64,000 nt of DNA from Weissella bombi. GTDB taxonomy: Bacteria > Bacillota > Bacilli > Lactobacillales > Lactobacillaceae. This document shows positions 1 through 64,000 of this stretch, piece after piece (the first letter of the stretch is position 1; each line of letters begins with the position of its first letter). The translations under genes and the position numbers were made by a program. The stretch lies in NCBI RefSeq assembly GCF_900094835.1, contig NZ_FMAO01000002.1, forward strand, positions 1-64,000, written 5' to 3'. The notes under the pieces are model-generated. The model was not told the DNA's origin. It worked only from the letters and a program-made list of their open reading frames with translations, and did no database searches.

Positions 1-167
<167 letters not shown>

Positions 168-540
168 AAAGCTTGAGTATAACTCATTAATTTGTTTTGT
201 TTAACAGAAGTTAAACGAATTTACTAGCGAATTGACTTCGCAAATGTTTTTGTTTCAAGTAATAATACTTGAAGACCCTACACATTTGTTCTATCGAAAC
301 GATATTCAGTTTTCAATGACCTACGTCGTTGTCTCGCTGACAACTTAATCTATATTACATGATAAGCAATTCATTGTCAACAACTAATTTCATCAAATTA
401 TGAATTAATTATTTTAGAATGAATATACCAAGTAATACTGCCGGCTCATTTGCCAACTCATTAATAATAACAGGAATCTTAACGTTCGTCAACAGGTTAT
501 TAAGAACAAATTTTTACGAACATTATTTAGCACCTTAATA
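168..540. other. rrn leader and upstream spacer, no gene
   Basis: This spacer holds the 16S leader and promoter (168-380). From 381 to 540 I see AT-rich sequence without a convincing open frame, a tRNA or a second promoter. Confidence 0.7.
352..380 (-). promoter_or_regulatory. rrn promoter
   Basis: On the minus strand TTGACA (375-380) and TAATAT (352-357) are separated by exactly 17 bp, a near-consensus sigma-A promoter about 185 bp upstream of the mature 16S end. The transcript would begin with a small GTTGTC/GACAAC hairpin and the TGAAAACTGAATA stretch common in rRNA leaders. Confidence 0.85.
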
Positions 541-571
541 AAGAAAAAACTGGTACCTAAATACCAGTTTC
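541..571 (-). terminator. terminator of the mvaA-sir2 operon
   Basis: A perfect 9-bp stem (547-555 with 562-570, AAACTGGTA/TACCAGTTT) is followed on the minus strand by a run of T. It sits 15 bp after the sirtuin stop codon. Confidence 0.85.
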
Positions 572-585
572 TATCTATATAGAAG

Positions 586-1287
586 TTAAATATGCAACTC
601 TTCAAAAAATTCACGTGCATCTCCAACAACTTGCTCTACATTAGCGGGTGCCGGAATCTCTTCTAGATTAACCGCCAAAATTGAAGCTGTTGATTGGGCA
701 TATTGCAATAACCCAGCAAATGGATATACCACAAAACTCGTGCCGACAATAACAACAAGATCGGCTTGCATCACCCACTTTGCTGCTTCATCTACTCTAA
801 AAGGAATTTCACCATACAAAGTAATCGCTGGCCGTAGTAATGCACCATCTTCACGATACTGTGACTTTAGATATGATGTTACATCGCTTTTTACCCCATC
901 AACAGGAGCGTAAATATTATAGAGTGACCCATGAAACTCAATAACATTTTTAGCACCAGCCTCCAAATGTAATCCATCTACATTCTGTGTAATAATGCGT
1001 GCACGATTTTCATACGTTAAATCAGCCATCTTTTGATGAATAATATTAGGCTTTGCATCCAAAAAATACATATTATCCTTCATGAACTGATACATCTTGT
1101 CTGGTTCCTTAGCTAAGGCATCCGTACTCAATAAATATTCTGGTGGTAATGAGACACCATCATAAATACCACCCTTTGAACGGTAATCTGGAATACCTGA
1201 AGCTGTTGAAACACCCGCACCCGTCAAGAAGACAATACTTTTAGCATCATCAAACAGTTGCTGTATTTCTGGTGTTACTAATGTCAT
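586..1287 (-). CDS. Sir2-family NAD-dependent protein deacylase lacking zinc cysteines
   Basis: A 233-residue sirtuin. Motifs in order are GAGVSTASGIPDYRS (NAD binding), TQNVDGLH, the catalytic histidine in EFHGSLY, LRPAITLYGE, GTSFVVYP and VNLE. Canonical sirtuins carry four zinc-binding cysteines between the catalytic His and LRP; here that segment has none, and the whole protein seems cysteine-free. I recall similar cysteine-less sirtuins in other lactic acid bacteria, so this may be a lineage trait. The start at 1287 is chosen because AAGGAG precedes it at normal spacing; an in-frame ATG at 1323 lies inside the upstream gene and lacks a ribosome site. It is last in a three-gene operon with mvaA. 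The expected role is removal of acyl groups from lysine using NAD; the substrate is unknown. Confidence 0.85.
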   Translation of the reverse strand: MTLVTPEIQQLFDDAKSIVFLTGAGVSTASGIPDYRSKGGIYDGVSLPPEYLLSTDALAKEPDKMYQFMKDNMYFLDAKPNIIHQKMADLTYENRARIITQNVDGLHLEAGAKNVIEFHGSLYNIYAPVDGVKSDVTSYLKSQYREDGALLRPAITLYGEIPFRVDEAAKWVMQADLVVIVGTSFVVYPFAGLLQYAQSTASILAVNLEEIPAPANVEQVVGDAREFFEELHI

Positions 1288-1297
1288 GTTTAACTCC

Positions 1298-2248
1298 TTA
1301 ACGTATTGCAAATGGTTGGCCAAGCTTAACCAACACTTCTTTTACCGGTGTTTGGTAAAGCTCTTTAAAGAAACTAGCCAAATCATCATCAGGTGCTGCC
1401 AAAACAAAGCTATTTTGTCCAGATGTCTTAAGTAAGCCAGCGTAAGCTTCTTTGCCGGTATTACGATCTTGCATCGTTAGGTGCTTAATATCAAATACTT
1501 GTGCTAACGGTAAACGTAATTGGCGTTCTGACAAAACTGGTGTCAAAGTTGCAAATTCATCAGCATGAATTTCAGGTAAGTTCCAAGTTACCATTTGCTC
1601 ATCAAATAATTTAAAAGCTGCAACAACAGCACGATGAACAGTAAATGCATTTTTAATATCATCAACACGCATTGCGTCAAAAATCTTTTGTGCAGCAGTC
1701 CATGCTTGTGGATAGCGTTCTGCCATCGTTTCAACAATAGCGTCTGTTTCTTCTGGCGCATTGTGCAAAAATACCTGTAAGTCTAATAGTGTTAACAAAC
1801 GCAAAGCATTTTCACTGTTATCTTGCGCTGTCTCTGGTGTTAATGTTTGTTGTACACCAGCAACCATCCCCTTAACAACATCTGCCGTCAACATACCATG
1901 TGCTACCTGTTCACGATATATAATTGCACGCAACGCTGGCTGATATAGATGAGTAGTCATAACCATCAATTGATCCGTTAAATCAATATCTTCATCTTTA
2001 AGTTGGAAATAGATTTGTGGATACCCATTTAATGTTAATAACATCATTAACAACTCAGATGTTGCCAAAAAGTCAGGCGCAGTACCATCAGTTACTTCAA
2101 CCATCAAACGTGTTCCTAGCATCTCTGTAGAAACTTGATCATACGTAATCACACCGGTTGCCATTTCATTACCACGTAAAATTACTGAACCAGGATATAT
2201 CTCATTTACTTGGTCCAATAACGTTAACGTCTCTTTTGTAAATTTCAT
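1298..2248 (-). CDS. conserved protein of unknown function (IpaB/EvcA-annotated type)
   Basis: A 316-residue soluble protein with no signal peptide and no membrane segment. From memory it resembles lactobacillus proteins carried in databases under the uninformative label IpaB/EvcA family; I cannot assign a biochemical role. The N-terminal half contains an acidic, hydrophobic stretch (EVTDGTAPDFLATSELLMML, near residues 51-70) and the C-terminal half looks helical. It lies 15 bp after mvaA and 10 bp before the sirtuin start, so the three are almost certainly co-transcribed. A good AGGAAGA ribosome site precedes the ATG. The link to mevalonate metabolism and deacylation is positional only. Confidence 0.55.
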   Translation of the reverse strand: MKFTKETLTLLDQVNEIYPGSVILRGNEMATGVITYDQVSTEMLGTRLMVEVTDGTAPDFLATSELLMMLLTLNGYPQIYFQLKDEDIDLTDQLMVMTTHLYQPALRAIIYREQVAHGMLTADVVKGMVAGVQQTLTPETAQDNSENALRLLTLLDLQVFLHNAPEETDAIVETMAERYPQAWTAAQKIFDAMRVDDIKNAFTVHRAVVAAFKLFDEQMVTWNLPEIHADEFATLTPVLSERQLRLPLAQVFDIKHLTMQDRNTGKEAYAGLLKTSGQNSFVLAAPDDDLASFFKELYQTPVKEVLVKLGQPFAIR

Positions 2249-2263
2249 ATTATCTTCCTATCT

Positions 2264-3526
2264 TTAATCCGTTACTTCTTCTCGTAACTCTTGCAATAAT
2301 TTTTTCGCTGATGTGGCATCCATCTTAGGTGCTGCATTTAACTTAGCTACTAATCGATCGATTTCACCCGCTTGTGCACCAACTTGCACTGCTAGAGACT
2401 TTGCTTGCAATGCCATGTGTCCAGCCTGAATACCTGTCGACACTAGCGCCCGCAACGCTGCCAAATTTTGTGCTAAACCAGTCGCCACAATGATGCTTGC
2501 CAGTTCTGTAGAAGTCGGTTCTCCCATAATATGATGATTCAATTTTACTGCAGGTACAATGCCAATAGAACCACCAACAACACCAACTGACATTGGCATC
2601 GTTGTTGTACCAATTAACTGATCAGCAACAACCTGCCAACAGATTAAACCTTGATACTGACCATCATGAGCCGCATAGGCGTGCAAGGCTGCATTAACAG
2701 CTCGCGTATCATTACCACTTGCAAGCACAACCGCTTCAATACCGTTCAAAATACCTTTATTTGCAGTTACCGCGCGATGTGGTGATAAAGTTTCCATATG
2801 ACTAGCTAAAGCTATTTTTTGTGCAACTTCCTCACCAGCTAAACCTTGTTTCGTTGCTAAAGCTGCAACCGGAATGGCCACCTCCGCCGTAATTAATGAT
2901 TCCGTACCATAATTTGATAAGATTGCCATCAAAACTTCGTACCCTTGTTGACGTAATTTTGCTGCAACCGCTTCGGCCATAGTATTAACCGTATTGGCCC
3001 CCATTGCTTCTTTGGTATCTACCAAAACATTCACTGCGACTGTACTGTCATCCATTGTTTCAATCAAAATCTCTTTGGCACCACCACCACGTTTAGCCAT
3101 TGATGGATGTGCATCATTGGCACATTGTAACAATGAACGCTCATGTTCACGTACATAATTTGATAATGCTCGCACATCCGCTACATGAACCAATAAAATT
3201 TGACCACGCATTAAGTGTTTAGAAAATTTAGTCTGCACACCAGTACCTTGACGCATAATTCGGGCACCATTATTAGCAGCCGCAATGACACTAGGTTCTT
3301 CCGTTGCCATGGGCACGATAACTTTTTTGCCATCGACCGGCAAATTTAATAATAATCCGGTTGGTACACCAAAATTATAAATATAATTCTCAATTTGCTG
3401 TTCGCCAATATAATTATAATTTTCTTTGATTAAATCTTGTTCTGCATTTGTTAACTGTTGATTATTGACTAAGATATCAACTCGTTCTGACCAAGAACGC
3501 TTATAAAATTGTTGCCAATCTGCCAT
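2264..3526 (-). CDS. mvaA: hydroxymethylglutaryl-CoA reductase, class II
   Basis: About 420 residues, the normal length for the bacterial class II enzyme. It reduces HMG-CoA to mevalonate, the committed step of the mevalonate route to isopentenyl diphosphate that Gram-positive cocci and lactic acid bacteria use. Visible signatures are ENYIYNFGVPTG near residue 47, VPMATEEPSVIAAANNGA near 75, EAMGANTVNTMAE, GNDTRAVNAALHAYA and the C-terminal GHMALQAKSLA region with the catalytic histidine. Two adjacent ATGs are possible (3529 and 3526); AGAGGA lies 7 bases from the second and only 4 from the first, so 3526 is preferred. First gene of an operon with the unknown protein and the sirtuin. Confidence 0.93.
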   Translation of the reverse strand: MADWQQFYKRSWSERVDILVNNQQLTNAEQDLIKENYNYIGEQQIENYIYNFGVPTGLLLNLPVDGKKVIVPMATEEPSVIAAANNGARIMRQGTGVQTKFSKHLMRGQILLVHVADVRALSNYVREHERSLLQCANDAHPSMAKRGGGAKEILIETMDDSTVAVNVLVDTKEAMGANTVNTMAEAVAAKLRQQGYEVLMAILSNYGTESLITAEVAIPVAALATKQGLAGEEVAQKIALASHMETLSPHRAVTANKGILNGIEAVVLASGNDTRAVNAALHAYAAHDGQYQGLICWQVVADQLIGTTTMPMSVGVVGGSIGIVPAVKLNHHIMGEPTSTELASIIVATGLAQNLAALRALVSTGIQAGHMALQAKSLAVQVGAQAGEIDRLVAKLNAAPKMDATSAKKLLQELREEVTD

Positions 3527-3605
3527 CATTCATTCCTCTTTATTCTATCTTTTATTAGTTTAACAGTTATTAACCTTTTTTTGCGGGACAGCATTTAATT
3601 TTTAT

Positions 3606-3660
3606 ACAAAAATATCTCGAAATCATCAACCAAATAATTAGTTAATGATTTCGAGATATT
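3606..3660 (-). terminator. terminator after the MerR-family gene
   Basis: Twenty-base arms at 3611-3630 and 3641-3660 form a nearly perfect stem with a 10-base loop, followed on the minus strand by TTTTTG. It separates the MerR gene from mvaA. Confidence 0.85.
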
Positions 3661-3672
3661 AATTAGCTTTAC

Positions 3673-4143
3673 CTATTCAGCATGAGTCGTATCTTCATGC
3701 CAAGGTCGCACAGTATATTTTACTTTCTTATTTTCATCAATCTGGGCATACAAACGTTGTGTTTCCTCTTCATCAAAAAAGCCCAAATCAACAGCCGGCT
3801 CATCATCCAATGAAACCACCCCTTGAACACTTTGTCGAATAACATTGTGCAGAACATGCCAATTCTCTTGGTGTTCTTTTGTTTTTTTAACAGCAGCCTT
3901 TAACGTATAACCTTCATCTAAAAACTGCTTAATTGAAGCAACAGTTACATAAGCCGTATAATTATATATTCGTGCCTCTTGTTCGCCTTCTCGAATTAAT
4001 GAAGAAATAATCCCTTTGCTTTCCCAATAACGTAATTGACGAGTTGAAGCTCCCGTCATTGTTGCTAATTCACCTATCCGAAATTGAAATAACTCTGATT
4101 CCAGGGCTTTCATTCGGTATGAATGATCTCCTGAAAATGCCAT
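3673..4143 (-). CDS. MerR-family transcriptional regulator
   Basis: A 156-residue DNA-binding protein. The N-terminal winged helix is recognisable from FRIGELATMTGASTRQLRYWESKGII (residues about 21-46), followed by the wing RIYNYTAY and a helix DEGYTLKAAVKKTKEH that would lead into a dimerisation coil. The C-terminal 60 residues are acidic and match no ligand domain I know; there are no cysteines for metal sensing. The tryptophan in RYW and overall size recall the GlnR-like branch, but the glutamine-sensing tail is not evident. AAGGAGA precedes the ATG. It lies 68 bp downstream of the LTA synthase on the same strand, with a perfect palindrome in the gap that may be its own operator. Confidence 0.8.
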   Translation of the reverse strand: MAFSGDHSYRMKALESELFQFRIGELATMTGASTRQLRYWESKGIISSLIREGEQEARIYNYTAYVTVASIKQFLDEGYTLKAAVKKTKEHQENWHVLHNVIRQSVQGVVSLDDEPAVDLGFFDEEETQRLYAQIDENKKVKYTVRPWHEDTTHAE

Positions 4144-4190
4144 AATCGTTCTCCTTCAATTAATCATAATCGTATTAATTGTTAGGTTAT

Positions 4191-4206
4191 TTGACAAATT
4201 TGTCAA
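4191..4206. promoter_or_regulatory. 16-bp perfect palindrome at the MerR promoter
   Basis: TTGACAAATTTGTCAA reads identically on both strands. On the minus strand its second half supplies TTGTCA, which is 17 bp from TACGAT, a plausible promoter for the MerR gene. The palindrome covers the -35 region, as expected of an autoregulatory operator. It is not followed by a T run, so it is unlikely to be an LTA synthase terminator. Confidence 0.6.
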
Positions 4207-4211
4207 CCTTA

Positions 4212-6383
4212 TTATGGATTAGGCGTAGCATCGCCACCATCAGTGTCGTCACCACCATCTGGGTTAACTTGTTGAATACGTGATGTATCTGACTTTGGTT
4301 TATCCTTTTCAGGCGCATCAGTTTCATATAACGATTGCGACTTTTTATCATTACGCTGATGCCATAGCGATGTTGACTCATTACCTCGTTGTTCATCTAA
4401 GGTCTTCAACTTAGCTAACCCATTTGAGTAATTATATTTCGAAGCATCAACAGATTGGTAACCCTTTGGTTTATAGAAACGCAACAAATCTTTTTGGTTG
4501 AGGTTATCAGAAATTTTCAATTTCTCACGCACTTCTTGCTTATACTTATCAATCTTAGCTTGCAATTTCTTAGAAGGATTTTGAATTACTTCACCAGTCT
4601 TATTATCGTATAATTCATGATTCGTATACGTATATTCCGGCGTTACAAAATCTTTATCTCGGAAAGCAACAACTTGTTTACGATTTGTACTCAACAAATC
4701 TTGTCCCAGTTGCACATACTTCTTTGAATCAACCCCTAGCAAATGTAACAACGTTGGCATCACATCAATTTCACCACCGTAAGTATGGTTAATGCCACCA
4801 CCGTGCCAACCTGGAATATTTACCATAAATGGCACGCGTTGCAATTGTGCATTATCATAATCTGTCCAATCATTTGGATCCTTACCAAGAACAGGTGCTA
4901 ATTGTTTATTCTCTGAGTTTGAAATACCATAATGATCACCATATAGCACAATAATCGACTTATCGTATAACCCTGATTTTTTCAGATAATTGTAAAATTC
5001 ACCAATTGATTGATCAAGATAGTGATTCGTTTCAAAGTATCCGTTCACAACATCAGAATCCGTATCTGACGTCGTAAAGTTAGGATCTTTATCCTCGTCA
5101 TCCAAACTATATGGGAAATGATTAGTTACCGTAATATACTTTGCATAAAATGGTTGCTGCATCTTTTCAAGATATGGAATTGAATCATAGAATAACAACT
5201 TATCCTTTAAACCGTAACCCATGGCTTTATCACCAGACGTGTCATAATAACTTGCATCAAAGAAATACTGGTAACCCATATTTTTATAAACATTATTACG
5301 ATTCCAAAAACTAGCATTATTCCCATGGAAAACTGCTGATGAATAACCACCATTTTGTTTCAAAATTGAAGGCATCGCTTCAAACGTTTGGTCATTTCCT
5401 TGGGTTGCAAACAATGATCCTTGTGGTAAACCAAACGTTGAAGTCTCTAACATGTTCTCAGCATCGGATGTTTTTCCTTGTCCAACCTGATGGAAGAAGT
5501 TATCAAAAGCAATCGTTGAATCAGAATGATAAATGTTATTTAAGTTTGGCGTAACTGCTTGATTGTTAACCTTTAAATCAAGAGAAAACTGTTGGAATGA
5601 TTCTAGATGAATAACAAAAACATTCTTACCTTTTGCAATACCTGCATACTTGGCATTTGCATCTGTATAATTCTTATTAACGTAATCCAACACATTATCA
5701 ATATCTGACTTTTTAGCTGACTTACGCATTTCAGTTACACCATGCGTTTTAATCCCATCAAATACTGTATATGCATCAATTCCTAAATATTTCACCAACA
5801 TTTTACTATCAAACTGACGCGTGATTAATTGCGGACGATCAGCCTCACCCAATACTAAGGTTGTCATAAATCCAAATATAGCAAAGGTTGATATGGCAAA
5901 CCCCATAAATTTAGAAGTAGCCGTTTTATCAAAATGCATCTTTTTAAACAAAAAGAACGCAATGAAAATCGGAATATCAATCCAGAACAACAAATCATGA
6001 ATATTGGTCAAAGCAAATCCTGATGCCCCTAGGCCCTGATTAACTTTGTCATAGCCCAACATAGTGGCAACTGACATAAAGTCCGTAAATTCACGATAGT
6101 AAATAACATTCAAATGCACCAACAATGTACTAATAATGTACATAATCGTTGCAACAGAATAGAATAATTTTGATTTTTTAAAATAAAAAGCGATTCCAAT
6201 AAGCAATAATGCTAATGGTATCGGATTTAGTAATAGCGTTATATATTGAACAACGGAAGCACCTGAATACAGATGGAAATCCATTATATTTGCTAATTGT
6301 GTTTTCGCCCAGACCAATACAACTAATAAGACAACAAAGCCGAACCGTGTATTGACCCAAGAAAAACGACTCTTATGCGCCAT
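4212..6383 (-). CDS. ltaS: lipoteichoic acid synthase (LtaS-type glycerol phosphate transferase)
   Basis: A 723-residue membrane enzyme that polymerises glycerol phosphate from phosphatidylglycerol onto the glycolipid anchor of lipoteichoic acid. Five hydrophobic segments fill residues about 14-180, then an extracellular sulfatase-fold domain follows. Expected catalytic and metal residues are present: E261 in HLESFQ, T305 in GKTSDAE (the nucleophile), W360 and R362 in FWNRNN, H422 in NHFPY, and D483-H484 in YGDHYG. The last 20 residues are a Gly/Asp/Pro-rich tail. AAGAAGAG lies upstream of the ATG. It is divergent from the GNAT gene at 6540 and precedes the MerR gene. Confidence 0.93.
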   Translation of the reverse strand: MAHKSRFSWVNTRFGFVVLLVVLVWAKTQLANIMDFHLYSGASVVQYITLLLNPIPLALLLIGIAFYFKKSKLFYSVATIMYIISTLLVHLNVIYYREFTDFMSVATMLGYDKVNQGLGASGFALTNIHDLLFWIDIPIFIAFFLFKKMHFDKTATSKFMGFAISTFAIFGFMTTLVLGEADRPQLITRQFDSKMLVKYLGIDAYTVFDGIKTHGVTEMRKSAKKSDIDNVLDYVNKNYTDANAKYAGIAKGKNVFVIHLESFQQFSLDLKVNNQAVTPNLNNIYHSDSTIAFDNFFHQVGQGKTSDAENMLETSTFGLPQGSLFATQGNDQTFEAMPSILKQNGGYSSAVFHGNNASFWNRNNVYKNMGYQYFFDASYYDTSGDKAMGYGLKDKLLFYDSIPYLEKMQQPFYAKYITVTNHFPYSLDDEDKDPNFTTSDTDSDVVNGYFETNHYLDQSIGEFYNYLKKSGLYDKSIIVLYGDHYGISNSENKQLAPVLGKDPNDWTDYDNAQLQRVPFMVNIPGWHGGGINHTYGGEIDVMPTLLHLLGVDSKKYVQLGQDLLSTNRKQVVAFRDKDFVTPEYTYTNHELYDNKTGEVIQNPSKKLQAKIDKYKQEVREKLKISDNLNQKDLLRFYKPKGYQSVDASKYNYSNGLAKLKTLDEQRGNESTSLWHQRNDKKSQSLYETDAPEKDKPKSDTSRIQQVNPDGGDDTDGGDATPNP

Positions 6384-6539
6384 AATAGTTTTTCTCTTCT
6401 TTCTAAAACTCGTTTATTAATTTTTTAAATTTAGTATCTTAACAATTATATCGCAAATCGTTTTATGACACCTTACTTCTTTCATAAAATGAATAAATTG
6501 CGCTAAAATAATAACAATATGTTTATTGGGAGATAGTGT

Positions 6540-7004
6540 ATGAATAAAGAAAATTTTACCATCCAACACGCTTATGGCATTAGTGAAATTAGTAAAGCAG
6601 CAATCGCTATTAGAACACAAGTCTTTATGATTGAACAAAATGTACCTAAGTCGGTTGAACTAGATAATTTAGATGACCAAACCATCCATTACGTCGGTTT
6701 TCTAGATAGCAAACCAATTACGACAGCTAGAATTGCTGAAAACAATGAACATACTAATTGGCATATCCAACGTGTTGCCACCATCATGGAAGCACGTGGT
6801 AACGGCTACGCTGGTCAATTATTGAAGCAAATCATTGCTGATGCAAAACAAGCTAATATCCATAGTCTCGACTTAGGTGCCCAAGTCCAAGCCATCGGTT
6901 TTTACAAAAAAATTGGTTTCACTGCCGAAGGTCCCGTTTTCCAAGAAGCTAACATTGATCATCGTCACATGATTTTAGAATTAACTTCTAGCAACACTAA
7001 TTAA
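6540..7004 (+). CDS. GNAT-family N-acetyltransferase
   Basis: A 154-residue single-domain acetyltransferase. The acetyl-CoA motif A reads VATIMEARGNGYAGQLLKQII (residues about 80-100), with the usual C-terminal FYKKIGFTAEGPVF strand-helix element and a final HRHMILEL strand. The N-terminal AIRTQVFMIEQNVP segment is like the ElaA/YjcF branch, whose substrates are poorly known. GGGAGA precedes the ATG. It stands alone, divergent from ltaS, and shares a terminator with the convergent Rgg-like gene. Confidence 0.85.
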   Translation: MNKENFTIQHAYGISEISKAAIAIRTQVFMIEQNVPKSVELDNLDDQTIHYVGFLDSKPITTARIAENNEHTNWHIQRVATIMEARGNGYAGQLLKQIIADAKQANIHSLDLGAQVQAIGFYKKIGFTAEGPVFQEANIDHRHMILELTSSNTN

Positions 7005-7007
7005 TAC

Positions 7008-7062
7008 AAAAAAGGCCGTTTGCTAACTGAGGTTTACACCTCACAAGTAGACGGCCTTTCCT
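7008..7062. terminator. branched bidirectional terminator
   Basis: The outer stem pairs 7011-7019 (AAAGGCCGT) with 7051-7059; inside it is a separate perfect hairpin TGAGGT-TTAC-ACCTCA (7028-7043). The T run is strong on the minus strand and weak on the plus strand. It serves the convergent GNAT and Rgg-like genes. Confidence 0.85.
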
Positions 7063-7063
7063 A

Positions 7064-8032
7064 TTAATCAGCATTTATGACATTTTGATAATCCAAAACT
7101 GGTTTGATAAATTCTTGATATGATTGTTGTGATAGATAAGTAAATGTTGGCCAGAAACGGTCATCCACCATAAAGTTCAAAGCTTTAACAGTCGCTTCCC
7201 ACAATTTCTTTGCTTCATCTTCTTGCCCATCTAAAGTTAGCTTAAGTACTTCAGTCAATTTCTTAACAAACGTAAAGTAACTACCATAATCAGGGAATCG
7301 ATTTTCTTCAATATAGCTCATTGTTGCAGAAACATTTTCCGTATCCCCATTTTCCAATGCTAACAACAACATTTGGAAGTTTAATAATGCAACATTCCAA
7401 ACCGCTGCTGGCGCAAAATGATCCATTTCAACTAATCCATAACCTTCTAAGGCAATCATCTGTTCAACTTGACCAGTCATCTCGCTAACCATCTTCTTTA
7501 CCGTATCATACGGTACATGACGGATGATATTTGCAAATAACAACATGTCAGTTGATGAATATAATTCACGATTCTTCAAAAACTTCACAATTGTTGGTCG
7601 CGCAATTTCGACTAAACGGTATCGTTGACCAAGATCAATTACTTGAGAATTAATTGCACGCACAACATTTAATAGTAGACGTGTATTATGTGTTTCCTCA
7701 AATAAAGCAAGTACTTGGTACACCATATCTTCATTTGGTGTTTTAGTATACGAATGTAAATCTAACCCTAATTCTTTAATCGTCACATCGACTAATTCTG
7801 GTTGCGTTAGATAGATATGTAATAGTAATTCATCATATGATACGTCAATTGTTGTCAGCAAATTTACAAAAGTGGTGGCACTGACACGACCATTTCCCTT
7901 TAAATAATCATACAAACGTGATCTTGAAATATCGACAGACTCTAAAATTCTCGGAATAGAAATATTACGCTTTTTAATAAAATGTATTAAGGCATTCCGA
8001 ACTGCTTCGGCGGGCACACGGTTTTTTTCCAT
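7064..8032 (-). CDS. Rgg/RRNPP-like transcriptional regulator
   Basis: 322 residues with an N-terminal helix-turn-helix (SIPRILESVDISRSRLYDYLKG, residues about 20-41) and a long all-helical C-terminal region suggestive of TPR-like repeats. This is the layout of Rgg/GadR/MutR regulators, which often bind short peptide pheromones. No small peptide gene with a secretion signal is evident next to it, so the ligand is unknown. GGGAGA lies 9 bases before the ATG. Its 3' end meets the GNAT gene at a shared terminator. Confidence 0.7.
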   Translation of the reverse strand: MEKNRVPAEAVRNALIHFIKKRNISIPRILESVDISRSRLYDYLKGNGRVSATTFVNLLTTIDVSYDELLLHIYLTQPELVDVTIKELGLDLHSYTKTPNEDMVYQVLALFEETHNTRLLLNVVRAINSQVIDLGQRYRLVEIARPTIVKFLKNRELYSSTDMLLFANIIRHVPYDTVKKMVSEMTGQVEQMIALEGYGLVEMDHFAPAAVWNVALLNFQMLLLALENGDTENVSATMSYIEENRFPDYGSYFTFVKKLTEVLKLTLDGQEDEAKKLWEATVKALNFMVDDRFWPTFTYLSQQSYQEFIKPVLDYQNVINAD

Positions 8033-8135
8033 TAATAATTATCTCCCACAAAGTATTCTAATAATATTATTATAACGCGAATTTGGCTCCTAACCGAAAA
8101 ATTTATACTTTTTATATTAATTACTTTCTTCACTA

Positions 8136-8174
8136 ATAAAAAGCCGTCCATGTTACATACATGAACGGTTTTAC
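8136..8174 (-). terminator. terminator of the MMPL exporter gene
   Basis: On the minus strand CCGTTCATGT pairs with ACATGGACGG around ATGTA, continuing into GCTTTTTA. It starts just after the exporter stop codon at 8181. Confidence 0.85.
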
Positions 8175-8180
8175 CATGAT

Positions 8181-10547
8181 TTAATCCTTAAACTTATTGT
8201 AGTAGTTAGCACCTGGGAAATACCAATTTGCTCTACCAAATATCTTAATCGTGGCTGGAATAATAATCAAACGGACAAAGAAAGCATCAAATAAGATACC
8301 ACTTGCCAATGAAATTCCAATTGCCTTAATAGTTGGATCTTGAACCAATGCGAAACTACCAAAGACAGCAATCATAATTAATGCTGCTGTGATAATAACT
8401 GGACCACTTTCTTGCAAACCAGCCTTCACCGCAAGCTTATTATCACCGGTCGTAATATAAGTTTCACGAATTCTAGATACCATAAATACTTCGTAATCCA
8501 TTGCTAGTCCAAAGATAATTCCAATAACAATCACTGGTAAGAATGCTAATATTGGTGCTTTTTCACTAATATTGAAAAGACCATCTTGCATAATCATGGT
8601 TGTTAATCCTAATGAAGCGAATAACGACAAACCAAAGCCGATAATCGCCATAAGTGGAATAATAAATGACTTAAACATAAACATCAACAAGACGAATGCC
8701 AATACCATTACGATTCCCGTAAACATTGGGATAGCGTTATTCAACTTTTCTGAAATATCGATATTAACGGCGTTCGTTCCGGTCAAAGTAATCTTAGTAT
8801 CATCACTCTTTTGCAATGAATCCGAATAGCTGTTAATCTTTTGTGCCAACGTTTCAGTTTTAGCTGACGCAGTATTCGTCTTAGGCATAACAATAATTAA
8901 CGCATACTTTTTATCCTTACTAATTTGAGCTGGCACATCTGATATGGCAGCTTTCTTTACTTCTTGTGTAATCTTAGCTTGATATTCTTGCGTTGCTTTT
9001 TGAATTGCTTGTTGTTGCTCTGCCTGACCAGCAGTTGGATTAGACTTCATTAAGTCCATCACCTTAGCTTGCACATATTTTTGACCATCAGCCTTAATCT
9101 TCTCTTGCATTGCTGGTGACTTATACTTTGCAACAGCTTCTTTATTAACAACAGGTGCTAGCATTTTCACATTATCCATCTTGGCAATATGATCAGTAGC
9201 TTTCGTTAGAATCTTCTTGTTTTGTGCATCAGAATTTGACGTATCCAACTTTACAACACCAACTAATGTTGCGTTGTAACCATCCCCAAATTTATCTGCT
9301 GTCATCTCATAAGCTTGACGTTGTGTCGTGTTCTTAGGTAATGCACCATCAAATGGCATTCCCAAACGCATGTGTGACACTGGAATCATAAAGGCACCCA
9401 ATACAATCACACTCACGATAACCATAATAATTGGATGGTTAACAATTGACTTAGTCATAAAACCATCTTTTTTCGTCTTCGTTGACTTAACAGCTTTATC
9501 AGATGGCTTAACAAACTTATGCAACAATGAAATTAGTGCTGGCAATAGTGTTACAGCTGATAATACCGCAAACACAACACCAACAGCTGCTGCAATTCCC
9601 ATCTGTGTTAGGAAATCAATACCAACTAATGACAAACCAACAAGGGCGATGATAACTGTGACACCAGCAAACAAGACTGAACTTCCAGCACTTGATAACG
9701 TAACTGCCATCGCTTCATCTTCTGATATCACCTTACCAGTCTTATGCAATTCATTTTGTCGACTTGTCTTTAACTCACCAATAAAACGATGCAAAATAAA
9801 CAAAGCATAATCAATACCAACAGCCAAACTAATCATAATTGATAGCGTTTGAGCGACACTAGCAATTGAAAAGACATTCGTTCCCAGCATCACCACAATT
9901 AGTCCACTTACTAGACCAACAATCGCCGTAATAATTGGCAAACCAGCCGTCACAAATGACTTAAATAATACCATCAACAAGACAAAGGCAATCAAAATTC
10001 CAATAATCTCTGACGTACCACCAATGTCATAATCCATCATGACATTTCCTGAATAAGCAACTTTCAAATTGTTTGATTTTACTTTATCATTCGTGATTTT
10101 TTGAATATCATTTACAACACTCTTTGAAACATTATTAGCTTCTTTTTTGAATGTTATGCTGATAATACCAGTTGTCTTATCTTCACTAATTGTTTGTGAG
10201 TCATAAGGACTGGTAATTGTCTTAATGTTGTCTTGATGATCAGCTTTAATCTTCTTAACAGCAGCATTAATCCGTTTCTTATCAGCCTGTTCCTGAATAC
10301 TGTCGTCTTGTTTATTTTGCACAACAATATTCATTGTCCCGGCATCAACCGATTGATTAAATTCTTTCTTTAGAACACTCTGCACATCAGTTGATGGCAC
10401 ACCTGAAATCTTCAAATTTGTATTAAAATGAGATCCCATGGCAACCAAACTACCAATGAAAACAATCAATATTACTACCCAAGAAAGGAGAACTTTAAAC
10501 TTATTGTTATAAGTCCATTTACCAAACCTGGCTAAAAAATTATTCAT
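8181..10547 (-). CDS. MMPL/RND-family exporter
   Basis: A 788-residue inner-membrane transporter of the MMPL (YdfJ-like) group, which exports lipids or hydrophobic drugs using the proton gradient. It has the expected two-fold plan: one transmembrane helix, an extracellular loop (about 45-180), five helices, a second helix and loop, then five helices. The proton-relay motif is present in both halves as SLAVGIDYALFILHR and GLAMDYEVFMVSR. The second loop is rich in Lys and Gln. GGAGGAG lies 8 bases from the ATG. It is divergent from a TetR-type gene, so it is probably the repressor's target. Confidence 0.9.
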   Translation of the reverse strand: MNNFLARFGKWTYNNKFKVLLSWVVILIVFIGSLVAMGSHFNTNLKISGVPSTDVQSVLKKEFNQSVDAGTMNIVVQNKQDDSIQEQADKKRINAAVKKIKADHQDNIKTITSPYDSQTISEDKTTGIISITFKKEANNVSKSVVNDIQKITNDKVKSNNLKVAYSGNVMMDYDIGGTSEIIGILIAFVLLMVLFKSFVTAGLPIITAIVGLVSGLIVVMLGTNVFSIASVAQTLSIMISLAVGIDYALFILHRFIGELKTSRQNELHKTGKVISEDEAMAVTLSSAGSSVLFAGVTVIIALVGLSLVGIDFLTQMGIAAAVGVVFAVLSAVTLLPALISLLHKFVKPSDKAVKSTKTKKDGFMTKSIVNHPIIMVIVSVIVLGAFMIPVSHMRLGMPFDGALPKNTTQRQAYEMTADKFGDGYNATLVGVVKLDTSNSDAQNKKILTKATDHIAKMDNVKMLAPVVNKEAVAKYKSPAMQEKIKADGQKYVQAKVMDLMKSNPTAGQAEQQQAIQKATQEYQAKITQEVKKAAISDVPAQISKDKKYALIIVMPKTNTASAKTETLAQKINSYSDSLQKSDDTKITLTGTNAVNIDISEKLNNAIPMFTGIVMVLAFVLLMFMFKSFIIPLMAIIGFGLSLFASLGLTTMIMQDGLFNISEKAPILAFLPVIVIGIIFGLAMDYEVFMVSRIRETYITTGDNKLAVKAGLQESGPVIITAALIMIAVFGSFALVQDPTIKAIGISLASGILFDAFFVRLIIIPATIKIFGRANWYFPGANYYNKFKD

Positions 10548-10660
10548 CTATTTTCTCCTCCATATTAAACTATTAACTTATAATTTAATTGATTTTGCGA
10601 ATGGTGTCCATGTACAATAAATGTGAAGTGCACATCAAATGGTCATCGGAGGGCATTTAT
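10548..10660. promoter_or_regulatory. divergent promoter region of the MMPL exporter and TetR gene
   Basis: On the plus strand TTGATT (10589-10594) is 18 bp from TACAAT (10613-10618). On the minus strand TGGACA is 17 bp from TAAATT. The two promoters overlap between about 10589 and 10615, so one repressor bound here would silence both. A short ATGTG-AAGTG-CACAT dyad at 10620-10634 is a candidate operator. Confidence 0.55.
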
Positions 10661-11164
10661 ATGGGAAATTTAAGCCAAAAAAGAATGGAAAAAGTTATTT
10701 TTACCAGTTTCAAAGAATTACTGATAAAAAATAAATTTTCAGATATTAGCATCACTATGATTGCTAATCAAGCCCTCATCCATAGAAATACTGTTTATCA
10801 TCACTTTACTGATAAATATGACTTATTAAATAAATATATTGAATATGAAGCTAAAAATTTTCCTATCGATTTTAGTAATTTTGAAAACCATCCATTCCAA
10901 AACATTCATGATTTACTCATAACATCATTTGAAAAAATTATTAGCTACCAAAAAGATGATCATGATTTTAATTTAATTATTCAAAATGGTTTCTTAAAAT
11001 TAATCGTCAACGCTCAAGAAGATGATCAAATTTTTTGGTTCATTGGCAAGATTGCCAGTATTTTATTATGGAATGATTTTCATAATGGTTATTACGAATT
11101 AATTCGTGACTATCAAGCATTGGATAAAATTTATCAAACCGGTGTCTTCCCTAAAGTTGAATAA
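10661..11164 (+). CDS. TetR-family transcriptional regulator
   Basis: 167 residues from the ATG at 10661, which has GGAGGG seven bases upstream; longer in-frame starts back to 10589 fall inside the promoter and lack a ribosome site. The N-terminal helix-turn-helix (FSDISITMIANQALIHRNTVYHHFTDKYDLL) is typical TetR; the C-terminal helices form the ligand and dimer domain. It is most like the DUF-type TetR regulators of lactic acid bacteria paired with MMPL exporters. Its low GC content is striking next to the exporter. Confidence 0.85.
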   Translation: MGNLSQKRMEKVIFTSFKELLIKNKFSDISITMIANQALIHRNTVYHHFTDKYDLLNKYIEYEAKNFPIDFSNFENHPFQNIHDLLITSFEKIISYQKDDHDFNLIIQNGFLKLIVNAQEDDQIFWFIGKIASILLWNDFHNGYYELIRDYQALDKIYQTGVFPKVE

Positions 11165-11180
11165 TTGGTTTTACCAATAG

Positions 11181-11225
11181 AAAAAGCAACCCTGGTATTA
11201 ATTAAATACTAAGGTTGCTTTATTT
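11181..11225. terminator. bidirectional terminator between tetR-like gene and P-type ATPase
   Basis: AAAGCAACC (11183-11191) pairs with GGTTGCTTT (11213-11221), with a weaker inner stem, and T or A runs on both sides. Confidence 0.85.
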
Positions 11226-13915
11226 TATCTATCAACTTTTTTTAAACGACGGTACTTGTCTAGCTCAGTAATAACCAAAACAAGCAATCCGATTGCAATA
11301 ACAATACTCCAATTAATTAATGACAATGGTCCCGTAGAGAAGATAGTATTCATAAATGGCAAGTAAGTAAATACTATTTGCAAAATAATCATCAAACCAA
11401 TTGCACCAAACGCCATTGGATTCGTCCAAAATGACTTACTCAATACAGAATCTGCAGTTCTAATATTAAATAGATAGAAAATCTTACCAAATATTATTGT
11501 ATTAACAGCCATCGTACTTGCAATTGAAAAACCAACTAAATTATCAAACCACTCAAAGACAACTAGCGCTCCAGCAGCAATAATCACGCTGACATAAATC
11601 ATTTGAAAAACATCATATCGATTCATTAATTTTTCTGTCGTTTTACGCGGTGAACGGTTCATAATGCCTGGCTCAGCAGGTTCAAAAATGAATGCCAGTT
11701 GTAACGTCAATGCTGACACCATATTAATCCATAACAATTGAATTGCCGTCATTGGCATTGTCTGTTGTAATAGAATACTAAAAACAACAATTAACCCTTC
11801 AGCAAAACTTGTCGGTAACAAATACAAAATCGTTTTACGAATATTATCATATAATCGTCGTCCTTGCTCAATCGCCGTTTTAATCGTTGAAAAATCATCA
11901 TTAGCCAAAACCATATCTGCTGAATCCTTAGCAACGTCTGTTCCTTTAATTCCCATGGCAACACCAATATCCGCCTTCTTCAAGGCCGGTGCATCATTAA
12001 CGCCATCCCCAGTCATTGCTGTAACTAAATTATTTGCTTGATATGCTGCTATAATGCGCAGTTTATCTTGCGGTGTCGTCCGTGCAAACACATCATATTT
12101 TGTAACGACTTCAGCTAATTGTGCATCAGACAAATCCTCAACATCTGATCCTGTAATAACCTGAATATTTTCAGCTAACCCAAGTTGTTTACCGATTGCC
12201 TTTGCAGTGTCTGGGCTATCACCAGTAATCATTTTTACATAAATACCAGCTTGACGCATATCAGCAATGGCATCAATAACTTCTGGACGTGGCGGATCAA
12301 TAATCGCTGCTAATCCCAAAAAGTTTATACCGTACTTTTGTAACGTATCATGCGTTACTTCTTCAACATTTTGTTCAACATCAATATATCCAACTGCAAT
12401 CACACGCTTCCCTGATTGTGCAAATTCCGACGCTAATTCAGACCAATACTGACGATCAAAATTGCCATTTTGTTCTGCTAAATCAAATAATTTGTCAGGA
12501 GAACCCTTAATTGCAATGAAACGTTCATATCGTTGATTTTCTGCTAAACGCGCCATGTAACGATAATCCGAATCAAAAGGAATTCGATCAATTTCTGTTA
12601 GCTTAGGATTTTTTTGACCAAAGGCTTTGTAATATGCCGACAAAAATGAAGCATCTGTCGGTTCACCATTAATATTCCAAACACCGTCTTCTTCAGTTAA
12701 GAAGGTATCATTAGCTTGATGCCCCATAGTTAAAAACATTTCCAGTTGGTTATCTTGTGTAACATCTACAGGAATGCCATCGTACAAAATCTCGCCTACT
12801 GGTGCATATCCAGTCCCTGTAACTTTATAATGCTTTTTAGCAATGACAATATCTTGAATTGTCATCTCATTTTTAGTTAGCGTTCCTGTCTTATCAGAAG
12901 CAATAATATCTACTGCTCCCAATGTCTCAGCAGCAGGTAATGTTTTCACAATAGCATCTTTTTTCGTTAGTTTTTTAACACCTGTCGCCAAGATAATTGA
13001 AGTTGCAGCAGGCAAACCCTCAGGAACTGAACCAACAATCATCGCAATAATTGCCATAACTAATGTTGGTAATTCATAAATATTTAAAAACCATCCAAAA
13101 ACAAACACTAATAATGCAACAGCAATAATTACCCAAGAGATACCATTACCCAAACGGTTCAATTCTCTCGTCAAAGGTGATTTTTCACCAGAAACATCCG
13201 CAACACTTTTTGAAATTTGACCAATTTGTGTATTTATTCCCGTCGCAACAACAATACCCGTTGCACTACCATTGGTAACAGACGTTGATGCGTACGCCAT
13301 ATTACCTCTCTCCGCTAGTGGTACTTTACCCACCAAAACGACTTCATCCTTTAACACAGAATCAGCTTCACCTGTCAAAGAAGATTCTTGCACGCGTAGA
13401 TTATCGGCATCAACAATTCGTAAATCGGCAGGAACATTATCACCTGCTTCTAAATAAACTAAATCACCTGGTACCAATTCACGTGCGGGTACATCAAATC
13501 GTTCACCATTTCGCAAAACCGTTGCATCAACAGATAACATGTTTTTGATTTTATCCAACGCATTACTTGCATTTACTTCTTGTATATAACCAATTAATGC
13601 ATTCACAATAACTACTAAACCGATAACTACAGCATCCGAATAATGCCCCATCAATAGTGTTAAAGCTGCTGCAACAATTAAAATATAAATAATAACACTG
13701 TTAAACTGTCTCAAAAAAATCAACCATTTAGGAACTGATTTCAAAGTAACTTCGTTATAACCGTGTATCCTTAGCCGTTTATCTATTTCATGTGGCTGAA
13801 GCCCTGCTGGATAATTTGACTGTAAATCATCAATGACCTGTACCCAATCTTGATTATAAAAATCTGACTGTTTGGACAACAGGCCGTCATCTGACTCACT
13901 ACTCGATCTATTCAT
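11225..13915 (-). CDS. P2-type cation-transporting ATPase, probably Mn2+-responsive
   Basis: An 896-residue P-type ATPase with ten predicted membrane helices. Motifs: LTGEA (actuator, 180-184), PEGLP in helix 4 (298-302), the phosphorylated D341 in SDKTGTLTKNE, and TGDGVNDAPALKKADIGVAMG at the hinge. The architecture is that of calcium pumps, but helix 6 reads INMVSALTLQLAF where SERCA-type pumps have NLVTDG, so one calcium ligand position differs. A yybP-ykoY manganese riboswitch precedes it; in Lactococcus lactis the same riboswitch controls the P-type ATPase YoaB. I infer export of Mn2+ (or Ca2+) under metal excess. AAAGGGG precedes the ATG. An MgtA-like importer is a less likely alternative. 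Confidence 0.88.
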   Translation of the reverse strand: MNRSSSESDDGLLSKQSDFYNQDWVQVIDDLQSNYPAGLQPHEIDKRLRIHGYNEVTLKSVPKWLIFLRQFNSVIIYILIVAAALTLLMGHYSDAVVIGLVVIVNALIGYIQEVNASNALDKIKNMLSVDATVLRNGERFDVPARELVPGDLVYLEAGDNVPADLRIVDADNLRVQESSLTGEADSVLKDEVVLVGKVPLAERGNMAYASTSVTNGSATGIVVATGINTQIGQISKSVADVSGEKSPLTRELNRLGNGISWVIIAVALLVFVFGWFLNIYELPTLVMAIIAMIVGSVPEGLPAATSIILATGVKKLTKKDAIVKTLPAAETLGAVDIIASDKTGTLTKNEMTIQDIVIAKKHYKVTGTGYAPVGEILYDGIPVDVTQDNQLEMFLTMGHQANDTFLTEEDGVWNINGEPTDASFLSAYYKAFGQKNPKLTEIDRIPFDSDYRYMARLAENQRYERFIAIKGSPDKLFDLAEQNGNFDRQYWSELASEFAQSGKRVIAVGYIDVEQNVEEVTHDTLQKYGINFLGLAAIIDPPRPEVIDAIADMRQAGIYVKMITGDSPDTAKAIGKQLGLAENIQVITGSDVEDLSDAQLAEVVTKYDVFARTTPQDKLRIIAAYQANNLVTAMTGDGVNDAPALKKADIGVAMGIKGTDVAKDSADMVLANDDFSTIKTAIEQGRRLYDNIRKTILYLLPTSFAEGLIVVFSILLQQTMPMTAIQLLWINMVSALTLQLAFIFEPAEPGIMNRSPRKTTEKLMNRYDVFQMIYVSVIIAAGALVVFEWFDNLVGFSIASTMAVNTIIFGKIFYLFNIRTADSVLSKSFWTNPMAFGAIGLMIILQIVFTYLPFMNTIFSTGPLSLINWSIVIAIGLLVLVITELDKYRRLKKVDR

Positions 13916-13939
13916 TTGTACACCCCTTTAAGGAAAATA

Positions 13940-14032
13940 TTCTCTGCGTCTTGCTATTTAAGGTTGGCCGCTAGATACCTAATCTAGTTAGTCAGTTTCC
14001 CACGCATATGCGCCGCTACTCCCGCAAGTGTT
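13940..14032 (-). ncRNA. yybP-ykoY manganese riboswitch
   Basis: On the minus strand the leader contains the two hallmark segments of this class: GGGAGTAGC (about 14015-14023) and TAGCAAGAC (about 13948-13956). A TTGCG/CGCAG basal stem joins the ends, a GCGCATATGCGT hairpin follows the first segment, and a CTAGAT/ATCTAG hairpin (13969-13985) lies in the second arm. The aptamer ends about 20 bases before the Shine-Dalgarno of the P-type ATPase. In known members Mn2+ binds between the two conserved loops and turns expression on. No intrinsic terminator is obvious, so control may be at translation. Confidence 0.8.
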
Positions 14033-14109
14033 ACAAATAAAAAGTAAGTTAATTTCGCAAATAATATCATGCTTAACTTAATTCGTACATAAATCATCTT
14101 TTACTGTTA

Positions 14110-14973
14110 CTACTTTAAATAACTAACCGGCTTCTTAACTTCAATCTTCGTACCATCATACGTATCCTTAATATATTTTTGAATAGCCGGATCATGGTAC
14201 AAAGTAACTAATTTTTGATAGTCTTTTTTATTCCGATCACTAATATCCGCTGCCGCTGCTAAAATATTAATATTTTGGCGCGTACTCTGATTAATTTTTT
14301 CATGATACAAGGAATCTTTCATAACATTTAGCTTTCCTTCTAAGGCAACTGTATTCGAAATTAATGCCGCATCAACACTATTTAAAATACGTGGTCCAGT
14401 TGTATCATCTATTTTTTTAAATTTTAGATTACGTGGATTGGATACAACATCATCCGTATTACCTAATGCATCAAAACCGGCTTTTAATTTAATCAAACCA
14501 GCATCTTGCAATAACAATAAGCCACGCGAAGTATTTGCAGGATTATCAGCGATCGCAATTGTTGCACCTGCCGGAATATCCTTAAGTTTTTGATACTTAT
14601 CTGAATATATACCCATTGGTTCTAAGTAAGTGGTTCCTAAATTCATTAACTTATGTTTTGGATTTTCATGATTATAAGATTTTAAATATGAATAAGACTG
14701 AAAAGCATTCACATTTACATTATGTTCTGCCGTAGCATTATTTAATTGCACACCATCATTAATTTGTTTAACCGTAATTTTTAAGTTAAGTTTTCGTGCT
14801 TCCTTACTTTTAGCAATGTGTTGCCAAACTTGATAGTCACTTCCCATTGAGCCCACGGTTATTTGTTCTGGCGCATGCGATATTTTATACGTGTTATACG
14901 TATGCAGACCAACTGCAATACCACCAAGAACCACCAAACTGCTGATTAGTATCAGCCAATTTTTTATTTTCAC
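14110..14973 (-). CDS. metQ: methionine ABC transporter substrate-binding protein, non-lipidated form
   Basis: 287 residues of the NlpA/MetQ family: ITVGSMGSDYQVWQHIAKS, VNVNAFQSYSYLKSYN and AIADNPANTSRGLLLLQDAGLI are characteristic. It binds methionine outside the membrane and delivers it to MetNI. MetQ is normally a lipoprotein with a cysteine at the end of its signal peptide; here the N-terminal hydrophobic segment (LVVLGGIAVGLHTYN) has no cysteine, so the protein is probably held by an uncleaved helix. The start is a GTG with AGGAGG seven bases upstream. Last gene of the SDR-metN-metI-metQ operon. Confidence 0.92.
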   Translation of the reverse strand: MKIKNWLILISSLVVLGGIAVGLHTYNTYKISHAPEQITVGSMGSDYQVWQHIAKSKEARKLNLKITVKQINDGVQLNNATAEHNVNVNAFQSYSYLKSYNHENPKHKLMNLGTTYLEPMGIYSDKYQKLKDIPAGATIAIADNPANTSRGLLLLQDAGLIKLKAGFDALGNTDDVVSNPRNLKFKKIDDTTGPRILNSVDAALISNTVALEGKLNVMKDSLYHEKINQSTRQNINILAAAADISDRNKKDYQKLVTLYHDPAIQKYIKDTYDGTKIEVKKPVSYLK

Positions 14974-15005
14974 AGTTACGCCTCCTATATTTTGATTTGA
15001 TGACC

Positions 15006-15680
15006 TTAAAATCGTTCAACCTTTTTGGCAATCCAATCGCCAATTATCTGAACAATGAACACCATCACCAAAATAACTAGCAAGGCAGCAATCGTGACAT
15101 CATTTTCAAAACGCGCATAACCGACACTGATTGCAATATCTCCTAGTCCACCAGAACCGATTGCCCCTGCCATTGTCGTCAATCCAAGTAAACTAATAAT
15201 AGTTACTATCGAAACACGTATAATATCAGGCAAGCATTCACGTAAATAAATACGATAAATAATTTCACCAGTACTTGAACCCATTGCCTGTGCCGCTTCA
15301 ATCACTGATGGTTCAATACTTAAAAGTGCATTTTGAACTTGGCGCGCATAAAAAGGAAAAATACCAACAATTAACGGTACAAGTGCCGCCGGCGTACCAA
15401 CCGTTGTACCAACAATATACTTTGTGATTGGTGCCATTACCGCCAATAAAATAATAAAAGGTACTGACCGTAACAAATTCACTAGTTTATCTAAGAAATT
15501 ATAAAATGGTGGATCAGCATTAATACCACCGGGCTGCGTCACCACTAAAAAAATACCTGTTCCTAATCCTAAAACACCGGCAATTAATGCTGACCAAAAC
15601 GTCATATACAACGTTTCCCAAGTTGCTTGCACAAATTGCGGCCAAATTGGAACAACATTTGGAAACCAATTAGCTAACAT
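15006..15680 (-). CDS. metI: methionine ABC transporter permease
   Basis: 224 residues with five to six membrane helices; the EAA coupling motif reads EAAQAMGSSTGEIIYRIYLRE (about 131-151). It forms the membrane channel for the MetNIQ importer. It overlaps metN by 11 bp, implying translational coupling, and has AGGAGC before its ATG. Confidence 0.94.
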   Translation of the reverse strand: MLANWFPNVVPIWPQFVQATWETLYMTFWSALIAGVLGLGTGIFLVVTQPGGINADPPFYNFLDKLVNLLRSVPFIILLAVMAPITKYIVGTTVGTPAALVPLIVGIFPFYARQVQNALLSIEPSVIEAAQAMGSSTGEIIYRIYLRECLPDIIRVSIVTIISLLGLTTMAGAIGSGGLGDIAISVGYARFENDVTIAALLVILVMVFIVQIIGDWIAKKVERF

Positions 15681-16743
15681 AAATCTGCTCCTCTCCCGTA
15701 GAAAAATCGGTTACAACAACGCCAACTGTTGTCAGATAATCCAATATTGTCGCAAAGTGTTCATCTGATGCCGTTAAGACAATTAGCATGTAACCTAATG
15801 ACAACTGGGCAACTTTTTGTACATTCGCAAATAAAATACTAGCTGATATGCCGTATTTAATAGCTAGAGATGAAATAACTGCTTCACTGGTAACTTCACT
15901 AGAAAAACGCAAATATAACAATCGTTCATTAGATTGTAAGTTTTCAATTAGATGATCATCACTAATTTGTTGACGCATTTCGGTCACGTTAGCTGCTGAT
16001 TCCACAAACTTTTGCGTTAAAGCTTGTTTAGGAGCCGTAAATACTTCACTAACTGAACCTTTTTCAATAATGCGACCCTTTTCCATTACGGCAACATTTT
16101 GACAAATTGACTTAATCACTTGCATTTCATGCGTAATCAACACGATGGTTAGCCCTAATTTTTCATTTAAATGCTTTAGTAATTGCAAAATATCTTCCGT
16201 CGTCTGTGGATCTAATGCACTTGTCGCTTCATCACTAATTAGAACATCAGGATTATTAGCCAGTGCTCGAGCAATGGCAACACGCTGCTTTTGTCCACCT
16301 GATAATTCATCTGGATAAGCCTTAGCGTATTCATCCAAACCAACTAATTTTAATAATTCCAACGCTTTAGCATGTCGCTTACTACGTGACATTTTTTGAC
16401 TTAATAATGGATACTCAACATTATTTAAAACTGTTCGTGACCGTAATAAATTAAAATGTTGAAAAATCATCCCCACCTTTTTTCGCACACCACGTAATTC
16501 CTTATCATGCAAAGACAACAAATCCTGTCCCAAAATACTAACAGATCCTGTATCAGGTCGTTGCAATAAGTTGATGATACGTACTAAAGTACTTTTCCCG
16601 GCACCGGAATAACCGATAATGCCATAAATACTCCCCTTTTCGACCTGCAATGACACATTATCTAGCGCAACTAAATTTTCATTATTGCGTTTAAATGTCA
16701 CGTTTATCTGTTGTAAATCAATTGCGATATTAGTTGCGCTCAT
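15670..16743 (-). CDS. metN: methionine ABC transporter ATP-binding protein
   Basis: 357 residues. Walker A is GYSGAGKST, the signature LSGGQKQRVAIARAL, Walker B VLISDEATSALDP, and the switch histidine lies in ITHEMQV. The C-terminal hundred residues form the NIL (ACT-like) domain through which methionine inhibits its own uptake. AAGGAGG lies eight bases before the ATG. It follows the SDR gene by 36 bp without a terminator, so both share the upstream T-box control. Confidence 0.95.
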   Translation of the reverse strand: MSATNIAIDLQQINVTFKRNNENLVALDNVSLQVEKGSIYGIIGYSGAGKSTLVRIINLLQRPDTGSVSILGQDLLSLHDKELRGVRKKVGMIFQHFNLLRSRTVLNNVEYPLLSQKMSRSKRHAKALELLKLVGLDEYAKAYPDELSGGQKQRVAIARALANNPDVLISDEATSALDPQTTEDILQLLKHLNEKLGLTIVLITHEMQVIKSICQNVAVMEKGRIIEKGSVSEVFTAPKQALTQKFVESAANVTEMRQQISDDHLIENLQSNERLLYLRFSSEVTSEAVISSLAIKYGISASILFANVQKVAQLSLGYMLIVLTASDEHFATILDYLTTVGVVVTDFSTGEEQIYVS

Positions 16744-16779
16744 CTACTAATCCTCCTTCCTTTTTTAACGCATATTGTG

Positions 16780-17550
16780 TTAGCTAAAGTGCATACCTCC
16801 ATCAACTAGCATCGTTTGTCCTGTAATGTATGCTGCATTTGGTGAAGCAAACCAAGCAATCACCTCTGCAACATCGGCAGGTGTTCCTTCACGCCCTAAA
16901 CCAATTTCGGTTAAACAATTTGCTTGCTGCTCAGGTACCGAAAGTCCTTTAATTTCAGCTGTTCTGGCATCAATACTGTCACGCAAAGGTGTGCGTACAA
17001 TTCCTGGACTATATGAATTAACCGTAATTTGGTCAGCAGCTAACTCCTTAGCTGCTGATTGGGTTAACCCACGAATACCAAATTTTGATGCTGAATAAGC
17101 ACTTTGTAGCGCTGATGCTTCTACACTAGCTAGTGATGCTGCATTAATAATGCGTCCACCATGACCTTGTGCTTTAAACTTTGTTGCAGCAGCTTGAATT
17201 CCCCAATAGGTTCCTTTCAAATTTACGTCAAACAAACGTGAAATTTTATCAGGATCCGAATCAATCACGGAATCAATAAAAGCAACACCAGCATTGTTGA
17301 CGAAAACAGCTAATTCACCTAAATCGTTGATTGCATCTTCAACTAATTGAAAAACAGCTTCACGATCAGAAACATCAATAATATAAGCTTTTGCTTCAAA
17401 TCCTTGATCACGTAAATTCTGTGCGACTTGTGTCACTGTTTGTTCATTGATGTCAGCAACAGCGATATTAAAACCATCTTTTGCCAATCGATATGCGGTT
17501 GCTTCTCCAATACCTTGTCCTGCACCAGTAATAATTGCTGTTTTTCCCAT
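16780..17550 (-). CDS. short-chain dehydrogenase, diacetyl/acetoin reductase type
   Basis: 256 residues of a classical SDR. TGAGQGIG binds NAD(H) near the N-terminus, NNAG is at about 88, the catalytic Ser lies in INAASLASV and YSASK gives Tyr and Lys; GRIINAAS and GQTMLVDGGMHF match the ButA/BudC branch that reduces diacetyl and acetoin to 2,3-butanediol. The surprise is its place: first gene behind two T-box leaders and upstream of metNIQ. That suggests either a substrate linked to methionine or sulfur compounds or simple insertion into the operon. AAGGGGA precedes the ATG. Confidence 0.85.
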   Translation of the reverse strand: MGKTAIITGAGQGIGEATAYRLAKDGFNIAVADINEQTVTQVAQNLRDQGFEAKAYIIDVSDREAVFQLVEDAINDLGELAVFVNNAGVAFIDSVIDSDPDKISRLFDVNLKGTYWGIQAAATKFKAQGHGGRIINAASLASVEASALQSAYSASKFGIRGLTQSAAKELAADQITVNSYSPGIVRTPLRDSIDARTAEIKGLSVPEQQANCLTEIGLGREGTPADVAEVIAWFASPNAAYITGQTMLVDGGMHFS

Positions 17551-17571
17551 GTTTTTTCCCCTTATTCTGTA

Positions 17572-17850
17572 TTATCCAAATAAAAAAGCCCCACTCCTGT
17601 TAAATACAGAAGCGAGGACATCGCGATACCATTCTGATTTGTTTGCCGATTACTCTAACAAACCTCATCACCCAAAATTGGGTTAGTCTAATAACGGTGA
17701 CAAACCGCCTAACGCTTACAATATCGTTCACGTTACGTGATCATCGGCCATTTTTCATGTGCAATCCTTGTTACGACTCTCATCAACTGTCGTTTTTCTG
17801 TAAACATTTTTGCCATTACTTTCCGAATCATATCATTTTAGTTTTTATTA
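17572..17850 (-). ncRNA. T-box riboswitch, proximal copy
   Basis: Read on the minus strand, CAGAATGGTATCGCGA (17621-17636) matches the T-box core with one substitution (TATCGCG for TACCGCG). It is followed by a 12-bp stem (17606-17617 with 17589-17600) around ATTTA and then CTTTTTTATTT, an intrinsic terminator 20-30 bp before the SDR ribosome site. Upstream sequence has an AGTAATGG segment and a long imperfect stem I. A candidate specifier is ATG in GAAAAATGGCC, matching methionine. The UGGU bulge fits a tRNA with A at the discriminator position, as in tRNA-Met. Confidence 0.82.
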
Positions 17851-17868
17851 AAAAGCCTTGATAAACGT

Positions 17869-18150
17869 CAAAAACGCCCTCAAGAAATAAATTTCTCAAG
17901 GGCGTTCATCCGCGGTACCACCTTAATTCCTGGTAAAAACCAGCTTATTATGTCAGCTAACATAAATCATTACTGCATAATTAACTCGATATTGGTAGTC
18001 AACCATCGATGGTTTGCATACGCTCACCAATCTTTTGCTCCAAGACCATCTTCGACTAGCTTCATTATTTGCTCGCACCACCCGCAAATTCTCTGATAAC
18101 GCCACTAATCTACTCATCTTTTCATCGCTTTTTAATTTGATTTTAATATG
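17869..18150 (-). ncRNA. T-box riboswitch, distal copy
   Basis: On the minus strand AAGGTGGTACCGCGGATGAAC (about 17907-17927) is a textbook T-box. It is followed by a 15-bp terminator stem (17892-17906 with 17873-17887) and a T run. Stem I includes an AGTA segment of the specifier-loop motif, the AGAGAA and GGTGGTGCGAGC apical segments and GAAGATGGTCTTGGAG, in which ATG is a candidate specifier. It lies in series with the proximal T-box and shares the same downstream genes, so transcripts must pass two tRNA-sensing terminators. Confidence 0.9.
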
Positions 18151-18156
18151 TCATGA

Positions 18157-18185
18157 ATTCTATACTCATTTTTATAAACTGTCAA
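18157..18185 (-). promoter_or_regulatory. promoter of the T-box/metNIQ operon
   Basis: Minus-strand TTGACA (18180-18185) and TAGAAT (18157-18162) with a 17-bp spacer, directly upstream of the distal T-box. No comparable promoter is evident between the two T-boxes. Confidence 0.85.
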
Positions 18186-18241
18186 CACTGTTTCACATAT
18201 GAATTTTTGTTACACTAGCCATATAGAGGGGGCGTTAATTT

Positions 18242-18586
18242 ATGACAAAACAATTCCGTGATAACTTAATTGGATTAATTGCCGCATTTATTTTTATAGT
18301 GGTCATGTTTATGACTGATCATCTTGTTTGGTTACTTTTAATAATTTTCGGTCCTAGCTTATTAATAACTTGGTTACTTAACAAGTATAAGCCTTTAAGA
18401 AAGGGTCCTGAAATTGCTTGGTGGAAAGCAGTACTTATCAATTTTTCCGCTTTTTTCATTGTTCTTATTATCGTTAAAGTTAGACTTAACGACCCTATTT
18501 TTAGTTTTGAGAGTCTAATTGCATTAATTGTATTTCCAATCGCCAATGCACTAGGGATATTAAGCCATCGTTCTAATCCAAACTAA
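18242..18586 (+). CDS. small membrane protein of unknown function
   Basis: 114 residues with three or four hydrophobic helices (about 9-25, 28-46, 62-80 and 88-105), a basic loop (NKYKPLRKG) between helices 2 and 3 and no recognisable domain. GAGGGGGC precedes the ATG. It diverges from the T-box operon. A degraded copy of its 3' end seems to recur at about 19839-19860, on the far side of the Fic gene. Confidence 0.6.
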   Translation: MTKQFRDNLIGLIAAFIFIVVMFMTDHLVWLLLIIFGPSLLITWLLNKYKPLRKGPEIAWWKAVLINFSAFFIVLIIVKVRLNDPIFSFESLIALIVFPIANALGILSHRSNPN

Positions 18587-18649
18587 TCCTACAAACAGCT
18601 AAAAAGGAGGCCGGAACACAATGTTCTAGCCTCCTTTTACAATGAGCAG
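18560..18649. repeat. 90-bp direct repeat, copy 1
   Basis: This copy and 19839-19928 are identical at about 84 of 90 positions, in the same orientation, offset by 1279 bp. It covers the last codons of the small membrane protein gene and the whole following terminator hairpin. The two copies bracket the Fic gene and its operator. Confidence 0.95.
18601..18638. terminator. terminator after small membrane protein and Fic genes
   Basis: AAAAGGAGGC pairs with GCCTCCTTTT around a second stem GAACA/TGTTC. A and T runs on both sides make it bidirectional for the convergent genes at 18586 and 18684. Confidence 0.88.
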
Positions 18650-18683
18650 TTTATATTGGTCATGTTTATGATGTACCTAACGA

Positions 18684-19733
18684 TTAATTTATTAGCTGAT
18701 ACTTAGTTGAGCGCCCTTGGCCAACTTTTTGAATCTTATGCTCTGTTTGTAACTCAGCCAAGGCCCGTTCTATCGTTCGTTGGCTGATGTCTGGCAATAG
18801 GTTCTCAAAGTCAGCTCTGCTTAGGGGTTCAAAAGACTTTTCTAATTTTTCTATTAGTCGCTCTGCTGGGGTTAGTTCCCGATTAATAATAATCTCGAAG
18901 CGCTCTGAGAAATTTTCATATGCTCGCAAAATAATTCCCACAAAATAGCGGACAAAAGGTGTATAGTCCTGCTCATTTTCCAACCATCCTACAGAACTTG
19001 CTTGTAATACTTCGTAGTAAGTTTGTTTCGATTCCTCAATCATCATCTCAATACTAATGTACTTGCCGACTAAATAGCCCGACTTGTACAGCAATAACAG
19101 TGTTAATAAACGTGACATCCGACCATTTCCATCACTAAACGGATGAATCGAAAGAAAGTCCAAAACAAAGCAGGGAATCAATAATAATGGATCTATTTCG
19201 TCTTTCTGAATGGCTTGATTGTATTGGTAACACAATTCTTTGATTAAATCCGGTGTTAAATAAGCTGGAGCTGGTACAAAGCGAACTTGTTCGCTACCAT
19301 CCATATTCTTCTCTGTGATAACATTATCGCTACTCTTTAACTTTCCTTTATAATTTTTACCTGAATAATTATATAGGTTTTTATGTAATGTTAAAATATC
19401 GTTTGGTACCACTCGAATATATTCATAACTGTCATGAATAAGTTTCAAAACATCTCGATAACCGGCTATTTCTTCTTCATCTCGGTTCCGTGGTTTGATC
19501 TTTTCAGATACGATTTTCTTCAAGCGACCATCTGTTGTTGCAATTCCTTCGATTTTATTGGAAGCCTCTGTACTTTGAATCAAAGCCAAATCCGTTAGCT
19601 TATTTAATATCTCCGGTTTTGTTGTAACATATAGTTCTTGCTTTCCTTTATATTCATGAATCTTGGTCAGCATATTCAACAAATCATAGCTAAAGGTGAG
19701 TTTAACCAACTCATTATAATCAAATTTTTTCAC
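18684..19733 (-). CDS. Fic-domain protein with built-in inhibitory helix and C-terminal winged helix
   Basis: About 350 residues. The catalytic loop HPFSDGNGRMSR (199-210 counted from the ATG at 19739) has every residue needed to transfer AMP to a hydroxyl group. The inhibitory motif S60-N-K-I-E64-G65 lies on the N-terminal side, as in class II Fic proteins, so activity is probably held off within the chain. The last 70 residues (LSRADFENLLPDISQRTIERALAELQ) look like a winged helix. Either the ATG at 19739 (three bases after AGAGG) or the GTG at 19733 (nine bases) could start it; spacing favours GTG. It is flanked by direct repeats and has an unusual operator, suggesting recent gain and autoregulation. 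Confidence 0.85.
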   Translation of the reverse strand: MKKFDYNELVKLTFSYDLLNMLTKIHEYKGKQELYVTTKPEILNKLTDLALIQSTEASNKIEGIATTDGRLKKIVSEKIKPRNRDEEEIAGYRDVLKLIHDSYEYIRVVPNDILTLHKNLYNYSGKNYKGKLKSSDNVITEKNMDGSEQVRFVPAPAYLTPDLIKELCYQYNQAIQKDEIDPLLLIPCFVLDFLSIHPFSDGNGRMSRLLTLLLLYKSGYLVGKYISIEMMIEESKQTYYEVLQASSVGWLENEQDYTPFVRYFVGIILRAYENFSERFEIIINRELTPAERLIEKLEKSFEPLSRADFENLLPDISQRTIERALAELQTEHKIQKVGQGRSTKYQLIN

Positions 19734-19802
19734 CGCCATCCACCTCTTTTCTCCGCCATTTTAACTAATTTGGCGGAGAAAAACAAGTAGTGGCGGTGAA
19801 AA
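19727..19802. promoter_or_regulatory. four-box symmetric operator and promoter of the Fic gene
   Basis: Four 12-bp boxes form two nested perfect inverted repeats sharing one dyad axis at 19764.5: outer TTTTCACCGCCA (19727-19738) with TGGCGGTGAAAA (19791-19802), inner TTTTCTCCGCCA (19747-19758) with TGGCGGAGAAAA (19771-19782). Box starts on each side are 20 bp apart, so they face the same side of the helix. Minus-strand TTGTTT (19781-19786) and TAAAAT (19758-19763), 17 bp apart, lie within it. The lowest box includes the start codon region. Confidence 0.9.
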
Positions 19803-19838
19803 TCAACTAGAAATTATTTCTTTCACTGCAATTTGCTA

Positions 19839-19928
19839 TTAAGGCGTCGTTCTAATACAAACTAATCCTACAAACAGCTAAAAAGGAGGCCGGAACACAA
19901 CATTCTAGCCTCCTTTTACAATAAGCAG
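19839..19928. repeat. 90-bp direct repeat, copy 2
   Basis: Second copy of the repeat at 18560-18649. It carries what looks like the last codons of the small membrane protein gene, without the rest of that gene, and then the terminator that serves gyrA. Confidence 0.95.
19879..19917. terminator. gyrA terminator
   Basis: Same AAAAGGAGGC/GCCTCCTTTT hairpin as at 18601-18638, about 43 bp after the gyrA stop codon on the minus strand. The inner stem is weaker than in the other copy because two bases differ. Confidence 0.85.
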
Positions 19929-19959
19929 ATCAAATTCATGCAAAACTGCTTATTAATAT

Positions 19960-22539
19960 TTACTTTTCTTCATCGTCTTCTGCGCGTTGCAATAATTCAG
20001 CAACTTCACTTGGTTGTTCACCATCTTCAGGCGCCGTTGGCAAATTATCAGAATTTGTTTCATCTGCATTTTCCGCTGACGCTGTCTCCTCTTCAGGAAC
20101 GACGTGTTCAACCTTAGCAAAAGTTGATACCGAAGACCCATCATCCAAACGGATAACACGTACACCTTGTGTTGCACGACCTGTTTCAGAAATTGAATCA
20201 ACAGTGAAGCGAATCATAACCCCTTTGTTAGTGGTCAACATGATATCCTCACTACCATCAACAACCTTCAAACCAGCTAATGGTCCGTTCTTTTCAGTAA
20301 CTTGAGCGGTCTTGATACCTTTACCACCACGACCCTTAATTGGGTATTGATCAACAGGTGTTTGCTTACCATAACCATTCTCAGTAATAATCAAAACATG
20401 GCCATTTTGAGTGAGCACTTGTGCACCAACTACGTAATCATCTGGACGAAGCGTAATACCACGAACTCCTGCAGCTGAACGTCCCATTGAACGGACTGCT
20501 TGACTATTAAATGAAACGGCATATCCACCATGAGTACCGATAATAATATTTTGTGAATCATCAGTAATCAATACGTTAATCAATTCATCCCCATCGTGAA
20601 GGTTAATTGCCTTCAAACCATGGGTACGAATATTACCAAATTCATTAACTGGTGTCCGCTTTACAACACCTTTGCGCGTCGTAAAGAATAGGTAGTCCTC
20701 ACTTTCGGCAGCATCACCACGGACATTGATAATAGCTTGAATACTCTCACCACTCTCAATACCTAACAAGTTAACTACTGGGATTCCCTTAGCAGTACGA
20801 CCATATTCAGGTATCTCATAACCCTTCATCTTGTAAACTTTACCTGAATTAGTAAAGAACAATAGGGTATCGTGTGTTGATGTACCAATTAGTTCATCGA
20901 TGAAGTCATCATTGTTAACACCCATACCTTGAATACCACGACCACCACGGTTTTGTGCGCGGAAGTCAGCTTGTGGCATACGCTTAATATATCCAGCATG
21001 TGTTAGTGACACAATAATGTCTTCTTCTTCAATCAAATCTTCATCTTCAATGCTGGTTACGTCACCGATTTGCAATTCAGTACGACGAGCATCCCCAAAT
21101 TTATCTTGAATTTCAAGTAATTCAGTATAGATGATTTCATCAATTCTTTCTGGCTTAGCCAAAATATCCTTGAAGTCAGTAATTGAAGCCAACAAACCTT
21201 GATATTCTTTTTCAATCTTATCGCGTTCCAAACCAGTTAAACGAACCAAACGCATATCCAAGATAGCTTGTGATTGTTTATCTGACAAAGCGTAATCTGA
21301 CATCAACTTTTGCTTAGCAATTTCTGATGTTTGTGATTGACGAATAATTGTAATAATTGCATCAATATGATCAAGCGCAATTCGCAATCCTTCCAAAATG
21401 TGAGCACGCGCTTGCGCCTTACGCAAATCAAATTCAGTACGACGACGAACGACCTTTTGTTGATGATCCAAATATGCAACCAACATCTCTTTTAGACTTA
21501 GTAGCTTTGGACGACCATCTTCAACTGCCAACATGTTGAAACTAAAGCCAGTTTGCATCAAGGTATTCTTGTACAAATTGTTTAGCACAACTGATGCTGA
21601 TACGTCACGACGAATCTCAATTGCAATTCGTGTTCCTTCTTGGTCAGACTCATCATTAACACCAGTAATACCTTCAATACGCTTATCACGACCTAATTCA
21701 GCAATACGCTCAATTAATTTAGCCTTGTTAACCATGTAAGGCAACTCATTGACGATAATGTGTTCTTTTCCAGATTTTTCAGTTTCAATTTCCGTCTTTG
21801 CACGGACGGTTACGACACCTTTTCCAGTTTCGTAAGCTTTACGAATACCAGATTTACCCATCACTATTGCACCAGTTGGGAAATCTGGTCCTGGAATTGC
21901 TTCCATCAACTCAGCAACCGTAATATCAGGGTTCTTCATCAACATATGAAGACCTGAAATTACTTCACCTAAATTGTGCGGTGGAATATTAGTTGCCATT
22001 CCAACGGCAATTCCATTAGCACCATTGACTAGCAAATTAGGAAAACGTGCTGGCAAAACAACCGGTTCACGATCAGTACCATCATAATTATCCTGGAAAT
22101 CAATTGTATCTTTATTGATATCACGCAACATTTCAGTAGAAATTTTACTCAAACGTGCTTCGGTATAACGCATAGCGGCAGCTGGGTCACCATCGACTGA
22201 TCCAAAGTTTCCGTGACCGTCGACTAACATATAACGATATGAAAAGTCTTGTGCCATACGAACCATTGAATCATAGATTGCTGAGTCTCCGTGTGGGTGG
22301 TACTTTCCCATAACATCCCCAACAATACGTGCTGACTTCTTATGTTGCTTATCAGGTGTAACCCCTAATTCATTCATCCCATACAAAATACGACGATGAA
22401 CTGGTTTCAACCCATCGCGCACATCAGGTAACGCACGTGCCACAATAACTGACATGGCATAATCCAAGAAAGATGTTCGCATTTGCTCGCCAAGTTTGGC
22501 AGGCTTAATGCGGCTGTTTTTTTGTTCTTCTTCAGCCAT
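19960..22539 (-). CDS. gyrA: DNA gyrase subunit A
   Basis: 859 residues. The strand-cutting tyrosine is Y125 in AAAMRYTE. The quinolone-determining region [10 protein letters not shown] keeps Ser86 and Asp90, the unsubstituted (sensitive) residues. The C-terminal beta-pinwheel begins at the GyrA box, which here reads QNRGGRG instead of QRRGGRG; the chain ends in an acidic tail rich in Glu and Asp. With GyrB it introduces negative supercoils. It follows gyrB by 44 bp in the yaaA-recF-gyrB-gyrA cluster. Confidence 0.98.
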
Positions 22540-22583
22540 TTGATTTCCTTTCTCTTACTTTAAATGTTTACACAGTAATGAAC

Positions 22584-25704
<3,121 letters not shown>

Positions 25705-25705
<1 letters not shown>

Positions 25706-25938
25706 TAGTTTGCACTAGCACCTGTTCCATTAATAACAAAGCGGTCTCCTGATGGAATTGCCACAATGTCTCCTGGATATAATTTACGACCACGACGGTC
25801 ATCAGGCTCTTCATTTACCAAGACGGTATTTTCACGCAAATACCACTTTGCCTGACCACCAGTTGCAATGACGCTCTCTTCTTTTAACAATTGCCCTAAC
25901 GTAATAAAGGGGGCTTGAATTTGCACTTCTGTTGCCAA
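25705..25938 (-). CDS. yaaA: S4-domain RNA-binding protein YaaA/RlbA
   Basis: 77 residues of the short S4-like protein always found between dnaN and recF in Firmicutes. [47 protein letters not shown] is the S4 fold. The start codon is TTG with AAAGGAC seven bases upstream; no ATG is available. It binds ribosomal RNA in other species and its exact role is unclear. First gene of its own transcript because dnaN ends in a terminator. Confidence 0.93.
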
Positions 25939-25997
25939 TGTTTTAGTCCTTTCTACCGCTAAAAATAACGATATCTACACGAATTCATATTAAATTC

Positions 25998-26026
25998 ATT
26001 ATACGCTTTTTTTTAACTTTCTACAA
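25998..26026 (-). promoter_or_regulatory. promoter of the yaaA-recF-gyrB-gyrA operon
   Basis: Minus-strand TTGTAG (26021-26026) and TATAAT (25998-26003) are separated by 17 bp, 60 bp before the yaaA start. Confidence 0.8.
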
Positions 26027-26074
26027 TCTCTATAAGGCGTTATAGCCCGTCTCAGGTTGTTTGCTTACTTTTAA

Positions 26075-26129
26075 ATAAAAAAGCCGAAAACTGCTTTTTC
26101 TTCGTAAAATAGCAGTTTTCGGCTTTTGC
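26075..26129 (-). terminator. dnaN terminator
   Basis: A perfect 17-bp stem (26079-26095 with 26111-26127, AAAAGCCGAAAACTGCT) followed by TTTATTT on the minus strand, just beyond the dnaN stop codon. Confidence 0.92.
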
Positions 26130-26136
26130 CGTGTTT

Positions 26137-27267
26137 TTAGTAAGTTCGAACTGGTGTAATAAGTTGAATAAAGTTTGTTTCGTTATTTGTTGGTACCAAT
26201 GTAAATGGATCTAAAGCCGTTTTAAATCCAATTTGAATTTGCTCATCACCAAATGAACGAAGTGCTTCACGCATGTAATCTGGGTTAAATGAAATCGTCA
26301 AATCATCCCCCGCCGTTTCAGCAGCAAAAATTTGTTCTTCAACGCGACCAATTTCTGGTGAATTTGATGAAATCAAAGACTTCTCACTCGTAATTGCAAA
26401 TTGAATAACATTTGAACGTCCTTCATGACTAAGCAAAGCTGCACGTTCAATTGTTTGCAACAAGTCATGCGCATTGATAGTTAAAGTTGTTCGTTTTTCA
26501 GTTGGAATTAGACGTGATGCATCAGGATAATTTCCTTCTAATAGTCGTGAATAGAAAGTTGTGTTTTCTCCTAATTGGAAAATAACTTGGTTTTCAGCGA
26601 CACGTACATCTACTTTTTCAACTTCATCTAACATTGCTTGTAATTGTGATAATGAAGTACCCGGTACGATAATATCAGCATTTACATCTGAATCTTCAAA
26701 ACCAACTGTTCGTTGTGCCAAACGGTGACGATCAGTTGCAACTGCCGTTAAATTACCGCTAGCTAAAATAAAGTGAACCCCTGTTAAAATTGGTTGGCTT
26801 AATTGCTTAGAAACCGCAATTACGGTTTGACCAATAATTTCATTTAAGGTATCAGCAGCCAAAGTTAAGTTATTTCTAACTTCAATTTCTGGCAAATGTG
26901 GGTATGCACTAGCATCCTGCCCATTAATATCAAATTCTGCATTTTCAGATTTAATATTAGTTTGTAAACCAGCTGTGTTTGTTAGTTTAAATGTTTCACC
27001 TGGTAGACGCTTAACAATATTTGAAAAGAAACTTGCTGGTAGAACAATTGCTCCTGATTCAATAATTTGTAGATTTGCTTCGTCATCATTAACTGGAATT
27101 AGTATTTCAATTGAAATATCTGTATTTGATCCAGTTAATGTAAGACCTGTTTCATCAAGAACTAATTTAATTCCTTGCAAAATAGTCATAGATGTTCGTG
27201 ATGAAATAGCTCGATTAACGTTATTCATTGCTTTGATAAAAGCAGCTCGATTAATTGTAAATTCCAT
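26137..27267 (-). CDS. dnaN: DNA polymerase III sliding clamp (beta subunit)
   Basis: 376 residues, the standard length for the three-domain clamp. MEFTINRAAFIKAMNNVNRAISSRTSMTILQGI opens domain 1, and the C-terminus FIQLITPVRTY ends in the peptide-pocket strand. It tethers polymerase to DNA. AGGAG lies just upstream of the ATG. It follows dnaA after 201 bp that contain DnaA boxes, and ends in its own terminator. Confidence 0.97.
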   Translation of the reverse strand: MEFTINRAAFIKAMNNVNRAISSRTSMTILQGIKLVLDETGLTLTGSNTDISIEILIPVNDDEANLQIIESGAIVLPASFFSNIVKRLPGETFKLTNTAGLQTNIKSENAEFDINGQDASAYPHLPEIEVRNNLTLAADTLNEIIGQTVIAVSKQLSQPILTGVHFILASGNLTAVATDRHRLAQRTVGFEDSDVNADIIVPGTSLSQLQAMLDEVEKVDVRVAENQVIFQLGENTTFYSRLLEGNYPDASRLIPTEKRTTLTINAHDLLQTIERAALLSHEGRSNVIQFAITSEKSLISSNSPEIGRVEEQIFAAETAGDDLTISFNPDYMREALRSFGDEQIQIGFKTALDPFTLVPTNNETNFIQLITPVRTY

Positions 27268-27468
27268 TAGATCTCCTCAATGTACAAAAACATAATTATG
27301 ACGTGCGTAATGCCTTATTTAATTATAAATAAAAAGATAATAATAATAATAAGGGGTGTGAATACTGTGGAAAACTCTTGCATATACCAATACACCAATA
27401 AATGGTCTATGTATATAAGCTTGTGGATAACTTTATATCATTTTACCATTTATTCACAAGTGTTATCG
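27268..27468. other. dnaA-dnaN spacer with DnaA boxes
   Basis: A perfect DnaA box (TGTGGATAA) at 27422-27430 and near matches TGTGGAAAA (27366-27374) and TTATTCACA (27450-27458). This may be the second half of a bipartite origin, as in Bacillus, or serve dnaN regulation. Confidence 0.75.
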
Positions 27469-28881
27469 TTATCCGTTGCTCAATTCTTCACGAATTTTTT
27501 GAACTTGTTCAGCTAAAATACTATCATTTTCGATTGCATTTTCAATTTTTTCAGTTGAATGCATTACTGTTGTATGATCTTTGCCGCCAAATGCTCGTCC
27601 AATTTGTGGTAGTGAGTCTTGTGTTAGCTCACGGGCAATGTACATGGCGATTTGTCGTGGTACTACGATTTCTTTGTTTCGTTTTTTACCATTTAAGTCT
27701 TGAACAGTGACATTGAAAAAGTTAGCAACGGCTTCTTGAATTAATGGAATAGTAATAGCGCGTTGACGTTTGAAATTCATTGTTTCTAAGATTGTCCGCG
27801 CAGTTTCAACTGTAATTGGTACGTTTGAAAAACGCATTTTTCCTACAACTTGATTAAATACCCCTTCCAAATCACGGACATTTGTATCAACGGCTGCAGC
27901 AATTTCATCAATGACGTCGTTTGGAATGCTTAGATTTTCAAGATCGGATTTGTTTCTTAAAATAGCGACACGTGTTGGTAAATCAGGCTTAGTAATATTA
28001 GCTGAATAACCTTGACCAAAACGTGTAACCAAACGCATCTCTAATCCTGGAATTTCTTTAGGCAATTTATCAGATGTTAAAACAATTTGATGGTTTTCAC
28101 GTGTGATGGCATTGAAGGTATTGAAGAATTCTTCTTGGATTTTTTCTTTACCAGCTAAGAATTGGACATCGTCTACCATCAATAAATCAGTTGATCGATA
28201 CTCACGCTTGAAGGCTTCAGTTTCCTTTTGTCCGCGACGTAAAGCCTCGGTAAAATCATTGATAAAGTCCTCAGTTGTAATAAATTTAACGTTAGCATTT
28301 GGTGTGCGTTCCAAAACTTTGTTACCAATTGCTTGCATTAAATGAGTTTTTCCCAGACCAACACCACCATAAATTAATAGTGGATTCCATTGTGTACCAG
28401 GTTTGTCCGCAACGGCCTGCGCAACAGCATAAGCTTCACGATTTTCATCAGATGAGACAAACGTTTCAAAACGAAATTCGGGATTCAAAATTGATTGTGT
28501 GACAAATTCTGAAGCTAAACTTGCGTTGTTCTGGTGAGGTGTTGTTTCACTCGCTTCATCTTCTGGTAGATCAAATAAAGATGTTGGTTGTGGTGAAACA
28601 TAAGTAACAGAAGGAATAATAAATGTTGGTTTACCAGTTAGATTCAGTGTTGCCGTCATGGCAGCTTGCATAAAAGCTTGGTAGTAAGAACTATTTGTAT
28701 CTAACCATTCTGATGCAACTTGTTCATAGGTAGTTGCCAATTGTAAAGTGACGGTATTGTTTTCGTTTTCTACTAATTGCAGTGGTTTTAGTGTATCCAC
28801 GTAATTGTTAAACGAGAATCCCTGCGAAATTGATTTCCGTAGTTCATCTTTGATGGCATTCCAAAGTTGGATCGGATCCAT
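27469..28881 (-). CDS. dnaA: chromosomal replication initiator protein DnaA
   Basis: 470 residues from the ATG at 28881, which has AAGGAGG seven bases upstream; a longer frame from 28956 begins in DnaA-box DNA without a ribosome site. Domain I starts DPIQLWNAIKDELRKSIS; domain III has Walker A GGVGLGKTHLMQAIGN, Walker B LLMVDDVQFL and the sensor regions; domain IV ends with VPRQIAMYIARELTQDSLPQIGRAFGGKDHTTVMHS, the DnaA-box-reading helices. Transcribed leftwards, away from oriC. It opens the origin and represses its own gene. Confidence 0.98.
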   Translation of the reverse strand: MDPIQLWNAIKDELRKSISQGFSFNNYVDTLKPLQLVENENNTVTLQLATTYEQVASEWLDTNSSYYQAFMQAAMTATLNLTGKPTFIIPSVTYVSPQPTSLFDLPEDEASETTPHQNNASLASEFVTQSILNPEFRFETFVSSDENREAYAVAQAVADKPGTQWNPLLIYGGVGLGKTHLMQAIGNKVLERTPNANVKFITTEDFINDFTEALRRGQKETEAFKREYRSTDLLMVDDVQFLAGKEKIQEEFFNTFNAITRENHQIVLTSDKLPKEIPGLEMRLVTRFGQGYSANITKPDLPTRVAILRNKSDLENLSIPNDVIDEIAAAVDTNVRDLEGVFNQVVGKMRFSNVPITVETARTILETMNFKRQRAITIPLIQEAVANFFNVTVQDLNGKKRNKEIVVPRQIAMYIARELTQDSLPQIGRAFGGKDHTTVMHSTEKIENAIENDSILAEQVQKIREELSNG

Positions 28882-29400
28882 TTGGCAACCTCCTTTAAGG
28901 ATTAAGATATCTTTTTTGTGGGTTTTCCACAGGACGTTAGCTGAGCCTATTTTCATAAGTAGCCTAAGTAGCCTAGTTCATCAAATTACATTTTAGCAGT
29001 ATGTGGATAAGTTTTCCACAAGGAATATACCAGTAATAGCAACGATTTGGGCGTTTTTAGATAACAAAATGGGATATTAACATGCTGTGGAAATCTAAAT
29101 CTTAGTTATCAACCGGATGTGAAACAAATTTTTGAGTAAATTCTGGAAAATGTGGATAACTTAGGGGAAAAACGAGAAATTTACAAGCAGTTGTTAACAA
29201 GCTAGGTTTGGTATAATCAGGTTTATAAGAGTTATGCACATTTCCACAGGGTAAAATGCATATAGTTTTACCAATATGTGGAACATGTGGATAAACTGTG
29301 GATTATGGGGAAAACTCACATAACGCTCTGTTACATTACCTGTTTTTATTAACATAACGTTCTGTTAGATTCTGGAAAACTTTTGGTGAAATAAGAGTTT
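28882..29400. other. oriC: chromosomal replication origin oriC, DnaA-box array
   Basis: The dnaA-rpmH spacer holds perfect DnaA boxes (TTATCCACA or its complement) at 29002-29010, 29151-29159 and 29286-29294. Near matches lie at 28923-28931, 29012-29020, 29085-29093, 29232-29240, 29240-29248, 29277-29285 and 29297-29305. Boxes lie on both strands. Gene orientation flips across this spacer. A direct repeat TAAGTAGCC occurs twice at about 28957-28975, of unknown meaning. Confidence 0.93.
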
Positions 29401-29462
29401 TATAAATGTTAAAGATTTTTTTAAGAAACAATATTATTGATAATTATTTATGAATTAAAATG
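29396..29462. other. AT-rich unwinding region candidate
   Basis: Directly beyond the DnaA-box array is a stretch of about 65 bp that is almost all A and T (TTATAAATGTTAAAGATTTT and on). Its position and composition fit the DNA unwinding element; this is inferred from composition only. Confidence 0.6.
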
Positions 29463-29482
29463 AGGTTAAGTAGCTAATATTC

Positions 29483-29511
29483 TTGATTTGATTAGGTGGT
29501 AATGGTACAAT
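29483..29511 (+). promoter_or_regulatory. rpmH-rnpA-yidC promoter
   Basis: TTGATT (29483-29488) and TACAAT (29506-29511) with a 17-bp spacer, 71 bp before the rpmH start. Confidence 0.75.
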
Positions 29512-29581
29512 TGAATACGAATTGTGGTTTGGCCATGCCAACCGCAGGCCAAATCTAACTACGAATGGGAGGTGTATTCAT

Positions 29582-29716
29582 ATGAAGCGTACATACCAAC
29601 CTAAGAAGCGTCACCGTGAACGTGTACATGGTTTCCGTAAGCGCATGAGCACTAGCAACGGTCGCAAGGTGCTAGCACGTCGCCGCCAAAAGGGCCGCAA
29701 GGTATTGTCAGCCTAA
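29582..29716 (+). CDS. rpmH: ribosomal protein bL34
   Basis: 44 residues, all of the highly conserved basic L34 ([20 protein letters not shown], then a [16 protein letters not shown] end). The ATG at 29582 has GGGAGG upstream; a longer frame from 29522 is leader sequence. First gene to the right of oriC. Confidence 0.98.
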
Positions 29717-29755
29717 TTAGGTCAGGCCTTTTATTAGGATTACTGATAATGATCG

Positions 29756-29796
29756 CGCATGAGTCGGCTATTTTGGCTGATTCATGCGTTTTCTTT
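29756..29796 (+). terminator. hairpin between rpmH and rnpA
   Basis: A 13-bp stem with two G-U pairs (29756-29768 with 29776-29788) followed by TTTTCTTTT. It probably ends part of the rpmH transcripts, giving more L34 than RNase P protein. Confidence 0.75.
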
Positions 29797-29825
29797 TGTC
29801 ATAAAAAAATTTGGAGCAAAAACAA

Positions 29826-30182
29826 ATGCGTAAGAGTTACCGTGTAAAAAAAGAAGCTGATTTTCAATTAGTTTTTGAGCAGCATCACTCGGTCGCAAAT
29901 AAAATGTTTATTGTTTACACAATGACGCGTGAACAACCTACCCACTTCCGTTTGGGAATTTCAATTTCTAAAAAAGTGGGTTTGCGTGGTCATGAGCGTG
30001 TGTGGGTTAAGCGTCGTATTCGTCAAAGTGTTTTGGAATTTAAGCCCAAAATGCGTTCGGATATTGATATTTTAGTTATTGCGCGACCAGCAGCACATGA
30101 TCAAGACATGGCGATCATCAAAAAGAATTTAGAACATGTTTTTAAGTTGGCAAATGTTTTTGTCGATGAAGAAGCTGAATAA
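29826..30182 (+). CDS. rnpA: ribonuclease P protein component
   Basis: 118 residues from the ATG at 29826 (GGAG nine bases upstream); a TTG at 29811 lies in the ribosome site and is rejected. It starts MRKSYRVKKEADFQLVF and continues FRLGISISKKVGLRGHERVWVKRRIRQ. The family's RNxxKRxxR motif reads ERVWVKRRIRQ here, so the usual Asn is replaced; I think this is typical of Weissella but cannot confirm. It helps the RNase P RNA cut tRNA leaders. Confidence 0.95.
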   Translation: MRKSYRVKKEADFQLVFEQHHSVANKMFIVYTMTREQPTHFRLGISISKKVGLRGHERVWVKRRIRQSVLEFKPKMRSDIDILVIARPAAHDQDMAIIKKNLEHVFKLANVFVDEEAE

Positions 30183-30208
30183 AAATATACTATATATGGA
30201 GAAAACGA

Positions 30209-31042
30209 ATGCAGACTGCTAAAAAAATGTTTACCATGCGTTCGGCAATTACAGCCTTAGTCGCATTAATCATTATGATTGTAGCGGCCGTGATGTATGA
30301 TGGCCAAGTATCTGGGGATGGATTTTGGCGTGGTATTATCATTGCTAACTTCTCGCGTTCTATTTTAGGAGTATCAGCCTGGTTTGGTAATAACTATGGC
30401 TTTGGAATTATTGTCTTTACTGTATTGATTCGTTTATTGATTTTGCCTTTGATGGTTTATCAAACGGGTTCAATGCGTAAGATGCAAGAAATTGCTCCAG
30501 AACTAAAGAAGTTACAACAAAAATATTCAAGTCGTGATCCTGAAACAATGCAAGCGATGCAAGCTGAGCAAAAAAAGTTGTATAAAGACGCAGGTGTTAA
30601 TCCATTTGCTAGTTTTATTCCACTTATTGTTCAAATGCCAATCTTGATTGCATTGTATACAGCAATTCGTACGACTAATGTATTGGAAACGGGTACTTTC
30701 TTCTGGGCACAACTGGGAGAACGTGATCCGTACTTTATCTTGCCAATTTTGGCAGCATTGTTTACATTTGCTTCTTCATATTTGGTAATGATGGGTCAAC
30801 CTGAAAAGAATGGTATGACGACATCAATGACATACATTATGCCAGTTATGATTTTCATCTTTGCTATTTCCGTACCGTCTGCCCTATCACTTTACTGGGT
30901 GATTTCAAATGCGTTCCAAGTGGCACAAACTTGGACGATTCAAAATCCATTTGAAATTCGACGTGAACGTGAAGCTAAGAAAGAAGCAGAACGTGCTAAG
31001 CAACGAGCAATTCGTAAAGCTGTTCGTAAACATAAGCGTTAA
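30209..31042 (+). CDS. yidC: YidC/Oxa1-family membrane protein insertase
   Basis: 277 residues. After an N-terminal hydrophobic segment come the five conserved helices, the cytoplasmic coiled hairpin (MRKMQEIAPELKKLQQKYSS), ALYTAIRTTNVLE and a very basic C-terminus (KKEAERAKQRAIRKAVRKHKR) that contacts ribosomes. Gram-positive YidC proteins usually have a lipobox cysteine; none is present in the first 40 residues. GGAG precedes the ATG. It inserts membrane proteins with or without Sec. Confidence 0.95.
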   Translation: MQTAKKMFTMRSAITALVALIIMIVAAVMYDGQVSGDGFWRGIIIANFSRSILGVSAWFGNNYGFGIIVFTVLIRLLILPLMVYQTGSMRKMQEIAPELKKLQQKYSSRDPETMQAMQAEQKKLYKDAGVNPFASFIPLIVQMPILIALYTAIRTTNVLETGTFFWAQLGERDPYFILPILAALFTFASSYLVMMGQPEKNGMTTSMTYIMPVMIFIFAISVPSALSLYWVISNAFQVAQTWTIQNPFEIRREREAKKEAERAKQRAIRKAVRKHKR

Positions 31043-31052
31043 TTTGAATATC

Positions 31053-31086
31053 AGAATCAAGATTAATAATCTTGATTCTTTTTTTT
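31053..31086 (+). terminator. yidC terminator
   Basis: A perfect 12-bp stem (31053-31064 with 31068-31079) with a 3-base loop and eight Ts. Confidence 0.92.
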
Positions 31087-31192
31087 CGCAATTATCAAGA
31101 AAATAGCTTAACCTATTTTTAATTTTCGAACCCTATTGTATGAATTATGTTAAAATTAAACATTAATAATAATTTTTATAAGGAGCGTACCC

Positions 31193-31822
31193 ATGAAAGC
31201 ATTTCGTGAAATAATGTCTTGGGTGATTCCTATCTTAGTAGGATTGCTAGTTGCTGCTGGGATAAGGGCCTATTGGTTTACAATGGTTAAAGTTGATGGG
31301 TCTTCGATGGAGCCTAATTTAACAAGTAATGAACGAGTTTTTGTTTTTCGAACTGATAAGCTTGAAACTTCAAAAATTCATCGTGGTAGTGTAATTGTCT
31401 TTGATGCCCACGGTGAAGATCCTTCAGCAACAGAAAAGAAAGACTACGTAAAGCGTGTTATTGGTATGCCTGGTGATACTGTGAGTGCAGCTAATGGTGT
31501 TATTAAAGTTAACGGTAAAACTGTTAACCAAGATTACATTTCAGAATCTGAACAAACAGCAACTAATACAATCAATGATGTTGGTAATTGGAATTCATTG
31601 GCACAATTAGGAAATCGTCAAGGTTGGGAAGGCGATAAAACGATTAAGGTCCCTGCCGGTAAGTACTTTGTGCTAGGTGATCACCGTAGTGTTTCAAATG
31701 ATTCTCGTTATTGGGGATTTGTTGATGATGACAAAGTCCTAGGTGTGGTAAAAGTACCATTCTGGGGTAATGAGACTAAGCGTGATAACATTAACACAGC
31801 TTGGAAATCATATTTTGAATAA
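31193..31822 (+). CDS. lepB: signal peptidase I
   Basis: 209 residues with one N-terminal membrane helix (about 9-30). The catalytic serine is S38 in VDGSSMEPNL, the general-base lysine is K87 in YVKRVIGMPGD, and the box GDHRSVSNDSRYWGFV is intact. It removes signal peptides from exported proteins, including the NEAT proteins encoded nearby. AAGGAG precedes the ATG. Confidence 0.95.
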   Translation: MKAFREIMSWVIPILVGLLVAAGIRAYWFTMVKVDGSSMEPNLTSNERVFVFRTDKLETSKIHRGSVIVFDAHGEDPSATEKKDYVKRVIGMPGDTVSAANGVIKVNGKTVNQDYISESEQTATNTINDVGNWNSLAQLGNRQGWEGDKTIKVPAGKYFVLGDHRSVSNDSRYWGFVDDDKVLGVVKVPFWGNETKRDNINTAWKSYFE

Positions 31823-31836
31823 TTGTAAATTAAAGA

Positions 31837-31874
31837 GCAGGTAAGAAAATCATATTATTTTCTTGCCTGTTTTA
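31837..31874 (+). terminator. lepB terminator
   Basis: CAGGTAAGAAAAT (31838-31850) pairs with ATTTTCTTGCCTG (31857-31869), then TTTTATTTT. Confidence 0.9.
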
Positions 31875-31946
31875 TTTTGCTATTACATATTTTAGTGAAC
31901 GTTAGATTTAAACAGCGTATACTTGTTTCTACAGGGGGGTGGTATG

Positions 31947-32750
31947 ATGCAATTAGGTTTGAAGGCAAGTACGAATAAAGCACAAATTGATGATCGCCTA
32001 CAGTATCAACCAGATGTCTTTGAATTTCATTTGGAAGACACGGATTTTACAGCGGCAGGTTGGCAACATTTTATTAAGATGGTTTCTTATGTGAGTGATC
32101 AAGTACCGCATATTGTTTTTCATCATCCGATGAAATGGCACGGTCAACGCTGTGAATTGTACACGAATGCGGCGGTTAATTCAGCATTACACGATTTTGT
32201 GATGCAGAGCGCTACGCAGTTAATTAAATTGGCACAAGATGTCGATGCTTATGCACTTATTCATGGTGCTTATAAAAATAATGTGCCTAAAATTGTTGCA
32301 AATTGGTCGACAGTATCTAAAGCGCAAGATGTTGTATTTGAAAGAATGGATCAATTGCGCGAAATTGCACCGGATAATGTGGTTTTTGAAAATGGTACAT
32401 CACCTGTTTATTCGTATGGGGATGCTGAATTTGAAAATCGGATTATTGCTGCTGACCTCCCTTTGGCATGTGATGTGAGTCATACCTTTATTTCAGTTCA
32501 TGGTAATAACGATGCCCTTATAGCTAGTTTGCATCATCTTAAATCGCAAATTAAGCACTATCATTTGGTAGATTCAATGGGACAACGTCATGATAGTCTA
32601 ACACTTGGCAAAGGCTTAGTTGATTGGCAACGTGTTTTAAATGAATTAAATCCACAAGCAAGTCGTATTTATGAAATTAATTTAGCAGATCAGCAGAATT
32701 GTAAAGAAATGCTGGCAAGTCATGAATATTTAACGTCACTAGAAAAATAA
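31947..32750 (+). CDS. xylose isomerase-like TIM-barrel protein
   Basis: 267 residues from the ATG at 31947, seven bases after an AGGGGGG ribosome site; ATG 31944 is also possible. Strand-end metal residues of the AP endonuclease 2/sugar isomerase superfamily are visible: HLEDTD, HHPM, HGAY, FENG, CDVSHTF, HYHLVDS, HDSLTLGKGLVDW and YEIN. It could isomerise or epimerise a sugar, or act on another polyol; nothing nearby gives the substrate. It stands between two terminators. Confidence 0.75.
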   Translation: MQLGLKASTNKAQIDDRLQYQPDVFEFHLEDTDFTAAGWQHFIKMVSYVSDQVPHIVFHHPMKWHGQRCELYTNAAVNSALHDFVMQSATQLIKLAQDVDAYALIHGAYKNNVPKIVANWSTVSKAQDVVFERMDQLREIAPDNVVFENGTSPVYSYGDAEFENRIIAADLPLACDVSHTFISVHGNNDALIASLHHLKSQIKHYHLVDSMGQRHDSLTLGKGLVDWQRVLNELNPQASRIYEINLADQQNCKEMLASHEYLTSLEK

Positions 32751-32756
32751 GTTAAT

Positions 32757-32799
32757 AAAAAAGCAGCCCTGGATAATTTTTATCCAGGACTGCTTTTTT
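32757..32799. terminator. bidirectional terminator
   Basis: AAAAAGCAG-CCTGGATAA pairs with TATCCAGG-CTGCTTTTT; it serves the TIM-barrel gene and the convergent heme transporter operon. Confidence 0.92.
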
Positions 32800-33484
32800 A
32801 CTTAGGCTGAAGAATTACTTGATCAGCCGTTTGAATGAGCTGTAAGGGTGTGTTAAATGCGTTAGAAAGTAAATCTACTTGGTTATGCATCTGAACTGCC
32901 GGAGCACTCACTAATTCACCTGTTGGTTGTAGCAACCAGATATGTTGGCTATAACGAAAGGCTTGATTTAAATCATGAAGTACCATTAACACTGTTGTTT
33001 GACGCTTTTCTTGCAACTGTTGGAGCGTTTTTAAGAATAACTCTTGAAAATGCAAGTCTAAAAACGTTGTTGGTTCATCTAAAATCAACAAATCAGGTTG
33101 TTGTTGTAAGACAAATCCTAACCAAGCGAGTTGTTGTTGACCACCTGATAATGCAGGCATTTCTTTATCAAGTAAAGTATCAAGTTGTAAAGTTTTAATA
33201 ACTTCTTGATCTAATTTGTCATCCGCTAATGTTAATAGTTCGCGAACGGTTAGCGGTTCAAATAATTGATTGTGCTGTGAAAGCAATGCAATTCGTTGTG
33301 GACGATTTTGAATTGTCCCTGTCGTTGGCAATAATTCGCCAGTTAACAGCTGAATTAACGTTGATTTACCAACACCATTTGGACCGATAAGCGCTGTGAT
33401 TTGGTGATCAGGTAATTGTACTGAGAGATCGTCAAATAATTGATGATTATCACGGTTAAATGACAAGTGATTAATGTCGAGCAT
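32798..33484 (-). CDS. heme/iron ABC transporter ATP-binding protein
   Basis: 228 residues. Walker A GPNGVGKST, signature LSGGQQQLAWLGFVL, Walker B LLILDEPTTFLDL and switch histidine in VLHDLNQAF: the FecE/BtuD type that pairs with FecCD permeases. It overlaps the permease gene by 14 bp and has AAGGAGG before the ATG. Last gene of the NEAT-heme operon; it powers uptake of heme passed on by the NEAT proteins and the binding protein. Confidence 0.92.
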   Translation of the reverse strand: MLDINHLSFNRDNHQLFDDLSVQLPDHQITALIGPNGVGKSTLIQLLTGELLPTTGTIQNRPQRIALLSQHNQLFEPLTVRELLTLADDKLDQEVIKTLQLDTLLDKEMPALSGGQQQLAWLGFVLQQQPDLLILDEPTTFLDLHFQELFLKTLQQLQEKRQTTVLMVLHDLNQAFRYSQHIWLLQPTGELVSAPAVQMHNQVDLLSNAFNTPLQLIQTADQVILQPK

Positions 33485-34412
33485 GATAACCTCCTTTTAT
33501 TAACATCAGCGCGAATAACGGACCACTGATAACTAACAGAATAGCGCTTGTTGGTAGTTCTTTCGGTGCTAAAATCGTTCGAGCAATTGTGTCAGCATTT
33601 AGCAGTAGTAGGCTTCCCCACAATGCGGTTGGCCAAATTAAATGCTGACTTTTTTTGTTCGGACTCATGAAGCGTGAAATTTCTGGCAAAATCGCACCTA
33701 AGAAGAAGACAATACCAATCAAACTTGTTAAGGCACCAGTCCATAGACCAACTGCAAGTAAAACAAACCAGGTTGTTTTTTGTTCAGCAATACCTAGTAA
33801 TTTTACCTGACGTGTTGGCAAAGCGAAGTATTTCAAGTTTGGCCAAACTATGATGAGTAATAAGCAACCTAAAATGGTCATAATTACTAATTGCATAACT
33901 TGTGACCAATCTACTGTGCTTAATGTCGGTAGCGGTACGCCAAGTCCCTCACTAGCAATGTTAGTTAAGGCTTGAAAAGTCATCGCCGTTGCGATTCCTA
34001 ACAAAACAAGGCGTAACGGTGCTTGATGCTTAGGTGAAACTACGAACCAAGCGATTGTTAGTAAAATACCGGTAAGCCCACCAACGATGACATTAAAGTT
34101 GAGTACACTGGGGATGATAACAAGAACGGCCATTAATAAAAATTGGCTTCCGTTCATAATTCCCAAGATTGAGGTATCAACTAAATGATTACGTAATACA
34201 ACTTGTAGTAGCAAACCACTGACGCCGATTAAGGCACCACCGATAGTAGCCACTAAAATACGTGGTAGGCGGTAATTAAGAATTAATTGCCAGGCATCAT
34301 GTTGCCCTTGTAAAACCGAAGTGAGACTAATTGTTGTGCTACCAACTAGTAATGCAATAACTACGCTTATAAGAACCAACCCAGCTAATATAAAACGATA
34401 ATATTTTTGCAT
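33471..34412 (-). CDS. heme/iron ABC transporter permease (FecCD/IsdF type)
   Basis: 313 residues from the ATG at 34412, which follows AGGAGGG; a start at 34436 would overlap the binding protein gene further and lacks a ribosome site. About nine membrane helices; LNYRLPRILVATIGGALIGVSGLLLQ and FFLGAILPEISRF are FecCD landmarks. It forms the membrane path for heme or iron complexes. Confidence 0.92.
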   Translation of the reverse strand: MQKYYRFILAGLVLISVVIALLVGSTTISLTSVLQGQHDAWQLILNYRLPRILVATIGGALIGVSGLLLQVVLRNHLVDTSILGIMNGSQFLLMAVLVIIPSVLNFNVIVGGLTGILLTIAWFVVSPKHQAPLRLVLLGIATAMTFQALTNIASEGLGVPLPTLSTVDWSQVMQLVIMTILGCLLLIIVWPNLKYFALPTRQVKLLGIAEQKTTWFVLLAVGLWTGALTSLIGIVFFLGAILPEISRFMSPNKKSQHLIWPTALWGSLLLLNADTIARTILAPKELPTSAILLVISGPLFALMLIKGGYHARH

Positions 34413-34420
34413 TATCCCTC

Positions 34421-35281
34421 CTACTTGTTCAACCAAGTTTGAATCTGTTTATAAGCATCTGGTGCGTTGAGGTTAGCTGTCATGCTAAAGGTTGGTTCAT
34501 TAGCATGATAAATCTTACCTTGTTGGACAGCGGGGATGCTTTGCCAATTAGATTGTTTGAATAAACTATCAAAGTTTTTAAAGACACTCTTTGGCATAGC
34601 ATGCGCCATTGTAATAATAACGGTCGGCTTAGCTTGTGCAATTTGTTCAGCATTCATTGCAACAAATGGACTTGATCCTGAACCCACGACATGACCGCCA
34701 GCGCGATTAATTAAATCCCCTACGTAACTATTTTTGGTACCAACAAGGAATGAACCACCAGGCATCCCCATCAATAGCAAAACATTAGGTCGATTTTTAG
34801 GATGTTTAGTCGGCACATCTAACTGTGCATTTAATTTCTTACCTGCACTTTCTTTATGGTATGTCGTGCCAAGTTTTGTAATAGCCGACTGTAAATCGGT
34901 TAGCTTATTAAAGTTCAATTGTTGATGCTTAATGTTATCACTATCTAATTTTTGTTGATAGTCATCAGCAATTGCAGCATCTAGATAAACTAAATCGGGC
35001 TTCAATTGTCCAATTTTTTCAAGATTAGGTGCAACGTGGTTACCAACCTTTGGTAAATCACGATATTGTTTTGGCAATGTCTGTTTATTACCTGGTGTTG
35101 CAACACCAGCTAAAGGCACATCTAATTTGTTGAATACCTGAACTTGCGCATTCGTTGTCGCAACAATACGCTCAGTTGTTGCGTTTTCTTGAGTAGGACG
35201 CATCATCAACCAAATCCAGCCAACGCTAATTATTAATAAAACGACTAATAAAATCGTTAATATTTTTTGTTGTTTTCGCAT
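34421..35281 (-). CDS. IsdE-like heme-binding protein, non-lipidated form
   Basis: 286 residues of the helical-backbone periplasmic-binding fold: RIVATTNAQVQVFNKLDVPLAGV opens lobe 1, and NVLLLMGMPGGSFLVGTKNSYVGDLINRAGG lies in lobe 2. ITMAHAMPKSVFKNF carries a His-Met pair placed like the heme ligand His of IsdE. As with MetQ, the N-terminal hydrophobic segment (ILLVVLLIISVGWIWLMM) has no lipobox cysteine, so it is likely anchored by that helix. It hands substrate from NEAT proteins to the permease. Confidence 0.85.
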   Translation of the reverse strand: MRKQQKILTILLVVLLIISVGWIWLMMRPTQENATTERIVATTNAQVQVFNKLDVPLAGVATPGNKQTLPKQYRDLPKVGNHVAPNLEKIGQLKPDLVYLDAAIADDYQQKLDSDNIKHQQLNFNKLTDLQSAITKLGTTYHKESAGKKLNAQLDVPTKHPKNRPNVLLLMGMPGGSFLVGTKNSYVGDLINRAGGHVVGSGSSPFVAMNAEQIAQAKPTVIITMAHAMPKSVFKNFDSLFKQSNWQSIPAVQQGKIYHANEPTFSMTANLNAPDAYKQIQTWLNK

Positions 35282-35287
35282 CGTAAC

Positions 35288-36070
35288 TTACTTCTTTTTC
35301 TTCAAATTAAACACAAGACCAAGAATGATACCTAAAGCTAAACCACCACCAACGATGGCAACAACTGGTAATTGCTTACCTTGTTCTGCATGTTTCTCTT
35401 CAGCAACTTGTGTCTTAGATTCTGACTTTGAAGTTACTTTGGCAGAAGATGAAGATTTACTACTTGCAACACTAGTGTCAGTTTCATTACTTTGCGAACT
35501 TGAACTAGTTATTGATTCACTTGCACTACTTGTCGTAACAGATGAACTGCTTGGTTGTGAACTAACTTGTTGACTAGAAGAAGATGCTGCAGGCTTGCTT
35601 GAAGAACTAGCTGCGGTTGCGGCGGGTACTTTAGAAGCATCTAATACTAAACCAACAATGTAGTTGTGATGATAATTAATACTATTAACGTCAACTTTAA
35701 TTGCTGCATTATGACGGGCACTTAAGTTTGATGTGACGAAACTATACGTAATGGTCTGCGAATTACCAGACTCACCACGTGAAACATTTGCACCAGCACC
35801 ATCAATGTTTAGTACTTGGACAGGATAGTTACCAAGATCTTTCCCAGTTGTAACAGTCGACGTTACGGTATAAGTATTGTTACCGTTTGGTGTAACTGTC
35901 GCAGAATGTGAAAAGTATGCAGCTGCATAAGAAGTGTTAGACGTACCATTTTCCAATACCTGCATAGGAACCGTATAAGATTCTGCATGAACAGCTGTTT
36001 GCATACCAAACATGCAAAGAACTAACGCGAACAATCCAAGAAGCGACCGAAGATATTTATTATTGAACAT
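35288..36070 (-). CDS. membrane-anchored single-NEAT heme-binding protein
   Basis: 260 residues: signal peptide (to about A29, VHAES), one NEAT domain (about 30-150), a Ser-rich wall spacer (150-230), then LPVVAIVGGGLALGIILGLVF and KKKK. The heme tyrosine pair appears as YHHNY near residue 133, the YxxxY of NEAT strand 8. There is no LPXTG, so the anchor is a membrane helix, not sortase. It starts four bases after the large NEAT gene, with GAGG before the ATG. It probably relays heme towards the IsdE-like protein. Confidence 0.85.
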   Translation of the reverse strand: MFNNKYLRSLLGLFALVLCMFGMQTAVHAESYTVPMQVLENGTSNTSYAAAYFSHSATVTPNGNNTYTVTSTVTTGKDLGNYPVQVLNIDGAGANVSRGESGNSQTITYSFVTSNLSARHNAAIKVDVNSINYHHNYIVGLVLDASKVPAATAASSSSKPAASSSSQQVSSQPSSSSVTTSSASESITSSSSQSNETDTSVASSKSSSSAKVTSKSESKTQVAEEKHAEQGKQLPVVAIVGGGLALGIILGLVFNLKKKK

Positions 36071-36074
36071 TTGC

Positions 36075-39000
36075 CTACCTCATCTTAAAGAAATTAGTCA
36101 AAAGGGCGACACCAACGTAACCCAATGCAGCAGCTAAAATACCACCAGCAACAATTAATACATTACGTTGTATTGTGTTATTGCTCTTAGCATCAGCTTG
36201 AGCATCTTTAGCTACTTGCGTTGTATCACTGTTTTTCTTGGCATGTGACTTGTCTTTATTGTCGTTTTTCGCATTGTCTTGCTTTTGATCGTCATTTTGA
36301 GAGTTAGTATTTGCACTATCTAAAGGCGTAAATGATGCACCGGTGATAGTATCCGAATTAAAGTCAGTAGCAAATGTTCCACGTGAAACATCAGAATCTA
36401 ATGGACTAGTTGTAAGACCAGAAGCATCAGGTAGACCAGTTTGTGGCTGTGTTGCTTCACTAGCGTTATTTAATATGCGACCAATAACTAGACGAATCGT
36501 ATATGTGTGATTGTAGTTAAGTGGTGCGGTAAATTGAACATGGATACGTGTTGCAATTGGCGCTTTAATTTCGTTTTCTGATAATGCTAGTCGATACGTT
36601 GATTGATAGTAATTACCAGTTTTGATAGTACTTACAAGATGTACTTGATGTGCACCATCAATAAATGAAATTGGGTTACGGCCCATCATAACAGGCGTGT
36701 GCGTTGTGATATATCCAGTGTATGATCCATTAGCATTGTGAACTAATTGAATAGTAGGCAAGAAATATTGCGCAGCAACAGATGTGCTGTTGTTATTACC
36801 ATGCAAAATGGTTAGTTGATGCAAAACGGCATTTCTGATGGCGTTTTGATGACCAGTTGGTAATGAAACTGCCCCATTTACACCGCTTGGTGTCGTATTG
36901 TCTGTTTTAGTTTTGGTAAAATCAGTAGCTTTAGCATTGCTATTTTTAAGACTACTCAAATCAAAGACAATATCGGCATCGGGATGTTCCGTGAAATTAA
37001 TGGCAGGAACGAAAATAGTCATATGTGCTTTCATTGTTTGGTAAAGTGAAGATACAGGTAGTGTTACTTGCCAAGCATTGCCATTTTTATGAGCAGTAAC
37101 CCCATTAATTGAGAAAGCCTTCATCAATGACATTGCACCATTCTTAGTAGCAAACTTGACGGTAGCTTTGCCGTCGTTAACTAGAATATTTGCTGAAGCT
37201 GTCATGTATTGTTGCATCGTTGATTTTGTGTGCGTACCGGTTTTGTAAACACGGTAGTTGATGCTGTAAATGCCGTTATTCTTAAGACTTAACTTTTTGT
37301 TGCCTTTAATAGGCTTTGTACCAGTATTACTTGAAGAAGAAGCGCTAGAAGAACTTGAACTAGGCTTGCTTGAAGAAGCAGCACTAGAACTTGATGATGC
37401 ACCACCATCATTATCTAATGCTTCAAGGCTCTCCATGTCAAAGCTAATGTCTGCACTAGGTGTTTCTGTGAAATTGATAGCGGCAACAAAAATAGTCATC
37501 TGGGCAGTTAGAGTCTTCTTCAAGTCCTTAGCTGGTAATGTCACAATCCAAGAATCACCTTTGGCTTCAGCTTTAACGCCATTAACAGAGAATTTTTGCA
37601 TCATTGACATTGCAGCATTCTTTGTTGCGAAATCAATGGTTGCTTGGCCCTTTTTAACCGTTACCTTAGCTGATGACGTCATATAATTAGCCATTGCTGA
37701 ACCTTCGGTAGTGTCAGACTTGTAAACTTTATAGTCTATAGCGTATTTACCGTCATTTTCAATATCAGGTTTAGCTGGTGTTGTTGGTTTGCTTGAACTA
37801 GTAGCACTAGAACTTGATGATGAACTACCACTGTTATCCAAGTTTTTAATGCTCTTCATATCAAAGACAATATCTGCACTAGGCTTTTCTGTGAAGTTGA
37901 TTTGTGGTACTTCAATAGTCATTTGCGCAGTAGCTGTCTTAGCTAAATCTTTAACCGGTAGCTTTACAATCCAAGAATCGCCTTTGGCTTGTGCCTTAGC
38001 GCCGTTAATAGAAAATTCTTTCATCATTGACATTGCTTCATTCTTAGTTGCAAAGTCAATGGTTGCCTCTCCTTTCTTAACAGTTATCTTAGCTGATTGC
38101 GTCATGTAGTTTGCCATCGTTGAATCATCAGTAGTACCTGACTTGTAGACATTATAATTAATTGAATAAGTGCCGTCTTGCAAGATGTCTTTGTCAGGTT
38201 TTGCTGATGTTTCTGATGATGAACTAGATGATTGCTCAGGTTTATCATTAACTGGGTTAACCAGTGCAGGATTCATGTTAAATGTTATGCCTGATGGATA
38301 ATCCATGACATGGCCCATTGCATCCACATGAGTGCTTGATGCAATTTTGACATTACCATCCTTGTCGGGCATCAAATCCTTGGTTGGAATAGTAAAGTCG
38401 ACCGTAGTTTTACCATTTAGATCTTTCTTTTGACCATCAAATGTAACATTTGGAATCATTGCTGCCATGCTTGGGTCTCGGTAAGCAACCGTTACAACAC
38501 TGGTAACATCGCCAACCTTAACATTGAACTTTGGCGCAAAGAAACGATCCATTTTACTGTCAGGACTAACTGCAATTTGGTAGTCGCCAGTTTTGAATGT
38601 CTTTTGTGCAGGCATTAATTGACTAACATTGAAAGTCAAGTTTGATGGGTAGTTCATGACATGACCCATTGCATCCACGTGAGTTGTTGATACAATTTTG
38701 ACATTGCCATCTTTATCAGGTGTTAAATCCTTAGTAGGAATAGTAAAAGTGATGTTTTGACTTGTTACTTCCTTCTTCTGACCATCAAAAATCATATAAG
38801 GAATCATGCTAATCACTTTATCGCTGTTAAAGCTTAATGTGACATCAGTTGACTCCCCTTTGATATCAATATGAGCAGAAGGCTTTAAGAAGCGATCCAT
38901 GCCTTGATCAGCACTCATCTTGACTTCTGTTCCAGCTAGAGCTTCACGTGTGGTTACTGCACTTTTAGCAGTTTTTGAATTATCAACTGTTGATGCGGCT

Positions 39001-39743
39001 GTGTCACTAGCTGCTTGCTGTGAATTATCTTGTGATGACTCAGTTTTTGAAACAGTTGATTTAGATGTATCAGTTGATGATACTGTGCTGTTTTCAGTGC
39101 TTTGTGAAGCGCTATTTTCAACAGATGACTCAGTTTTTGAACTAGTAACAACACTTGAACTTGGTGCTACTGATGATGAGCTGTTGGTAGTTGAAGCACT
39201 AGAAACGCTAGAAGTGCTAGAAGTGCTCTGTGAGCTGGCAGCAGTTTCAGGCTTGAATCCTTGGACAGCTAGACGAATTGTATAGTCGTGATCATAATTC
39301 ATCATTGGAATATTAACGTGAATATTCGTCTTGATTGGTTGACCACTTGCTAATTCGCTAGCTGACAAACTCATTCGATAAACGGTTTGGTTATAACCGT
39401 TTGTTTGTGTGGTACCCATTTTTGTTACTTGGTGTTGGGTATCCTTACTAGAAATTGGTTCATCCCCTAAATTAACTGGGGTGTTAGATGTTAGGTAGGC
39501 ATAATAGTTACCATTAGCTAACTTTTCTAATGAAATCGTGTTCAAATAGAATTGAGAAGCTGTTGAGGTAGCGTCTTTATCCCCTTGCAAAATTTGCAAC
39601 TTATAACTTTGCTTTTGAGCAGTAGTTTGGGTCGTTTCAGCAGCGTGAATAACGGTGTCAACACTTGATACCGTTGAAGCTGTCAGCATACTTCCCAATG
39701 CAACTGTTGAAAACAATGTCGCAGTTCGTGAAAAAGTACTCAT
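36075..39743 (-). CDS. large surface protein with about seven NEAT-like modules
   Basis: About 1222 residues. Modules, by approximate position: type A at 46-162 and 973-1090, each with a heme YxxxY motif (YDHDY and YNHTY); type B at 282-378 and 386-489, closely similar to each other (FDGQKK, PTKDL, THVDAMGHVM); type C at 523-634, 664-776 and 822-932 (YKVYKS, ATKN-AMSMM, NFTE-PSADI) where the YxxxY tyrosines are missing. Long Ser/Thr linkers separate groups. A signal peptide (cleavage near VIHAA) and a C-terminal helix (VLIVAGGILAAALGYVGVALL) bound it; no LPXTG. AAGGAG lies 13 bases before the ATG at 39743, longer than usual; an in-frame TTG at 39785 has no ribosome site. Likely captures heme outside the cell. 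Confidence 0.85.
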   Translation of the reverse strand: MSTFSRTATLFSTVALGSMLTASTVSSVDTVIHAAETTQTTAQKQSYKLQILQGDKDATSTASQFYLNTISLEKLANGNYYAYLTSNTPVNLGDEPISSKDTQHQVTKMGTTQTNGYNQTVYRMSLSASELASGQPIKTNIHVNIPMMNYDHDYTIRLAVQGFKPETAASSQSTSSTSSVSSASTTNSSSSVAPSSSVVTSSKTESSVENSASQSTENSTVSSTDTSKSTVSKTESSQDNSQQAASDTAASTVDNSKTAKSAVTTREALAGTEVKMSADQGMDRFLKPSAHIDIKGESTDVTLSFNSDKVISMIPYMIFDGQKKEVTSQNITFTIPTKDLTPDKDGNVKIVSTTHVDAMGHVMNYPSNLTFNVSQLMPAQKTFKTGDYQIAVSPDSKMDRFFAPKFNVKVGDVTSVVTVAYRDPSMAAMIPNVTFDGQKKDLNGKTTVDFTIPTKDLMPDKDGNVKIASSTHVDAMGHVMDYPSGITFNMNPALVNPVNDKPEQSSSSSSETSAKPDKDILQDGTYSINYNVYKSGTTDDSTMANYMTQSAKITVKKGEATIDFATKNEAMSMMKEFSINGAKAQAKGDSWIVKLPVKDLAKTATAQMTIEVPQINFTEKPSADIVFDMKSIKNLDNSGSSSSSSSATSSSKPTTPAKPDIENDGKYAIDYKVYKSDTTEGSAMANYMTSSAKVTVKKGQATIDFATKNAAMSMMQKFSVNGVKAEAKGDSWIVTLPAKDLKKTLTAQMTIFVAAINFTETPSADISFDMESLEALDNDGGASSSSSAASSSKPSSSSSSASSSSNTGTKPIKGNKKLSLKNNGIYSINYRVYKTGTHTKSTMQQYMTASANILVNDGKATVKFATKNGAMSLMKAFSINGVTAHKNGNAWQVTLPVSSLYQTMKAHMTIFVPAINFTEHPDADIVFDLSSLKNSNAKATDFTKTKTDNTTPSGVNGAVSLPTGHQNAIRNAVLHQLTILHGNNNSTSVAAQYFLPTIQLVHNANGSYTGYITTHTPVMMGRNPISFIDGAHQVHLVSTIKTGNYYQSTYRLALSENEIKAPIATRIHVQFTAPLNYNHTYTIRLVIGRILNNASEATQPQTGLPDASGLTTSPLDSDVSRGTFATDFNSDTITGASFTPLDSANTNSQNDDQKQDNAKNDNKDKSHAKKNSDTTQVAKDAQADAKSNNTIQRNVLIVAGGILAAALGYVGVALLTNFFKMR

Positions 39744-39814
39744 AGTTGTACGATAACTCCTTATAAAAAGTTTGATTTTGTCCAATATATGGGAATTCCA
39801 AGAAAATTCAAGAA

Positions 39815-39866
39815 ATGTTCACAATTGAACATAGCTAATTTTAAAGCTTATTTTTAGGTTTATCAA
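39815..39866 (-). promoter_or_regulatory. promoter and operator-like dyad of the NEAT-heme operon
   Basis: Minus-strand TTGATA (39861-39866) and TAAAAT (39838-39843) are 17 bp apart. Just downstream, over the start of transcription, is ATGTTCA-CAAT-TGAACAT (39815-39832), a 7-bp perfect dyad. It would suit a metal- or heme-sensing repressor; it is not an obvious Fur or DtxR consensus. Confidence 0.65.
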
Positions 39867-39939
39867 GCAGCAGTTGTTATCACAGTTTAAATATGATTAG
39901 TGATAGAATAAGTAGAAGAAAAATTAAGGGGTTATGGAT

Positions 39940-40608
39940 ATGAAACAGACGTATGCAATCATTGGCTTGGGCCGTTTTGGTAGCTCGTTATTAGAGTCAT
40001 TAATTGATGCTGATCAAGAAGTTTTGGTCATTGATAAAGATCCAAATTTAGTAGAGAGCTACATGGATATCGCAACCCATGCCGTAATTGCTGACGCACA
40101 GGATGAAGACGCACTACGTGATCTTGATTTGGCTAGTTTTGACCACGTCGTTGTTGCGATAGGTCATAATCAACAAGCGTCAATTTTGACGACTATTCTA
40201 TTGAAGGATTTGGGCGTTCGTCACGTTGTTGCTAAAGCTGAGAATAATTTACATGCACGTGTGCTAGACAAAGTTGGTGCGGATCAAGTAGTACGTCCAG
40301 AAAGTGAAATGGCACATCGGCTAGCTGAACAATTGATGACACCAAACTTACTTAATTTTATTGATTTAGGTGATAAACATTCACTTGGTGAAATTAAAAT
40401 TGGTAATTTGCGATTTGCAAATAAAGAAATCGCAGAGCTTGATGTTCGTAAGCGCTACGGTTTAACGATTATTTCAATTCGTTCAGAAGATCGAGTTGTT
40501 ATTACGCCGGAACCTGATGAAATTATTCAAGTTGGGGATGTTTTAACAGTAGTTGGTGAAACGAAAGATGTTAAACATTTTGAGTCTTTGGTTGCGAAAG
40601 TTAGATAA
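39940..40608 (+). CDS. ktrA: Ktr/Trk potassium channel regulatory subunit
   Basis: 222 residues from the ATG at 39940, eight bases after AAGGGG (the ATG at 39934 is only two away). The RCK_N Rossmann domain begins YAIIGLGRFGSSLLESL; the RCK_C domain (ELDVRKRYGLTIISIRS..VITPEPDEIIQVGDVLTVVG) is where c-di-AMP binds in homologues. It gates the KtrB channel encoded at 54292 in response to ATP/ADP. Divergent from the NEAT operon. Confidence 0.92.
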   Translation: MKQTYAIIGLGRFGSSLLESLIDADQEVLVIDKDPNLVESYMDIATHAVIADAQDEDALRDLDLASFDHVVVAIGHNQQASILTTILLKDLGVRHVVAKAENNLHARVLDKVGADQVVRPESEMAHRLAEQLMTPNLLNFIDLGDKHSLGEIKIGNLRFANKEIAELDVRKRYGLTIISIRSEDRVVITPEPDEIIQVGDVLTVVGETKDVKHFESLVAKVR

Positions 40609-40615
40609 TATTGTC

Positions 40616-40644
40616 TTGACTATTACCGTTAAACGGCACATAAT
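40616..40644 (+). promoter_or_regulatory. promoter of the T-box permease transcript
   Basis: TTGACT (40616-40621) and CATAAT (40639-40644) with a 17-bp spacer, starting 10 bases after the ktrA stop codon. Confidence 0.75.
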
Positions 40645-40654
40645 TAACCCTACT

Positions 40655-40873
40655 AATTCCAATCTCAATGAAAAAAGAGGTTACTAGTAAAATACATGAT
40701 GTTAGAAAATTTGCGGTTGATGAAAGCAAATGATTGTAAACTAGTAATGGCGCTTTTGGAGAGATGAAAATTACCTGTAATTAAGTGGCTTAGTCATTGG
40801 CTAAGAATTAGGGTGGAACCGCGTTATCAAACGTCCCTATGTCAAATTTAATTTGGCATGGGGACATTTTTTT
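40655..40873 (+). ncRNA. T-box riboswitch before the amino acid permease
   Basis: AGGGTGGAACCGCG (40810-40823) is the T-box core, followed by a 16-bp terminator stem (from 40833 to 40865, GTCCC..GGGAC) and seven Ts. The upstream part is short: TTACTAGT pairs with ACTAGTAA and encloses a TTTGC/GCAAA hairpin, so stem I looks reduced. The bulge reads UGGA, which would match a tRNA with U at the discriminator (Thr, Gly or Cys in relatives). ACT and GGC are possible specifier codons; I cannot decide. Confidence 0.88.
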
Positions 40874-40898
40874 GTCCTCATGCAGTGAGGTATATATT

Positions 40899-42260
40899 AT
40901 GAATAACGATTCGGAACGTGAGCTATCACGTGGACTCAAGGCACGCCATGTGCAGATGATTGCCATTGGTGGTGCGATTGGAACAGGGCTATTTCTGGGT
41001 TCGGGTTCGGCTATTAAAGCAGCAGGACCTTCCCTAATTTTGGCTTATGCGATTACTGGGCTGTTTGCATATTTAATGATGCGTGCAGTTGGTGAATTAT
41101 TATTATCTAATACAAAAATTCGATCATTTATTGATTTTGTTAGAATTTATCTAGGTGATAAGTGGGAATTTGCGATTGGTTGGGCTTACTGGTTAAGTTG
41201 GTCAAGTTTAGCCATGGCAGATTTAACAGCGAGTGGTATTTATCTACGTTATTGGTTCCCAACTTTACCGCAATGGGTGACACCACTGATTGTGATTGTT
41301 GTACTTGTAACGTTTAATTTAATTAATGTGAAATGGTTCGGTGAGTTAGAATCATGGTTTGCATCGATTAAAGTCTTTGCTATTTTGGCTTTGATTGTTG
41401 TTGGTATCGGTTTGATTTTGACTGGTTTCCATACTGGTGGGAATACGGCTAGCTTTTCAAACTTGGTTTCACATGGTGGCTTTTTTGCGACTGGTTGGCA
41501 AGGATTTATCATGGCATTTCCAATGGTTATCTTCGCCTTCACTGGGATTGAAATGGTTGGTTTGACTGCTGGTGAGACTGAAAAGCCAGAGCGTGATTTA
41601 CCAAAGGCTATTAATTCAGTTCCTATCAGAATTGGTTTGTTTTATGTTGGTGCGATTGGCATTATCATGTCAGTTTATCCTTGGAATCAAATTGATACGA
41701 CACAATCTCCCTTTGTTCAAGTCTTTGCCGGTTTAGGAATTAAGTTTGCAGCAACGTTAATTAATTTCGTTGTTTTAACGGCAGCATTGTCAGCAGCGAA
41801 CTCTGCTATTTTCTCAACATCACGTACATTATATGTGTTGGCTAAGAATAGACAAGCGCCACATTCGTTAGCAAAGGTATCAAAAAATATGGTACCTGTT
41901 ACGGGGATGTTAGCTTCATCAATTGTCTTTTTAGTTGTTGTCTTGTTGAACTACTTCTTCCCTTCAAAGATTTTCACGTTAATCACGAGTGTCGCAACGA
42001 TGAGTTTTATTTTTGTTTGGATTTTGATTATGGTTGCACATATTAAATATAAGCAATCAACGGCATCAAAAGACAATCCATATAAAATGCCATGGTTCCC
42101 AGCAACTAGTTACGCTACTATTTTGTTCTTCCTTGTTGTATTGGTAATCCTTACAATTGATGGTGCAACAAGATGGTCAGTGATAACGACAATATTATTC
42201 TTTATTGTATTAGTTGGTGGTTATAGCTTGTGGTCTAAGCGACATGATGAGCTTAAATAG
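40899..42260 (+). CDS. amino acid permease (APC superfamily, AAT type)
   Basis: 453 residues with 12 membrane helices. GLKARHVQMIAIGGAIGTGLFLGSG is the signature of the amino acid transporter (CycA/ProY/AroP-like) branch; PERDLPKAINSVPIRI follows helix 6. The start is the ATG at 40899 (GAGG upstream), not the frame beginning at 40839 inside the terminator. The T-box means import rises when one tRNA is uncharged; the discriminator argues for threonine, glycine or cysteine. The substrate cannot be fixed by sequence. Confidence 0.88.
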   Translation: MNNDSERELSRGLKARHVQMIAIGGAIGTGLFLGSGSAIKAAGPSLILAYAITGLFAYLMMRAVGELLLSNTKIRSFIDFVRIYLGDKWEFAIGWAYWLSWSSLAMADLTASGIYLRYWFPTLPQWVTPLIVIVVLVTFNLINVKWFGELESWFASIKVFAILALIVVGIGLILTGFHTGGNTASFSNLVSHGGFFATGWQGFIMAFPMVIFAFTGIEMVGLTAGETEKPERDLPKAINSVPIRIGLFYVGAIGIIMSVYPWNQIDTTQSPFVQVFAGLGIKFAATLINFVVLTAALSAANSAIFSTSRTLYVLAKNRQAPHSLAKVSKNMVPVTGMLASSIVFLVVVLLNYFFPSKIFTLITSVATMSFIFVWILIMVAHIKYKQSTASKDNPYKMPWFPATSYATILFFLVVLVILTIDGATRWSVITTILFFIVLVGGYSLWSKRHDELK

Positions 42261-42270
42261 ATAATTATAT

Positions 42271-42306
42271 TAAGTTGGTACAAAATATTTTGTGCCAACT
42301 TTTTTT
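42271..42306 (+). terminator. amino acid permease terminator
   Basis: AAGTTGGTACAAAAT pairs with ATTTTGTGCCAACTT, then seven Ts. Confidence 0.92.
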
Positions 42307-42399
42307 GTGGAAATGTTGTTGTGACGGGGATGCAACTAATAGGTGCTAGGTTATTTAGGTAGAATTTGTTAAGTTAATAGCAATGGAGGTATGGGCATT

Positions 42400-42936
42400 A
42401 TGGATTTAGGGACGAAAATAAAAGTACAACGAGAGAAGAAGAATTGGTCGCAACAAGAATTGGCTGATCAAATACATATTTCACGTCAATCAATTTCCAA
42501 GTGGGAACAAAATAAAGCGGTACCCAGTATTACTAATATTGTGATGATGAGTAGTCTATTTAATATTTCATTAGATGAATTAATGAAGGATGATGAAAGT
42601 TTGGTAGAAAAAATTGATGCACAGATAAAAATTGCAAGAAGTTTACGCAATATTATGATTAGTGTGTTAATTGCATTCATTTTGTTTATTATTATTGAGT
42701 CATTTCACGTGAATATTTATGATATTAGTGAATATTTCACGGACACCGCATTGTTAGTTGTAATTATTATTATGTTTAAAATAGATTGGCACCAATTAGA
42801 TAAGGTTATACCAAGAAAAATTAGTTTATTAATTGTAGTCGCCCTAGTCTTATATTTGATTCCGGGAATTAATGATTTTGTAATGAGTTGTATTGAAGGT
42901 TTTAAAGAGGCTGTAAAAGATTCTAGAAATGGTTAG
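42400..42936 (+). CDS. XRE-type regulator with membrane tail
   Basis: 178 residues from the ATG at 42400; GGAGG lies ten bases upstream but only one base before ATG 42391. The N-terminal 65 residues are a Cro/CI helix-turn-helix (WSQQELADQIHISRQSISKWEQNKAVPSI). Three hydrophobic segments follow (about 88-105, 119-132, 142-157). Membrane-tethered XRE regulators of this form are widespread in lactic acid bacteria with unknown signals. No target gene is next to it. Confidence 0.8.
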   Translation: MDLGTKIKVQREKKNWSQQELADQIHISRQSISKWEQNKAVPSITNIVMMSSLFNISLDELMKDDESLVEKIDAQIKIARSLRNIMISVLIAFILFIIIESFHVNIYDISEYFTDTALLVVIIIMFKIDWHQLDKVIPRKISLLIVVALVLYLIPGINDFVMSCIEGFKEAVKDSRNG

Positions 42937-42940
42937 CACA

Positions 42941-42975
42941 AAAAAAGGTTGAGACATTTTGTCTCAACCTTTTTG
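42941..42975. terminator. bidirectional terminator
   Basis: AAAGGTTGAGACA pairs with TGTCTCAACCTTT around TTTT, with A and T runs; it lies between convergent genes. Confidence 0.9.
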
Positions 42976-42989
42976 ATATGGTAACAAAT

Positions 42990-43514
42990 CTAATCAGTTA
43001 ATAATAATTGAAATGCCAATCGATCACCATTTGGTACAGGCATTAGCACATGACCACGATATTCGAAGCCGGCTTTTTTAACCGTTTTTTGCATACCTTG
43101 ATTAATTTTATGCGTATCAATACGGATATCTCGATAACCATGATCTAAGGATAGTAACACTAAGTCATGGATTAGTTTATGCGCTAAACCTTGTCCACGA
43201 ACGTTGGCATCGATGGCGATGCGATGTAGTGTCATATATTGTTTTTCGTTACCTGACCATGAACCATCGATATCTTCGTAGGCTTGTTCTGGGCCTGGAA
43301 CCAGTTTACCAACACCAGCAATAGCATGATCATGAATTAAAACATAAACAATACCTTCTTGAATATCATGCACAAATTCATCACGTTTTGGTTCGGCTTT
43401 TCCTTGCCATTGTGGTGAATTTTGACTGCCTAAATAAGCTACGGCCTGTTGAATAATGCTAAAAATCGCATCAACGTCTGCTGGTTTAGCTAAACGTGTA
43501 TAAGTTAAAGGCAT
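42990..43514 (-). CDS. GNAT-family N-acetyltransferase
   Basis: 174 residues. LHRIAIDANVRGQGLAHKLIHDLVLLSLDHGY is acetyl-CoA motif A, and GMQKTVKKAGFEYRGHV the C-terminal element. Such enzymes acetylate small amines or protein N-termini; no substrate is suggested by the neighbours. GGGGGAG precedes the ATG. Confidence 0.85.
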   Translation of the reverse strand: MPLTYTRLAKPADVDAIFSIIQQAVAYLGSQNSPQWQGKAEPKRDEFVHDIQEGIVYVLIHDHAIAGVGKLVPGPEQAYEDIDGSWSGNEKQYMTLHRIAIDANVRGQGLAHKLIHDLVLLSLDHGYRDIRIDTHKINQGMQKTVKKAGFEYRGHVLMPVPNGDRLAFQLLLTD

Positions 43515-43695
43515 ACTTTACTCCCCCTATGGAATTTTATTTTTAATTTATTATAGCAAATATCTAAAGAAGTAATTTTGAGAAAATAAGTTAATAAAAA
43601 GCTCTTTTTTAACTTATTATAAGCTTTTATCAGATATAATAGAGAGAATTAACATAAATATTTATAAAGTGATAAATGAAATGAGGGCAACGTCA

Positions 43696-44538
43696 ATGCA
43701 AAAACGACCAGGAGATACTATCTTCCGTGCTGTTAAGGGCGCATTAATTGGATCAGGATTTATTTTACCAGGGATTAGTGGTGGTGCTTTAGCTGCTGTA
43801 TTTGGGTTATATGAACGTATGATATTATTCATGGCTAATCCATTTAAAAATTTTAAATCTAATTTTCTGTTCTTTTTGCCAGTTGGCATTGGCGCTTTAA
43901 TTGGTATTTTTCTACTTTCCTTCGTGATTAGTTTTATGTTGGGCGAAGTAGAAAATGTGGCACGTTGGTTTTTCATTGGTGCCATTCTGGGAACGGTACC
44001 AACCTTATGGCAAGAAGCTGGTAAACATGGTCGCTCTAAATTTGACCTTGGTATCATGGTTGTTACTGGAGTACTGATGTTGCTATTCCTATGGTTTGGA
44101 CAGCCCCTATTTTCAACTATGACGCCTAGTACGGGTGCTTGGTTATTATCAGGTGGCTTAATTGGGTTAGGTTTATTAGTTCCAGGGCTAAGTCCATCAA
44201 ACTTTTTGATTTATCTTGGATTATATAAAGGTATGAGTGATGGGATTAAAACGGGTGATTTATCAGTATTGGTTCCATTGATTATCGGTTTGTTAGTAAT
44301 CGTTTTAGTCTTTGCAAAAGTGATGGCGTACGTGTTTAAAGTTGCTTATGCAAAATTATTCCATGCCATTTTTGGAATTGTCATGGCTTCTACCGTTATG
44401 ATTGTACCATTGGATTATACTGGGTTTACCATTTGGCATTACTTGTTCGCAATAGCTTTATTAGTATTAGGAACTTGGCTTGGTTGGTGGATGGGCCGCC
44501 TAGAACAGACGGTAAAAGTCACTAATTCATTGGAATGA
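43696..44538 (+). CDS. DUF368-family membrane protein, PopT-type undecaprenyl phosphate translocase
   Basis: 280 residues from the ATG at 43696 (GAGGG eight bases upstream); earlier in-frame ATGs at 43669 and 43681 lack good sites. The fold has an inverted duplication: FILPGISGGALAAVFGLYERM near residue 22 is echoed by LLVPGLSPSNFLIYLGLYKGM near 165. DUF368 proteins are now known as PopT, which returns undecaprenyl phosphate across the membrane for wall and teichoic acid synthesis. Single-gene transcript. Confidence 0.85.
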   Translation: MQKRPGDTIFRAVKGALIGSGFILPGISGGALAAVFGLYERMILFMANPFKNFKSNFLFFLPVGIGALIGIFLLSFVISFMLGEVENVARWFFIGAILGTVPTLWQEAGKHGRSKFDLGIMVVTGVLMLLFLWFGQPLFSTMTPSTGAWLLSGGLIGLGLLVPGLSPSNFLIYLGLYKGMSDGIKTGDLSVLVPLIIGLLVIVLVFAKVMAYVFKVAYAKLFHAIFGIVMASTVMIVPLDYTGFTIWHYLFAIALLVLGTWLGWWMGRLEQTVKVTNSLE

Positions 44539-44594
44539 GGTTGGGATAAAATGCATTAATTATAAGCCTGTAAGCTTAGTAGCATAAACGCGTT

Positions 44595-44708
44595 CCAAAA
44601 GTCTGAAGCCTCAATGTAACGCAATTACCGTAATCCTTGTCCTTCGCGTTGCTACGGCCAAAAATTACGGCAATCACGTTACACACCGGCTTCAAAACGA
44701 CTTTTGTC
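44595..44708. repeat. 110-base imperfect inverted repeat of unknown function
   Basis: The left arm (44596-44634) has CAAAAGTC, GAAGCC, TGTAACG and CCGTAAT in order. The right arm has ATTACGG, CGTTACA, GGCTTC and GACTTTTG, so the whole folds into one long interrupted hairpin with a 30-base apical part. It has no T run on either strand and encodes no open frame. It follows DUF368 and precedes the gdx promoter; GC content is clearly above its surroundings. Confidence 0.8.
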
Positions 44709-44736
44709 TCGCTCTCAGTTTGGTTAAACTTATATC

Positions 44737-44765
44737 TTGAATTTTAATTATATATAGGTTAGAAT
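44737..44765 (+). promoter_or_regulatory. gdx promoter
   Basis: TTGAAT (44737-44742) and TAGAAT (44760-44765) separated by 17 bp. Confidence 0.75.
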
Positions 44766-44771
44766 TTGATT

Positions 44772-44856
44772 CATAATTTACGAATGACGTCGCCGGACGT
44801 GCAAGCAATTAATAACTCTCTTAGGCCAATGCGAGAGTTATTAATTGCTTTTTTTA
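44772..44856 (+). ncRNA. attenuator leader, candidate guanidine riboswitch
   Basis: The leader has a small hairpin ACGTC-GCCG-GACGT (44787-44800) and then a perfect 17-bp terminator (44804-44820 with 44833-44849) with seven Ts, ending only about 20 bases before the gdx start. The loops (GCC and AGGCCA) could kiss. Size, terminator-embedded design and the Gdx gene recall the mepA-type (guanidine-IV) class; I cannot verify its consensus from memory, so the class is tentative. Confidence 0.55.
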
Positions 44857-44873
44857 TTTGAAAGGAGACTCGT

Positions 44874-45188
44874 ATGAGTTGGATTTATTTATTTATCGCT
44901 GGCCTTTTTGAGGTTTTTTGGGCAACAACTATGAAATTAAGTCATGGTTTTACCAAGTTAAATTTTGCTATTTTGACGGTTGTTGGAATGATATTTAGCT
45001 TTCTTTTCTTGGCACAGGCTACTAAGCATTTAAACCTAAGTATTGCCTACCCCGTTTGGACTGGTATTGGTGCAGTTGGCGCTATTATAGTCGGTGTATT
45101 TATCTTTAAAGATCAATTATCAGCTATGACTATTTTCTTCATAGTATTGTTGGTAATTAGTATTATTGGTATTAAATTAACTAGTTAA
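44874..45188 (+). CDS. gdx: guanidinium exporter Gdx (SMR family, SugE type)
   Basis: 104 residues with four helices. GLFEVFWATTMKLSHGFT is the Gdx/SugE signature with the central glutamate E13 that binds guanidinium and protons, and WTGIGAVGAIIVG is the third-helix motif. It works as an antiparallel dual-topology dimer that expels guanidinium. AAAGGAG precedes the ATG. Preceded by an attenuated leader and followed after 18 bp by a PaiA-like acetyltransferase. Confidence 0.9.
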   Translation: MSWIYLFIAGLFEVFWATTMKLSHGFTKLNFAILTVVGMIFSFLFLAQATKHLNLSIAYPVWTGIGAVGAIIVGVFIFKDQLSAMTIFFIVLLVISIIGIKLTS

Positions 45189-45206
45189 TTGATAGGAGCT
45201 TTTATC

Positions 45207-45719
45207 ATGATTGCAATTAAACAAATTACATTATCAGAATTACCTGAGCTACAAAAAATAAGTCGTCAGACATTTTTAGATACGTTTGGGTCAGATAATA
45301 GTGCTGCTAATATGAAAGCTTATTTGGACCATGCATATGGGGATGAGCCTTTAACTAAGGAATTAACAGATCCTAATTCTTTCTTTTTCTTTGCGGAAGA
45401 TAATCAGCAAATATTAGGTTATTTGAAGTTAAATATCAATCAAGCACAAACTGAAACACAAGGACCAACAGCTTTAGAAATTGAACGTATCTATGTTAAC
45501 AAAGCGTTTAAACACCAAGGACTTGGTACTAAGTTGTTTCAAAAGGCTATCGAAGTGGCTAAGTATCATGGGAAAAGTGAAATCTGGCTAGGGGTTTGGG
45601 AAAATAATGCGGCAGCGTTAAAGTTTTATCATAAATTGGGTTTTGAACAAATTGGTGATCATGTCTTTCAATTAGGAGATGACCCGCAACGAGATTTAAT
45701 TATGCTAAAAAAGTTATAG
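45207..45719 (+). CDS. PaiA-like GNAT acetyltransferase
   Basis: 170 residues from the ATG at 45207 with AGGAG seven bases upstream. LQKISRQTFLDTFGSDNSAANMKAYLDHAY, LEIERIYVNKAFKHQGLGTKLF, WLGVWENNAAALKFYHKLGF and VFQLGDD closely follow the PaiA branch, which acetylates spermidine and other polyamines. Its place in an operon with gdx suggests handling of cationic nitrogen compounds by both export and acetylation; that is an inference. Confidence 0.82.
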   Translation: MIAIKQITLSELPELQKISRQTFLDTFGSDNSAANMKAYLDHAYGDEPLTKELTDPNSFFFFAEDNQQILGYLKLNINQAQTETQGPTALEIERIYVNKAFKHQGLGTKLFQKAIEVAKYHGKSEIWLGVWENNAAALKFYHKLGFEQIGDHVFQLGDDPQRDLIMLKKL

Positions 45720-45724
45720 TCATA

Positions 45725-45767
45725 CAAAAAAGCAGGTTGCAATTTAAACATTGTGACCTGCTTTTAC
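45725..45767. terminator. bidirectional terminator
   Basis: AAAGCAGGTTGCAAT pairs with ATTGTGACCTGCTTT (with G-U pairs) between convergent genes. Confidence 0.88.
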
Positions 45768-46148
45768 GTATTCTTCAGTACCATCGGCAACTGCTTGTGT
45801 ATAGTAATGACATTTATAGTTAATGGTATCTAGTGTTTTTTGGAGTTCAGCCATTTGCCCTTGAACTGATTGCTGTAGTTGTTGGAACATATTAAGGCGC
45901 TGTTGGAGGGTCTCATCCCCCGTCTCACACCATTCAATGAAAGTTTTAATGTCCTTAATCGACATATTTGATTTTTTTAAACATTCAATGATATTAATGG
46001 TGTCCAAGTTTTCTTGTGTGAAAATTCTGGTACCTGCTGTATTTTTTTGTAAATTTGGAATTAAATGCTCTTTGTCATAATAACGGATAGTTGAGATTGA
46101 AAGATTAAATTGTTTAGCAACCTCACCAATTGAATAGACTGTTGTCAT
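45744..46148 (-). CDS. MerR-family regulator (AdhR-like)
   Basis: 134 residues. YSIGEVAKQFNLSISTIRYYDKEHLIPNL is the winged helix, RIFTQENLDTINIIECLKKSNMSIKDIKTFI the second half, and a coiled coil of about 50 residues follows. A cysteine in WCETGD is at the place of the aldehyde-sensing cysteine of AdhR. Its last codons overlap the terminator stem. It is divergent from an SDR gene with a MerR-type promoter between them, its probable target. Confidence 0.85.
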   Translation of the reverse strand: MTTVYSIGEVAKQFNLSISTIRYYDKEHLIPNLQKNTAGTRIFTQENLDTINIIECLKKSNMSIKDIKTFIEWCETGDETLQQRLNMFQQLQQSVQGQMAELQKTLDTINYKCHYYTQAVADGTEEYVKAGHNV

Positions 46149-46169
46149 AATTACTACCTTCCTTATTGT

Positions 46170-46200
46170 TTGACCTAAAGTTAGGTTTAGGGTTTAAAGT
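46170..46200 (+). promoter_or_regulatory. MerR-type promoter with 19-bp spacer
   Basis: TTGACC (46170-46175) and TAAAGT (46195-46200) are 19 bp apart, the over-long spacing that MerR activators correct by untwisting DNA. The spacer carries the dyad CCTAAA-GTTAGG-TTTAGG. Confidence 0.85.
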
Positions 46201-46238
46201 AATCGTATCATATATGTAACCAAGGGGGAAACGAATAT

Positions 46239-46973
46239 ATGTCAATTAAAGATAAGGTAATTGTTATTACAGGTGCTTCCAGTGGTATTGGTGCTGCAAC
46301 GGTTGTGAATTTAGCAAAACAACATGCAAAGTTAGTTATTGGTGCACGACGTGTAGATAAATTAGATGAGCTAAAAGAAAAATATTCTGAAGCAGAAATC
46401 ATTACACAAAAAGTCGATGTTACTAATTTTGATGAGGTTAATGACCTAGTAACAACGGCAATTGATCATTTTGGAAAAATTGATGTCCTATTTAACAATG
46501 CAGGTATTATGCCGATTAATCCTTTAATTAAGGGTGCTCGTGATGAGTGGCAAAATATTTTAAATGTTAATGTTATGGGTGTTCTTAATGGTATTGCGGC
46601 TGCTTTACCAATCATGCAATCGCAAAAGTTTGGGCATATTATTGCAACCGATTCGGTAGCTGGTCATGTCGTTGTACCTAATTTAGCAGTTTATAATGGG
46701 TCAAAATTTGCGGTACGAGCAATTATGGAAGGCTTGCGGCAGGAACATCATAATGATGGCATTCGTACTTCAATCGTGTCACCTGGTGCTGTGGCAACTG
46801 AATTATATAAATCATCCACTGATGAAGCAACGCAACAAGCAGAACTAGAAAACGAAAAGGAAATTGGGCTTTCTGCTGAAAATGTGGCGACTGCTGTTGC
46901 TTATGCAATTGATACGCCTGACAACATGGATATTAATGAAATTATTATTCGACCTATCAAACAACCAGTTTAA
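46239..46973 (+). CDS. short-chain dehydrogenase/reductase
   Basis: 244 residues: TGASSGIG cofactor loop, ARR at the end of strand 2 (arginines favour NADP), NNAG at about 88, Ser in TDSVAGH and YNGSK active site. GHVVVPNLAVYNGSKFAVRAIMEGLRQE is close to the YdfG/NADP-dependent oxidoreductase group often controlled by AdhR-like MerR proteins during aldehyde stress. AAGGGGG precedes the ATG. Followed after 18 bp by an alpha/beta hydrolase. Confidence 0.88.
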   Translation: MSIKDKVIVITGASSGIGAATVVNLAKQHAKLVIGARRVDKLDELKEKYSEAEIITQKVDVTNFDEVNDLVTTAIDHFGKIDVLFNNAGIMPINPLIKGARDEWQNILNVNVMGVLNGIAAALPIMQSQKFGHIIATDSVAGHVVVPNLAVYNGSKFAVRAIMEGLRQEHHNDGIRTSIVSPGAVATELYKSSTDEATQQAELENEKEIGLSAENVATAVAYAIDTPDNMDINEIIIRPIKQPV

Positions 46974-46991
46974 TTATATGAAAGAGGTAGT

Positions 46992-48005
46992 ATGATGACT
47001 AAAATTTTAAATGATACACGTGTATTTACAATAAATCCAAATATAGATGTGCAAGATGTTACATTTCAAAATAGATTCGGTTTTGTTTTAGCAGGTCACC
47101 TTTATAAGCCGTTGAATTTTGAAGAAGGAAATAAATATGCAGCAATTGTGATATCAGGACCTTTTGGAGCTGTTAAGGAGCAATCAAGTGGTTTATACGC
47201 ACAAACTTTAGCAGAACGTGGTTTTGTTACCTTGGCATTTGATCAATCTACAACTGGAGAGAGTTCAGGAAATGTTCGTAATATGGCATCACCAGACATT
47301 TTTACAGAAGATTTTTCAGCTGCTGTTGATTTTATTGGTATGCAAGATTATGTTAATCGCGAAAAAATTGGTGCTTTAGGTATTTGTGGACTTGGTAGTC
47401 ATGTGCTTGCTGCAGCTGCAATTGATAAACGTATTAAAGCTGTTGCAACCAGTGTTATGTACGATATGGGTGAATCAATGTGGCAAGGTATAGATGGTTC
47501 TAAGACGCCAAAGCAACAAGATATTGAACGTGATTATTTAGCAGAACAACGTTGGCATGATGCTGAAAATAATACTCACGAAGACGGACCACATGAGTTA
47601 CCATTCGATGAAAATGACCAACCAATTCATTTAACAAGTATATTGCCAGATAAATTGGATGAAGATGCAGATCCAGTAACTACCGACTTTTTCCACTATT
47701 ATAAGGAACGGGCTTTCCACCCTCGATCAGTTAATTCAAATGGTGCTTGGGCAGCTACGAGTCCTTGGAGTTATTATAATTTTAGCTTGCAGCAGAAAAT
47801 TTCTGAAATCGCTCCTCGACCAACACTAATTGTAACCGGTGAGAAAGCACATTCTCGTCATATGGCAGAAAAATCATATGAGTACTTGCACGAACCTAAG
47901 GAATTAGTGATTGTGCCTAATGCAACACATGTGGATTTGTATGATCAAATGACATTAATTCCCTTTGATAAATTTGAATCATTTTTTAAAGGTAATTTAA
48001 AATAA
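46992..48005 (+). CDS. alpha/beta hydrolase with cysteine nucleophile
   Basis: 337 residues. The nucleophile elbow reads GICGLGS (near 130), so the nucleophile is cysteine, as in dienelactone hydrolases and the YcjY-like group. The acid and base lie in VTGEKAHSRHMAEKSYEYL and PNATHVDLYDQM. A charged insertion (about 165-220) covers the active site. Two consecutive ATGs start it (46992 and 46995) after AGAGG. Operon with the SDR gene under the MerR promoter, so probably detoxification. Confidence 0.82.
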   Translation: MMTKILNDTRVFTINPNIDVQDVTFQNRFGFVLAGHLYKPLNFEEGNKYAAIVISGPFGAVKEQSSGLYAQTLAERGFVTLAFDQSTTGESSGNVRNMASPDIFTEDFSAAVDFIGMQDYVNREKIGALGICGLGSHVLAAAAIDKRIKAVATSVMYDMGESMWQGIDGSKTPKQQDIERDYLAEQRWHDAENNTHEDGPHELPFDENDQPIHLTSILPDKLDEDADPVTTDFFHYYKERAFHPRSVNSNGAWAATSPWSYYNFSLQQKISEIAPRPTLIVTGEKAHSRHMAEKSYEYLHEPKELVIVPNATHVDLYDQMTLIPFDKFESFFKGNLK

Positions 48006-48059
48006 ATTTTCCTTATTTGGTATGCTAGAGGTTAATTAGAGAAATTTAGGGAGCGCAAT

Positions 48060-48629
48060 ATGGAAATACAAGAATTAATAAATAAGATGGACGCAGATCA
48101 CGTTATACCTGAAAATTCAGAACTGAATCGTGCAATGCATGACGTGTCTTCAGAAACACGCCGTTTGTGTATGACTTTAAACACAGGTGTTTACACCGAT
48201 GATGAAATCAGAGACCAATTTTCTCAGATTATTGGCAAAACGGTTGATTCAGCGTTTACGCTATTTTTACCTTTTACAACAGATTTTGGTAAAAATATTG
48301 TTGTTGGGAAAAATGTATTTATCAATTCAGGTTGTCGTTTTCAAGATCAGGGTAAAATTGAGATTGGTGACAATAGTTTAATTGGTCATAACGTTGTCAT
48401 TGCAACGATTAATCATGATTTAGATCCAAAACATAGAGGAACTTTGCATCTACAACCTGTGAAATTAGCAAATAATACATGGATTGGTTCTAATGCCACC
48501 ATTTTAGCCGGTGTTACGGTTGGCGAAAATTCAGTCGTTGCTGCTGGTGCGGTGGTTACCAAGGATGTGCCGGCTAATACAGTTGTTGCAGGTACCCCTG
48601 CTAAAGTTGTTAAACATTTGGAATATTAA
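48060..48629 (+). CDS. sugar O-acetyltransferase (maltose/galactoside type)
   Basis: 189 residues with left-handed beta-helix repeats: IVVGKNVFINSGCRFQDQGKIEIGDNSLIGHNVVIAT, the catalytic histidine in INHDLDP, and WIGSNATILAGVTVGENSVVAAGAVVTKDVPANTVVAGTPAKVVK. It transfers acetyl from acetyl-CoA to non-metabolised sugars. GGGAG precedes the ATG. Confidence 0.88.
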   Translation: MEIQELINKMDADHVIPENSELNRAMHDVSSETRRLCMTLNTGVYTDDEIRDQFSQIIGKTVDSAFTLFLPFTTDFGKNIVVGKNVFINSGCRFQDQGKIEIGDNSLIGHNVVIATINHDLDPKHRGTLHLQPVKLANNTWIGSNATILAGVTVGENSVVAAGAVVTKDVPANTVVAGTPAKVVKHLEY

Positions 48630-48633
48630 ATAA

Positions 48634-48680
48634 AAACGGAAGTAAATCACTAATCTGCTGATTTGCTTCCGTTTTATTAT
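48634..48680. terminator. bidirectional terminator
   Basis: AAAACGGAAGTAAATC pairs with TGATTTGCTTCCGTTTT; it lies between the acetyltransferase and the convergent purine permease. Confidence 0.88.
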
Positions 48681-50032
48681 TATGCAGCCTCTGCTTGAGT
48701 GGCCGTCTTAGATTTACGATTTAGAATTAAGTTCAAAACAATTGCAGTAATAGCAGCAACAGCGATTGGTGATCCAATCAAATATTGTAGCATTTGTGGC
48801 GCAGCTTCCTTAAATTTATCAGGTAGCAAAGCCAAAGCCATTGTGACTGAAATTGGGATACCAATGATATAACTTTGGTTACCGGCAGTTTTCAAATCAC
48901 CAATGGTATTTAGTCCATTTAACATGATAATGACTAATACAACGGCACCAATACCACCAATTACTGGGGATGGAATAGAAGCTAATAATGCGGCTAACTT
49001 ACTGAATAAACCTAGCCCCATGAACCAGACACCTGCGGCAACAAAGACCTTACGGCTGGCAACACCAGTGATTGAAACAATACCAGCGTTGGTTGAATAA
49101 CCAGTCATAGGAACACTACCGATTAATACAGAGACTAGACAACTAATTCCCTCACCAATCATACCGTGATTCCACTGCTTACCTTTGATCTCTTTACCTG
49201 TGACCGCACTCATAGCAAACCAAGTACCCGTCGTTTCGGCTGTTAAGACCATGTAAATGATAATGAAAGTAATCGTAGCCGATAGATTAAAATTAAAACC
49301 ATAATGGAACATGGTAAATTTTGGAAAACTAAACCAAGCGGCTGAAGACAAACTACTCCAATCCATACGCCCCATAATCATTGAGGCAATAATACCGACA
49401 AACATGGTAATGACGATTGAAGAGACTTTCAAAAAGCGATGTAATTTAGCGACGTAAGTTCCAACTGTGACAACAACCAATAACGTTCCAACGGTGATAC
49501 CGGCTAAAGTAATGTTTTCAAAGTCATTACCGGCGGCGTGGAAAATATTACTGTTCATCATATTAGGTAAGTTTCCTAACCCAACACAGGTGATGATCGT
49601 TCCACCGACAACGGGTGGCAAAAGCCGGTTGATAATTTTTTCATACCAACCTGACATCCCCAATAGAATCAAGAACAAAGCACCAATCAAGCAAGACGTT
49701 AGAACAACTGACATACCACCGTTGCTACCACCATTAGCAAAATAAATACCAACAATGGCACTTGCAGGAACGAATGATGGTCCCTGTGAAAGTGGCATCT
49801 TCATGAAGATTGCTGTTTGAATGATCGTTCCAAAACCACAGGCTAGAAAAGCAGCTTGTAGAAATGAGGAAGTTTGCGTTGCACTTAATGCTAACATACT
49901 AGCAATCAATAATGGCCCAACGTAGGCATCCATTGCTAGAACGTGCTGAAGCCCTAAGACGGTTGCTTCAGATGTTGGTAAAGAGTCGTCAGGACCTAAA
50001 ATTAAACCATCTGCTTTTTTGTTTTCTGCCAT
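48680..50032 (-). CDS. NCS2-family nucleobase permease
   Basis: 450 residues with 14 membrane segments. GLQHVLAM in helix 1, AETTGTWFAMSAVTG in helix 8 and GYSTNAGIVSITGVASR in helix 10 are NCS2/NAT signatures. Its ATG overlaps the stop codon of the guanine deaminase gene by one base, so it is coupled with it; guanine, xanthine or uric acid are candidate substrates. Confidence 0.88.
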   Translation of the reverse strand: MAENKKADGLILGPDDSLPTSEATVLGLQHVLAMDAYVGPLLIASMLALSATQTSSFLQAAFLACGFGTIIQTAIFMKMPLSQGPSFVPASAIVGIYFANGGSNGGMSVVLTSCLIGALFLILLGMSGWYEKIINRLLPPVVGGTIITCVGLGNLPNMMNSNIFHAAGNDFENITLAGITVGTLLVVVTVGTYVAKLHRFLKVSSIVITMFVGIIASMIMGRMDWSSLSSAAWFSFPKFTMFHYGFNFNLSATITFIIIYMVLTAETTGTWFAMSAVTGKEIKGKQWNHGMIGEGISCLVSVLIGSVPMTGYSTNAGIVSITGVASRKVFVAAGVWFMGLGLFSKLAALLASIPSPVIGGIGAVVLVIIMLNGLNTIGDLKTAGNQSYIIGIPISVTMALALLPDKFKEAAPQMLQYLIGSPIAVAAITAIVLNLILNRKSKTATQAEAA

Positions 50033-51381
50033 TATTTGATTTCCCCTTTAGCGACAAGTCCTTGTGTTAAGACGACATCAATTTCGTTGGTAGTTGTTTC
50101 GTACATTAATTTTTCAAAGCGTGTATAAGGTGTTTGTTCGATAAATTCAGGATACTTTGAGTGCACAACTTGTAGGTCTGCAAAAGCGCCTTCTTCAATA
50201 ACACCGGTGTTAAGGTGCAATGTCTTAGCACCACCAGCAGTTGCAAGATAAAAGGCTGTATCTGCTGTGATACGTGCATCCCCAACACCACGTTTGTCAG
50301 CTTCAATGCTGTTGTCTACACCATCGCTAAGCATTGCTGAAGCCATGGCAGCTTGACGTAGTGTTTGGTAAATGCTTGGTTCATAACCACCACAAATATC
50401 AGTACCAAGACCGACGTTAATGTCCTTTTCAAGGGCTTTTTTAACAGGCAAAACGGCTGTTCCGTGGAACCCATTTGAAACTGGACAGTGTGCAATTGCG
50501 GTACCACGTTCTTGGAAAAGATTTAAGTCAAAATCATTTAGTAGCGTACCATGCGCCATGATGGCTTTATCTGTTAACAAACCAGTTTCATCAAGCATTT
50601 CTGAGTCGCGCTTATTATAGTTATCCAAGGCGTAGGCATCTTCTGTGTTGTTTTCACTACAATGTGATTGAATCAATAAGTCATATTTCTTAGCTAATTG
50701 TCCAAGACCACGCATACCTTCTAAAGTACATGATGTTAAATAACGTGGTGTGATAACGGCTTGCATTTTAATAAATTGACCGGCGTTCATTTTATCGACA
50801 GTTTGGATAAACGATTCTGTATCAGCCAATGCACTTTCAGTTGATTCATCATGATAGTAATCAGGGCATTCGTCAGGATTGTCCATAACAACCTTGCCGA
50901 TTAGACCACGTTGGTGGAATTTTTGACATGACTTAACTAATTCAACGTTTCCAGCGTTATCAAGTGATCCGAAGTACAACACTGTTGTTGTCCCGTTATC
51001 AATTAATGTTTGAACAAGATTGTCATATACCTTGTGTGCAAATTCAGCATCTGAGAATTTAGCTTCTAATGGGAATGTGTAATTGAAGAACCAATCTTCT
51101 TCAAAGCTGTTCAAAGCTTGGCTAATGTTTGGCCATTGTGGTGCGTGTACGTGAGTATCGATAAATCCTGGTAGCAGATATTGGTCGTCTGCTAATGTCC
51201 ATAAAATATTATCTGCTTTAGCTTGATCTAAAACAGTTTGGTACGATGAATCGTCTTGTTGAACGATTTTGCCAATTTGACCTTCATCATTTAAACACAC
51301 TAGGCTGTTTTCATGAAAAGCAACCTTGTTTGAAGATACAGCAGAATAATAACTACCTTGAATAACTTTTGTAAAATGCAC
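50032..51381 (-). CDS. guaD: guanine deaminase
   Basis: 449 residues of the amidohydrolase fold. Zinc ligands and active-site motifs: PGFIDTHVHAPQWPN, IQSHCSEN, IMAHGTLL, AHCPVSNGF and GLGTDICGG. It hydrolyses guanine to xanthine and ammonia. The start is GTG with GAGGTG eight bases upstream. Together with the NCS2 permease it makes a purine salvage pair; PurBox-like sites lie upstream. Confidence 0.93.
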   Translation of the reverse strand: MHFTKVIQGSYYSAVSSNKVAFHENSLVCLNDEGQIGKIVQQDDSSYQTVLDQAKADNILWTLADDQYLLPGFIDTHVHAPQWPNISQALNSFEEDWFFNYTFPLEAKFSDAEFAHKVYDNLVQTLIDNGTTTVLYFGSLDNAGNVELVKSCQKFHQRGLIGKVVMDNPDECPDYYHDESTESALADTESFIQTVDKMNAGQFIKMQAVITPRYLTSCTLEGMRGLGQLAKKYDLLIQSHCSENNTEDAYALDNYNKRDSEMLDETGLLTDKAIMAHGTLLNDFDLNLFQERGTAIAHCPVSNGFHGTAVLPVKKALEKDINVGLGTDICGGYEPSIYQTLRQAAMASAMLSDGVDNSIEADKRGVGDARITADTAFYLATAGGAKTLHLNTGVIEEGAFADLQVVHSKYPEFIEQTPYTRFEKLMYETTTNEIDVVLTQGLVAKGEIK

Positions 51382-51697
51382 GACTCATTCACCTCATCTT
51401 TAAATTTCACTAATAACTTAACATTATAAAATATATGAGTAAATAAAGTTCGTTTTGTAACTAGTGTTTAAATTATTCTTTTTTTTGATGAATTATATGA
51501 AGTTTAATTTATTTATCCCCTTTTAAAGGTACTAAATAAAGTTTAAATTGAACTAATTTGTTAAACTTATAACAATAATAATATTAAATATTTTTATCTA
51601 AATATAATTAATGTTCGTGTTTATTGAAGAATAGAACGAGCCTTATTTGTGACCTTATAGATTCTAAAATATATAATTTACATATTTTTTTGGACAA
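51382..51697. promoter_or_regulatory. guaD upstream region with PurBox-like sites
   Basis: Minus-strand AAAACGAACTTTA (51445-51457) and AAACACGAACATT (51610-51622) each differ by one core base from the PurR box AWWWCCGAACWWT. TATAAT occurs on the minus strand near 51424. The rest is AT-rich without a gene, and I see no purine riboswitch. Confidence 0.5.
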
Positions 51698-51728
51698 AAA
51701 AAGAGTCAAAGAGAATTCTTTGACTCGA
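51698..51728 (-). terminator. formate/nitrite transporter terminator
   Basis: GAGTCAAAG (51703-51711) pairs with CTTTGACTC (51718-51726), then seven Ts on the minus strand. Confidence 0.9.
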
Positions 51729-51741
51729 AGTGTATTTATTT

Positions 51742-52611
51742 TTAATCAACGTAATTTGTCTTAGTTTTGTTCATCCAAGCATATGTCATACCGATGACCA
51801 AGGCACCACCAACATAATTACCAATTAAGGCGAAGAATAAGTTGTGTAGCACGCTTCCTAGTGTCATACCAGCAATTGTACCGTGTGATGCAAAGAATGC
51901 TAGTGAGAATGCTGGGAAGTTTGCGATAACGTGTTCGTAACCCAAGAAGGCGAAGATAAAGATAACAAAGATAATTGCCATAACCTTACCTGCATCGTCC
52001 TTCATACGAAGGTTAATGAAGAACGCCGTGTTAACAATGATGTTAGCAAAGATAGCTTCAACGAAAATTTGAATTGATGACTTGCTTAGCTTAGCAGCAA
52101 TTCCATCAAACAAATAATTAGCTGATGGTAGATCCTGGAAAGGACCTGTCAATGAGATTAGGTAAGCAAAGAAGATACCACCAATCAAATTGAATAATAG
52201 CGTCGTACCAAGAACCTTAGCTGCCGTTGAAAAATGAATTTTCTTACGGTAAACACCAACTGTAACGAATAACATATTTGATGTTCCAAGTTCGGCACCC
52301 ATGAAAATGATCATAACCAATGACCAACTAAACATGAAAGCGAAAGTGAATTTACCAGATCCTGGCAAAAACTTTTCAGCTTGCAAAGCAGTTCCGAAAG
52401 CTGCGGCCGTTCCTAATGTTAGGAACAACGTTGCCAACATGGCACGAGCAGCGTAACGAGCATAACTGCTTTTGAACAAGGCAACCTTATTCATTAATGA
52501 CTCATCTATTTTTCTAAATAGTGGTGATTTCTCAACCGCTTCTTCCTTAGCATTAACAGCGTCTACGCTAGGCACTTCAGCGGCATAATCTCTTGTATGT
52601 GGTATATCCAT
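51742..52611 (-). CDS. formate/nitrite transporter (FNT family)
   Basis: 289 residues with six helices. The conserved loops are AFGTALQAEKFLPGSGKF in the first half and FLGYEHVIANFPAFSLAFF, where the pore histidine lies. The N-terminal 40 residues are polar and charged. FNT channels pass formate, nitrite, hydrosulfide or lactate; no enzyme partner adjoins it. AGGAGAG precedes the ATG. A CcpA site lies about 300 bp upstream. Confidence 0.88.
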   Translation of the reverse strand: MDIPHTRDYAAEVPSVDAVNAKEEAVEKSPLFRKIDESLMNKVALFKSSYARYAARAMLATLFLTLGTAAAFGTALQAEKFLPGSGKFTFAFMFSWSLVMIIFMGAELGTSNMLFVTVGVYRKKIHFSTAAKVLGTTLLFNLIGGIFFAYLISLTGPFQDLPSANYLFDGIAAKLSKSSIQIFVEAIFANIIVNTAFFINLRMKDDAGKVMAIIFVIFIFAFLGYEHVIANFPAFSLAFFASHGTIAGMTLGSVLHNLFFALIGNYVGGALVIGMTYAWMNKTKTNYVD

Positions 52612-53030
52612 GTTGATTTCTCTCCTATAAATTTTTAAGTTTATGATTTATTGAGAAACACAACATGTTAAATGACAGACATTTTTGACGTTACGCATTA
52701 ATAACCTAAATTAGTAAAATCCTCACATGGTACTAAATTTAATGACTAATAATTAAAAAAACGGTTCGTCTAGCCCACACTAGATTATGCCGTATTTACA
52801 ATTAATAATTACGCCATTTTTAAGTCATTGGCGTTAATAAAATTTTATCTGCGCATTCTTTTGTAATGCACTCACTCATAACATAACTCTTAAACATAAA
52901 AATAAAAGATGCAAACGCTTACACCTTTTTCCTACAAGAAATAGCTTACTCTGATATTGTCCGAAATTCAAGAGCAATTTTATAAAAAATAGCAAATTAA
53001 ATGGAATTAGTATATATTTTTGTATCTAAT
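52612..53030. other. spacer upstream of formate/nitrite transporter
   Basis: Apart from the cre site I see no gene here. It is AT-rich; a specific promoter could not be fixed on the minus strand. Confidence 0.6.
52909..52923. promoter_or_regulatory. catabolite-responsive element (cre)
   Basis: ATGCAAACGCTTACA fits the CcpA consensus WTGNAANCGNWNNCW at all positions. It lies between the rlmH terminator and the formate/nitrite transporter, about 300 bp from that gene. Confidence 0.75.
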
Positions 53031-53065
53031 AAAAAGCACACTGCTAAATATGGCAGTGTGCTTTT
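53031..53065 (-). terminator. rlmH terminator
   Basis: AAAAGCACACTGC (53032-53044) pairs with GCAGTGTGCTTTT (53053-53065), continuing into TTTTTATT on the minus strand. Confidence 0.92.
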
Positions 53066-53077
53066 GGGACAACAATC

Positions 53078-53557
53078 CTATTTATGGTACGGTGTGTGGG
53101 CATTTATCATGAAGCTTCGGTAAATTTGTTCAGTTAAGACAAGACGCATCAATTGATGTGGTAGTGTGAAACGGCCAAAACTAATTTGCGTATTAGCACG
53201 CTTTAATACCTCAGGTGCTAATCCTAAAGATCCACCAATAATGAAAGTTAAGTCTGACTTGCCTTGTACTGTTAGGCGTTCGATTTCAGCCGCAAGTTCT
53301 TCACTAGAACGCTCTGTTCCTTTAATAGCTAATGCAAAGACATATTCTTTATCTTTTATTTTACTTAGAATGCGTTCGCCTTCTTTGCTCATAACTTGGT
53401 CCATTTGAGCTTGTGAAAGTTGTTCGGGTGCTTTTTCATCAGGTACTTCAATGATGGAAACTTTTGCAAATTTATGCAATCTCTTAGTATATTCAGCGAT
53501 ACCATCTTTTAAATATTTTTCTTTTAACTTACCAACACCGATAATTTTTATGTTCAT
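53078..53557 (-). CDS. rlmH: 23S rRNA pseudouridine-1915 N3-methyltransferase
   Basis: 159 residues, exactly the usual length of RlmH. It ends with [30 protein letters not shown], the SPOUT-knot and substrate-binding tail, and has [17 protein letters not shown] for S-adenosylmethionine. It methylates pseudouridine 1915 of 23S rRNA. As in many Firmicutes it lies near the origin. Confidence 0.97.
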
Positions 53558-54291
53558 TGTTCGTGTCCCTTTCCATAAATAATGATTGATTTTCGAAATT
53601 TTCTTGCCTTAATGTGGATAAGTTAGAAAAATGATAATAAAACAAAGGTTATCCACAAGTTAATAACAGGGTTAAAAACAACTATAAACACTATTATATC
53701 AGACCTTTAAAAGGTTTACGTTAACATTTTTATTCAGTTATACACAGTTGTGAATTGTGCTTGTGTATAATTAGAAAAAAGTTATCATAACGGCATTTGT
53801 AAACGCTATATTAATTGAATTATCCATAATATAAGAATAGTCTCAAAAAGTTATACACAGATAAAATTTCATATTTCATGTTTTTTCACAAAATATATAA
53901 GGTAATTAAAAGAAAAATATTCGATTTTAGCCGTATAATCAGCCGTATTTTACTTGATTATTTTAGGTAAAACGGTTTAATGACGTATTATTTTCAAAAA
54001 AATACATGAAATTATCTTAAAAAGCAAAAATTTAATAAGGTTTAACCTAATTTTAAGCTAAAACCCTAATTTAATAACGTTTTGTTCGATATGAGTGTTT
54101 TGAACAGGTTATCCACATTGAGATATTAGTTGATTTAATAAGGTTTTCTTGGGAAAAATCAGAAGTTATTAACAAGTTATCCACAGATGACGGTGGAATA
54201 CGTGGACTTTTCCCCTAGTTGTCCACAAAAATCTGTGAAAAACTTTTGGGTTCCTCCTGTATAATATAAATATGTTGGGAGATACTTAATT
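53558..54291. other. second DnaA-box cluster, no gene
   Basis: This 734-bp spacer has perfect DnaA boxes at 53613-53621 (complement), 53649-53657, 54109-54117 and 54177-54185. One-base variants lie at 53738-53746, 53762-53770, 53820-53828, 53851-53859 and 54219-54227. It is very AT-rich, especially 53880-54060. No open frame, RNA gene or long inverted repeat is apparent. It lies about 25 kb to the right of the oriC array. Confidence 0.85.
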
Positions 54292-55635
54292 ATGAAAAAA
54301 ATATTTAGCAAATTAACGCCCCCTCAGGTTTTAACACTGGGATTTTTGGTTATTATATTTGTTGGTGCTTTTGTATTAAGGATGCCTATGTCACAGCAAC
54401 CAGGTGTACATGTTAATTTTATGGATGCATTGTTCACAGCTGTGTCAGCAACAGCAATTACAGGACTTACAGTTGTTAATACAGCGACGACTTGGTCAAC
54501 GTTAGGACAGATTGTATTGCTTGTGATGATTGAAATTGGTGCTTTAGGGTTTATGACGTTTGCGGTTTTGCTATTTGCGCTGACTGGTCAACGTTTGGAT
54601 TTAAAAGCACGCTTGATGGCGCAACAAGCGCTGAATCTTCGGAACTTAGCTGATGTTAAAAGTGTGTTATCTTATGTGTTTTCATTGTCAGCGATTATTC
54701 AATTGATTGGTGCCGTACTGATGTTACCGGATTTTATACCTCGCTTTGGTATTACTAAAGGTATTTATCTTAGCATTGCGTCATCTATTTCATCATTTGG
54801 AAATGCTGGTTTTACATTTTTTGATAAACCTGTTTCTTTCTTGCAAAATGATCCTTATATTTTGATTATTTGGATGTTGTTGATTACGGCTGGATCATTA
54901 GGATTCCTAGTGTGGCGCGATTTGTTGTTGTTTTATAAACAACAACGAGTTAGTTTGCACACTAAAGTTGCTATACACGTGTCTGGTTGGTTGATTGGTA
55001 TTAGTTTTGTGTTGTTCCTTATTACAGAAAAGTTACTAGCGCCACTTATGGAGACGACCTCTTTGGGAAATCGAATTGTGGATAGTTTGTTTTTAGCAGT
55101 TGTACCCAGAACAGCCGGATTAGAAGTGATTCCACTATCTAATTTATCCGCAGCTGGTATTATGATTATTACTTTCTTGATGTTTGTCGGTGGAACTCCT
55201 GGATCAACGTCTGGTGGTATTAAAACGACCACGCTAGGAATTTTGTGGATGCAATCAATGGCAGCCTTACGAGGTCAAGAACAAGTTAACTTCGGTGGTC
55301 GTCGTTTTAGCCAAAAGATTGTAATTAAAGCAATGATGTTGGCTGTTATTTCAATTGTTTTTGTGGCAGTAGTTTCTTTGTTATTAACAATGACAGAGCA
55401 TATCCCTAAGGGACAAGGTTTGGAATACATTGTTTTTGAAGTTATTTCAGCTTTTTCTACAACGGGCTTTTCTTTGGGACTAACCCCTCATTTAACAAGC
55501 TTTGGAAAAGTTGTCATTATGATTGTGATGTTTATCGGTCGTGTTGGCCTTTACACAGTTATGTTCTCGGTTATGAATATTCGTGATAAGCCACGTAAAT
55601 TCCAATATCCTACTGAGGAAGTAATTATTGGCTAA
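54292..55635 (+). CDS. ktrB: Ktr/Trk potassium channel subunit
   Basis: 447 residues. Four P-loop repeats can be seen around TAITGLT, SSFGNAGF, PRTAGL and FSTTGFSLG, whose glycines form the selectivity filter; GGTPGSTSGGIKTTT is the intramembrane gate loop before helix 3. It conducts K+ (with Na+ assistance in KtrB) under KtrA control. GGGAGA precedes the ATG, and a TATAAT box lies at 54260-54265. Confidence 0.93.
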   Translation: MKKIFSKLTPPQVLTLGFLVIIFVGAFVLRMPMSQQPGVHVNFMDALFTAVSATAITGLTVVNTATTWSTLGQIVLLVMIEIGALGFMTFAVLLFALTGQRLDLKARLMAQQALNLRNLADVKSVLSYVFSLSAIIQLIGAVLMLPDFIPRFGITKGIYLSIASSISSFGNAGFTFFDKPVSFLQNDPYILIIWMLLITAGSLGFLVWRDLLLFYKQQRVSLHTKVAIHVSGWLIGISFVLFLITEKLLAPLMETTSLGNRIVDSLFLAVVPRTAGLEVIPLSNLSAAGIMIITFLMFVGGTPGSTSGGIKTTTLGILWMQSMAALRGQEQVNFGGRRFSQKIVIKAMMLAVISIVFVAVVSLLLTMTEHIPKGQGLEYIVFEVISAFSTTGFSLGLTPHLTSFGKVVIMIVMFIGRVGLYTVMFSVMNIRDKPRKFQYPTEEVIIG

Positions 55636-55685
55636 AATGAAAGAAGTTGCGTAAACTGTTAGGTAAAATGATGGGAGTTTAAAGC

Positions 55686-56504
55686 ATGTCAGAAATTAAA
55701 ATGATTGCGTCAGACTTAGATAGTACGTTTTTTAATGATAAAAAGCATTATCATAAAACGCACTTCGCTGCTGTTCTAAACAAGTTATTGGCGCAAGATG
55801 GCCACTTTGTTGTTGCGAGTGGTCGCGATGTTGAATCAGTTGATCCAATATTTAAATCATTTGCTGGAAAGTATGATTTAGTTGCTGATAACGGAGCTGT
55901 TGTACGTACAGCTGATGGCGAGATTATTCAAATGGTTGGCTTACACGTAAAAGATGTGGCGACGATTATGGAGGTTGTGAATGCAATGCCTTTCCAACCC
56001 CGCCATGGCGCTTTCTTTACGGGAATTACACAAACATACATGTTAAAGTCGCAGGCACGAATTAATTTGGTTTATAAAGCCAAAATGGCTAAGTATTATC
56101 CAAATTTGAAATTTATTGATTCAGTTGATCAAATTAATGAACCAATTTTAAAAGTGACGATTACGTATGAAGAAAAGAAAACGCAAGAGTTTATTGATGC
56201 AGCTCGTATCACCCTAGCCGACCGTGGTCACGTGACAACATCTGGTTATGGTTCGGTCGATATTGTGGCACCAAAGATTAATAAAGCGAATGGCTTGCAA
56301 ACGTTAGCTAGTCATTATGGCTTTAAGTTGAATGAAAATCTAGCAGCATTTGGCGATGGATTAAACGATGCTGAAATGTTAGCTGCTGCAGCTCGGCCAT
56401 TTGCAATGATTAATGGTGATGAAAGTTTGAAAGAGCTTTATCCTCTAGCAATTGATGATAATAATCATGATGGTGTATTGAAAACGATTGATACGTTAAT
56501 TTAG
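55686..56504 (+). CDS. HAD-superfamily phosphatase (Cof type)
   Basis: 272 residues. SDLDSTFF has the two catalytic aspartates, VVASGRD is motif II, and GDGLNDAEML motif IV; a C2-type cap lies between. Such enzymes dephosphorylate sugar phosphates, riboflavin precursors or pyridoxal phosphate. GGGAG precedes the ATG; 47 bp after ktrB's last codons, possibly co-transcribed. Confidence 0.88.
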   Translation: MSEIKMIASDLDSTFFNDKKHYHKTHFAAVLNKLLAQDGHFVVASGRDVESVDPIFKSFAGKYDLVADNGAVVRTADGEIIQMVGLHVKDVATIMEVVNAMPFQPRHGAFFTGITQTYMLKSQARINLVYKAKMAKYYPNLKFIDSVDQINEPILKVTITYEEKKTQEFIDAARITLADRGHVTTSGYGSVDIVAPKINKANGLQTLASHYGFKLNENLAAFGDGLNDAEMLAAAARPFAMINGDESLKELYPLAIDDNNHDGVLKTIDTLI

Positions 56505-56516
56505 ATAAATTTGTTA

Positions 56517-56556
56517 AAAAGCCAACTTTGATGTTGAATCAAGGTTGGCTTTTAAT
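56517..56556 (+). terminator. HAD phosphatase terminator
   Basis: AAAAGCCAAC-TTGAT pairs with ATCAA-GTTGGCTTTT. Confidence 0.88.
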
Positions 56557-56710
56557 TATGCAAAAATGTATAAATATGCATAAGTTATCAAAGCGCATTC
56601 GCAGAGAGTATGTTTGAAAATTAAGCGCGTTAATATTTTGTTCCCCTTTAAAAATCAAGCTAATGATTTTACTTGACTTTTAAAGTGAACGACTTCACAA
56701 TACAATATAA

Positions 56711-56735
56711 AAAAAGCAGCCAGACTAGCTGGCTG
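56711..56735 (-). terminator. ribonuclease HI terminator
   Basis: CAGCCAG (56717-56723) pairs with CTGGCTG (56729-56735), then seven Ts on the minus strand. Confidence 0.88.
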
Positions 56736-56740
56736 TTGGA

Positions 56741-57439
56741 TTATGATAGGTTATCCATTGCATCATTAAGTAGTTGATCAACGGTGATATTACCGTTACT
56801 TGTGGCATGACCTTTGACCCAAATGAATGATAGTCGTTCTGCAAGCGGTGGAATTAATGCGTAAATCTGTTGCCAAGCTGCTAAGTTAGCAATCTCACCA
56901 GAACTTTTACGCCAGTTATTATTTGCCCAGTTATACATCCAATTTGTAACACTATCTAATACATATTTTGAATCACTAACGATGGTAACTGGTGTTGAAA
57001 CTTTGGCCGCTTGTAATAATGCATTAATGAGGGCTAGAATTTCCATTTCATTATTTGTGCGACCAAAATAGGCGCCACTGTCCGTATAAACGGGATCGGT
57101 TAGATTAGAACCATGATAAATAGCGATTGCCCAACCGGCTTTGTCACTGGCTTTAACGTGACCGCCGGCAACATTACCGGTATTACGGCTGCCACCGTCA
57201 GTGAAAATGTAGTATTGGTTGGGATCTGCTTTAAATTGCCCATTATAAGCGGTTGTATATTGACGTGATTGATCATTTTGTACAGCTATTTGTGTATCAA
57301 ACCAGGCTTGTGCTTCAGTTTTTGTGGCGAAACCTTTGAATTTAGGAGCAGGCTTCGTACGTGTATACGCTTGAACTTGCGACCAAGGTTTTGTATAAAG
57401 ACCTTGGTATTGATTACCAACAATGGCATAAGTTTTCAT
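56741..57439 (-). CDS. ribonuclease HI with hybrid-binding domain
   Basis: About 232 residues from the ATG at 57439 (an in-frame ATG at 57463 adds eight residues; neither has a strong ribosome site). The N-terminal hybrid-binding domain is MKTYAIVGNQYQGLYTKPW...FKGFATKTEAQAWF. The catalytic domain has the Asp in IFTDGGSRNTG, Glu in NNEMEILALI, Asp in SDSKYVLDS and the His-Asp end in KGHATSNGN...LLNDAMD. It cuts RNA in RNA-DNA hybrids. Confidence 0.9.
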   Translation of the reverse strand: MKTYAIVGNQYQGLYTKPWSQVQAYTRTKPAPKFKGFATKTEAQAWFDTQIAVQNDQSRQYTTAYNGQFKADPNQYYIFTDGGSRNTGNVAGGHVKASDKAGWAIAIYHGSNLTDPVYTDSGAYFGRTNNEMEILALINALLQAAKVSTPVTIVSDSKYVLDSVTNWMYNWANNNWRKSSGEIANLAAWQQIYALIPPLAERLSFIWVKGHATSNGNITVDQLLNDAMDNLS

Positions 57440-57509
57440 AGTAAATATGTTGTCCTTAATCATGAATTTAGTGACCTAATCATAACGTATTTTTGGTGAT
57501 ACTGCCAAG

Positions 57510-57557
57510 TTGACAGTTCACTCTGTTTCAGTGTAGTATAACAGTGCAACACTGAAA
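57510..57557 (+). promoter_or_regulatory. promoter and operator of the GntR-ABC operon
   Basis: TTGACA (57510-57515) is 18 bp from TAGTAT (57534-57539). A perfect 9-bp inverted repeat, TTTCAGTGT (57526-57534) and ACACTGAAA (57549-57557), covers the -10 and the start of transcription, as expected for autorepression by the GntR protein encoded next. Confidence 0.85.
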
Positions 57558-57566
57558 GGAGCTAAC

Positions 57567-57944
57567 ATGGAATTTAGTTCGAATCAACCGATTTATTTAC
57601 AAGTTGCAACTTGGCTAGAACAACAAATCATGGAAGGTAAGTATCAAGCAGGTCATAAGATACCTGGGGTACGAGATTTGGCAGTCACGTTAATTGTTAG
57701 CACACGAACTGTGCAAAATGCGATTAATCAATTGGTTGCTAATGATTTAATTGTGACAAAACGTGGCCAAGGGAACTTTGTTACTGAAGATTTAACCAAA
57801 ATTAATGTTATAAAGGCTGATAAAAAGATTGCGATTACCCAAAAGTATATTGATAATGTGATGCACGTTGCAGAAGTTAATGAAATACCAGAATTAGTCG
57901 CACATGCTATTGCCGCATATGACGCACAAAATAGGGAGGCATAA
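57567..57944 (+). CDS. GntR-family regulator (YtrA type)
   Basis: 125 residues: a GntR winged helix (IYLQVATWLEQQIMEGKYQAGHKIPGVRDLAVTLIVSTRTVQNAINQL) and a short helical tail for dimerisation, without a ligand domain. This is the YtrA subfamily, which controls adjacent ABC transporters and often responds to wall stress. AAGGAGC precedes the ATG; the stop codon overlaps the ABC gene start (TAATG). Confidence 0.9.
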   Translation: MEFSSNQPIYLQVATWLEQQIMEGKYQAGHKIPGVRDLAVTLIVSTRTVQNAINQLVANDLIVTKRGQGNFVTEDLTKINVIKADKKIAITQKYIDNVMHVAEVNEIPELVAHAIAAYDAQNREA

Positions 57945-58651
57945 TGCTACAAGTTAATAATTTACATTACACAAAAAGCCGTCATGTCATACTACGAGGA
58001 ATAAGTTTTAAAATTCCAACACACCGTACCGTAGCTTTATTAGGCGAAAATGGGGTTGGAAAAACTACGTTGATGCGGTTGATTGCAGGGTTAATTGAAC
58101 CTAATCCACATTCAGATATTATGATTGATGGTGTGATGGGTGCAAAAATTAAATCAAAGTTGTCTTATGTGGCAACGTTAGACTGGGCGAATAATTATGA
58201 TCGGGTTAGTGATATTGTGGCGTATTTTAAGCAAGGATATCCAGACTTTAATGAAGCTCGGATGGATGAGTTAATTAAATTTATGCGTATTGATCGTAAT
58301 CGTCGTATAGCAAAGTTATCAACTGGAACGATTGAAAAATTATTGATAGCTTTGACTATTTCACGAGATACTGCCGTTTACTTGTTAGATGAACCATTTG
58401 GTGGTGTTGATGTTTTAGCGCGTAAAAAGATTATGCAGTCGCTATTGCATTGGCTACCAGAAGATGCCACTGTTTTGATATCAACGCATTATATTCAAGA
58501 AATTGAAAGTTTAGTTGATGATGCCATTATCTTGAAAGATGGTCGTTTGTTGACGTATCAATCTGTTGAAAATATTCGACAAACAGAAGGGTTATCATTG
58601 GAGCAGTATTATACGCAGCTTTATATTGAGGATAATGGAGGTCGTGAGTGA
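57944..58651 (+). CDS. ABC transporter ATP-binding protein
   Basis: 235 residues. Walker A GENGVGKTTLMRL, Walker B AVYLLDEPFGGVD and the switch in STHYIQEIE. The signature is atypical: AKLSTGTIEKLLIALTIS where LSGGQ is expected, a form common in the YtrB/BcrA-like exporters. It pairs with the membrane protein encoded next. Confidence 0.88.
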   Translation: MLQVNNLHYTKSRHVILRGISFKIPTHRTVALLGENGVGKTTLMRLIAGLIEPNPHSDIMIDGVMGAKIKSKLSYVATLDWANNYDRVSDIVAYFKQGYPDFNEARMDELIKFMRIDRNRRIAKLSTGTIEKLLIALTISRDTAVYLLDEPFGGVDVLARKKIMQSLLHWLPEDATVLISTHYIQEIESLVDDAIILKDGRLLTYQSVENIRQTEGLSLEQYYTQLYIEDNGGRE

Positions 58652-59364
58652 TGCTAAAAAATACACGACTTTTTAAAATTTTTGCGAAAGATTCATTGAA
58701 CCATGCACTGTTTATCATGGGAATTGGTGCCATAGTCGCAATTTTAATTTTTATTTGGCAATTATTACCATTTGTACCACATGATAATTTTACGGTTAAT
58801 GGTGATGGTGTGACAGTGTTCAAGGATCGTGTCGTAGTTTATGAAGGCGTCTGGGCATTTATAGTTGGACTTGGTTTAGGGTTGCGTATGTTTATTTCTT
58901 CATCTAAATCATGGAATAAGTCCAAATATGTTTTGTTGCCGGCTCGAATCGATCAATTTATGGTCTGGAACTTAGTTGGTCGCTTTGTTGTAAATATCTT
59001 TGCCATATTTATTGTTGGTGTCGTTTTCTTAGGCTTGGAGTGGCTGATGAATTCGTCTTACCACGACAATATTGTTGATGTACTAATGTCGGTGAAGTTA
59101 TATCATATCGGTGTTGGCTTTGATAGCTTGATTGCATTATATTTATTCGTCAATTTAGCAGTTGTAACCAATAACTGGTTAATGGGCTTTGTGAGTGACA
59201 AATGGCAACAACGTGTTAAAGTATTTGGTCTTATTTTAATGATTTTTATTATGGGGTATGGATTATCATGGTTGCCTGATAATGTATTTATGGACATCCT
59301 AATTGATCTAGGAATGCTAGGGTTAATATGGTATTTGTTAAGATATCATAATGAAGCAAGATAA
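58651..59364 (+). CDS. ABC transporter membrane protein
   Basis: 237 residues with six hydrophobic segments. No family signature beyond the ABC-2 type layout; an in-frame GTG at 58648 could also be used, and GGAGG lies upstream of both. It overlaps the ATPase gene, so the pair form one exporter whose substrate is unknown; bacitracin-like peptides are handled by relatives. Confidence 0.75.
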   Translation: MLKNTRLFKIFAKDSLNHALFIMGIGAIVAILIFIWQLLPFVPHDNFTVNGDGVTVFKDRVVVYEGVWAFIVGLGLGLRMFISSSKSWNKSKYVLLPARIDQFMVWNLVGRFVVNIFAIFIVGVVFLGLEWLMNSSYHDNIVDVLMSVKLYHIGVGFDSLIALYLFVNLAVVTNNWLMGFVSDKWQQRVKVFGLILMIFIMGYGLSWLPDNVFMDILIDLGMLGLIWYLLRYHNEAR

Positions 59365-59370
59365 TAGACA

Positions 59371-59411
59371 AAAAAATCTCATTACGCACTGTGCGTAATG
59401 AGATTTTTTTA
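59371..59411. terminator. bidirectional terminator
   Basis: A perfect stem of at least 15 bp (AATCTCATTACGCAC with GTGCGTAATGAGATT, 59375-59406) flanked by A and T runs. Confidence 0.93.
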
Positions 59412-59421
59412 TGTAATTTAA

Positions 59422-60102
59422 TTAAGCGGCACCAATATGTGTTAATTTGTGGTCTAAATGACTAAAAATGATGTGGTCAGCATAACCTACAAATAATCCT
59501 TGGAAGAAGAATGAGAATAGGGTACCGATGTTAAGGGCAACGATTTCACCAGAAGCTAACCAAACCACCAAAGAAATAATCATTGGAAATGAAAAGTTAA
59601 ATGTTTGTGAGATGGCAGCGTTGCCTTTGAAAAACATGAAACGGGTTAAATTAGTTAAATCATCCATTGGATGCAAAATGAATTGTAGTCGTTGCGTGAT
59701 TGAAACGCCCATGGCAACGAAAATAATACCAATGCAGTCAATGATGGTTCGCCATATAATTGGTAAATGACCTAATGAAGATAGTTGGGTGGCGACGATA
59801 CCGATGACGCTACTAAAAACAATTAAGAATAGTAAGTTACCAAAAATGTGGGGCCAGTCAATTGATTTTTGTAGAATACAAGTAATGATGGCGGCAATAA
59901 CCCCATAAATTAGTAAAAACACGCTGATTGAAATGCCAGTGACGTTGGCAAGATTTGCAGCAGACGCAGTCCATGGTGCTGATCCCATGTTGGTAGCAAC
60001 GGTAACACCATTGCCGAATGCGTTAAAAATTAAACCAGCGATAAAATAAATAAAAAGTTCAGATGCGGACAATTTTCTTAATTGTCCATGATTGTTATAC
60101 AT
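59422..60102 (-). CDS. YczE/YitT-like membrane protein
   Basis: 226 residues with five or six helices. FIAGLIFNAFGNGVTVATNMGSAPWTA near the start and a second related segment in the C-terminal half mark the YczE/YyaS group of integral membrane proteins; function is not established. GAGG lies upstream of the ATG. It is divergent from the PurBox-controlled purine permease. Confidence 0.75.
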   Translation of the reverse strand: MYNNHGQLRKLSASELFIYFIAGLIFNAFGNGVTVATNMGSAPWTASAANLANVTGISISVFLLIYGVIAAIITCILQKSIDWPHIFGNLLFLIVFSSVIGIVATQLSSLGHLPIIWRTIIDCIGIIFVAMGVSITQRLQFILHPMDDLTNLTRFMFFKGNAAISQTFNFSFPMIISLVVWLASGEIVALNIGTLFSFFFQGLFVGYADHIIFSHLDHKLTHIGAA

Positions 60103-60209
60103 AACATACCTCTAATTAATAATAAGTTCCTTTTTCATTCTAACAAACTTTACTATCTCTGACTGATGAGTTTTAAATCTTAATATTTACGTAAAGGGAT
60201 AATTTGGTT

Positions 60210-60243
60210 AATGTTCGGAAAAAATAAGATAAAGTTCGCTTTT
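60210..60243. promoter_or_regulatory. tandem PurBoxes before the purine permease
   Basis: AATGTTCGGAAAA (60210-60222) is a full PurR box on the complementary strand (core CCGAAC). AAAGTTCGCTTTT (60231-60243) is a second with one core change, 21 bp further on. TTGATT and TACAAT, 18 bp apart, lie just downstream (about 60288-60317) as a plausible promoter. In Lactococcus PurR at such boxes activates purine genes. Confidence 0.7.
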
Positions 60244-60363
60244 TGTGAATGAAAATAGACGTTTTACGAAAAAAATAAGATATTCTTTGATTTTTGACGG
60301 CTGTTTATACTACAATAGGAAAGTTGTTTAAAAATTGAATTATTAATTAAGGGGTCTAGTTTC

Positions 60364-61671
60364 ATGTTTGAACGTTATTTCAAGCTTTCTGAATCTGGAA
60401 CGTCAGTTAAAACAGAATTTCTTGCTGGTTTAACAACGTTCCTTTCGATGGCTTATATTTTATTCGTTAACCCTTCAGTTCTTAGCGCAGCGGGGATGGA
60501 CAAGAGTGCCGTCTTTGTTGCAACAGGGCTAATTGGTGCTATTGCCACTGTCTTTATGGGGGTTGTCGCAAAGTATCCATTTGCGATTGCGCCTGGTCTA
60601 GGAATTAATGCCTTTTTCGCATACAGTGTTGTCATTGGTATGGGTGTTAGATGGCAAACAGCTCTAGCTGGTGTCTTTGTCGCTGGTGTGATTTTCTGGA
60701 TACTAACTGTTTTTAAAATCCGTGAAATTATCATTAATGCTATTCCAGCTGATTTGAAGGCTGCTATTGCTGGTGGTATTGGTTTGTTTATTGCCATGAT
60801 CGGTTTGGTTGATGGTGGTATTATTTCAGCTAATAAGTCAACAATTATTGGCTGGGGTGATTGGAGTGATCCTAAAGTTTTGCTAACCATCGCCGGTGTG
60901 CTAATTACTTTTGCTTTGTACGCACGCAAGGTTCCTGGTGCAATCTTTATCGGTATGGTTGCAACATCAATTATTGGTTTGGTAACTGGTTTGATTCCAA
61001 TGCCTTCATCATTTGTTGCTGGTGTACCAAGCCTAGCACCAACCGCAGGTCAAGCAATCTTTGGTTTGAAAGATGTGTTTACCTGGGACATGGTGCCGGT
61101 TATACTAACGTTCTTGTTAGTTGCCTTCTTTGATACGGCTGGTTCATTAATTGGTATCGCTCGTTCAGGCGGTTTCTTGGTTAACAACGAATTACCACGA
61201 GCAGGTAAAGCTTTGATGGCTGATGCAATTGGTATGTTGGGTGGATCATTATTAGGAACTTCACCAACTACAGCCTTTGTTGAATCATCTACTGGTATCG
61301 CCATTGGTGGTCGTACAGGATTAACATCAGTCTTTACAGGATTGTTCCTATTATTGTCATTGTTCTTCTCACCATTATTGGTTGTTGTTACATCAAATGT
61401 TACAGCAGCAGCTTTGATTATTGTTGGTGTGTTGATGGCAAGTAACTTTAAAGCGATTAATTGGGATGATTTCCCAGTTGCCGCTGCATCATTCTTAACA
61501 ATTATCGGAATGCCATTATCATATTCAATTTCTGATGGTATTGCACTTGGATTTATTGTTTATCCATTGTTGATGATCGTTACGGGTCGTGCAAAGAAAG
61601 TTCATCCAATTATGTATGGACTAGGATTATTGTTTATTTTGTTTGTCTTTATCTTGCAAACAAATGGGTAA
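60364..61671 (+). CDS. purine permease (NCS2, AzgA/PbuG type)
   Basis: 435 residues. TEFLAGLTTFLSMAYILFVNPSVL near the start, ATGLIGAIATVFMGVVAKYPFAIAPGLGINAFFAY, and FFDTAGSLIGIARSGGF are features of the AzgA branch, which imports guanine, hypoxanthine or adenine with protons. The upstream PurBoxes support a purine substrate. The gene starts with ATG after AAGGGG. Confidence 0.92.
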   Translation: MFERYFKLSESGTSVKTEFLAGLTTFLSMAYILFVNPSVLSAAGMDKSAVFVATGLIGAIATVFMGVVAKYPFAIAPGLGINAFFAYSVVIGMGVRWQTALAGVFVAGVIFWILTVFKIREIIINAIPADLKAAIAGGIGLFIAMIGLVDGGIISANKSTIIGWGDWSDPKVLLTIAGVLITFALYARKVPGAIFIGMVATSIIGLVTGLIPMPSSFVAGVPSLAPTAGQAIFGLKDVFTWDMVPVILTFLLVAFFDTAGSLIGIARSGGFLVNNELPRAGKALMADAIGMLGGSLLGTSPTTAFVESSTGIAIGGRTGLTSVFTGLFLLLSLFFSPLLVVVTSNVTAAALIIVGVLMASNFKAINWDDFPVAAASFLTIIGMPLSYSISDGIALGFIVYPLLMIVTGRAKKVHPIMYGLGLLFILFVFILQTNG

Positions 61672-61672
61672 T

Positions 61673-61688
61673 AGTTTCATGTGAAACA
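61673..61688. other. parS-like palindrome
   Basis: AGTTTCATGTGAAACA differs at two positions from the ParB site TGTTTCACGTGAAACA (first base and one central base). It lies directly after the purine permease stop codon, 32 kb from oriC. It could be chance or a segregation site. Confidence 0.4.
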
Positions 61689-61738
61689 TTTAAAAATCGA
61701 TACATGTTTTCGTTATGAAAAACATGTATCGATTTTTT
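61689..61738 (+). terminator. purine permease terminator
   Basis: AAAATCGATACATGTTTT pairs with AAAACATGTATCGATTTT, then TT and GTG. Confidence 0.92.
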
Positions 61739-61750
61739 GTGTTTAAGAAC

Positions 61751-61788
61751 AAAAAAACCACTGAACGGGTAGTGCGACCGCTCAGTGG
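61751..61788 (-). terminator. dehydrogenase terminator
   Basis: On the minus strand AACCACTGA-CGG pairs with CCG-TCAGTGGTT, followed by seven Ts. Confidence 0.88.
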
Positions 61789-61871
61789 TTAATATGTAGA
61801 ATAGTCTTTCTTATCAATAACTACATTATATCGGGTATTTTAAATAATGACCAATAAAAGCTATTGGTCGC

Positions 61872-62867
61872 TTAATTTAATTCGTGCTCGCTTGTTTGAC
61901 CAGCGATAATTGTTAACATATCATGCATTGAAATTTCGACCATATTACGGATAGCGTTATCTGTATAAAAGCCAATGTGTGGTGTAATAATCGCATTGGG
62001 CATTGCTAAAATGGTTTTAAGATAATCATTGTCAAAATCACTATCAGAGAAATCATTGCTGAAAATGTCCGCTTCGCCTTCAATTGTATCTAATCCAGCA
62101 GCAGTAATCGTGTGATTTTCTAGGGCAGTAATTAGAGCTGGGGTATCAACAACACCGCCACGTGAAGCATTGATGAAAATTGCACTAGGTTTCATTTGCT
62201 TAAACACAGATTCATCAAATAAATGATACGTACTGTCGAGTAATGGTGTGTGTGTTGTGATAATGTCGGCAGTTTTAAATACCGTTTCATGATCAACATA
62301 AGTTAAAACACTGTTTAATTCAGGTCGATGAATAGGGTCAGCAGCGATAACTGTTGCACCGAGTGCTTTGAAAATGCGAGCCACTTCACTACCAATTTTA
62401 CCAGCACCAATGATACCAACTGTTAAGTCATGAATTTCACGAGCTTGAAGACCTTCCCAGGTAAAATCATGTGCTTGGTTGCGTTGTTGTGCAGTATTTA
62501 AATGGCGGAGTAACCACATTGCCTGTGTTAACACCATTTCAGATACGGAACGTGGTGAATAGGCAGGTACGTTGGTCACTTTGAGGTCGTTTTTGTTTGC
62601 TAAATCGAAATCGATGATGTCGTATCCAGTGATACGGAGTGTGATTTGTTTAATACCAAACTCATGCAATTTTTCATAAACAATCGGGTCATCAATAAGA
62701 TTATCTTGTTCAGTTGAGATACCATCATAACCCTTAGCTAAATCGACTGTATCAGGGTTAAGGGTAACATCATTCCAGTCAATGTGAACATCTGGACGGT
62801 GTTTTAACCACTCTGTGACAACGATTTTTTCATCATCCATAATGTTATACATTAAAATTTTGATCAT
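61872..62867 (-). CDS. D-2-hydroxyacid dehydrogenase (D-lactate dehydrogenase-like)
   Basis: 331 residues, the length of D-LDH and D-hydroxyisocaproate dehydrogenases. VGIIGAGKIGSEVARIF binds NAD; the catalytic arginine lies in NASRGGVVDT, glutamate in LDTIEGE and histidine in TPHIGFYTD. It reduces a 2-keto acid to a D-2-hydroxy acid. Next to an aminotransferase (16 bp), which points to amino-acid keto acids such as ketoisocaproate or phenylpyruvate as likely substrates. Confidence 0.9.
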   Translation of the reverse strand: MIKILMYNIMDDEKIVVTEWLKHRPDVHIDWNDVTLNPDTVDLAKGYDGISTEQDNLIDDPIVYEKLHEFGIKQITLRITGYDIIDFDLANKNDLKVTNVPAYSPRSVSEMVLTQAMWLLRHLNTAQQRNQAHDFTWEGLQAREIHDLTVGIIGAGKIGSEVARIFKALGATVIAADPIHRPELNSVLTYVDHETVFKTADIITTHTPLLDSTYHLFDESVFKQMKPSAIFINASRGGVVDTPALITALENHTITAAGLDTIEGEADIFSNDFSDSDFDNDYLKTILAMPNAIITPHIGFYTDNAIRNMVEISMHDMLTIIAGQTSEHELN

Positions 62868-62883
62868 TAAAATTTCTCCTCAG

Positions 62884-64000
62884 TTAAAAAGTTAACTTTT
62901 CAAAAGCATTGACAGCCGCTTCTAAGGTTGGCATATCTTGCGTAACGGCAATGCGGACGTAGCCACTACCAGCGGCACCGAAAGCACGACCTGGGATAAC
63001 TAGAACACCAACTTGTTCTAATAGGTAATTACTGAAGGCAACGTCATCCATACCACTTCCTGAAATGTCAGCAAAGAGATAGATGCTGCCGGCAACAGGT
63101 AAGATACTTAACCAAGGTAATTTATTTAATTCCGTCGCAACATAGTTTAGTCGCTTACCAAATTCCTCTTGAAGTTCTGGTGTGAATTCATCAATGTGAT
63201 TTAAAGCGTAAGTACCAGCCGCTTGAGAAGTACTTGGTGCAGAGAATGTGATACCTTCGTTTAATAAACCAGCAGCCGTGATAACATTTTCAGGACCAGC
63301 TAAGTAACCAATTCGGAAACCAGTCATTGCGAACACCTTTGATAATGAACCGGCAACTAATGTATGTTCAGGTGCTAGTTTTTCAAGTGGAATAAATTCA
63401 TGGTCACCGTAGACAAATGGCCAGTAAACTTCATCGGCAATTAGATAGAAGTCGTGTTCCTTAGCCAAATCAGCTAAAGTTTGTAGTAATGCTTGGTCGT
63501 AAACAGCACCAGTTGGATTATTAGGTGTGTTTACTAAGATAGCCTTGGTTTTATCACTGATAGCGGCTTTAATAGCTGCTTCTGTTGGCTGAAAGCTATT
63601 TTCAGCGGTACAACTAACAATGACAGCTTTACCACCATTAGCTTCAATTTCTGTTTTGTAGGGTGAAAAGTAAGGTTCAAAGATAATAACTTCATCGCCA
63701 GGATTAAGAATGGCACCAAAAGCTAGGTAAGTTGCGTGACCGGCACCAACTGTTGCACGAACGTTTGCCATTTCATAATGGATGCCGAATTTGTTTTGGT
63801 AGAAATCGATGATAGCTTTTAGATATTCTGGGTCACCATCGCTAGCTGAATAATGGGTATCACCAGCTGTTAAGCTGTCTTTAGCCGCATCTAGAATGGG
63901 TGCGGGCGTTGTCATATCTGGATCACCAATTGATAGGTTAATGATATTTTTCATTAAAGCAGCGGTTTTTCCAATTTCTGACATGATATTTTCTGACGGT
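62884..64000 (-). CDS. class I/II aminotransferase, 5' end beyond window
   Basis: At least 366 residues of fold-type I PLP enzyme. NTPNNPTG, ADEVYWPF, the PLP lysine in SLSKVFAMTGFRIGY and the substrate arginine in SGYVRIAV are all present. The frame stays open from the ATG at 63984 to the window edge (codons for PSENI), no ribosome site precedes that ATG, and homologues have about 20 more residues, so the true start lies outside. It removes the amino group from an amino acid (aromatic or branched-chain likely), giving the keto acid for the next enzyme. Confidence 0.88.
   Translation of the reverse strand, partial: PSENIMSEIGKTAALMKNIINLSIGDPDMTTPAPILDAAKDSLTAGDTHYSASDGDPEYLKAIIDFYQNKFGIHYEMANVRATVGAGHATYLAFGAILNPGDEVIIFEPYFSPYKTEIEANGGKAVIVSCTAENSFQPTEAAIKAAISDKTKAILVNTPNNPTGAVYDQALLQTLADLAKEHDFYLIADEVYWPFVYGDHEFIPLEKLAPEHTLVAGSLSKVFAMTGFRIGYLAGPENVITAAGLLNEGITFSAPSTSQAAGTYALNHIDEFTPELQEEFGKRLNYVATELNKLPWLSILPVAGSIYLFADISGSGMDDVAFSNYLLEQVGVLVIPGRAFGAAGSGYVRIAVTQDMPTLEAAVNAFEKLTF

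Follow-up and report, generated by a model that had tools for sequence, protein, structure and literature searches.

The fic locus and its product

The window, as we call the whole stretch of DNA analysed, is 64,000 nucleotides of Weissella bombi DNA (contig NZ_FMAO01000002.1, positions 1 to 64,000). It carries a minus-strand fic gene (18684-19739) for a protein of 351 aa in which a Fic domain was detected with Pfam. The HPFx[D/E]GNGRxxR active site is present as HPFSDGNGRMSR (H199-R210), and H199, P200, F201, D203, N205, G206, R207, S209 and R210 were invariant in 56 family members. The N-terminal inhibitory helix, [S/T]xxxE[G/N], is present as S60-N-K-I-E64-G65 within the class II motif STEASNKIEG, with S60, N61, I63, E64 and G65 invariant among the 56 members. 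By both sequence motifs the window protein is a class II Fic and a predicted AMP-transferase.

An AlphaFold2 model made with 56 sequences (mean pLDDT 91.2) placed a winged helix (wHTH) at the C-terminus, with helices at residues 291-301, 308-314 and 320-332 and a two-stranded wing (336-339 and 346-349). The predicted recognition helix, residues 320-332, was assigned from the model and from covariation; its codons lie at 18744-18782 on the minus strand, with R325 at 18765-18767. With E<=0.01 as the limit, 29 of the 56 family members matched the transcription-regulator wHTH profile DIP2311-like_C; the window protein scored 20.9 bits, under the cut-off of 27. PADLOC's SoFic profile (PDLC03963) matched residues 24-347, near the whole length, at E=1.5e-37, and the score for the NCBIfam SoFic equivalog was 53 bits versus the 550 required. 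The closest solved relative by sequence is 8uqu (E=3e-82), which is the N-terminal domain only of a Bordetella bronchiseptica Fic; its Fic domain lies within an rmsd of 1.4-2.1 Å of the window model. A second, distant Fic gene is found in the same genome (G000:C17:130719-131000, E=1e-5, in a 455-aa frame). No small antitoxin gene of the type II toxin-antitoxin kind (Phd-Doc/VbhAT) was found beside fic among ORFs of at least 25 aa; on the fic strand, such ORFs in 18560-19960 are fic, two frames inside fic, gyrA, and one frame inside gyrA.

The fic cassette lies between 100-bp direct repeats that are 91% identical. The left copy (18558-18657, plus strand) takes in the end of a small membrane ORF plus a hairpin, and the right copy is at 19837-19936 (plus strand). 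A relative of the same genus, G019, has a single repeat copy there and no such Fic. Among 14 close Fic copies the mean identity is >0.8 as far as about the upstream outer box described below and drops to about 0.4 beyond it, and longer flanks are common to subgroups of these copies. Fic homologues are also found on plasmids, and one (L286, locus 2507-3580 of phage PV036453.1) adjoins terminase genes and is annotated as hypothetical. Further left in the window, tandem T-box leaders on the minus strand (17605-17840 and 17895-18134; Rfam RF00230, 95.7 and 94.2 bits) sit upstream of leftward genes starting near 17.5 kb.

Four boxes at the fic promoter

Four 12-bp boxes, all exact matches to TGGCGGWGAAAA, surround the 5' end of fic. 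The inner pair consists of two copies of TGGCGGAGAAAA (subtype GGAG), one at 19747-19758 on the minus strand and the other at 19771-19782 on the plus strand. The outer pair consists of two copies of TGGCGGTGAAAA (subtype GGTG), at 19727-19738 (minus strand) and 19791-19802 (plus strand). Both pairs are centred on 19764.5, and the step from inner to outer box is 20 bp on either side, so that a 12-N12-12 repeat is nested in a 12-N52-12 repeat. The first-pass annotation had described four boxes with one dyad axis and 20-bp phasing, and this arrangement stands: the window has one axis with two perfect 12-bp arm pairs, and none of 40 local mononucleotide shuffles had any. These four boxes are also the only exact ones in the 1.82-Mb genome (29 contigs). 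One-mismatch sites elsewhere in the genome numbered 17 versus 13 for a reversed control pattern, which is no clear genome-wide excess, and a regulon of box sites in this genome was rejected on the same counts. With two mismatches allowed, the pattern was unenriched in the window (11 versus 9.6 expected). It is the arrangement and exactness of the window boxes that are significant; loose matches are not.

The promoter elements, all on the minus strand, were picked by eye. The candidate -10, TAAAAT (19758-19763, 5/6 to consensus), lies near the dyad, and a 17-bp spacer separates it from a weak candidate -35, TTGTTT (19781-19786, 3/6 to consensus). This TTGTTT-17-TAAAAT promoter was missing from the automatic promoter scan. 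The inner downstream box overlaps the last base of the -10; the inner upstream box lies within the spacer, its outer end overlapping the -35, and the outer upstream box is upstream of the -35. A putative ribosome-binding site, AAGAGGTGG (19740-19748), falls between and partly within the downstream boxes. The Fic ATG is at 19739-19737, so the outer downstream box overlaps the start codon, as had been noted earlier.

That annotation had also treated the two box subtypes as a symmetric design, a view we reject. Among 14 loci with CCGCCA boxes (the window and L009-L021), the upstream outer box is GGTG in the window only, GGAG in 12, and decayed in one. The downstream outer box is GGTG in all 14, and it doubles as codons for M-A-V-K, the first residues of the protein.

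Conserved geometry upstream of Fic homologues

Homologous loci were collected by a genome scan of species, of which the best 80 of 130 loci were kept, and by searching further in 100 relatives and in 299 genomes from the Lachnospira family, 112 from Bifidobacterium and 198 from the Bullifex phylum. By tblastn 214 loci were obtained, and 204 of these were kept (at least 200 bits, an ORF of at least 310 aa and a usable start); with the window the set came to 205 loci, or 138 after 90% redundancy removal (window included). Seven partial matches were left out of the homologue set, and four of them were looked at later. An apparent loss of the wHTH in L254-L256 was uninformative, since these homologues stop at contig ends. 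The fic gene had no DNA match in E. coli genomes.

Upstream of the 138 non-redundant Fic homologues, every spacing from 10 to 71 bp was scanned for inverted repeats, without favouring any. The centre spacings peaked broadly at three places, near 24, 44 and 64 bp; in shuffles, any one spacing was found in about one locus. With arms of at least 9/10, spacing 23 was found in 82 loci (shuffle mean 0.8), 45 in 42 (0.5) and 63 in 15 (0.7). In terms of the window's boxes, the peaks stand for the inner, the crossed and the outer pairs. An inner pair of at least 9/12 was present in 127 of the 138 homologues and absent in 11, and in 94 it matched at least 10/12 at the expected place; the box register was set partly by a TTWTC preference. 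Records for these 94 loci, some of them metagenome bins, are titled Bacillota, Bifidobacterium, Kiritimatiellae and Spirochaetales, which we take to be four phyla. A -10 of at least 5/6 lay between the inner boxes in 83% of the 94 loci versus 23% in random placements, and a -35 of at least 4/6 was seen in just 34.

Clades differ in the letters of the inverted repeats that surround the -10: Enterococcus loci have TTTTCTCCGCCA, those of Bifidobacterium TTTTCTGCATCA, those of clostridia TTTTCTCGTAAA and TTTTCCCTTAAA, and those of Lachnospira TTATCGCCTAAT, among others. Copies of a locus's own box exactly 20 bp outward were found upstream in 36 of the 94 loci (0.2 expected) and downstream in 34 (0.6 expected). 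Offsets 19 and 21 had 6-10 loci each, and the other offsets from 13 to 32 had 0-1, except upstream 31 and 32 (3 and 4) and downstream 23 and 32 (4 and 6). With offsets of 18-22 allowed, 65 of the 94 loci have at least one outer box: four boxes are present in 36, a third box upstream in 17 and a third box downstream in 12. The remaining 29 have two boxes. Two plasmid copies outside the set, from Lactobacillus kefiranofaciens and Lactiplantibacillus plantarum, showed four boxes with 20-bp steps by eye. The presence of boxes upstream of Fic homologues had been set beforehand as a test, and boxes proved to be conserved there.

Genomic distribution of operator sites

The exact operator pattern occurred in 25 of 112 Bifidobacterium genomes, once in each, and the reversed control gave none. 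Eighteen of the 25 sites are just upstream of a Fic gene and seven are in genomes without Fic at threshold; two of these seven have clear Fic relics and a third a weak one. The exact site was missing in 11 of 29 Fic-positive Bifidobacterium genomes. Among Lactobacillales, 15 of 395 genomes had a site, each with the 12-bp spacer; 13 sites adjoin Fic (two of them broken copies), one adjoins a relic, and one stands without either. Operator sites are thus mostly dedicated to Fic genes. Nine sites lack a full-length or interrupted Fic, and short relics were found at four of these (L265, L277 and L278, with a weak one at L275 of 22 residues, E=1.8e-4). Near the other operator-like pairs (L273, L274, L276 and L279 in Bifidobacterium, and L267) neither a Fic gene nor a relic was found; these pairs could be scars or another regulator's sites. 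Operators can outlive the gene: inner pairs are intact beside the interrupted Fic genes of L269 and L271 and beside the four relics.

Covariation of box letters and the winged helix

A noisy partial-Mantel ranking placed residue 322 first, then 294, 317 and 291, with catalytic-domain columns high too; columns of the wHTH came out higher than the others (Mann-Whitney p=1.8e-4, the columns not being independent). MI-APC and a tree-aware test followed. MI-APC was computed for the 94 loci (effective number 32.8) over 351x12 = 4212 residue-base pairs, and the top pair was R325, in the predicted recognition helix, with box base 11 (z 5.8). Base 11 was C in 39 of the 42 loci with R325 (in both arms in 36) and in none of the 52 without R. 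In all 127 loci, weak pairs included, C11 was found in 46 of 54 R325 loci, and so was missing in eight, and in 0 of 73 non-R loci. With 70% clustering the counts were 17/19 with R325 versus 0/15 without. By the automatic rule, held-out loci had C11 in three of four R loci and none of three non-R loci; at the failing R locus the automatically chosen pair looks wrong by eye. The held-out Acidovorax homologue had no comparable box pair.

On a tree of residues 1-285, a model in which R325 and C11 are dependent was favoured (Pagel-type; LR 18.9, p=8e-4). R325 and base 11 have four parsimony changes each, so the tree signal rests on about four changes. The tree-aware test was also run on 120 of 284 variable columns, chosen for the strength of their simple association, and residue 325 ranked first with LR 15.7 (faster optimiser); the next column reached 14.0, so its tree-aware lead is small. 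Simple association sets residue 325 apart more widely (phi 0.94, next 0.76). The covariation signal is not clean. The next MI-APC pairs are outside the wHTH (residue 159 with base 10, z 5.3; residue 44 with base 7, z 5.2), and of the top 40 pairs 11 fall in residues 303-347, where about five were expected, and 29 outside the wHTH. A suggestive pairing of R321 with box bases 9/10 is left unclaimed because it comes mostly from one clade. The R325-C11 pairing suggests an arginine-guanine contact.

Paralogues within one genome form 16 pairs, four of which include a locus without a called box. In 10 of the 12 comparable pairs the boxes differ; those of L225/L229 are the same and those of L157/L178 nearly so. 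The letters of a locus's box go with the winged helix of its own Fic protein.

Proposed autorepression and alternative readings

We consider it highly probable that the boxes are an operator at which a mobile class II Fic of the SoFic-like kind uses its wHTH to repress the promoter of its own gene. Sequence, geometry, conservation, covariation and site distribution are the directly supported parts of this reading, and we infer from them that the Fic protein binds and represses, that it does so cooperatively, and what purpose this would serve. Each box would be a half-site, occupied by the C-terminal winged helix of one protomer. In the inner inverted pair the centres are 24 bp apart; this pair would bracket the -10 and block RNA polymerase. 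Promoter occlusion is the likely mode of repression. The outer pair, about two helical turns out, may recruit more Fic cooperatively and so cover the -35 side and the start codon, the cooperativity being suggested by the spacing. The inner pair would fit a C2 dimer. The outer boxes are in direct orientation relative to their inner neighbours and would need a second set of protein or a flexible wHTH. Two dimers, one to each nested pair, would be a candidate arrangement, but it would be awkward for one C2 dimer to reach across the 64-bp outer pair, which is about 215 Å if the DNA is straight, because the two helices of CccR are 70.2 Å apart (PMC9755527). Gene and operator would form one mobile unit that carries its own brake into a new host. 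The wHTH and the address would change together, so that most Fic copies would be insulated from other copies. The purpose would be to hold a potentially toxic SoFic-like AMP-transferase low, above all on entering a new host. The first-pass annotation had likewise proposed control of the Fic promoter, perhaps by the protein's own winged helix. Conservation and covariation now speak for such control, most likely by that winged helix, and the annotation's interpretation is supported in part, its symmetric two-subtype design having been set aside.

Another reading, which we find possible but unlikely, is that the inner pair alone autorepresses and the outer boxes are functionless, e.g., duplication remnants. 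The 29 loci without any outer box are in keeping with it, as are the differences between outer and inner boxes, which are more frequent at positions 1, 2, 4, 5 and 9. However, outer boxes have the 20-bp placement on either side even in clades that are far apart and have different box letters, and drift would not preserve this.

It is improbable that a host transcription factor, rather than the Fic protein, reads the boxes. Five operator sites at which no Fic relic was found speak for such a factor. On the other hand, from phylum to phylum the letters of the boxes vary together with the Fic wHTH, paralogues in one genome mostly differ in their boxes, exact boxes lie nowhere else in the W. bombi genome, and CccR provides a precedent for reading by the Fic protein itself (PMC9755527).

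We think it a long shot that the operator parks DNA-bound Fic oligomers, either autoinhibited or deAMPylating, with loss of the site both releasing the enzyme and derepressing the gene. If this were true, the operator would be an anti-phage trigger, e.g., for phage degrading host DNA, and the family would comprise many guard enzymes, each self-addressed, that use a residue-base code able to evolve.

Very improbably, the repeats belong to a mobile element by which the Fic gene was moved, as its ends or its target sites. The drop in identity at about the upstream outer box and the 100-bp direct repeats flanking the gene would fit such a role, but the boxes are internal to the cassette, away from its junctions at 19837 and 18657, and across the family a -10 lies between the inner boxes. 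Action of the repeats as RNA, in an attenuator or a ribosome-site hairpin, is hardly credible and was rejected: the downstream boxes do overlap the ribosome-binding site and start codon, but a transcript from the assumed -10 would begin in or beside the inner downstream box, leaving the upstream arms untranscribed, the probable 5' end of the transcript is no more stably folded than shuffled sequence (z -0.76), and Rfam at the gathering threshold has no match at the operator site.

Relation to known Fic systems

The earlier statement that no operator is described for Fic proteins does not hold. CccR of Yersinia pseudotuberculosis, a Fic-wHTH protein reported in 2022, binds AGATAATCAT-N26-ATGATAATCT in its own promoter, as seen by DNase footprint, and this site is made up of two 10-bp inverted repeats that lie 26 bp apart; CccR represses itself, and the dimer is required (PMC9755527; also treated in review PMC12894286). 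The window protein has the CccR architecture of Fic plus C-terminal wHTH, and the two systems share a class II Fic and inverted repeats near the -35 and -10 of the protein's own promoter. They differ in layout: CccR has one 10-N26-10 pair with centres 36 bp apart, a spacing that the window boxes do not have, whereas the window has inner centres 24 bp apart plus an outer pair. The CccR box also differs from that of the window, and CccR is secreted by T6SS (PMC9755527). The four-box form is undescribed in the available part of the CccR account (PMC9755527).

Sofic, a toxic Fic that acts against phages, comes with a small antitoxin (PMC12249575; PMC11514479 for SoFic of S. thermophilus). EcSofic is a class II Fic like the window protein and is a dimer; it has a 47-residue downstream antitoxin, AS1, whereas the window has no counterpart of at least 25 aa, as judged by size only (PMC12249575). 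The accessible text of these two accounts makes no mention of an operator (PMC12249575, PMC11514479). CbFic2 of Coxiella burnetii, a class II Fic with a C-terminal wHTH like the window protein, is a dimer that binds random DNA, which stimulates its activity; random DNA was used, and the available portion of that account defines no operator (PMC10628234). The account of fusobacterial Fic families, so far as it is available, has nothing on operators (PMC11796403). A four-box or family-wide Fic operator was not found in the portions of the open-access literature at hand, a body that leaves out subscription papers and preprints. Fic autorepression was thus known already from CccR, and what is new here is the four-box architecture, its wide conservation, and the covariation of address and reader.

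In sum, a large family found in several phyla seems to follow the logic of CccR, its four boxes being conserved in their geometry. This makes candidate self-addressed repressor-operator pairs of many SoFic-like genes that have had little study and are often mobile. Cognate promoters would be findable from sequence, the family would offer a set of mutually distinct repressors, and the R325/base 11 pairing is directly testable. It may also be asked whether binding to the operator affects AMPylation in turn, much as random DNA affects CbFic2 in the account available (PMC10628234).
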